This document shows positions 1-38,223 of a DNA stretch of 38,223 nt, in pieces. The notes below the pieces were generated by a model that had not been told where the DNA came from, searched no databases, and was given only the letters and a program-made list of their open reading frames with translations. A program made the translations under genes and the position numbers. This DNA is from Burkholderiales bacterium. Lineage in GTDB: Bacteria; Pseudomonadota; Gammaproteobacteria; Burkholderiales; Burkholderiaceae_C. The stretch's first letter is position 1; every line of letters begins with the position of its first letter. The stretch is taken from the NCBI GenBank assembly GCA_030603635.1, contig JAUVXK010000015.1, positions 1 to 38,223 on the forward strand, given 5' to 3'.

Positions 1-9
1 GGAACAAAA

Positions 10-29
10 AAAGGCTCCGCAGAGCCTTT
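10..29 (-). terminator. Rho-independent terminator downstream of efp
   Basis: AAAGGCTC-cgca-GAGCCTTT; read on the - strand the stem is followed by a T-run (TTTTTTTG). Confidence 0.85.
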
Positions 30-54
30 GGATGCACGGGGGTCACGCGGACGC

Positions 55-609
55 TCAGACGCGCTTGCGGTATTCGCCGGTGCGGGTGTCGATTTCGATG
101 CGGTCACCCTGGTCCACGAACAGGGGCACGGCCACTTCGAAGCCAGTGGCGATCTTGGCCGGCTTCATGACCTTGCCAGAGGTGTCGCCCTTGACGGCAG
201 GTTCCGTCCAGGTCACTTCACGCTCCACGCTGGTGGGCAGTTCGACGGAGATGGCCTTGCCGTCGTAGAACACCACTTCGGCGGCCATGCCGTCTTCCAG
301 GTAGTTGATGGCGTCGCCCATGTTGCCGGCTTCCACTTCGTACTGGTTGTACTCGGTGTCCATCCACACGTACATCGGGTCGGCGAAGTAGGAGTAGGTG
401 CACTCTTTCTTGTCGAGGATGACGTTGTCGATCTTGTCGTCGGCCTTGAACACCACTTCGGTGCCCATGTTGCTCAGCAGGGCCTTGAGCTTCATGCGCA
501 CGGTGGCTGCGCCACGGCCGCCACGGGCGTATTCGGTTTTCAGGACGATCATCGGGTCCTTGCCGTGCATGATGACGTTGCCGGCGCGGATTTCTTGGGC
601 GATTTTCAT
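55..609 (-). CDS. efp: Elongation factor P
   Basis: 184 aa, [35 protein letters not shown]..., full-length EF-P; Arg at residue 32. Confidence 0.96.
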
Positions 610-694
610 GGTGTTTCCAGGAAGTAGTGCCGCTCTGGCGGGGGCGAGGCCTCAGCGCGCGGCGGTGGGCGAGCGTGTCGCAAAACCTCTGATT

Positions 695-1792
695 TTAACG
701 TTTTTCCATGACGAAGCCCAAGAGCTGCGTCGCCAGATCTTCCTGTTCAAGGAGGCGGGCGCGGGCGCGTTGGGTTGCGCTGGCCCATTCCCGCAGCCGT
801 GCGGGGGACAGGTCGGGGGGCGGATGGCCGCCCATGCCGTTCCAGAACCGGTGGAGGTCGCTCAGGTCGGCGGGGGCGTCCAGCCAGTCCAGAAAGGCGT
901 CGAGCTTGTCGTGGTGGGCGTTGTCGTCCTGCGGATAGATCTGCCAGACGAAGGCCTGACCCGCCCAGAGCGCGCGCACCAGCGAGTCCTCGCCGCGCAC
1001 GAAGTTGAGATCGCAGGCCCAGAGCATCTCGTCGAAGCCGGTCTGGTCCACCAGGGGGCGGCGCACCCAGTAGGGGGGCGATGGGCGTTGCCCCAGCCAG
1101 TGCTGGACGGCGACATCGGCCCGGCCGGGGGTGATGAGCAAGGCGGTATCGGTGTTGCCGTGCAGCGTGTCCAACAGCCAGGGGAGGGCAGGGGGCTCGT
1201 AGCAGAACAGGCTGATCCGGGTTGGGGTGGTGGCGGGTGCTGCCGAGTTTCGCCATGCCTGGCGGTCAAAGGCCGCCTGTCGCGCAGGCAGATCGCTTTC
1301 CCGCAACAGGCCGCCGGTGGCAGATGTGAACCCGGGGTAGAAGAACCAGCGTGTCCAGCCCTGTGCCGGACCGCTCATGAGCGGTGAGGGCAGGCGGTGC
1401 ATGCGTTCCACGTAGGGTTCGGCGCTCAGGTATTCCAGGTTCACCCACACGGGGGCTTGGCCGTTCGGCCACAACGCACGCTGCTGAGAGATGAATACTT
1501 CAGGTGGTTCGCAGCCGAAGGCCTCCGCCCACACGTCGGAACGCGGCAGTTGGGCGTAACGCTCATGGGACCATTGCGGCTCCCATTTCAAGATCCGTAT
1601 GGCTGGCCAATGGCCCTCCAGGGCCCCGGGTGCCATCCATGGCAACGCGTCGGTCTGGTCCATCCACAGCCGCACCTGCTGGCCCCGGTGGGCGAGTTCG
1701 CGGCACAGGCGCCAGCACACGCCCACGTCACCGAGGTTGTCGATGACGCGGCAGAAGATGTCCCAGCGCAAAGGCGGCGCAACGTTTGGCAT
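695..1792 (-). CDS. earP: EF-P arginine-32 rhamnosyltransferase EarP (DUF2331)
   Basis: [34 protein letters not shown]...; next to efp. Start trimmed from ORF start 1867 to MPNV. Confidence 0.93.
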
Positions 1793-1835
1793 GGGCGGAA
1801 TTGTCGCTGGCCTGGTGCCACAATGGCGATCGATC

Positions 1836-3818
1836 ATGACGAGTCCGCACTCCGAAGACCTGCTCAAGGCAGTGGCTGCCCTGCCTTCCCTGCCGGGCGT
1901 CTACCGCTATTTCGATGCCCAGGGCCTGTTGCTGTACGTGGGCAAGGCGCGCGACCTGAAACGCCGCGTGTCCAGCTACTTCAGCCGCAGCCACGATGGC
2001 ACGCGCATTGGCCACATGGTCAGCAAGATCGCGCGCATGGAAACCACGGTCGTGCGGTCCGAGGCCGAGGCGCTGCTGCTGGAAAACAACCTCATCAAGA
2101 CGCAACAGCCTCGCTTCAACATTCTGTTTCGCGACGACAAGAGCTACCCTTACCTGAAGCTCAGCGCCAGCAGCTGGACGCCCGCCGTCGCCGAGAGCCC
2201 GGACGGCGCCAGTGGCACACCGCGACCCGAACACTACCCCCGCGTGTCCTACTACCGTGGGGCGGTGGACAAGCGCCACCAGTACTTCGGCCCCTACCCC
2301 AACGCCTGGGCGGTGAAGGAAACCATCCAGCTGATCCAGAAGGTGTTCCGGCTGCGCACCTGTGAAGACACGGTGTTCAACCACCGCACGCGCCCCTGCC
2401 TGCTGTACCAGATCAAGCGCTGTACGGGCCCTTGCGTGGGCTTTGTGAGCCCGGCTGACTATGCCGCCGACGTGCGCAGCGCGAGTGCCTTCCTGCGCGG
2501 CGAAACGCAGACCGTGCTTGACGCGCTTGAGCGTCGCATGCTGGCCCACGCCGAGCAACTGGCCTTCGAGCAGGCGGCCGAGGTGCGCAACCAGATCACG
2601 GCGCTTTCCAAGGTGCTGCACCAGCAGGCCATGGAGAGCACCAGCGACCAGGATGTGGACATCCTGGCCGTGAAGGTGCAGGGTGGGCGGGCCTGCGTGA
2701 ACCTGGCCATGGTGCGTGGTGGCCGGCACCTCGGCGACCGGCCGTACTTTCCGGCACATGTGGAAGAGGGCGCGGTGATCGCTGCGCTGGACGAAGAGCC
2801 CATTGAGCAGACGGATGCATGCCGCAACGGCCCGCTTTCGGTGGAGCAGCGAGTGCTGGAGGCCTTCATGGCCCAGCACTACACCGGGGTGCCTCCGCCC
2901 CCTGTGTTGGTGCTGGGTGCCCCGGTGGACGAGCACCTGATCGAACTGTTGACCGAGCAGAGCGGCATCCGTCTGCACACGGTGTTCAACCCGCGCGAGC
3001 ACCGCCGGGTCTGGCTGGACATGGCCCAGAAGAACGCCGACCTCCAACTGGCGCGCCTGCTGGCCGAAGAGGGCTCGCAGCAGGCGCGCACCCGCGCCCT
3101 GGCGCAGGCGCTGGATCTGCCGGAAGATGCGCTGGAGCAGTTGCGCATCGAATGTTTCGACATCTCCCACACCGCTGGCGAATCCACCGTGGCCTCGTGC
3201 GTGGTGTTCGAAGGCCACAAGATGCAAAGCGCCCAGTACCGGCGCTACAACATCGACAGCATTACCCCCGGCGACGATTACGCCGCCATGCGTCAGGTGC
3301 TGCAGCGGCGCTACGGCAAGCTGGCCCAGGCGCTGCGCGAGGACGCATCCAGCCAGTCCGGCCTGCACCGCCTGCCCGACATCGTGCTCATCGACGGCGG
3401 CAAGGGTCAGGTGGGCGTGGCGCGGGAGGTGTTCGAATCGCTCGGGCTGGACCTGGGCCGGCTGGTCGGCGTGGAAAAAGGGGAGGGCCGCAAGGTGGGG
3501 TTGGAGGAACTGGTGTTCGCCGATGGCCGCGAGAAGATCTACCTGGGGGCGGATTCGGCGGCCCTGATGCTGGTGGCCCAGATCCGCGACGAGGCGCACC
3601 GCTTCGCCATCACCGGGATGCGGGCCCAGCGCGCCAAGACCCGTACCGGCGGCAGCAGGCTGGAAGATATCCCCGGCGTGGGCCCCAAGAAACGCGCCCG
3701 CCTGTTGCAGCGTTTCGGTGGCGTGCGCGGAGTCGAGGCCGCGAGTGTGGAAGACCTGACCACGGTCGACGGCATCTCCTCTGAGCTCGCGCAAGCCATC
3801 TACCGCGCCCTGCACTGA
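1836..3818 (+). CDS. uvrC: Excinuclease ABC subunit C
   Basis: [31 protein letters not shown] (GIY-YIG), UVR domain, C-terminal HhH. Start trimmed to [10 protein letters not shown]. Confidence 0.96.
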
Positions 3819-3839
3819 TTACCCCGCATAATCACGGCC

Positions 3840-4409
3840 ATGTTCTTCAATCTGCCAACGCTGTTCACGTGGGCGCGCATCGTCGCCATCCCCCTCATCG
3901 TGGCGGTGTTCTACTGGCCTGGCCTGACCGAGTCCACGCAAAACCTGATCGCCACCGTGCTGTTCGTGGCATTTGCGCTCACGGACTGGGCCGACGGATA
4001 CCTGGCACGCAAGCTGAACCAGACTTCGTCGTTCGGGGCGTTCCTGGACCCGGTGGCCGACAAGTTTCTGGTCTGCGCCTGTGTGCTGGTGCTGGTGCAT
4101 CTGGATCGGGCCGACGTGTTCGTGGCGCTCATCATCATCGGCCGGGAGATTGCCATTTCCGCCCTGCGCGAGTGGATGGCCATGATCGGTGCCAACAAGA
4201 GCGTGGCAGTGCACATGGTGGGCAAGCTCAAGACCACGGTGCAGATGGTCGCCATTCCTTTCCTCTTGTATGACGGTCGCGTGCTGGGCCTGATCGACAC
4301 CCGATTCTGGGGCACGCTGCTCATCTGGGCGGCTGCGGTGCTCACCGTCTGGTCCATGGTGTACTACCTGCAGAAGGCCTTGCCCGAAATTCGGGCCAAG
4401 GCGCGCTGA
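3840..4409 (+). CDS. pgsA: CDP-diacylglycerol--glycerol-3-phosphate 3-phosphatidyltransferase
   Basis: MFFNLPTLFTWARI... with CDP-alcohol phosphotransferase motif DWADGYLARKLNQTSSFGAFLDPVADK. Confidence 0.95.
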   Translation: MFFNLPTLFTWARIVAIPLIVAVFYWPGLTESTQNLIATVLFVAFALTDWADGYLARKLNQTSSFGAFLDPVADKFLVCACVLVLVHLDRADVFVALIIIGREIAISALREWMAMIGANKSVAVHMVGKLKTTVQMVAIPFLLYDGRVLGLIDTRFWGTLLIWAAAVLTVWSMVYYLQKALPEIRAKAR

Positions 4410-4425
4410 CCCGGGGTTGACGATC

Positions 4426-5319
4426 ATGGTCGGAAACGCCGGAGACAAGTCGTGGCTGCGCGCCATGCCCTGGGTGTTCGTGCTGATCTGGAGCACGGGC
4501 TTCATCGTGGCGCGCTACGGCATGCCGCATGCCCCGCCCATGACCTTCCTGGCCTGGCGCTATGCGCTGTCCATCCTGTGCTTCCTGCCGTGGATCTGGC
4601 TGGCCAAGGTGGCCTGGCCCAAGGATCGTGACCAGTGGCTGCATCTGGCGGTGCTGGGTGTGCTCATGCACGCGGGCTATCTGGGTGGTGTGTGGGCGGC
4701 GGTAAAGGCCGGCATGGGGTCAGGCCTGTCGGCACTGGTGGTGGGCTTGCAACCCGTGCTCACGGCCGTGTGGCTCTCGGCCACAGGCGGCGCCGTGACG
4801 CGCCGGCAGTGGATGGGCCTCACCCTGGGCTTCACCGGGCTGGTGCTGGTGGTGTCGCGCAAGTTCGGTGCCGGCAGCGAAGGCGACACCGCCACCTGGG
4901 TCAACCTGTCGTTCGCGGTGATGGCACTGTTCAGCATCACCGTGGGCACGCTCTACCAGAAGCGCTTCGTCAAGCCCTGCGACGTGCGCAGCGCCAACAC
5001 CGTGCAGCTCATGGCCGCCTTTGCCGTGACCCTGCCGCTGGCCCTGCTCGAAACCGAGGGCATGAACTGGAACGGCGAACTGATGGGGGCCATGGCCTGG
5101 TCGGTGCTGGGCCTCACGCTGGGTGGCAGTTCGCTGCTCTACATGCTCATTCAACGCGGGGCGGCGGCTTCGGTCAGCAGCCTCATGTACCTGGTGCCGC
5201 CGTGCACCGCTCTCATTGCCTGGTTCCTGTTCAGCGAGCCCATCACGGTCGTCACCATCGCCGGCATGGCGCTCACGGCGCTGGGGGTCAGCCTGGTGGT
5301 TCGGCCAGCCAAAGCCTGA
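4426..5319 (+). CDS. EamA/DMT-family transporter
   Basis: Multiple hydrophobic TM segments, two EamA repeats (FVLIWSTGFIVARYGMPHAPP...). Confidence 0.88.
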   Translation: MVGNAGDKSWLRAMPWVFVLIWSTGFIVARYGMPHAPPMTFLAWRYALSILCFLPWIWLAKVAWPKDRDQWLHLAVLGVLMHAGYLGGVWAAVKAGMGSGLSALVVGLQPVLTAVWLSATGGAVTRRQWMGLTLGFTGLVLVVSRKFGAGSEGDTATWVNLSFAVMALFSITVGTLYQKRFVKPCDVRSANTVQLMAAFAVTLPLALLETEGMNWNGELMGAMAWSVLGLTLGGSSLLYMLIQRGAAASVSSLMYLVPPCTALIAWFLFSEPITVVTIAGMALTALGVSLVVRPAKA

Positions 5320-5344
5320 ATGCGTTCATTCTCTTGCACACCTT

Positions 5345-6478
5345 ATGAAAACTCATCGCATTGCCGTGATTGCCGGTGACGGCATTGGCCAGGAAGTCAT
5401 GCCCGAAGGGCTGCGCGTGCTGGAGGCCGTGGCCTCGAAGTTCGACATCGGCCTGCAGTTCGACCACTTCGATTTTTCGAGCTGGGCCTACTACGAGAAG
5501 CACGGCCAGATGCTGCCCGACGACTGGAAGGACCAGATCGGCGGACACGACGCCATCTACTTCGGCGCCGTGGGCTGGCCCGAGAAAATTCCGGACCACA
5601 TCTCACTGTGGGGTTCCCTGCTGCTGTTCCGGCGCGAATTCGACCAGTACGTCAACCTGCGGCCGGCCCGGCTCATGCCCGGCGTGATCGCGCCGGTGGT
5701 GCGGCGTGATGGCAGTCCGCGCCAGCCCGGCGAGATCGACATGATGATCGTGCGCGAAAACACCGAAGGGGAGTACTCCAGCATCGGCGGCCGCATGTAT
5801 CCTGGGACCGAGCGCGAGATCGTGATGCAGGAAACGGTGATGAGCCGCCACGGCGTGGACCGTGTGCTGAAATTCGCCTTTGAACTGGCCCAAAGCCGCC
5901 CCAAGAAGCACCTGACCAGCGCCACCAAGAGCAACGGCATTGCCATCACCATGCCCTACTGGGACGAGCGCGTGGCCGAGATGGCCAAGGCCTACCCCGA
6001 GGTGTTCGTGGACAAGTTCCACATCGACATTCTCACCGCCCACTTTGTGCAGCGCCCCGACCACTTCGACGTGGTGGTGGCCAGCAACCTGTTCGGTGAC
6101 ATCCTGTCCGATCTGGGACCCGCCTGCACGGGCACCATCGGCATTGCGCCAAGTGCCAACCTCAATCCCACGCGGCAGCACCCCTCTCTGTTCGAACCGG
6201 TGCACGGTTCGGCGCCGGATATCGCGGGCAAGGGGATTGCCAATCCCATCGGCCAGATCTGGTGCGGCGCGATGATGCTGGACTTTCTGGGCCATCGTGA
6301 CGCACACGACGCCGTGCTGCGGGCCATCGAGGCGGTGCTGGAGCCCGGCAGTGGCGGCCCCCGCACACCGGATCTGGGCGGCAGGGCCACCACGGGTGAT
6401 GTGGGACGCGCCGTCGCTGGTATGATCCAAGCTACACCACCGGTTGCAACACAGAGGGGAATCCATGAACAAGGCTGA
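5345..6478 (+). CDS. Tartrate dehydrogenase / D-malate dehydrogenase-type decarboxylating dehydrogenase
   Basis: [29 protein letters not shown]...; isopropylmalate/isocitrate dehydrogenase fold; [28 protein letters not shown]. Confidence 0.88.
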
Positions 6479-6737
6479 ACTCGTCGAGCACATCGCCAGC
6501 AGCGCCGATTTGTCCAAAGCGGCGGCGGCGCGCGCCTTGGAAGCCACCATCCAGGCCATCAGCACCACCCTGAAGAAAGGCGGCACCGTGTCGCTGGTCG
6601 GGTTCGGTTCCTTCTCGGTCGCCAAGCGCGCGGCTCGCACGGGTCGCAATCCCCGCACGGGCGCTGCCATCAAGATCAAAGCGGCTAAAATTCCTAAGTT
6701 TCGTCCTGGCAAGGCGTTGAAAGACGCCATCAAGTAA
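6465..6737 (+). CDS. HU-family DNA-binding protein
   Basis: [32 protein letters not shown]...[31 protein letters not shown]; start overlaps the 3' end of the preceding gene by 14 bp. Confidence 0.95.
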
Positions 6738-6756
6738 CGGTTTTCCGGTTTCGGTG

Positions 6757-6832
6757 GGGTGCTTAGCTCAGTTGGTAGAGCGGCGCCCTTACAAGGCGTA
6801 GGTCGGCGGTTCGACCCCGTCAGCACCCACCA
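6757..6832 (+). tRNA. tRNA-Val (anticodon UAC)
   Basis: GGGTGCT...CTTACAA...AGCACCCACCA cloverleaf; anticodon loop CTTACAA; genome-encoded CCA. Confidence 0.97.
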
Positions 6833-6833
6833 C
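6788..6833 (+). repeat. Left att-type direct repeat (3' half of intact tRNA-Val)
   Basis: CTTACAAGGCGTAGGTCGGCGGTTCGACCCCGTCAGCACCCACCAC; 45/46 identical to 12687-12732. Confidence 0.95.
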
Positions 6834-6871
6834 AAAAACCTAATTGAATCAAGAAATTAGAAGAATTTGGA

Positions 6872-6890
6872 CCCCTCGTTTTGCAAGGGG
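6872..6890 (-). terminator. Candidate terminator of the tph operon
   Basis: - strand CCCCTTG-caaaa-CGAGGGG stem-loop, one G.T pair, followed by a moderately T-rich tract. Confidence 0.5.
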
Positions 6891-6919
6891 CATCCATTCT
6901 TGAGTCGCGATGATCCACT

Positions 6920-7933
6920 TCATTGACTTGCAGGCCCCTCAACAAAGCTGTCGGTATGGATGTCTTTGGGACTTGCTCCACAGGAGAGGGCGGTTTGTCT
7001 GACGGCTTCCACCATACCCGGAGAACCGCAGATGTAGATGATGTGGTTATTCAGGTCATTGAAGCGGCAGGCCAGCGCTTCATCGGCTCTGCCCACAAAG
7101 TAGCTGTTTCCATGGCTTGTTGTGGGTACAGTGTTCACTGCAGGCACGAACTGGAAGTCAGGCCAGAACTTCTGCCATTTTTCAACAGCTGACTGCATGT
7201 AGAGACCTGAAGGGTCACGCGCCCCCCATATCAATGCCAGCTGTCTTTGTGCTTTCTTTTTGAGCAGTCCATCGAGAATGGATTTGACGGGTGCAAAGCC
7301 TGTGCCACCCGCCACGAAAACCACGGGTCTGTTGTCTTGTTCATCTAGATCCACATGGCCATAGGGCAGTTCGATGTCCAGTGTGTCTCCTGGTTTGAGA
7401 GTTGAAACCCTGCTGCTGAAATATCCCCCTGGTACATGACGAATATGCAGGGTTACGCCGTCACTTTCATGCGGAGCGTTGGCCATGGAATAGCTCCGGG
7501 AACTGCCATCTTCCATGCGGATGAGTAGATACTGCCCTGCACGGAATTTGATCTTTTTGCCAGCGGGTAGCCTCAGTTGCAGCACCGATACATCTGGTGC
7601 GGCCAGTTCATTGCGGTAAACCCTGGCGGTGAAGGTTTTGGGGGCACCGTCTTCTGAGCGTTTCCAGCTGGTCGGCTGTATGACCAGGTCGGTGGATGGC
7701 TCGCATCCACAGAAAAGAACCTGTCCTTCAGCACAATTGTCGTGGCGGAAGGGGAGTGAGCCATGCGGCTGGATGTTGCCCTCGGTTACGCTGCCGGCAC
7801 AATTGCCACAGATGCCTTTGCGGCAGGAATAGGGCAGTGAGATGCCAGATTTGAGGGCTGCATCAAGGATGGTCTGTCCAGGTTGACAGACAAAGCTGAT
7901 GTCCGTGCCTTGAAGTTTGATCTGAAAGCTCAT
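6920..7933 (-). CDS. tphA1: Terephthalate 1,2-dioxygenase, reductase component
   Basis: N-terminal plant-type [2Fe-2S] (CRKGICGNC...C), FAD (RSYSMAN) and NAD domains; ATGA overlap with upstream tphB; tph gene order. Confidence 0.9.
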
Positions 7934-8889
7934 GTGAATATGGTCTGGTTTCCCATTAGCAGTGCCACGGTTCGTAGAACGGCTGTTGGTTCTGCAATCC
8001 CCTTGCCTGCAATGTCCATGGCGCTTCCATGACCTACACTCGACAACAGGACATCAGCTCCAATGGAAAGGGCGCTGGCCGCTTTGGGCGACAGCAGTTT
8101 GACGGGGATATGCCCCTGGTCATGAAAGATGGCCACGTACAGGTCATGCCTGCGGTCTGCCAGGGCAACGTCTGCACCCATGGGGCCGTCGATGTGGAGG
8201 CCATACTCCCGCAGTGTCTTGGCTGCCGGGACGGTGATGTTTTCGTCTTCTGTGCCAAAGAGGGTTCCCTCCGAGGCATGGGGGTTGATGCCAAACAGGG
8301 CCACCGAGGGTGTTTCGATGCCCAGCCGCTGACAGCCACGTATGCCTGCCTGTGTGGCTTTGATAACCAGTTCCGGTGTAATCCGGTTTAGGGCGTTCTG
8401 GACACTTTCATGCAAGGTGGTGTGAACTATCCTCAGGCCACCTCCAACCAGCATCATGAAGACTTCGTTCTCACTGACGTTGCAGACTCTGGCGACCAGG
8501 GATGGGTAGCCGCTGAATGGAATGCCTGCCCTGTGTATAGCGGTTTCATGGTGGGGGCAGGCCACCACTGCATCGAACATACCTTGACGGCAGGCATGGA
8601 TGGCTGCGGTGGCCGACTCCACAGTGGAAAGACCGGCGTCCGCGTCAATTACCCCTGGTTTGAGCTTTCCTGGCAAAGTGCCAGCTTCGACGTGACTGAC
8701 TTTTCCCAGAAGGTCTTGCAGTCCGCAGATGTTGGCAGCGTGCTCCAGTGCCTGAGCCGGGCCGAACAAGGTGATGTTGGACCTTTGTGGCTCAGGCAGG
8801 GCGCTCATGGCTTTCAGGGCAATTTCTGGCCCAATGCCATGAGGATCGCCCAAAGCCAGTGCTATGCGTCGGCTGACAGGTGTATTCAC
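7930..8889 (-). CDS. tphB: 1,2-dihydroxy-3,5-cyclohexadiene-1,4-dicarboxylate dehydrogenase (PdxA family)
   Basis: [32 protein letters not shown]..., PdxA-like fold; GTG start overlapping the tphA3 stop; sits between oxygenase subunits and reductase. Confidence 0.87.
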
Positions 8890-9350
8890 AGTGGGAGGAC
8901 CAGCAGGGTATCTACCACTGAGCTGTCACAAACGGCAATGCGCTCGGACAGCAGGAGTTGTCCGTCCTGCCTGATGAACCGGTCCAGATACACCCCGGTC
9001 GCGAAAACGTCGGTTTCGCCGGTGTGCATGATCCTAGCCACCATGAAAGGGGTCCGTGCTTGCGCCGTGCTGTCCGAGGCTTCTGTGATCAGGGGAATGC
9101 CGATCAGGTGGCGGTAGGTGTGCCTTTCGTAGATATTGGCTTCCCGAAGGGCGGAAACTCGGTCTGTCAGCATGTCCCGCGTATCCGCCCAAACCAGCCC
9201 TGCTGCCAGTCCCGCGCGATAGTTCTCGATGCTGGTCACCCGGTAGTTACACTCGGCTGTGAAGAAGCTGGGCCACCGCTCCAGATCATCGCTGTCAATT
9301 GCATCGGCGTAGGCGGCATTGAAGACCGCGATTTGAAGGAGGTCAATCAT
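8886..9350 (-). CDS. tphA3: Terephthalate 1,2-dioxygenase, small (beta) subunit
   Basis: [38 protein letters not shown]..., ring-hydroxylating beta-subunit fold; start trimmed to MIDLL, overlapping the tphA2 stop. Confidence 0.9.
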
Positions 9351-10581
9351 GGGCTGCCTCCATGTGATGGCGGTAAGCTTTCCAGAAACCACGAATTGAA
9401 GTTTCCGTGGCCCGGCCTTCACTGGAGCCAACGGCATCTCCGCCCATCTCGACCACGGCATCCAGGTCGCTGGCGCCGGCTATGCCACGCTGGACAAAAC
9501 CGCCGACAGCACCGTCTTCCATGGAAATGAACCCAGCCGGCCCGACCAGATTCAACTGTTTCAGCCTGATCTTGCGTTGTTCGTGGGTGTCATCGGCATA
9601 ACCCAAATAGGTCCAGTTCAGCTCGCTCTTCTCGATGCCTTTGGGTAGAAGTTGACGTATGGCTATGCAGTTTTGGATTTGCTGAACCACCAGACCGGGG
9701 AACACGGAGAGGATTTGCAGGGTGATGCCATCGTCGTACTCATGAAAGCCAGACAGCAGACTGGGATCTTTGAGGCGGTACCTTTCATTGTCAGATCGCA
9801 GAGCCTGTTCTTTGTATGAGTCGTCTTTGGCTGCAGGATCAATCATGGAGTAGCTGACATGGTGCCCTCCCGAACTGTCGACGATCACGCCGCCTTTCTG
9901 GGACAAGCGGTTGATTTCAAAGGTGGTAAAGAAGGTATGCAGCAGACTGGCGTGATAGCTGTCCTTCACATTTTCAAAGTAAAGCTTCCAGTTGTTGGGC
10001 AGTGCCTGGGTAAAGCGACCTATGACTTCCACTGGTTTGTGCAGTACTCGCTCTATGCGGGCTGCAATTTCTTCACCTAGGTACTCCTCGATGTCGGGGA
10101 CATCGTCAGAGAAACTGCCAAAAACCAGCCCACAGAAGGTAGTTGTCCTCAACCTTCGAGGGCTGTGCTCTTCCTTGCAGAAGGTGGGAGGCATTCCTCC
10201 TTGTCCTTTGACGCCCTGCTCAAAAGCCACGCCGGTCAGCTCTCCCTGGAGGTTGTAGCTCCATGCGTGGTAGACACACTGAAAGCTTTCCACCTTTCCG
10301 GTCTTCTCCAGCGCGATCAACGCGCCCCGGTGGGCGCAGCGGTTTTCAAAAGCGTAGATTTCTTCATCTTCACCGCGAACCACCACCACTGGGGTTTCCC
10401 CAACAAAGGTGGTGCGGTAACTGCCAGTTTCTGGCAGTTCGACTTCCAGACAGAGGTAGTTCCAGACTGCACCTCTGAAGATGCGTTCCTGCTCTTGCTG
10501 GTGGGTGAGGCTGTCCCCGTAGATCGCGTAAGGAATGCGAGTGTTGTCTCGCCGCTTCCATTGAATGGTCTGCGTTTGCAT
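9343..10581 (-). CDS. tphA2: Terephthalate 1,2-dioxygenase, large (alpha) subunit
   Basis: Rieske [24 protein letters not shown] (C-x-H-x17-C-x2-H) and DSYHASLLH Fe site; start trimmed to MQTQTIQW; sequence closely resembles Comamonas TphA2 as recalled. Confidence 0.92.
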
Positions 10582-10589
10582 GTTTGGCC

Positions 10590-11561
10590 TTATTCCAATG
10601 TCACCTTGGCTGTTTGAATAACTTTTTTCCATTTTTCAGACTCGGCTCTGATGAACTGTCCAGTGCGCTCTGGCGACCAGCCCGCTGGTTCAGTGCCCTG
10701 TTCTTCAAACCGTTGTCTTACCTCGGGGGAAGACAGGGCTTCGGCAATCTGGGACTGAAGCCTTGCTGCCGCTGCAGCAGGTGTTCCGGGAGGCGCTACA
10801 ACCGAGAAGAAGGTTACGGCCTGCATGTTGGGCAGGCCCTGTTCGGCAAAAGTGGGAATGTCGGGCAGGATTTTGGACCTTTTCTCACCTGCGACAGCAA
10901 AGATGCGGATGCTGTTGGAGTTGTGATGGGGCGCAGACGAGCTGATGTTGTCGAAAAAGACGTCCACGTTTCCAGCAATCAGGTCCACCAGTGCGGGTGC
11001 TGTGCCCCTGTATGGAATATGGATCATTTCAGTGCCTGTGAGCTGCATGAACAGGGCCGCAGTCAGGTGGGAGGTGGAGCCGTTACCCTGCGATGCCACA
11101 CTGACTTTGCCTGGATTGGCTTTCAGGTAGGCAATGAGTTCCTGCAGGTTCTTGACCGGCAGCTTGTTGCTGACACCCAGGATGTTGGGCGCTGTGGCCA
11201 GAACAGTGACTGGAACCCACTGGGTGGGATCAAAAGACAGTTTGCTGTATAGATGGTGGTTCACTGCTATCGGGCCAGGTGGCGAAGCCAGTACGGTCAG
11301 ACCATCAGGTTCAGATCGGAATACTCGCTCTGCACCAATGTTGCCGCCAGCACCCGGCCTGTTGTCCACCACGACCCCGCCTGCATAGTGGGCACGTATT
11401 TTTTCCGCTACGATTCGTGGCAAGATGTCTGCGGTGCCTCCCGCCGGAAAGGGAACGATAAAGCGTAGGGTATTGCCGCTTTGTGCCCATACGCTCCCGC
11501 CCATCAAGGTCAAGGCCGCGCCTTGAATGACGGTACGACGACGGATGGATGTTGGGTTCAT
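10590..11561 (-). CDS. tphC: Tripartite tricarboxylate transporter substrate-binding protein (Bug family), terephthalate-binding TphC
   Basis: [27 protein letters not shown]... signal peptide, [15 protein letters not shown]...[18 protein letters not shown] upstream. Confidence 0.9.
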
Positions 11562-11621
11562 GCATGTCTCCTGTGTTGTTGGAAGACGGATTATTGGAAG
11601 CAATCAAGTGCCCCTTCAAGC

Positions 11622-11646
11622 AATATTTGCGCAATGCGCAAAATTT
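11622..11646. promoter_or_regulatory. Candidate TphR operator in the divergent tphR/tphC intergenic region
   Basis: Core TTTGCGCA-A-TGCGCAAA (11626-11642), perfect 8-bp arms; 10 of 12 pairs across 25 bp. Confidence 0.7.
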
Positions 11647-11663
11647 AGGGTAAACCTTGAGTC

Positions 11664-12455
11664 ATGAGTCATATGAGTCATGAGCGCGACAGAGACTCGG
11701 TGGTTTCCTTGCGCAAGGGACTTCAGGTACTGACCTCTTTTAGCAGGCAGTACCCGAGATTGACCATTACCGATGTGGCCCGGCTGACGGGTTTAAGTGC
11801 TGCATCTGCTCGTCGCTCACTGTTGACCCTGTACGATTTGGGTTACCTTCATGGGGATGGCAAATTCTTCTGGATGTCACCCAAAACATTGCTGGTGGCG
11901 AACGCCTTTATTGCTTCCAGGCCATTGCCAGCCATAGCCCAGCCACTGCTGGATGCTCTATCTGAAAGGACCAGGGAGTCGGCATCACTGGGGCAGTTGC
12001 TGGATCACGATGCCATCATCGTAGCCCGATCCACTGCGAGGCGCAGTTTGAGCATTGGCCTGGGCATAGGGTCCCGGCTACCGGGCTACTGCTCTGCGAT
12101 AGGTCGTGTCTTGCTGTCCAGTCTGCCAATGGCAGAGGCTGAAGCCAAGTTGCTGTCAATGGACAGAAGAGCACTGACACGCAATACGATCACAGATTTG
12201 ACCCAGATCATGGACTTGCTGGAGCGGTGCCGAGAAGTAGGGTGGGCAGAAAGTGATGAAGAGATTGAGATGGGGGTCCGCTCTATGGCTGTGCCTGTCC
12301 GCGACAGGTCAGGCAATGTAGTGGCTGCCATGAGCATTGCTGTCAGGGCCGAGCGGATGAGTATGGCTGAATTCCAGCGGTCTTTTATAGGACAGCTGAC
12401 GCGGACCCAGAAAACGCTGGAAGCCAGTCTGTTTCCGGTTTCAGCTGAAAAGTAG
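11664..12455 (+). CDS. tphR: IclR-family transcriptional regulator TphR
   Basis: SLRKGLQVLTSFSRQYPRLTITDVARLTGLSAASARRSLLTL HTH plus IclR effector domain; divergent from tphC. Start may be 11664 or 11673. Confidence 0.88.
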   Translation: MSHMSHERDRDSVVSLRKGLQVLTSFSRQYPRLTITDVARLTGLSAASARRSLLTLYDLGYLHGDGKFFWMSPKTLLVANAFIASRPLPAIAQPLLDALSERTRESASLGQLLDHDAIIVARSTARRSLSIGLGIGSRLPGYCSAIGRVLLSSLPMAEAEAKLLSMDRRALTRNTITDLTQIMDLLERCREVGWAESDEEIEMGVRSMAVPVRDRSGNVVAAMSIAVRAERMSMAEFQRSFIGQLTRTQKTLEASLFPVSAEK

Positions 12456-12555
12456 CGCGGGCAGAGCCTGTGCTCTTCAGCAGATCGTTACAATCCCCAC
12501 ATTCGGCTGGTTCTATTCAATGTCTTGCCCAGTATCAATCTTGGTCTTCCTGGAT

Positions 12556-12638
12556 GTTGGTAAATCATCTGAGCCAAAAGTTGGTAAGATTTCAGGCTAT
12601 CCACCAAATTGTTCGCCTCGGGTGGTAGAAAGTTGGTA
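12556..12638 (+). repeat. GTTGGTA short direct repeats, candidate integrase arm-type sites
   Basis: GTTGGTA at 12556-12562, 12580-12586 and 12632-12638; variant GGTGGTA at 12621-12627. Confidence 0.5.
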
Positions 12639-12671
12639 GAGGGTGTAAGGTGTTGATTTCTAAGGAAGTGC

Positions 12672-12689
12672 GATACTCTTGATACTCTT
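12672..12689 (+). repeat. Tandem 9-bp repeat GATACTCTT x2 abutting the right att repeat
   Basis: GATACTCTTGATACTCTT; second copy overlaps the first 3 nt of the direct repeat. Confidence 0.85.
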
Positions 12690-12732
12690 ACAAGGCGTAG
12701 GTCGGCGGTTCGAACCCGTCAGCACCCACCAC
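12687..12732 (+). repeat. Right att-type direct repeat (displaced 3' half of tRNA-Val)
   Basis: CTTACAAGGCGTAGGTCGGCGGTTCGAACCCGTCAGCACCCACCAC; differs from the left copy only at T-loop position 59. Confidence 0.95.
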
Positions 12733-12737
12733 TCCCA

Positions 12738-12762
12738 TGAAAGGCGAACACGGGTTCGCCTT
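12738..12762 (+). terminator. Terminator, probably the original tRNA-Val terminator now beyond the island
   Basis: AAAGGCGAAC-acgg-GTTCGCCTTTTC, perfect 10-bp stem. Confidence 0.75.
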
Positions 12763-12784
12763 TTCTGTTTCAGGCTGCGCACAC

Positions 12785-14698
12785 ATGTTTGATTTCTTCC
12801 GCAACAACATCAAGTTCCTCATGGGCTTCCTGATGTTGCTGATCATCCCGGCTTTCGTGCTGTTCGGTGTCGAGGGCTACAGCAACCTTCGTGAAGGCCG
12901 CGATGTGGTGGCCAAGGTGGGTCGCGTCGACATCACGCGCCAGGAGTGGGACTTTGCCCACCGCAACGAGATCGATCGCCTGGTGGCCTCCATGCCCGGC
13001 ATCGAACGCAGTCTGCTCGACAACGAGGCCAGCCGCTTCGATACGCTGGAACGGTTGATCAACGAGCGCGTGCTCGCCCAGGCGTCTGCGGAAGGTCTCT
13101 ATCTGACCACGGACCAGCGTCTGGCTCGCGAGCTCACCCAGGACCCGAGCATCGCGGCGCTCCGCCGACCCGATGGCAGCCTGGATGTGGAGCGCTATCA
13201 GCAACTGTTGCGCGCACAGGGCATGACCCCCGAGGTGTTCGAGGCCTCCGTGCGTGCCGACCTGGCCCGTCGCCAGGTCATCGACGGGCTCACGGCGACC
13301 GCCTTCCTCACCCCGGCCGTGGCCGACCAGGCGCTGCAGGCGTTTTTCGAACGGCGAGAAGTCCAGTTCGCGCATTTCCGCCCGGTGGATTTCCGGGCGT
13401 CGGTTGAGGTGTCCGACGCGGACCTGCAGGCGTTCTACGACCAGAACCCGCAGCTGTTCCAGTCGCCTGAGCAGGCGGATGTCGAGTACCTGGTGCTGGA
13501 CCTTGAGGCCGTGTCTGCCCGGATTCAACTCAGCGAGTCCGACCTGCGCGCCTACCATGAGCAGAACAGCGCCAACCTGGCCTTGCAGGAGCAACGCCGT
13601 GCACGGCACATCCTGTTGACGGTGGACCCGGGTGCGAGCACCGAAGCCAAGGCCGCTGTGCGTGGCGAAGCACAAGCCCTGCTGGCCGAACTGCGGGACC
13701 AGCCCGAGCGTTTTGCCGAGCTGGCCCGCACCCGGTCGCAGGACCCGGGGTCGGCCGCCTTGGGCGGGGATCTGGATTTCTTTGCCCGTGGGGCGATGGT
13801 CAAGCCTTTTGAGGATGCCGCCTTCGCGCTGGAGCGCAACGCCATTTCCGAGGTGGTGGAAACCGAGTTTGGTTTTCACATCATCCAGGTGACCGACATT
13901 CGCCGCCCCGCGCCCGAACCCTTCGAGGTGGCGCGTCCCCGCCTTGAGCTGGAGTTGCGTCAACAACAGGCCCAGCGCCGCTTTGCCGAGGCGGCCGAGG
14001 ATTTCAGCAACCTTGTGTACGAACAGGCCGACAGCTTTGCACCCGCCGCCGAAGCCCTGGGGCTGACCGTGCGCCGTGCCAATGGCGTGTTGCGTACCGG
14101 TCCGCTGGATGCCGGCCGCGACGCCGCACTTGCCAACAACCGCGTGCTCCAAGCCGTGTTCTCGCCCGATTCGGTGCGCCAGAAGCGCAACACCGAGGCG
14201 GTGGAAATCGGTGCCAACCGCTTGGTTTCTGCCCGTGTGCTGGAGCACCGCCCGGCGCGCCTGCAGCCACTTGAAGACGTGAGGGCAGAGGTGCGCGAAC
14301 GTCTGGTGCAGCAGCGTGCACTGGAGGCCGCGCGTCAGGAGGCCCGGGATCGGCTCGCTGCGTGGCGCGAGGGGGCGCAGCCTCGTCTCCAGGCCCCTCT
14401 GGTCGTTTCCCGTATCGACGATCAGGGCCTGCCCGGCCCGGCACTCGGGGCGGCGTTGAGTGTGAGTGCCGGACCGTCCACGGCCGCCTGGACGTCGGCG
14501 GACCTGGGTGCCGATGGTGTGATGGTCATCCGCGTCAACCGCGTGCTTGAGCGTGAAACCCCCGACCCAGTCCGTGCCGGCCTGGAGCGCAGCCAGCTGG
14601 CAGAGCTGTGGGGGCAGGCGGAAGCCCAGGCATATATCCAGTCCCTGCGTGCCCGCTTCAAGGTCCAGGTGCTTGCCAAGCGTGGGGAGGCTTCCTGA
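12785..14698 (+). CDS. SurA N-terminal / PpiD-type peptidyl-prolyl cis-trans isomerase
   Basis: MFDFFRNNIKFLMGFLMLLIIPAFVLFGVEGY TM anchor; rotamase region ARHILLTVDPGAS...GGDLDFFARGAMVKPFEDAAF. Confidence 0.93.
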   Translation: MFDFFRNNIKFLMGFLMLLIIPAFVLFGVEGYSNLREGRDVVAKVGRVDITRQEWDFAHRNEIDRLVASMPGIERSLLDNEASRFDTLERLINERVLAQASAEGLYLTTDQRLARELTQDPSIAALRRPDGSLDVERYQQLLRAQGMTPEVFEASVRADLARRQVIDGLTATAFLTPAVADQALQAFFERREVQFAHFRPVDFRASVEVSDADLQAFYDQNPQLFQSPEQADVEYLVLDLEAVSARIQLSESDLRAYHEQNSANLALQEQRRARHILLTVDPGASTEAKAAVRGEAQALLAELRDQPERFAELARTRSQDPGSAALGGDLDFFARGAMVKPFEDAAFALERNAISEVVETEFGFHIIQVTDIRRPAPEPFEVARPRLELELRQQQAQRRFAEAAEDFSNLVYEQADSFAPAAEALGLTVRRANGVLRTGPLDAGRDAALANNRVLQAVFSPDSVRQKRNTEAVEIGANRLVSARVLEHRPARLQPLEDVRAEVRERLVQQRALEAARQEARDRLAAWREGAQPRLQAPLVVSRIDDQGLPGPALGAALSVSAGPSTAAWTSADLGADGVMVIRVNRVLERETPDPVRAGLERSQLAELWGQAEAQAYIQSLRARFKVQVLAKRGEAS

Positions 14699-14765
14699 AA
14701 AATTCGCTTGTTTTCTCGTATCGGCCTTAAAGGGCCGTGGGATACGGGATATAATTGAGAGCTAC

Positions 14766-14842
14766 GGTGGCTGTAGCTCAGTTGGTAGAGTCCAGGATTG
14801 TGATTCCTGTTGTCGTGGGTTCGAGTCCCATCAGCCACCCCA
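14766..14842 (+). tRNA. tRNA-His (anticodon GUG)
   Basis: GGTGGCTGTAGCTCAGTTGGTAGAGTCCAGGATTGTGATTCCTG...CAGCCACCCCA, cloverleaf with CCA. Confidence 0.96.
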
Positions 14843-14848
14843 GTCTTT

Positions 14849-14887
14849 CCATGAAAAAGCCCGACACGTGATCGGGCTTTTTCATGG
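14849..14887. terminator. Bidirectional rho-independent terminator
   Basis: CCATGAAAAAGCCCGA-cacgtga-TCGGGCTTTTTCATGG, 16-bp perfect arms between convergent units. Confidence 0.92.
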
Positions 14888-14923
14888 GTGAAAGCTTGTC
14901 GTCTAATGCGACTTCTGCTGCAC

Positions 14924-16297
14924 TCAGTCGGTCGCGGTCACAGTCACGGGCAACGTTTTCGATTGGTCTGTTTCGGACGCGGTTGCGGTTCGAAGCCGGT
15001 CCTGTATGCGCAGGCCAATGCCATCTTGCGGTCGTTGTGGCAACCGCTTCGCGATCAGCTTGGCGGCGAGTTCCGGGTCGGGTAGCTCGATCGCTGAGTC
15101 GATCAACAGCAGGTCGACCAGATCGCGCTGGGCGTGGCTGCCCCCCATGCGATGGATGACCGGTCGGATCGCTTGCAATTGTGTCACCGCCGCTGCTGTC
15201 CGCCCTTGTTGGCGCTCCTGCAGGGCACTCAGCAAAGGCTCTCCCACGTCCCGCGCCAAGGACGTCAGGTCGCTGGGGGAGGCGGTGCTGTTCTGGGCTG
15301 TCAGCCACTCACGCGCCTTCGCCGACCGTCCGCTGCCCACCCACGCCAGCATGGCGTGGAAATCATTGAAGGTGTAATGACCTGGTTCTGCCTGAGCCTC
15401 CCAGTCGTCGGCGAGAGCGGCCCAGCGTGGGCCGATGTCGACACCCATGAATTCCAGTCGCCATAGCATGGCCGAGGCGTCGACCAGATCGACCATCGCA
15501 GTGGATCGACCGCCACGGATGTAGGTGTCGTAGAGGTGGAGGGCGTCGTCGAGTCGCCCCAACTCCAGGTTGAACAACGCCCAGTGCCAGGCGTTGTGTA
15601 TCGCCAGAAAATGGTTGTCGTTCCAGTGGGGTTCTCGCTCGCGCATCCAGCGGATGCCATCGGCAGACCTGCCCTGCATTTCGAACACGTGGGTGACGGC
15701 GTGGTGTGCCCAGGCGTCAGCCGGCTCCAGCTCAAGGGCCTTGAGGCCAGCCCGTTCGGCTTCTTCGTATTGTCCGCATTCTTCAAGGCCGAAGGCCCAC
15801 ATTCCCCACAGCGCGTGGCTGCCCGGGTCGTTTTCATCCCATGCGGGCAGGGCCATGGCTATGCGGTCGCGCAACTGCTTGCTGTCACCCCGCAAAAAAT
15901 CGATGTAATGCCCCGCTTGCAGGGCCAAGGCATCTTGCGGCCACTCCCGACTCAGGGTCAGAAGAAGCCGGCCAGCCTGTTGCCAATGACCGCAGTTGAA
16001 GGCCACAAGGGCTTCGAGATGCAACCGTTCGCGCCGATTCAAGGCAAGCTTCCGCAGGGTATTCGCATCCTGCTCGACCACCGTTCGAGCCGCCGGCTCG
16101 GTGCTCAGGGCGTGCAGCCAGCCGTGCATCAGCCAGCCCATGGCGAAATCGGGTTGCTGCTCCAGCGCGGGGGTGATCAGTCCGACGGGGTCGCCCTGAC
16201 AGCAGTGGAAGGCCCGCAGTGCCTGGGCGTAGGCCGCGGTTGCTTCAGGGTGGGCGCCGGTGCAGTCAAGACCGGCGTGGTCCAGGGTGTGGTTCAT
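14924..16297 (-). CDS. Tetratricopeptide-repeat protein (TTC38-like)
   Basis: Helical repeats; HALWGMWAFGLEECGQYEEAERAGLKALELEPADAWAHHAVTHVFEMQGRSADGIRWM...HNAWHWALFNLELGR. Confidence 0.85.
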   Translation of the reverse strand: MNHTLDHAGLDCTGAHPEATAAYAQALRAFHCCQGDPVGLITPALEQQPDFAMGWLMHGWLHALSTEPAARTVVEQDANTLRKLALNRRERLHLEALVAFNCGHWQQAGRLLLTLSREWPQDALALQAGHYIDFLRGDSKQLRDRIAMALPAWDENDPGSHALWGMWAFGLEECGQYEEAERAGLKALELEPADAWAHHAVTHVFEMQGRSADGIRWMREREPHWNDNHFLAIHNAWHWALFNLELGRLDDALHLYDTYIRGGRSTAMVDLVDASAMLWRLEFMGVDIGPRWAALADDWEAQAEPGHYTFNDFHAMLAWVGSGRSAKAREWLTAQNSTASPSDLTSLARDVGEPLLSALQERQQGRTAAAVTQLQAIRPVIHRMGGSHAQRDLVDLLLIDSAIELPDPELAAKLIAKRLPQRPQDGIGLRIQDRLRTATASETDQSKTLPVTVTATD

Positions 16298-16388
16298 GAG
16301 GGGCTCCTAAGGAGAACAGGGTGCTTGATGGGTGGTCGGGATGCTAGATACACTCGCCGCTTTGCACTGCAGTCTTTTCAGACGCCGT

Positions 16389-17459
16389 ATGGTCGATTCC
16401 GCCAGCCAAGACGTTTCTGAGCTTGATCGCCCGGTGTCGGTGCACGTCCTGGTGACGCCGGAGGTGACGGCATCGGTGGCGCTGGGCCTGCTGGACCTGT
16501 TCCATTCGGCCGGACGTGACTGGGGGTTGATCGTCGATGGGCAGCCGGGGCGGCCTCTGATGGCGCCCCGGCTGGTGTCGGCCAGCGGCGATCCGTTGAC
16601 GGTGGCCAACGGCGTCCGGCTCTGTCCCGATGCGGCGCTCGCCGACCAGCCGGTACCGGACGCGGTGTGCATCCCGGAATTGTTTCTGGCTCCCGGTGCG
16701 TCGCTGCATGGACGTTACGAGGCGGAGTGTGTCTGGCTCAGGCATTGCCATGCCGCCGGTTCCCTGGTCAGTGCGGCCTGCTCGGGCGGCTTGTTGCTGG
16801 CGCAGGCCGGTCTCTTGGATGGTCACGAGGCCACGACCCACTGGGCCTATTGCGAAGCCTTGGCCACGCACTTCCCCAAAGTCCGCCTGCGGCGACAGCG
16901 GTCGCTGGTGGCTTCTGGCGAAGGCCAGCGGCTGGTCATGGCTGGCGGAGGCACCTCATGGCAGGATCTGGGGTTGTATCTGGTGGCGCGTCTGGTAGGG
17001 GTGGAAGCTGCCATGCAGTTGGCGCGCATCTATCTGATCGACTGGCACCACTCCGGGCAGCAGCCATACGCCCGGTTGGCCGCGAGCCGGCAGACCGATG
17101 ATGCTGTGGTCACCCGGACCCAGCTATGGGCGGCGGAGCATTACCAGCAGCCCAATCCGGTTCGAAGCATGGCCGAACTCAGCGGGCTGTCGGAGCGTGC
17201 CTTTGTGCGGCGGTTTCGTCAGGTGACGGGTCTGTCGCCGTTGGCGTATGTGCAACACATCCGCATCGAGGAGGCCAAGCAGTTGCTGGAGGCGACCACG
17301 TGGCCGGTGGAAGACATCGCTGAATCGCTTGGCTATGAGGATGCAAGCTTTTTTTCGCGTTTGTTCAAACGCGAGGTGCAACTCACGCCTGCCACTTACC
17401 GACGCAAGTTCGGGCGTCTGCGCGAGGTGCTGCAGCAGGCTCGGCCACCGGTCGCCTGA
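16389..17459 (+). CDS. GlxA-family (DJ-1/PfpI + AraC) transcriptional regulator
   Basis: N-terminal amidase-like domain (SAACSGGLLLAQAGLLDGHEATTHWAY), C-terminal AraC HTH (SERAFVRRFRQVTGLSPLAYVQHIRIEEAKQLLE). Confidence 0.92.
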   Translation: MVDSASQDVSELDRPVSVHVLVTPEVTASVALGLLDLFHSAGRDWGLIVDGQPGRPLMAPRLVSASGDPLTVANGVRLCPDAALADQPVPDAVCIPELFLAPGASLHGRYEAECVWLRHCHAAGSLVSAACSGGLLLAQAGLLDGHEATTHWAYCEALATHFPKVRLRRQRSLVASGEGQRLVMAGGGTSWQDLGLYLVARLVGVEAAMQLARIYLIDWHHSGQQPYARLAASRQTDDAVVTRTQLWAAEHYQQPNPVRSMAELSGLSERAFVRRFRQVTGLSPLAYVQHIRIEEAKQLLEATTWPVEDIAESLGYEDASFFSRLFKREVQLTPATYRRKFGRLREVLQQARPPVA

Positions 17460-17473
17460 AGGTCCACGGCCCG

Positions 17474-17743
17474 TCAGGGGTGCATGCGAACCGGGTGTTC
17501 GTCGAGCCATTCCGCGTCTTCCACGTTCAGCTGTTCCGGATCGAGTGTGGGAGGCGGTGTTCTGGGCTGGTAATGCAGGGCCTGGGCCACCCAGGGCCCG
17601 CCGGTCAGGGCAGGCCCGGTCGTGACCAGTTGCTGCTGGATCATAAAGAACGCCATGCAGGCGAACATCACGTGATGCAGCACGCCGAAGGGAACGACTG
17701 CGTTGTCTTGGGAACGCGATCTCAGGGTCTGCAGGTGTCGCAT
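17474..17743 (-). CDS. Hypothetical small protein with one hydrophobic segment
   Basis: MRHLQTLRSRSQDNAVVPFGVLHHVMFACMAFFMIQQQLV..., 89 aa; no family recognised. Confidence 0.5.
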   Translation of the reverse strand: MRHLQTLRSRSQDNAVVPFGVLHHVMFACMAFFMIQQQLVTTGPALTGGPWVAQALHYQPRTPPPTLDPEQLNVEDAEWLDEHPVRMHP

Positions 17744-17905
17744 GGCAGGGTCTTTCGGTGTACGGTACTCATGGTAGCCGGGCAGCTTTGTCCGATCAAG
17801 CGCCAGGACATGGGCAAAGCGGCTCCATCCAGATCGCGGCAAGCGGTTGCAGTGACGGTGGCCTGCCCGGCGTACAGTACGACTATCGTCACTTGACCGT
17901 TTGTC

Positions 17906-19264
17906 ATGCCCCAGCCTTCAGCTTCACACGACCCCGCCTACATCCAGCAGTGGATGGACGAGCACCGCATCACCGAGGTGGAATGCCTGATTCCCGACAT
18001 GGCGGGTCAGGCGCGCGGCAAGATCGTGCCCCGCCACAAGTACAACCCTGCCGTGGGCCTGCGCCTACCCGAGGCGGTGCTCACCATGACGGTGACCGGC
18101 GATTACCCTGAAAAGGATTTCACGTCGGTGGCCGACGGCGACATGGTGCTCACGCCCGACGCCACCACGCTGCGGCCGGTGCCCTGGGCCAAGGAGCCGA
18201 CGGCCCAGATCATCCACGACTGCCACCGTTTCGATGGCACCGAAACCCCCTTGTCGCCCCGCAGTGTGTTACGCCGAATGATCGGGCTGTACGAGGCCGA
18301 AGGCTGGAAGCCGGTCATCGCCCCGGAAATGGAGTTCTATCTGGTCCAGGTCGAACCCGACGAAGACATTCCGCTGAAACCCCCCGTGGGTCGCACGCGC
18401 CGCACCGAGGCCGGCATGCAGAGCTTTTCGATCGACTCGGTCAACGAGTACGACGACATCTTCGACGTGATGTACGACTGGTGCGAAGCCCAGGGCATCC
18501 AGCTTGACACGCTGATCCACGAGATGGGTACGGCGCAGATGGAGATCAACCTCGACCATGGCGATCCGTTGCCGCTGGCCGACCAGGTGTTCCTGTTCAA
18601 GCGCACGGTGCGCGAGGTGGCGATTCGGCACAACATGTACGCGACCTTCATGGCCAAGCCCATGCAAGGGCAGCCCGGCAGTGCCATGCACATTCACCAG
18701 AGCGTGCTGTCCACGGCGAGCGGCCAGAACATCTTCAGCCGGCCGGACGGCGAGGCCTCCGACGAGTTTTTCCATTTCATCGGTGGGTTGCAAACCTATC
18801 TGCCGGCCGCCACGGCGGTCTTTGCGCCCTATGTGAACTCGTACCGGCGCCTGTCGCGATTCACGTCGGCGCCCATCAACCTGAGCTGGGGTTACGACAA
18901 CCGCACCTGCGGCCTGCGCGTGCCCCATTCAGGGCCAGAGGCGCGGCGCGTGGAAAACCGGCTGGCGGGGGTGGATGTGAATCCCTACCTGGCGATTGCG
19001 GTGAGCCTGGCCTGTGGCTATCTGGGCATGAAACAGCGCATCCGGCCTTCGGAGCCGACCACCGGCAGCGCCTACGAGCAACCGCACCAGCTGCCGCGCC
19101 ATCTGGACGACGCCATCGAACGCCTGACGGCCTGCCAACCGCTGGCCGAGCTTTTTGGCGAGCACTTCCTGGAAACCTACAGCGCCATCAAGGAGGCGGA
19201 ATACCAGGAGTATTTCGACGTGGTCAGCCCCTGGGAACGCCGCTTCCTGTTGTTGCACGTGTGA
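17906..19264 (+). CDS. Glutamine synthetase family protein (gamma-glutamyl-polyamine synthetase-like)
   Basis: EMEFYLVQVEPDED...PGSAMHIHQSV...APINLSWGYDNRTCGLRVP; type-III GS-like catalytic motifs. Confidence 0.9.
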   Translation: MPQPSASHDPAYIQQWMDEHRITEVECLIPDMAGQARGKIVPRHKYNPAVGLRLPEAVLTMTVTGDYPEKDFTSVADGDMVLTPDATTLRPVPWAKEPTAQIIHDCHRFDGTETPLSPRSVLRRMIGLYEAEGWKPVIAPEMEFYLVQVEPDEDIPLKPPVGRTRRTEAGMQSFSIDSVNEYDDIFDVMYDWCEAQGIQLDTLIHEMGTAQMEINLDHGDPLPLADQVFLFKRTVREVAIRHNMYATFMAKPMQGQPGSAMHIHQSVLSTASGQNIFSRPDGEASDEFFHFIGGLQTYLPAATAVFAPYVNSYRRLSRFTSAPINLSWGYDNRTCGLRVPHSGPEARRVENRLAGVDVNPYLAIAVSLACGYLGMKQRIRPSEPTTGSAYEQPHQLPRHLDDAIERLTACQPLAELFGEHFLETYSAIKEAEYQEYFDVVSPWERRFLLLHV

Positions 19265-19300
19265 GCGGGAGCGCCCGCCATGGGCGGTGCGCCTGGGTAC

Positions 19301-20668
19301 TCAGCGGGCAGGTCTGAGCCAGGCGAGTCCCACGCTCACCACGGTCGATGCCACCAGGGCACCCAGGAAGGGGGCGAGGGTGGGGATGCTGTTGGGGAAG
19401 CTGGCCGCCAGCAGGCCACCTGCCAGCGAGCCGGTCTGCACCCAGCCGGGCAGCACGGCACCGATCAGGCCGGCCACGCAGCCCCCCACGGCGGCCGCCG
19501 GCGTCATGCGGCTCCACAGCCCCAGCAGCACCGGGACCACGGCCGTGGCGCAGAGCAGATCGGCGATCAGGAACAGGCGCAGCACCGATAGCCCCTGCAG
19601 AGAGACCAGCACCACAGGCACCATCAGCCCCACCGTGACCCAGCGCGCCGCCGACAGGGAAAACCCACGGCGGCTGGTGACCACCAGCGAGGCGATGCCG
19701 TTTTGCAGGGTGTCGACCGACGACGCGACCAGCGCCAGCGCCAGCAGCAGCGCCGGCAGGGCCAGCCACCCGGGTGCATCGGCCAGCAGGGCGAAGAAGG
19801 GAATGGGCGGCTGACCCAGGTTCTTGCCCGAAGCGGCCGCGAGGATGCCCAGCCCGCCCACCACGATCACCACCAGCACGGTGGCCACGCCACCCAACCA
19901 GGCACCGCGGTGCAGGGCCTGGTCGCTTTCCGCCGCCCATACCCGTTGCCAGTAGCCCTGGTGAAAGAGGTTGGCAGCGGTCACGGCGATCACCAGCGTC
20001 AGCGCCACCGACAGCGACACCCCGATCGGCGCGGCGGGCAGGGGGTTGTCAAAAGTACCGGCTGGCAGGGACGGCAAGGCCACACCTGCGACGATCACCA
20101 GCAGGCCCACCAGCAGCCAGGCCTGCCAGCGGTCGGTGGCCAGGCTGGCGCGCAGGCCACCCCATGCAGTGTAGATGAGGGTGGTGATGGCCACGCCCAC
20201 CACCGTCCAACTGCCTGGTATGTCGGACAGCATGGCCGTGATGGCTCCGATGGCCGTGAGTTCGGCCGTGATGAAGCACAGCATATAAAGCACCGACATG
20301 GCCGACACCCAGTGGCGCAGGCCGGTACCGAAACGTGCCTGGGCGTATTCGCTGATGCTCCGGCCTTGTGGGAGCCGGCGCCGGATGGCCGGGCCGCACC
20401 ATGCCAGCAGCAGGAAGGGCAGTGCGGCGCCCGCCGCGTAACCCGCCACGGCCACTGGGCCCACGAAGGCTCCCACCTCGGGCGGTGCAAACAGGATCCA
20501 GGCACCCATCCCCGAGGCCAGGAACGACAGGCCGAGCGTGGTGGCCCCCTGCGAGTTGCGGGCCGTGAGGTATTGGTCGAGGTCGCCATGTGGGGTGCGT
20601 GCCCGCAGGCCGACCCAGACGAACAACAGGAGTGCCGCCCCCAGGGCGGCCAATGTGGCGTATGCCAT
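19301..20668 (-). CDS. Sodium:solute symporter (SSS family), predicted thiamine-related/HMP transporter
   Basis: Multi-TM SSS-like protein (DQYLTARNSQGATTLGLSFLASGMGAWILFAPPEVG); immediately downstream of a TPP riboswitch. Confidence 0.88.
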   Translation of the reverse strand: MAYATLAALGAALLLFVWVGLRARTPHGDLDQYLTARNSQGATTLGLSFLASGMGAWILFAPPEVGAFVGPVAVAGYAAGAALPFLLLAWCGPAIRRRLPQGRSISEYAQARFGTGLRHWVSAMSVLYMLCFITAELTAIGAITAMLSDIPGSWTVVGVAITTLIYTAWGGLRASLATDRWQAWLLVGLLVIVAGVALPSLPAGTFDNPLPAAPIGVSLSVALTLVIAVTAANLFHQGYWQRVWAAESDQALHRGAWLGGVATVLVVIVVGGLGILAAASGKNLGQPPIPFFALLADAPGWLALPALLLALALVASSVDTLQNGIASLVVTSRRGFSLSAARWVTVGLMVPVVLVSLQGLSVLRLFLIADLLCATAVVPVLLGLWSRMTPAAAVGGCVAGLIGAVLPGWVQTGSLAGGLLAASFPNSIPTLAPFLGALVASTVVSVGLAWLRPAR

Positions 20669-20762
20669 GTCGCGCTTCCTCCGCCGGCATGAACCGGTTC
20701 AGGTTCCAGGGTCTGCGCGGGTTGGGCGCACTCTCAGCCCCTTGCGGGACTCCCCTGGCGAC
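20669..20762 (-). ncRNA. TPP riboswitch (THI element)
   Basis: - strand GTCGCCAGGGGAGTCCCGCAAGGGGCTGAGAGTGCGCCC...ACCCTGGAACCTGAACCGGTTCATGCCGGCGGAGGAAGCGCGAC; hallmark GGGG...CUGAGA...ACC(C)UUGAACCUGA-like core. Confidence 0.93.
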
Positions 20763-20789
20763 TGTTGAACAAATGATGAAGGCGCGAGT

Positions 20790-21782
20790 TTAGCGCGAAT
20801 TCACCAGTACCAACTTGCCCTTCACCTGGCGGCTGCCCATCCGTGCATAGGCCTGAGGCAGTTCGCTCATGGGCAGGGTGCAGTCGATCACGGGCTTGAT
20901 CTTGCCCTGCAGGTACCACTGCGCCAGAGTCTGCATCATCGCGGCATTGGCCTGGGGTTCGCGCTTGGCGAAATCGCCCCAGAACACGCCCACAATGGAA
21001 GCGCCCTTGAGCAGCGGCAGGTTCAGCGGCAGGCTGGGAATGGGGCCGGAGGCGAAACCGATCACCAGATAGCGCCCCCGCCAGGCGATGGAGCGGAAAG
21101 CCGGTTCGGCAAAATCGCCGCCGACCGGGTCGTAGATGACATCCGGGCCTTTGCCGCCCGTGGCCTGCTTGATCGCTTCGCGCAGTGTGCCTGCGGGCGT
21201 ATGCTCACTGTAGTTGATGGTGGCGTGCGCCCCCGCCTCGCGGCACAGCGCGCATTTCTCCTCGCTGGAGGCCGCGGCAATCACATGGGCGCCGGCTTCC
21301 CGCGCGATCTGAATGGCCGCTGTGCCCACACCGCCTGCACCGCCGAGCACCAGCACGGTTTCCCCCGCCTTCAGGGCCGCGCGGTCGATGAGGGCATGGT
21401 AGGAAGTGGCGTAGGTCATGATGAAGGCGGCCGCGTCCACTAGGTCGAACCCGGGGGGTAGGGGCATGCACAGGGCGGCCGGCGCCAGGGTGTGGGTGCC
21501 GAACCCCCCCGTGCCGCTCAGGCAGGCCACGGGCTGCCCAGGTTTCAGGTGGGTCACCTCGCTGCCCACCGCTTGCACCACCCCGGCGTATTCGGCGCCT
21601 GGCACAAACGGCAGCGGGGGCTTGATCTGGTACTTGTTCTGGACGATCAGCAGGTCGGGAAAGTTGAGGCTGGCCGCGTGGATCTCGATCAGCACGTCTT
21701 TCGGTCCGGGTTGCGGGGTGGGCAGATCCTTCCAGGTCAGGGCTTCCACGCCCACGGGGTTTTCGCACAGCCAGGCTTGCAT
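20790..21782 (-). CDS. NADPH:quinone oxidoreductase (zinc-independent MDR family)
   Basis: MQAWLCENPVGVEALTWKDLPTPQPGPKDVLIEIHAASLNFPDLLI...VLVLGGAGGVGTAAIQIAREAGAHVIAAAS. Confidence 0.93.
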   Translation of the reverse strand: MQAWLCENPVGVEALTWKDLPTPQPGPKDVLIEIHAASLNFPDLLIVQNKYQIKPPLPFVPGAEYAGVVQAVGSEVTHLKPGQPVACLSGTGGFGTHTLAPAALCMPLPPGFDLVDAAAFIMTYATSYHALIDRAALKAGETVLVLGGAGGVGTAAIQIAREAGAHVIAAASSEEKCALCREAGAHATINYSEHTPAGTLREAIKQATGGKGPDVIYDPVGGDFAEPAFRSIAWRGRYLVIGFASGPIPSLPLNLPLLKGASIVGVFWGDFAKREPQANAAMMQTLAQWYLQGKIKPVIDCTLPMSELPQAYARMGSRQVKGKLVLVNSR

Positions 21783-21885
21783 GCAGGTCTCCTTGTCAGT
21801 CTTGTATCACGCTGGATCATAGGGACGGCGACCACACCGGACCAGTTCCACTTGTCCCTGTGGCGACGCCCTACAATCCCGTTCA

Positions 21886-22725
21886 ATGAAGATTCTTCTG
21901 TCCAACGACGACGGTTATCAGGCCCCGGGCATTCGGGCGCTTCACGAGGCCCTGAGCGAGATCGCCAGTGTCGAGGTGGTGGCCCCCGAGCACAACAACA
22001 GTGCCAAATCCAATGCCCTGACCCTGCACTCGCCGCTGTATGTGCACACCGCCGCTGATGGCTTTCGTTATGTCAACGGCACCCCGGCAGACTGCGTGCA
22101 CATCGCGCTCACGGGTCTGCTGGGTTACACGCCCGATCTGGTGGTGTCCGGCATCAACAACGGCGCCAACATGGGTGACGACACCATCTACTCGGGCACC
22201 GTGGGCGCTGCCATGGAAGGCTACCTGTTTGGGGTGCCGGCGATCGCGTTTTCCCAGACCGAGAAAGGCTGGCGTCACCTGGACGCCGCCGCCGCCAAGG
22301 CGCAGGAGCTGGTGCGCTTTCTGATGCCCTCGATCGAGGCCCATCGCCTCGCCAGTGAGGGGGGGCACCATGAACCCTGGTTGCTGAACGTGAACATGCC
22401 CTGTGTGCCACTGGCGCAGATGCAAGGCTTCAAGGTGGCCCGACTGGGGCGCCGCCATGCGGCGGAACGTGTCATCACCCAGGTGAGCCCGCGTGGCGAG
22501 ACCATGTACTGGATCGGCGCGGCCGGCCCCGCCAAGGACGATGCCGAGGGCACCGATTTCCACGCCGCCGCCCAAGGCTACGTGTCGATCACGCCCTTGC
22601 AGATCGACCTGACCGATCACTCCCGACTGGCGTACTGGGCGCAATCGGCGGCCCATCTGTCGGCACGGCAGTCGGCGACCGAGCCGCTGGACGCACAACG
22701 TCCCATCGAGCATCAACCGCGGTGA
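21886..22725 (+). CDS. surE: 5'/3'-nucleotidase SurE
   Basis: [23 protein letters not shown]...[26 protein letters not shown]. Confidence 0.96.
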
Positions 22726-23561
22726 ACCGTTCAAGGCCTCCCGTTCAGCACCCGCCGCTTGCGCCCGATCCGAAGGTGCGCCCCGGCTTCCCGGCCCGCC
22801 TGCCGGGCTGGGTGGCCACGTCTGCGGTGGTGCAGGGGTCAGCCCGAGGGTCACCCGTGGGCTCAGCCCCGGCAGCAAGGCCCATGACCACTGTTCCAGC
22901 CCCGGCCACAGGCGCCGGCATGGATTCCCGAGCGGTGCGCGAAGCCATGGTTCAGAAGCTGGTGGCGCAGGGGTTGCAGCACCCTGGTGTGCGGCAGGCG
23001 TTCGCGGCCACCGAACGGCACCGGTTCGTGGATTCCGGTCTCGTTGCGCAGGCCTACGAGGACACCAGCCTCCCCATCGGCTGGGGACAGACCATCTCCA
23101 AGCCCAGTGTGGTGGCGCGGATGCTGGAGCTGCTGTGCGATGGCCGTGCCGAGCGTCTGGGGCGTGTGCTCGAGATCGGCACCGGCTGCGGTTACCAGGC
23201 GGCGCTGCTGAGCCATCTGTGCCGCGAGGTGTACAGCATGGAGCGTGTCAAGGGCCTGCACGAAAGGGCACGGGAGAACCTGCGACCATTGCGACTGCCC
23301 AACGTGCATCTGATCTTTGGCGACGGCATGCCGGGTTTCCCTTCCGGGGGGCCGTATGCGGGGATCGTGTCTGCAGCCGGTGGTCAGGACATTCCAGCTG
23401 CCTGGCTGGAACAGCTGGCGGTGGGGGGGCGACTGGTCGCCCCTGCGGAACTCGCGCCCGGGCGGCAAAGTCTGGTGGTGGTGGAACGCACCCCGGGCGG
23501 GTATGTAAAGAACGTGTTGGAAGCCGTTCTGTTTGTCCCCCTAAAATCGGGGGTGGCCTGA
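22722..23561 (+). CDS. pcm: Protein-L-isoaspartate O-methyltransferase
   Basis: GTG start overlapping sur[41 protein letters not shown]...[16 protein letters not shown]. Confidence 0.93.
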
Positions 23562-23606
23562 CCGCCGTGGGGCGCGTTGGGCTTTTTGATTTCGACGAGG
23601 TATTGC

Positions 23607-24470
23607 ATGGAACCGATTGAGTCCCGTGGGAGGACAGGCACTCTGGGCCTGACGCTACTGCTGTCTGCGCTGATCCTGGCCGGCTGTGCCGCTCCTCGAC
23701 AACCCGCTCAGCGAGCGCCGGTGGTGGACCGTTCTCCGGTCTCTGCCACCACGGCTGCGGCCACTCCGCTGCCTCCGGGGGCCGAGAATGCCGGCAAGCC
23801 CGGTTACTACACCGTCCGTCCTGGTGACACGCTGATCCGGATTGGTCTGGAAACCGGGCAGAACTGGCGCGACATCCAGGCTTGGAACGGTCTCGTCAAT
23901 CCCAACGTGATTGAAGTCGGTCAGGTGCTGCGTGTGGTACCGCCCGAACCCGTTGTGGCGGCTGCCCCTCCCCCCATGCAGGGAACGGCGGCCCAGCCGG
24001 TGCCGTCGTCCAGCGCCCAGGGCCGACCCCTGACCGAACCCTCCACAAGTGCTGCGGCGTCGCCAGCGCCTGCCCCGGCAACCACGCAGGTGCCTGTGAG
24101 CGAGGAAATCCGCTTCGTCTGGCCAGCCAGCGGCCCTGTGATCGATGGCTTTGACGAAGCCCGCAACAAGGGGGTCGGTATCGGTGGCCGTGCCGGTGAT
24201 CCGGTGCTGGCCGCTGCAGACGGCCGCGTGGTGTATGCCGGTGCCGGCCTGCGCGGCTACGGCAACCTGATCATCCTCAAGCACAACAACACCTATCTCA
24301 CCGCCTATGCCCACAACCAGGCCTTGCTGGTCCGCGAAGACCAGACCGTGCGCCAGGGACAGAAGATCGCCGAGATGGGCAGCAGCGATACGGACCGCGT
24401 GAAGCTGCACTTCGAGGTGCGTCGACAGGGCAAGCCCGTCGATCCGCTGAACCACCTTCCGCGCCGTTGA
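23607..24470 (+). CDS. nlpD: NlpD-type LysM/M23 lipoprotein
   Basis: Lipobox LILAGCA; Lys[46 protein letters not shown]23 C-terminal domain. Confidence 0.92.
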
Positions 24471-25909
24471 TGACGCCGGCCGAGGCAACGGAGGCCGTCG
24501 TCAAGACGGGCCGACCGCCGGGGTGGCTGGAGGTCACCTCGATGGACCTGGAGGCCCAGGGTGTGGCCCGCCGCCCGGACGGCAAGGTGGTGTTCATCGA
24601 TGGCGCCTTGCCTACTGAGTGGGTCAGTGCCCAGACACAGCGCCGCAAGAACCAGTGGGAACAAGCCAGCCTGACCGAGATCCATCGGGAATCGGCCTCG
24701 CGTGTGGTGCCCCGTTGCCCGCATTTCGGCCTGCACGCGGGGGCCTGTGGCGGCTGCAAGATGCAGCATCTGGAGGCGGGTGCGCAGGTGGCCATGAAAC
24801 AGCGGGTGCTGGAGGACAACCTCTGGCACCTGGCCAAGGTGCGGGCCGAGTCGGTGCTCCGGCCCATTCAGGGGCCGGCCTGGGGCTACCGATACCGGGC
24901 CCGGCTCTCGGTGCGCTACGTGCACAAGAAGGGTGAAGTGCTGATCGGTTTTCACGAACGCAAGAGCCGCTATGTGGCCGACATGCGCGAGTGTGCCGTC
25001 CTGCCGCCTCACGTGAGCCGCCTGCTGCTGCCCATGCGGGCACTCATTCATGGCATGGACGCCCGCGAAACCTGTCCGCAGATCGAACTCGCGGTGGGCG
25101 ATGAGGTGACGGCGCTGGTGCTGCGGCACCTGGAGCCGTTGAGCACGGCCGACCTGCAGCGCCTGCGGGATTTCGCTGCAGCCAGACGCGAGGAGGGCGT
25201 CTGCCTGCAATGGTGGCTGCAACCGAAGGGGCCCGATACTGTGCACCGACTCGACCCCGGGGCCGACGAGCCCGCCCTGGCCTATGCACTGCCCGAATTC
25301 GGCATTCGCATGCCGTTCCGACCCACGGACTTCACCCAGGTCAACCCGCACATCAATCGCGTGCTGGTCGCCAGGGCCTTGCGCCTGCTGGACGTGCGCG
25401 ACGACGAACGCGTGATCGACTGGTTCTGTGGCCTGGGCAACTTCACGCTGCCACTGGCCACCCAGGCCCGCGAGGTGCTCGGCATCGAAGGCAGTGAAAC
25501 CTTGGTCGCCCGCTCGCGCGAGAACCTCGGCCTCCATCAGACCCCGGCCCGTTCATTGGCACCGACCCGCTTCGAGGCACGCAACCTGTTCGAGATGACC
25601 CCGCAGATGCTGGTGGCCGATGGTTTCGCCGACAAGTGGCTGGTCGATCCCCCTAGGGAAGGGGCGTTCGCCTTGGCCAAGGCATTGGCGGACCTGCATC
25701 AAGATCGCCTGACCGGCCAGAGTCCAGCCGGAGAATGGCAGCCACCGCGTCGCATCGTCTATGTGAGTTGCAATCCCGCGACGCTGGCGCGCGATGCCGG
25801 ACTGATGGTCCATCAGGCCGGGTACCGCTGCCGTGCGGCCGGTGTGGTCAACATGTTCCCCCACACCGCGCACGTCGAAAGCATCGCGGTGTTTGACCGA
25901 GACGACTGA
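24470..25909 (+). CDS. rlmD: 23S rRNA (uracil(1939)-C5)-methyltransferase RlmD
   Basis: Cys cluster [47 protein letters not shown] overlaps the nlpD stop. Confidence 0.94.
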
Positions 25910-25912
25910 CGC

Positions 25913-26377
25913 TCAGCGCGGCGGCGACAGATTCGGCCGAGGCGGCAGTGCTATCGCTCCCGTGGGCGCTGCCGGTGCGCTGGGTGCGGTGGCCACTCCT
26001 GCCGAAGGCAACGAGGCGGCCGGTGGCATGGAGGGAGGCAGGATCACCTCTTCAGGGGGAGGGGCGGGTGGTGCTGGCGGTGGAGCGGGCATGCCCTCGA
26101 TCTCGTTTTCCCGCATGTATTCGTCCATCTCGCGCCAGCCGTCGAAGATGGCCGCCTTCGAGACCCGGGGATTGGAACCATAGCAGTCTTCCAGACTGCG
26201 CACGGCGTGCCGGCAGGCAGCCCCGATCGCCTTGCCCTCCGCCTCCCGCTTGGCGTTCACCATGCCTGGCGTCTCCACGCCCAGCATGTCGCAACCGCCG
26301 ATCAGAACGACCAGAGGCAGGGCCAGCAGCAATCTGGCTCGGTGAAAGGAGGGCATGGGCACGAGCATGAACCGCAT
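25913..26377 (-). CDS. Hypothetical Pro-rich lipoprotein
   Basis: Signal peptide with lipobox LIGGCDML; Pro/Ala-rich tail PAPPPAPPAPPPEEVILPPSMPPA. Start may be 26356. Confidence 0.7.
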   Translation of the reverse strand: MRFMLVPMPSFHRARLLLALPLVVLIGGCDMLGVETPGMVNAKREAEGKAIGAACRHAVRSLEDCYGSNPRVSKAAIFDGWREMDEYMRENEIEGMPAPPPAPPAPPPEEVILPPSMPPAASLPSAGVATAPSAPAAPTGAIALPPRPNLSPPR

Positions 26378-26410
26378 TGTTCAACAAACGCGTGACGGGC
26401 TGGACAAGGA

Positions 26411-26431
26411 AAAGGGGGCCAAAGCCCCCTC
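26411..26431 (-). terminator. Rho-independent terminator downstream of BI-1 family gene
   Basis: - strand GGGGGC-tttg-GCCCCCTTTTCC. Confidence 0.75.
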
Positions 26432-26457
26432 ATTTCGCTTCCATGCCATGGGGCGTG

Positions 26458-27150
26458 TCAGTCCCGCTCGCCGCCGAACAGGCCGAGCAGGGCCAGCAGG
26501 CTCTGGAAGATGTTGAACAGGCTGAGGTACAGGGCCAGCGTGGCGGTGATGTAGTTGGTTTCGCCGCCGTCCATGATGCGCTTGAGGTCCACCAGCAGGA
26601 AGGCACTGAAGATGCCGATGGCCATCACGCTGATCACGGCCATGCCGGCCGGGCTGCCGACGAACACGTTGATGATCGCACCGACCATCAGCACGATGGC
26701 GCCCATGAAGAGCCACTTCGCCAGCCCTTCCAGATCGCGTTTGATGACCGTGGACAGGTTGGCCATGATCAGGAACACGGCAGCGGTGCCTCCGAAGGCG
26801 GTCATCACCAGATCGGCGCCATTCTTGAAACCCAGCACCATGGCCAGCATGCGCGACAGCATCAGGCCCATGAAGAAGGTGAAGGCCAGCAGCACCGGTA
26901 CGCCGGCGGCGGAGTTCTTGGTTTTTTCGATCGCGAACATGAAGCCGAAGGCGCCGCCGAGGAAGACGATCAGTCCCAGCCCGCCGCTGAGCGAGGCGGT
27001 GATGCCGGTGCTCACGCCGATCCAGGCGCCCAGCACCGTGGGCAGCATGCTCAGGGCCAGCAGCCAGTAGGTGTTGCGCAAGACCTTGTTGCGCTGCTGG
27101 GTGGCGATCGTGGTGCCGAAACGGCCGTAGCTTTGCGTCGGTTGGGTCAT
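26458..27150 (-). CDS. Bax inhibitor-1/YccA family membrane protein
   Basis: Seven-TM pattern; LRNTYWLLALSMLPTVLGAWIGV...LFNIFQSLLALLGLFGGERD. Confidence 0.92.
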   Translation of the reverse strand: MTQPTQSYGRFGTTIATQQRNKVLRNTYWLLALSMLPTVLGAWIGVSTGITASLSGGLGLIVFLGGAFGFMFAIEKTKNSAAGVPVLLAFTFFMGLMLSRMLAMVLGFKNGADLVMTAFGGTAAVFLIMANLSTVIKRDLEGLAKWLFMGAIVLMVGAIINVFVGSPAGMAVISVMAIGIFSAFLLVDLKRIMDGGETNYITATLALYLSLFNIFQSLLALLGLFGGERD

Positions 27151-27258
27151 GTGTGCGTACTCCTGTTGGAAATGCCTGTCATTCTATAAGCCATCGCCAT
27201 CTGCGGAAGCGATTAAGCTTATGCCTTTGTCACTGACCCATCCTCAGAAGGAAAGTTC

Positions 27259-27666
27259 ATGAAAACCAAACCAGTCCTGGAGCTTGCAGACGTCAAGCTG
27301 GTCGCGGCCGCCGCGGAAGCCGAGGCGCTGAAAAACCACTGGGCCGTGACGATTGCCATCGTGGACGACGGCGGGCACCTGCTGTGGCTGCAGCGGCTGG
27401 ACGGGGCGCCGGCGGTTTCGGCACACATTGCACCGGCCAAGGCGCACACGGCCGCGCTGGGCCGGCGAGAGAGCAAGATCTACGAGGACGTGATCAACCA
27501 GGGACGCACGTCTTTCCTGAGTGCCCCTGGCATTGCCGGCATGCTGGAGGGTGGCGTGCCGATCGTGAAGGACGGTCAGTGCATCGGGGCCGTGGGGGTC
27601 AGCGGTGTCAAGTCCAACGAGGATGCCCAGATCGCCAAGGCTGGTATCGCCGCCATCGGTCTGTGA
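27259..27666 (+). CDS. GlcG/HbpS-family heme-binding protein
   Basis: MKTKPVLELADVKLVAAAAEAEALKNHWAVTIAIVDDGGHLLWLQRLDGA...GGVPIVKDGQCIGAVGVSG. Confidence 0.9.
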   Translation: MKTKPVLELADVKLVAAAAEAEALKNHWAVTIAIVDDGGHLLWLQRLDGAPAVSAHIAPAKAHTAALGRRESKIYEDVINQGRTSFLSAPGIAGMLEGGVPIVKDGQCIGAVGVSGVKSNEDAQIAKAGIAAIGL

Positions 27667-27684
27667 CCGTCGTTCCGGCTCTGC

Positions 27685-27888
27685 TCACTTCGTCAGGATG
27701 AGCTTGCCCTGGCGCGTGGCCTGCAGCCGGTAGAGCTGGCCCTGATGGCGGATCAGCCGTTCCCGCTGCCCATTCAGGAGGGTCTGGCTCTCCAATGGGG
27801 CGAGGAGCCCGTTTCCGCCTGACGGGGGCGTCGTACTGCCCTGGTCCAGTCGGATGTGGCGATCGGCGTGACCGTGGGTTTCCATCAT
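27685..27888 (-). CDS. hemP: Hemin uptake protein HemP
   Basis: C-terminal LLNGQRERLIRHQGQLYRLQATRQGKLILTK matches the HemP signature; overlaps the exbD stop. Start 27888 or 27885. Confidence 0.82.
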   Translation of the reverse strand: MMETHGHADRHIRLDQGSTTPPSGGNGLLAPLESQTLLNGQRERLIRHQGQLYRLQATRQGKLILTK

Positions 27889-28292
27889 GGCTCGGTCACG
27901 AAGGCAAGCTTGCGAATGCCGGCCCGCTGGGCTGCTGCCATGGTGCTGGCCACGTGCTCGTAGCGCACGGCCTTGTCGCCACGGATGTGCACGTCGGGCT
28001 GGGGGTCCATGAGGGCGGCTTGGACCAGCCTCTCCTCCAGCTCGGCCGGGCTGATGGCCGTCTGGTTCCAGTGCAGATGGCCCTCGGCGTCCACACTCAG
28101 GCGTATGGTTTCTGGCGGGTCGCGGTGGGGCTCCGTGGCCGCCTGTGGCAGGTTCACGTTCACCGAGTGGGTCATCACCGGAACGGTGATCATGAACACG
28201 ATCAGCAGCACCAGCATCACGTCGATCAGAGGGATCATGTTGATCTCGCTCATCACCTCGCCGTCGTCGGTTTCCGGGTTGGAAAACGCCAT
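27885..28292 (-). CDS. exbD: ExbD biopolymer transport protein
   Basis: EINMIPLIDVMLVLLIVFMITVPVMTHSVNVNLPQA. Confidence 0.94.
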   Translation of the reverse strand: MAFSNPETDDGEVMSEINMIPLIDVMLVLLIVFMITVPVMTHSVNVNLPQAATEPHRDPPETIRLSVDAEGHLHWNQTAISPAELEERLVQAALMDPQPDVHIRGDKAVRYEHVASTMAAAQRAGIRKLAFVTEP

Positions 28293-28303
28293 GGTTCAGA
28301 TCC

Positions 28304-29038
28304 TCAGGCCTGCTTGATCGGACGAACCTTGGTCGCGGACTGCGACCCTTCCTCGCCGACGCGGGCGCCGGTGACGAAGTAGGCGTGTAGGTCGTGCGCG
28401 AAGCGGTTGAGCTTGTGCAGCAACCCCTTGTTCCCTCGGACCAGGGCGTTGTAGCCCAGCACGGCCGGGATGGCCACTACCAGTCCCAGCGCCGTCATGA
28501 TGAGCGCCTCGCCAATGGGACCGGCCACCTTGTCGATGGTGGCGGAGCCTGCCACACCGATGCCCAGCAGCGCATGGTAGATGCCCCACACCGTGCCGAA
28601 CAGGCCAATGAAGGGGGCGGTCGAGCCCACCGAGGCCAGGATGACCAGCCCGGACTGCAGGCGGGTGGTCACGTCGTCGATGGCGTTGCGCAACGAGCGC
28701 GTCACCCACTCGCTCACGTCCAGGCTGTCATGCAACTGGCGGCGCGGTTCGCCATCCAGGTGCAGGATGTGGGTGGTGGCCTCGCGCCCTTGCAGCGCAA
28801 GCAGGTAGAAGGGGTTGTTTTCGGCCGGGCCGAGCTTGTTCAGCCCCTCGGCGAAGTCCTGGCTGTGCCAGAAGCTGTCGACCGCCCGGGCCTGGGCACG
28901 GTGGCGGCGCAGGGTGAGTGCCTTGAGCACGATCACCACCCAGGTGGCAACCGACATCGCCAGCAGGACGATGCCCACCGAACGGATGACCCAGTCCCCT
29001 TGCTGCCACACGTGGCTCAGACCGAATTGCATGTCCAT
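28304..29038 (-). CDS. exbB: ExbB / MotA-TolQ family proton channel
   Basis: TAPFIGLFGTVWGIYHALLGIG...ALIMTALGLVVAIPAVLGYNALVRGNKGL. Confidence 0.94.
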   Translation of the reverse strand: MDMQFGLSHVWQQGDWVIRSVGIVLLAMSVATWVVIVLKALTLRRHRAQARAVDSFWHSQDFAEGLNKLGPAENNPFYLLALQGREATTHILHLDGEPRRQLHDSLDVSEWVTRSLRNAIDDVTTRLQSGLVILASVGSTAPFIGLFGTVWGIYHALLGIGVAGSATIDKVAGPIGEALIMTALGLVVAIPAVLGYNALVRGNKGLLHKLNRFAHDLHAYFVTGARVGEEGSQSATKVRPIKQA

Positions 29039-29044
29039 GACGAA

Positions 29045-29776
29045 TTACTCCAGTACGAAATTGATGGGAATGTTGAACCACATGGCCTCGGGCACGCCGT
29101 TGCGGTTGCCCGGAACATAGCGCCAGGTCAGCACGGTTTGCAATGCTGCCTGGTCCAGTCGGGTGTAACCGCTGGAGGAGCGGATTTCGGCCTGCGAGGC
29201 GGTGCCGTCCACTTCGATGCGTACGCGCAGCAGCACCTGGCCTTGCTCGCCGAGGCGCCGGCTCAGCGGGGGATAGCGGGGCGGTGGGTTGTTGAGGTAC
29301 CTCGCCGCTGCAGAAGGCAGTTCGATGCGCGGCGGCGCGGGAGGGGCCTGGAGGGCACTGGTCACAGAGGGGGTATCGACCGTGATGCTCGGCGGCAGGG
29401 AGGGCACCACCGTCACCACTGCAGCGGGGGAGGAGGCGGTTGTGGTCGGCGCAGGTTCTGTGACGGGTTGCACCGGTGTGGGTTCGGGCGCGGGGGCCGC
29501 TTGGGAAACCGGTGGTGCTGTGGGACGTGGGACAGGGGGCGAAGGGGCTGGGCGGGGTGGGGAAGGGGGCACCACCCGTTGCGGGGGTACGGTCGGGGCC
29601 GGAGCCAGCCACTCGACCTCAATCTGGGCGGGGATCAGCACCTCCTGCGGGGCACGGCTTTGCCGGTTTGCCTGGAGCAGCCACAGCACGCCAGCATGGG
29701 CGGCGACCACGACGGTCACCACGATCAGGTGGCGTGGACTCAGGGAGGGCATGGCGTTGACGGTATGGGTGTTCAT
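29045..29776 (-). CDS. tonB: TonB energy transducer
   Basis: N-terminal TM, Pro-rich spacer, C-terminal PRYPPLSRRLGEQGQVLLRVRIEVDGTASQAEIRSSSGYTRLDQAAL; start trimmed to MNTHTV. Confidence 0.92.
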   Translation of the reverse strand: MNTHTVNAMPSLSPRHLIVVTVVVAAHAGVLWLLQANRQSRAPQEVLIPAQIEVEWLAPAPTVPPQRVVPPSPPRPAPSPPVPRPTAPPVSQAAPAPEPTPVQPVTEPAPTTTASSPAAVVTVVPSLPPSITVDTPSVTSALQAPPAPPRIELPSAAARYLNNPPPRYPPLSRRLGEQGQVLLRVRIEVDGTASQAEIRSSSGYTRLDQAALQTVLTWRYVPGNRNGVPEAMWFNIPINFVLE

Positions 29777-29874
29777 GGTCTCACCGCCCACCAGCCCAGT
29801 GCGATGACGACCAGCAATGAGAAGAGGAGACCCGACAGCATGGCATTGTAAGGAGAGGAAACAAAGGTATTGTA

Positions 29875-29893
29875 AACGAGAATACAACTCATT
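29875..29893. promoter_or_regulatory. Candidate Fur box upstream of tonB
   Basis: AACGAGAATACAACTCATT, about 13/19 to the Fur consensus by eye. Confidence 0.45.
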
Positions 29894-30980
29894 CAATTAG
29901 ATTCGGAGGTTCTCGGTACAGAGGGTCCGTGGTAATGCCGGGAATCGTGTCCACGCCGCAGAGCGCCATGCTGGCGCTGAACTCGTCAAGCAGCAGGCGC
30001 AGCACATGGGCCACGCCCTGGGCACCGGCGTTGACCAGTCCATGCACCACAGGGCGCCCCAGCAGCACCGCGTCGGCACCCAGTGCCAGGGCCTTGAAGA
30101 TATCGGTTCCACGTCTGATGCCCCCATCGACCAACAGGGCGATCCGGCTTTGCACGGCGTCAGCGATGAGAGGCAGTACATCGGCCGTGGCCGGTGTGGT
30201 GTCGAGCACCCGACCCCCGTGGTTGGATACGATGATGCCGGCGGTGCCCACTTCGCAGGCCTGGCGGGCATCGGCCGGGTGGAGAATGCCTTTGAGCAGC
30301 AATGGCAGAGGGCTGTGCGCGCGCAACCATTCCACATCGGCCCAGGTGGCCGACTGTTGCAGCAGCGCACGCAGATCATGCCCCTGATGGGCAGTAGGTG
30401 GCATGTGGGGCAGGGTGAGGTGATCAGGCACCCGGATGGCTGCTCGCCGTTCGCGGTCGCGCACGCCATGGATGGGGGCATCGACTGTCAGCACCAGTGC
30501 GTCGAAACCGGCGGTGGCCGCCCGGTGCGCCAGCTCCAGGCTCCACGCCCTGTCGCCCAGATGGTAAAGCTGGAACCACAGCGGCCCTCGCCCTGCTTCG
30601 TCCGCCACATCGTGGGCGACCTGTTCCAGTGGGGTGTTGGATTGCATGCTCAGCACCAGGCCTGTGCCCAATGCGGCGGCGGCCAGTGCGGTCGCGCGCT
30701 CACCATCGGGGTGCAGCCAGGCCTGCTGTGCCATGGGTGCCACCAGCAGCGGAGTGGGCCAAAGACGGCCCAGCAGATGCGTACGCAAGTCTGGCAAGGT
30801 GCTGCTGCGAAGCACACGAGGCCACAGGTTCAGACGTGACCACGCCTGGCGGTTGGCATGAAGGGTGATTTCGTCGGCCGCCCCACCGTTGAAGTAGGCG
30901 TCGGCTTCAGGTGTCAGCCGCTCCCGTGCCCGTGTTTCATGGTCGGCGAGATTGACGGGCGTTCCTGGCACCGCAGCCAT
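29889..30980 (-). CDS. FMN-dependent alpha-hydroxy-acid oxidase/dehydrogenase
   Basis: VSNHGGRVLD and DGGIRRGTDIFKALALGADAVLLGRP; start trimmed to MAAVPG, giving an ATGA overlap with the upstream dioxygenase. Confidence 0.9.
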   Translation of the reverse strand: MAAVPGTPVNLADHETRARERLTPEADAYFNGGAADEITLHANRQAWSRLNLWPRVLRSSTLPDLRTHLLGRLWPTPLLVAPMAQQAWLHPDGERATALAAAALGTGLVLSMQSNTPLEQVAHDVADEAGRGPLWFQLYHLGDRAWSLELAHRAATAGFDALVLTVDAPIHGVRDRERRAAIRVPDHLTLPHMPPTAHQGHDLRALLQQSATWADVEWLRAHSPLPLLLKGILHPADARQACEVGTAGIIVSNHGGRVLDTTPATADVLPLIADAVQSRIALLVDGGIRRGTDIFKALALGADAVLLGRPVVHGLVNAGAQGVAHVLRLLLDEFSASMALCGVDTIPGITTDPLYREPPNLIE

Positions 30981-31672
30981 CACGTGTCGGCCCACTGGCG
31001 AAGCAGGTTGTGATAGACGCCGGTGAGCGCCGTGGTCTCGGCGGTTTCTCCATGCTGCTGACGCAGCTTGAGCAGGTTCATGTCGAGATCGAACAGCAGT
31101 CGACGCTGCTCGTCGCTGCGGACCATGCTTTGCACCCACAAAAAGCAGGCCAGCCGCTCGCCCCTTGTGACGGGAGTCACTTCATGCAGGCTGGTCCCCG
31201 GGTAGATCACCGCCTGACCGGCACGCAGCTTCACGCCACGGGTTCCGTAGGTGTCGCTCACCGTCAGTTCTCCGCCGTCGTATTCGTCCGGATCATTCAG
31301 GAATATGGTGCATGACACGTCGGTGCGCACATATTCGGTCTGCCCTCCGGGAACCGGCTTCAGGCGAACGGCATTGTCCACGTGGTTGCCGTAATGGTTG
31401 CTGCTTCCCCCGTAGCGGTTGATGCGTGGGGTAAACACCCTCAACGGCAAGGCGGCGCTTAAAAACAGCGGTGAGCGGTTCAGCCCGTCCAACACCCGTG
31501 ACGTGATCTGTCGGGCCGCATCGCAGTCGTGCGGCAACTGCTCGTTATTCTTCACGGTGCGCGCCTGCGGCCCGGCACTGGAGCGCCCGTCTTCCCAGGG
31601 GGCCGAGGCCAGCAGGGATCGGGCCAGCCGGAGGTCGTCCGGCGTGAGGATGTCAGGCAATGCAAGCAGCAT
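30980..31672 (-). CDS. Fe2+/2-oxoglutarate-dependent PKHD-type hydroxylase (PiuC/YbiX family)
   Basis: [34 protein letters not shown]...[11 protein letters not shown]...[22 protein letters not shown]. Confidence 0.93.
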
Positions 31673-31679
31673 CGAAAAC

Positions 31680-34016
31680 TCAAAATTTCATGGTGGCAGT
31701 GAGCTGCAGCATTCGGCCTGCGCCCGGCACGTAGTGCGCCGGGTAGAGCTGATCGGCATACAGCTTGTTGGTGACGTTGCTCAGGTTGGCCTTCAGGACC
31801 AGCTTGTCGAAGTCGAGGCGGTATTCAGCCATCAGATCCGCCGTGACATAGCCGGGCACATGGAACGCGGCCCGGGTCGGCGTCTGCTTGCTGCGGAAGT
31901 TCAGGCCTCCACCCACGCGCAGTTTGGGGGTGAGCTGGTACGTGGTCCATACGGTGCCGCTGTGCTCCGGAGTCAGGGCGGGTCGGTCACCCACGCGTTC
32001 ACCCGGTGTGTTCTGCGCGCACGCGCCTGAGGGAGGGCAAGGCGCTGCCTGTGTCACCCTTGCCACCGGGATCCACATGTACGAACCGTATATTTCCCAT
32101 TGCGGGGTCAGGCGACCAGTCAGGTCGATTTCAAAGCCGGCCACATGGCGTTTGCCACTGGTGGCGATCACGGCTTCCGTATTGCCGGTGACCGGGTTGA
32201 TGACGGTGCGGTCGGGGTCGGTGTTGCGTTCGTTCAGCTTGGTGGAACGGAACAGGGCCAGGCGTGTGGTCCACTGCCTGTCGGCCGAGTCCAGTTTGGC
32301 CCCGATTTCGAAGTTGATGCTTTTCTCGGGTGGCGTGTCTGCGTTGCCGGCGCTCAGTGAATAGGCATCGCCCGATGTGTTGAACGATGTGCCTGCCGAT
32401 ACGTGGTACGAGTGCCTGTCGTTCGGCTGGTAGAGCGCGCCGATGCGCTGGCTCACCTCGGAGATGTGCATCCGGTAGGCGGTGACGGTTTCCGGCCCCG
32501 CAGCGTTGTTGGGGATGCTGCGCAGGTGGTAGTCGCCCGTCAGGTTGTCGTAGCGCAGGCCACCGACCAGCTTCACGTGCGGCGACACCTGCACCACGTC
32601 CTGCACATAGGCTCCCCAGCCGCTGGCGGTGTAGTCGTTGTTGACCCGGAGCACGCGGGAGGCCTCGTCCACCGAGGCGCCGTCGTTGGGTGTGCCCACC
32701 GTGGTGGTGGGTTTGCTGATGGTGACGCCCCCCTGGTTGGCGTTGCGCGCTGCAAACACGGTCCGTTTTTCCTGCGAGAGGTCGGCGCCTGCTGTCAGCT
32801 CGTGTCGCACCCCCAAAGCCATGAACTTGTTGGTGTAGTCGGTCTGGACCTGTGTGAGGTCCATGCTCTGGATTTTGAGATGGGTACCCCGCGTCAGCAC
32901 GGTGTTGGGGCCGAAGTTGGTCAGATTGGCGGCCACACCACCTGGCTGCTGGGCAGCGGCAGCAAAACGTATGGCCCCTGATCGCTGGTCACGGTTGAAT
33001 TCACCCACACGAACCTTGGTGGTCAGTTCGCTGTCGCGGCTGAAACGGTGCGTGTGCGCCAGCGTGGCAATGGTGCCGCCGCTTCTGTTGTAGTCGCTCG
33101 CCAGGCCGTAATACGCCTTGGGGTCGAGCGGCAGCAATGCGCGCTCGGTATTGGGTGCGCCCGCGTACGGTGCAATGAAGGGTATGCCGTAGTTGATGCC
33201 GTTGTCGTTGTCCAGGTGATACAGGCTGGCCAGAAACTCGTTGCGCTCGCCAATGCCCCAGCGGTAGCTGGCCGCCAGGCCGCGTTTGTCGATGCTGCTG
33301 CCTGATCCGTTGTTTTTCGCCTCGGTGGCCATGGCATTGATCCGCAGGGCCGAGGCTGGGCCCGTCTGGATGTTGAAGTCGCCCGTCACGCGACGATAGC
33401 CGTGGCTGCCCAGGGTGAGGTTGACTTCATGCTCGTCCATCAGGCGCGGTGTCTTGCTGACCTGGTTGACCGCGCCGCCCGTGGAGCCGCGGCCAAACAG
33501 CATGGATGCCGAGCCACGCAACACTTCCATGCGGTCCAGATTGAAGGTGTCGCGGTCGTAGATGGCCGGGTCACGCATGCCGTCGATGAACAGGTCGCCA
33601 GTGGCCTGCAGGGCAAAGCCGCGCAGGCGGATGTCTTCATCGCCGCCCTCGGCCGCGAGAAAAGTGATGCCGGCCGTGTTCTTGAGGGCTTCCTTGACTG
33701 TGTCAAGGTTGCGATCGTCGATCAGTTTTTCGGTGACCACGGTGACCGACTGGGGAATGTCGCGCAGCTGCTGTTTGCCTTTGCCGATGCTGGTTTCGGT
33801 GGCGCGCACCGAATCTTTGCCCTCAGGGGCTTCGGCCTGCTCTTTCACCGTGACGGTGGACAGCGTGGCTTCGGCGTGGGGGGTGCTCTGGGCCATGGCG
33901 CCGAGCGATGTGGCCAGCAGCATGGCACCTATGGGGAGAAGGGCAGGGGCTGTAGGTCTGGAAGGATTTTCAAGGCGGGCGTGAACAGCCACGCCAATGT
34001 TGCGAGTGGGCTTCAT
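31680..34016 (-). CDS. TonB-dependent siderophore receptor (catecholate, Fiu-like)
   Basis: Plug ([36 protein letters not shown]...) and beta-barrel ending in a C-terminal F; adjacent to the PiuC-type gene. Confidence 0.94.
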
Positions 34017-34098
34017 GTTGCAGCAGAACGGAGAGTTTTTGGCTGGCTGTCAACGGAAACGCCCGTTCTGGCTGGCTGAAGGATACTATCGTATAGCA

Positions 34099-34117
34099 AA
34101 TGCGAATCAGTCGCATC
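34099..34117. promoter_or_regulatory. Candidate Fur box upstream of the siderophore receptor
   Basis: AATGCGAATCAGTCGCATC, about 13/19 to the Fur consensus by eye. Confidence 0.5.
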
Positions 34118-34129
34118 AAATGTTTTGTG

Positions 34130-34351
34130 TCATCCCAGCATCACGGGCAGGATGACCGCTTTTTGCAGGTGGACCATCCGGTGGCTGCCGTGGCATTCCG
34201 ACCAGATGCGTCTTGCCGTGCACTCGCACTTGCCACATTGGGTGGCCACGCCGTGCTCCAGCTGGATGTCGTCAAAGCCGGCGCCTTGCTGTGCCGCCTG
34301 GGCAATGGTCTTGTCGCTGACGCGGTGGCAAACACAGACGATCATCATCAC
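34130..34351 (-). CDS. bfd: Bacterioferritin-associated ferredoxin
   Basis: MIVCVCHRVSDKTIAQAAQQGAGFDDIQ...QCGKCECTAR, four-Cys [2Fe-2S] BFD domain. Confidence 0.9.
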   Translation of the reverse strand: MMMIVCVCHRVSDKTIAQAAQQGAGFDDIQLEHGVATQCGKCECTARRIWSECHGSHRMVHLQKAVILPVMLG

Positions 34352-34370
34352 TCCTGAAGAATTTTGTAAT

Positions 34371-34389
34371 GATAATGATTCGCGTTAGA
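34371..34389. promoter_or_regulatory. Candidate Fur box upstream of bfd
   Basis: GATAATGATTCGCGTTAGA; the first nine bases match GATAATGAT. Confidence 0.5.
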
Positions 34390-34460
34390 TTGCGCAAGAT
34401 GCAATCAGCGTTGACGCATGAAAAAAGCGCCCGTTGGCGCCAGAAAGGAGTGGGGCTGCG

Positions 34461-34937
34461 TTATTTCACGTCGCCCATGATGCTCTGCTGGTAGTTGAGC
34501 AGGCCGACCTTGTCGATCAGATCGATCTGGGTTTCCAGGAAGTCGATGTGTTCCTCCGTGTCTTCCAGAATGCTGAGCAGAAGGTCACGTGAGACGTAGT
34601 CGCGAACGGATTCACAGTGCGCGATGCCCTCCTTGATGGTGGCCTGGGCGGCTCGTTCGAGCCCCAGATCGCAGGTGAGCATTTCCTTGACGTCTTCACC
34701 TATGCTCAGTTTGCCCAGGTCCTGCAGGTTGGGCAGGCCGTCGAGCATGAAGATGCGGTCCATCAACTGGTCGGCATGCTTCATTTCGCCGATGGACTCT
34801 TCGTATTCCTTCTTGGCCAGCTTGTCGAATCCCCAGTGCTTGAGCATGCGGTAGTGGACAAAGTATTGGTTGATGGCCGTCAGCTCGTTCTTGAGCTGGG
34901 CCTGCAGATGGGCTATGACCTGAGCGTCGCCTTTCAT
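34461..34937 (-). CDS. bfr: Bacterioferritin
   Basis: [70 protein letters not shown]. Confidence 0.95.
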
Positions 34938-35034
34938 GGGGTTCTCCTTCAAGCTTCAAATGCAATATTGTGGGTCCAGGTCATGTGGCCTGTCGACCGT
35001 TCCATGAGGTGACCCTGCTGTAGAGGTCTAACGG

Positions 35035-35436
35035 TCAATGCGTATCGTTGTCATTGTTGTTGAAGGCTGGTGCGGCATAGGCCGTGATGACGTATCCGGT
35101 CAGCCGCCACCCGTGTGCGTTTGCAAGCCGGCTCAGCTCCTCTTTTAGTCCGGGCAGGGTGAATTCGCTGACTTCACCGTTGCTGCACACCAGGTGACCA
35201 TGTTCCTCTTCGCCTTCCATGGGCAGTTCGAACACCGACCGACCCTGACCCAGATCGTTGCGCTGCAGGATGCCTGCCTGTTCAAACTGCGACAGCACCT
35301 TGTACACAGTGGCCATGCCAACGGGCTGCTGACGCTCGACCAACATGCGGTACACGTCATCAGCGGTCAGATGCCGGACAGTGCTCTCGCGGAACACGTC
35401 GAGAATGAGCATTCGGGGGACTGTATTGCGAAACAT
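35035..35436 (-). CDS. Fur-family transcriptional regulator (divergent paralogue)
   Basis: HLTADDVYRMLVERQQPVGMATVYKVLSQFEQAGILQRNDLGQGRSVFE...HGHLVCSNGEVSEF. Confidence 0.9.
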   Translation of the reverse strand: MFRNTVPRMLILDVFRESTVRHLTADDVYRMLVERQQPVGMATVYKVLSQFEQAGILQRNDLGQGRSVFELPMEGEEEHGHLVCSNGEVSEFTLPGLKEELSRLANAHGWRLTGYVITAYAAPAFNNNDNDTH

Positions 35437-35466
35437 GATAGGTGACTGGGATGTGCACTATTATAT

Positions 35467-35499
35467 AAATACAAAGAAGAACGGTTCGTATTTGTATTT
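35467..35499. promoter_or_regulatory. 33-bp nested palindrome between the fur paralogue and ahpC
   Basis: AAATACAAA-gaa-GAAC-g-GTTC-gta-TTTGTATTT, centred at 35483, 14/16 pairs. Confidence 0.75.
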
Positions 35500-35657
35500 T
35501 GTCATGCAGCAAAAACCTATCGGGGCAATAGAAACTATCACTCAAGATTATTCATTGTTTTGGGCTATCATTGCATCGTTGTCGCCGGTCAATGGCTTGT
35601 CCTCACCGGTGTATCCGCTTTTCGTTTCACCTTCTCTTCAACTGAAAGGAAAATTCC

Positions 35658-36221
35658 ATGTCCCTGATCAACACCCCGGTCCAGCCGTTCAAGACCCAGG
35701 CTTTCCACAATGGCAAGTTCGTCGAAGTCACCGAAGCCAGCCTGAAGGGCAAGTGGTCCGTCCTGATCTTCATGCCGGCCGCCTTCACCTTCAACTGCCC
35801 CACCGAAGTGGAAGATGCGGCCGACAACTACGCCGAGTTCCAGAAAGTCGGTGCCGAGGTCTACCTCGTGACCACCGACACCCACTTCTCCCACAAGGTG
35901 TGGCACGAAACCTCTCCCGCCGTGGGCAAGGCCAAATTCCCCCTGGTCGGTGACCCTACCCACGCCCTGACCCGTGCCTTTGGTGTGCACATCGAGGAAG
36001 AAGGACTGGCCCTGCGCGGTACTTTCGTGATCAACCCCGATGGCGTGATCAAGACGGCCGAAGTGCACAGCAACGAAATCGCTCGCGATGTGAAGGAAAC
36101 CCTGCGCAAGCTCAAGGCCGCCCAGTACACCGCCGCCAACCCCGGCCAGGTGTGCCCCGCCAAGTGGAATGAAGGTGCCAAGACCATCGCTCCTTCTCTG
36201 GAACTGGTCGGCAAGATCTGA
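35658..36221 (+). CDS. ahpC: Alkyl hydroperoxide reductase subunit C
   Basis: MSLINTPVQPFKTQAFHNGKFVEVTEASLKGKWSVLIFMPAAFTFNCPTE...VCPAKW. Confidence 0.97.
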   Translation: MSLINTPVQPFKTQAFHNGKFVEVTEASLKGKWSVLIFMPAAFTFNCPTEVEDAADNYAEFQKVGAEVYLVTTDTHFSHKVWHETSPAVGKAKFPLVGDPTHALTRAFGVHIEEEGLALRGTFVINPDGVIKTAEVHSNEIARDVKETLRKLKAAQYTAANPGQVCPAKWNEGAKTIAPSLELVGKI

Positions 36222-36249
36222 TGCCGGCAGGCCCGCTCAGTGGCTGAGG

Positions 36250-36280
36250 AAAAAGGTGTCGCTGGCCGACACCTTTTTTT
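36250..36280 (+). terminator. Rho-independent terminator after ahpC
   Basis: AAAAAGGTGTCG-ctggc-CGACACCTTTTTTTT. Confidence 0.92.
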
Positions 36281-36312
36281 TCGCTTCGGCGGCGATCCGG
36301 GATGGGAATTGC

Positions 36313-36366
36313 CTATTGATAGCTTAGAAATATCCAATACCAAAATCAATAGATAGTTTCTATAAT
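36313..36366 (+). promoter_or_regulatory. ahpF promoter region with dyad motifs (candidate OxyR-type site) and TATAAT
   Basis: CTATTGAT...ATCAATAG inverted repeat, exact ATAG-N7-CTAT at 36349-36363, TATAAT at 36361. Confidence 0.45.
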
Positions 36367-36425
36367 TGAGCCATGGGTTGCACCGCTTGCAACCCACCCC
36401 ACACCTCACCTTCAAGGAGAAAACC

Positions 36426-38012
36426 ATGCTTGACGATACCCTCAAGGCCCAACTGAAAGCCTACTTGGAACGCGTGACCCTGCCGTTTGAGCTGGTCGCC
36501 ACCGTGGACGACTCCGACAGCAGCCGCGAGATGGTGGAACTGCTGCAGACCATTGCCGGCCTGAGCGACAAGATCACCGTGCGCACCGATGGCAATGATG
36601 CGCGCAAGCCGTCGTTCAGCCTGCAGCGCCTGGGCTCGGACATGAGCCTGCGCTTCGCTGCCATCCCGCTGGGCCACGAATTCACCTCGCTGGTGCTGGC
36701 CCTGCTGTGGACCGGTGGTCACCCGCCGAAGGCGGAGCCCGAGGTGATCGAGCAAATCAAGGGCTTGGACGGCGACTACCAGTTCGAGGTGTACATGTCC
36801 CTGAGCTGCCACAACTGCCCGGATGTGGTGCAGGCACTGAGCCTAATGGCCGTGCTGAATCCGAAGGTCAAGACGGTGGTGATCGACGGCGGCCTGTTCC
36901 AGCAGGAAGTCACCGACCGGGAGGTGATGGCTGTGCCCATGGTGTACCTGAACGGCCAGGTGTTCGGTTCCGGCCGGATGATGGTGGAAGAGATCGTGGC
37001 CAAGCTGGACACGAAGTCCGCCGAGAAAGAGGCTGCCAAGCTCAGCGCCAAGGACCCGTTTGATGTGCTGATCGTCGGTGGTGGCCCTGCAGGGGCGGCA
37101 GCGGCTGTGTACGCCGCGCGCAAGGGCATCCGCACCGGTGTGGCCGCCGAGCGTTTCGGGGGGCAGGTGAACGACACCCTGGCCATTGAAAACTACATTT
37201 CGGTGCTGGAAACCGACGGGCCGAAGTTTGCCGCCGCGCTGGAGCAGCAAGTCAAGCACTACGGGGTGGACATCATGAACCTGCAACAGGCCGTGAAGCT
37301 GATCCCGGCCGAGCAGGAAGGCGGCTATGTGTCGGTGGAGTTGGCCAACGGCGGGGTGCTGCAATCGCGCTCCGTCATCCTGTCCACCGGTGCGCGCTGG
37401 CGCAACGTCAACGTGCCGGGCGAGCAGGCATACAAGAACAAGGGCGTGGCTTATTGCCCGCACTGTGACGGCCCGCTGTTCAAGGGCAAGCGCACGGCGG
37501 TGATCGGCGGTGGCAACTCCGGTGTGGAAGCGGCCATCGACCTGGCCGGCATTGTGCAGCACGTCACGCTGATCGAATTCGCCGACCAGCTCAAGGCCGA
37601 TGCCGTGCTGGTGAGCAAGCTCAAGAGCTTGCCGAACGTGACCATCGTCACCAACGCCCAAACATCCGAAATCACCGGGGACGGCAACAAGGTGAACGGC
37701 ATCCGCTACAAAGACCGGCTCAGTGGTGTCGAGCACCACGTGGAGCTGGAGGGCATTTTCGTGCAGATCGGCCTGGTGCCCAACACCGAATGGCTCAAGG
37801 GCACAGTGGAGTTGAGCCGCTTCGGCGAGATCGTGGTCGACGCCAAGGGCCACACCAACGTGCCAGGCGTGTTTGCGGCGGGTGACTGCACCACGGTGCC
37901 GTACAAGCAGATCGTGATCGCGGCGGGTGAGGGCGCCAAGGCAGCGCTGAGTGCCTTCGATTACCTGATCCGCACCCCAATGCCTGCAACCGAGGAAGCA
38001 GTGGTGGTCTGA
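36426..38012 (+). CDS. ahpF: Alkyl hydroperoxide reductase subunit F
   Basis: [33 protein letters not shown]...[11 protein letters not shown]...[33 protein letters not shown]. Confidence 0.96.
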
Positions 38013-38029
38013 AGACCTGTGGTTGACAG

Positions 38030-38058
38030 CAAAACGGCCAGCATGGCTGGCCGTTTTG
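38030..38058. terminator. Bidirectional terminator between ahpF and bamC
   Basis: CAAAACGGCCAGC-atg-GCTGGCCGTTTTG, perfect 13-bp arms. Confidence 0.9.
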
Positions 38059-38075
38059 TTGCAAGGGTGACTGGC

Positions 38076-38223
38076 TTACTTGAGATCGTCGGCAATCACC
38101 TGGACGATGCGCTGGGCATTTGCCGAAGACTCCGGCTGGCCGTTGGCGTCCAGCACCGAAACGGTGGATTGGGTGTCACTGCTGCGCACGACGATGCGGT
38201 AACGCACGGGGCTGGCTTCGTTG
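38076..38223 (-). CDS. bamC: Outer membrane assembly factor BamC, C-terminal fragment (truncated by window end)
   Basis: Manual translation NEASPVRYRIVVRSSDTQSTVSVLDANGQPESSANAQRIVQVIADDLK*; not in the ORF track because the start lies outside the window. Confidence 0.75.
   Translation of the reverse strand, partial: NEASPVRYRIVVRSSDTQSTVSVLDANGQPESSANAQRIVQVIADDLK

Follow-up and report, generated by a model that had tools for sequence, protein, structure and literature searches.

Three described kinds of element come nearest to the locus analysed here. CIMEs are decayed conjugative or mobilisable elements whose cargo is flanked by attL and attR and includes no integrase or transfer genes, with an empty site found in a relative (PMC5704250). 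Grounded (defective) prophages, in which excision is blocked by loss of the recombinase or by damage to the att sites, provide a place for acquired metabolic genes (PMC6379469). In Dehalococcoides, 15 cases of ssrA genomic islands without an integration module are on record (PMC3146451), with catabolic cargo between direct repeats of an RNA gene.

We analysed a terephthalate (tph) island on a contig of 38,223 nucleotides (hereafter, the window) from a Tepidicella-like bacterium. It shares with CIMEs the cargo flanked by attL and attR, the lack of integrase and transfer genes and the empty site in a relative, and differs from them in that its attachment arms match a phage integrase family and lesions in its att sites probably stop excision. 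In its manner of working, now or in the past, the island resembles a CIME; full membership is doubtful because functional att sites are required and lesions are present. With grounded prophages it has in common the loss of the recombinase, the damaged att sites and the metabolic cargo, but it keeps attachment arms only and not one phage gene. The Dehalococcoides ssrA islands resemble it in cargo, repeats and missing integration module; they use serine recombinases, whereas the tph island points to a tyrosine integrase at tRNA-Val with arm-type and predicted IHF sites. What the tph island adds to these kinds is that surviving attachment arms can reveal which integrase family served an island that has lost its integrase. 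Literature searches gave nothing specific on tph islands in Tepidicella or on tRNA-Val islands in Delftia and Comamonas.

The tph island and its insertion site

A 46-bp copy of the 3' portion of tRNA-Val(UAC) bounds the 5.9-kb island at each end, and the two copies are direct repeats with 98% identity (attL, 6788-6833; attR, 12687-12732; both on the plus strand). The tRNA-Val(UAC) gene itself, the integration target, is intact (6757-6832, plus strand; ARAGORN), and its 3' part forms the left core. A genome of the same genus (G107) has the empty site: the alignments of the two flanks overlap there in exactly one 46-bp core, present as a single uninterrupted copy. Because the flanks meet in this one core, the tph island is, on the genome comparison, a real insertion at tRNA-Val.

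All six island genes are of tph type (Pfam, NCBIfam). Those for a tphA1-like reductase, a tphB-like protein (PdxA fold), tphA3-like and tphA2-like dioxygenase subunits and a TctC-type binding protein occupy 6920-11603 on the minus strand, with the operon order tphA1-B-A3-A2-like, and an IclR-family regulator gene (tphR-like) lies at 11664-12455 on the plus strand. There were no integrase or transfer genes inside the island and no phage gene is left in it; a search for integrase remnants by tblastn within the island gave matches at chance level only.

The nearest tph cluster in the sampled genomes (G058) is 73% identical and has the same gene order. Neither arms nor a tRNA were found near it, and for this reason we read the arms and the tph cargo as having separate histories, the arms being no part of the tph cluster itself. 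It is possible that the cluster was inserted between the arms only once integration had taken place. Among plasmids, the island as a query retrieved only diverged tph-type genes, and the arm segment only tRNA cores. Elsewhere in the window's genome (G000:C167:7359-14973) there is a second, diverged tph-like cluster (about 66-71%), with pieces on both strands. A separate stretch of about 2.6 kb after tRNA-His (14859-17498 of the window) is missing at that place in G107 and in a further genome, G204, and is possibly another insertion.

Attachment arms on the two sides of the island

The tphR-like reading frame stops at 12455 and the next one belongs to a PpiD-like gene; the interval 12456-12736 has no coding sequence. 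The initial annotation had described the ~230 bp between tphR and the right repeat as non-coding, with three exact copies of GTTGGTA, one variant and a tandem GATACTCTT whose second copy enters the att core, and every part of this description was confirmed. GTTGGTA starts at 12556, 12580 and 12632, and its variant, GGTGGTA, at 12621; the copies of GATACTCTT start at 12672 and 12681, the second ending within the 46-bp repeat that begins at 12687. The repeats are also more frequent than local composition predicts, a point on which that annotation had let its proposal depend. In dinucleotide-preserving shuffles of the 231-bp segment, GTTGGTA was expected 0.028 times; 1.1% of the shuffles had any 7-mer three times, and 0.12% had a 9-bp tandem.

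To describe the arm independently of the window, a sequence-only model (R1) was built from an alignment of 15 P arms that included neither the window nor any part of the tRNA core. Most of these arms came from phages or genomes with the tyrosine integrase family that targets tRNA-Val, and three of the 15 from genomes without the integrase. R1 matched the plus strand at 12621-12672. Its best match in the window (12622-12671) scored 29.7 bits (E=1.6e-8), with the next at E=0.16 when filters were off, and in the whole 2.9-Mb genome this segment was the only match at E<=1e-3. From its match to R1, we identify 12621-12672 as the P arm in an attachment site of lambda style.

In most other arms, GTTGGTA-like sites precede the core by 59-60 and/or 46 nt. 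In the window, arm-type site 1 (GGTGGTA; 12621-12627, plus strand) lies 66 nt before the core, or 57 when the 9-bp duplication discussed below is subtracted, and arm-type site 2 (GTTGGTA; 12632-12638, plus strand) lies 55 nt before it, or 46 on the same basis; the distance of site 2 is exactly 46 in Delftia, Variovorax, L205 and L190. Only these two copies occupy the conserved positions. The outlying GTTGGTA copies on the plus strand at 12556-12562, with a putative role, and at 12580-12586 fall beyond the conserved arm and have no clear counterpart in other arms (L205 has GCTGGTA at a place roughly similar to that of 12580). The view of these repeats as arm-type sites stands for 12621 and 12632 and is putative for 12556 and 12580.

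The tandem GATACTCTT had been taken for a recognition repeat of the integrase as well. It is a 9-bp tandem duplication at the core edge (12672-12689, plus strand) that lengthens the arm-to-core spacing: the distance from TTGATTT to the core is 25 nt in 15 of the 15 other arms measured and 34 in the window. Because this spacing is invariant elsewhere, the arm alignment identifies the tandem as a duplication private to this lineage and not as a recognition repeat.

On the other side, the best match in the window to a profile of P' arms, again built without the window, is a remnant of the inner P' arm (6833-6882, plus strand; E=0.009, which is modest when taken alone). It begins at the first base after the tRNA, and includes an IHF-consensus site, AATCAAGAAATTA (6847-6859, plus strand), at the position that such a site has in prophage attL sites. 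The P arm has an exact match to the consensus at 12646-12658 on the minus strand (TAAGGTGTTGATT on the plus strand), inverted relative to the site at 6847. The IHF consensus WATCAANNNNTTR was taken from PMC7581858. It has four exact matches in the 38 kb, and two of them flank the two cores, inverted to each other; a match in the P arm was present in 20 of the 22 arms counted, the window's arm among the 22. We predict that the motifs at 12646 and 6847 are IHF sites, where IHF would bind.

Compared with a lambda-type attP, the locus has outer arm-type repeats distinct from the core (GGTGGTA and GTTGGTA), and predicted IHF sites, inverted, in the expected place between arm-type sites and core. 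It departs from such a site on the P' side, a lambda-type attP having arm-type sites on both arms. Family prophages have inverted arm-type sites on the P' side (TGCCAACC or TACCAGCC), mostly 90-94 nt past the core, and neither occurs in the island at 6831-7069. Both arms lie at the place and in the orientation predicted for an element inserted at tRNA-Val.

The inner motif GTAAGNNGTTGATTTNTANGG was considered as an integrase-specific signal and dropped, with more than 120 viral contigs among the matches listed, mostly without an integrase of the family detected nearby. By itself GTAAGNNGTTGATTTNTANGG is weak evidence, because it is widespread in viral contigs and fits the IHF consensus; the GTTGGTA sites, the spacing and the core carry the case. 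The motif is very common in viral contigs (L073-L192, among the matches listed) and is also found near a DnaA-box-like TTATCCACA in several Comamonadaceae contigs (L305-L310). These viral and family copies may be IHF sites of phages and replication origins. A further box, AGTAGAAT or GTAGAAT, is conserved ~20-40 nt before the first GTTGGTG-like site in the P arms of L197, L198, L200, L201, L203 and L204, and could be a promoter's -10 element, from which transcription would cross the core and enter the integrase gene in the circular form only.

The cognate integrase family

A blastn search of phage genomes matched the arm segment plus core in the Pseudomonas phages vB_PaeM_USP_18 and USP_25, where the match is an attP directly upstream of a site-specific recombinase gene, and in phage 8P the same arms adjoin the integrase. 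The P arm, core and inner P' arm of these three attP sites align with the island ends; the phages keep the integrase and the 25-bp spacing, both of which the island lacks, as it does the outer P' sites of the family prophages. Relatives of the USP_18-type recombinase are located at tRNA-Val in several prophages.

Scanning a collection of species genomes for the P arm plus core returned nine genomes (Delftia acidovorans, D. tsuruhatensis, Comamonas odontotermitis, Variovorax boronicumulans, Hydrogenophaga aromaticivorans, T. baoligensis and three MAGs), and the integrase encoded in five of them shares 58-68% identity with its counterpart in prophage L042. Both element ends were on one contig in D. 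tsuruhatensis and V. boronicumulans, with the integrase adjoining the tRNA. The cognate integrases are phage-type tyrosine recombinases; the two that were scanned matched PF00589 only in Pfam, and no P4-type model in Pfam or NCBIfam. Among the six tyrosine recombinases of the window's genome none is close to the cognate family.

These results bear out the earlier proposal that the recognition DNA has outlived the integrase gene, with arms found by a core-free model and an island holding no integrase remnant. The proposal would have fallen had the segment never occurred with an integrase; it does so at tRNA-Val genes of other Comamonadaceae and also in Pseudomonas phages that have been isolated. 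An integrase with matching arms elsewhere in the window's own genome was not found. The segment is very probably the P arm of the attachment site of a phage-type tyrosine integrase that targets the 3' half of tRNA-Val(UAC), with arms that have outlasted the integrase.

The initial annotation had named a P4-type integrase, and integrases of this type commonly use tRNA genes. Such an island needs a P4-type integrase beside the tRNA; the tph island has none, and the integrases that adjoin these arms belong to the USP_18 family, which is phage-type and not P4-type, so it is extremely unlikely that the arms belonged to that type. It had also offered a tRNA-derived duplication as an alternative, in which the repeats are copies of the D-arm (AGTTGGTAGAG) and not integrase sites. 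The local match to the 5' half of the tRNA has a score of 11, reached by 0.8% of shuffles, and the only other plus-strand copies of GTTGGTA in the window are the D-arms of tRNA-Val (6771) and tRNA-His (14781). Against this, other elements and phage arms have the same repeats, the site at 12632 included, equally far from the core, inverted copies exist on the P' side of family prophages, and the remaining arm (GTAAG...TTGATTT) has no tRNA counterpart. A duplication of this kind is not needed to explain the repeats and we hold it to be highly improbable, while the D-arm is possible as a very ancient origin of the arm sites. Short repeats are common in intergenic DNA, and those 3' of tphR might be ordinary regulatory or chance repeats, a reading whose likelihood is close to negligible given a model match at E=1.6e-8 that is unique in the genome and falls at the exact predicted place.

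Probable exchange between species and proposed history of the island

The island is shared with G204, which appears to be Tepidicella baoligensis B18-50. The two copies differ at 32 of 5,854 positions (99.45% identical), with zero differences in either arm, whereas ppiD is 85% identical and most flanks 80-93% (about 86% overall). Because the island is far more alike than its flanks, it most likely moved between the two species, or reached both from a common source, after their split. On the right side the identity does not end with the core but extends to 12876, interrupted by a single difference (12733), in a stretch where G107 differs repeatedly. Since site-specific excision and reintegration would stop at the core, this shared tract suggests homologous recombination in the flank as the simpler reading, one that also fits the lesions common to both island copies. 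In about 1 kb of DNA to the left of the tRNA (5456-6482), G000 and G204 have just five differences, although the DNA next to it is about 89% identical, which suggests a separate recombination tract. The interval between that tract and the tRNA (6483-6756) is not nearly identical; more than one exchange may therefore have taken place beside the island.

The recent transfer between species, the identical arms in both, and the retention of both cores, a complete-looking P arm and both predicted IHF sites would also suit an island that is still mobilisable in trans, as a cis-mobilisable element whose arms are recognised by the integrase of an incoming tRNA-Val phage, which excises the tph unit. 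We regard this as unlikely: the outer P' arm-type sites are gone, the otherwise invariant 25-bp spacing is now 34, no close integrase of the family was found in G000 or G204, and the tract shared beyond attR to about 12876 is better accounted for by homologous recombination.

Under the preferred reading, that of arms left behind by a phage-type integrase, the ancestral attP would have had the order of the family: outer GTTGGTA-like sites, an IHF site, the tRNA-derived core, an inverted IHF site, inverted arm-type sites, and the integrase gene directly behind. The founder, which may have been a phage, a satellite or a conjugative element, most likely carried or acquired the tph cluster and integrated at the tRNA-Val of a Tepidicella-like ancestor. 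The integrase, all phage genes and the outer P' sites would then have been lost, which left the P arm, the two cores and the inner site of the P' arm in place, and the 9-bp duplication would have moved the P-arm sites away from the core. With neither outer P' sites nor an integrase, the unit has probably lost the ability to excise and to move by itself; its later spread between species would have gone via homologous recombination. Such a history offers a sequence-level route for the entry of terephthalate (PET monomer) catabolism into a bacterial lineage. Since a model of the arms does not need the tRNA core, it allows a systematic search for islands that lack an integrase.

Among 401 sampled genomes of the family, the P arm stood directly before a tRNA-Val core with a close integrase in G220, G352, G129, G266 and G147, and with no close integrase in G000, G204, G143, G318 and G160, about half of the arms found; the assemblies are incomplete, and absence of the integrase is a lower-grade result for fragmented genomes. 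In Hydrogenophaga aromaticivorans (G406, C23:290444-335920; L257, L280-L283), 45.5 kb lie between a tRNA-Val with a P' arm and an attR copy with a P arm. The genes scanned in this island are metabolic or regulatory (a TPP enzyme, an aldehyde dehydrogenase, an FMN-dependent dehydrogenase, transporters and a CoA transferase), and no integrase of the family was found in that genome. One tentative idea, to which we give a low probability, is that the arms of this single phage integrase family at tRNA-Val repeatedly come to enclose catabolic gene sets of Comamonadaceae, which then move in trans by the integrase of incoming phages. If true, catabolic islands, the tph island and the 45-kb Hydrogenophaga island among them, would have phages as their helpers. 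Two of the sites that have a P arm at tRNA-Val but lack a close integrase are those of G143 (L344, L345) and G160 (L343); the interval in G160 is only 3.1 kb (C1 4824920-4828030), without an integrase, and has one long open frame of ~840 codons on each strand.
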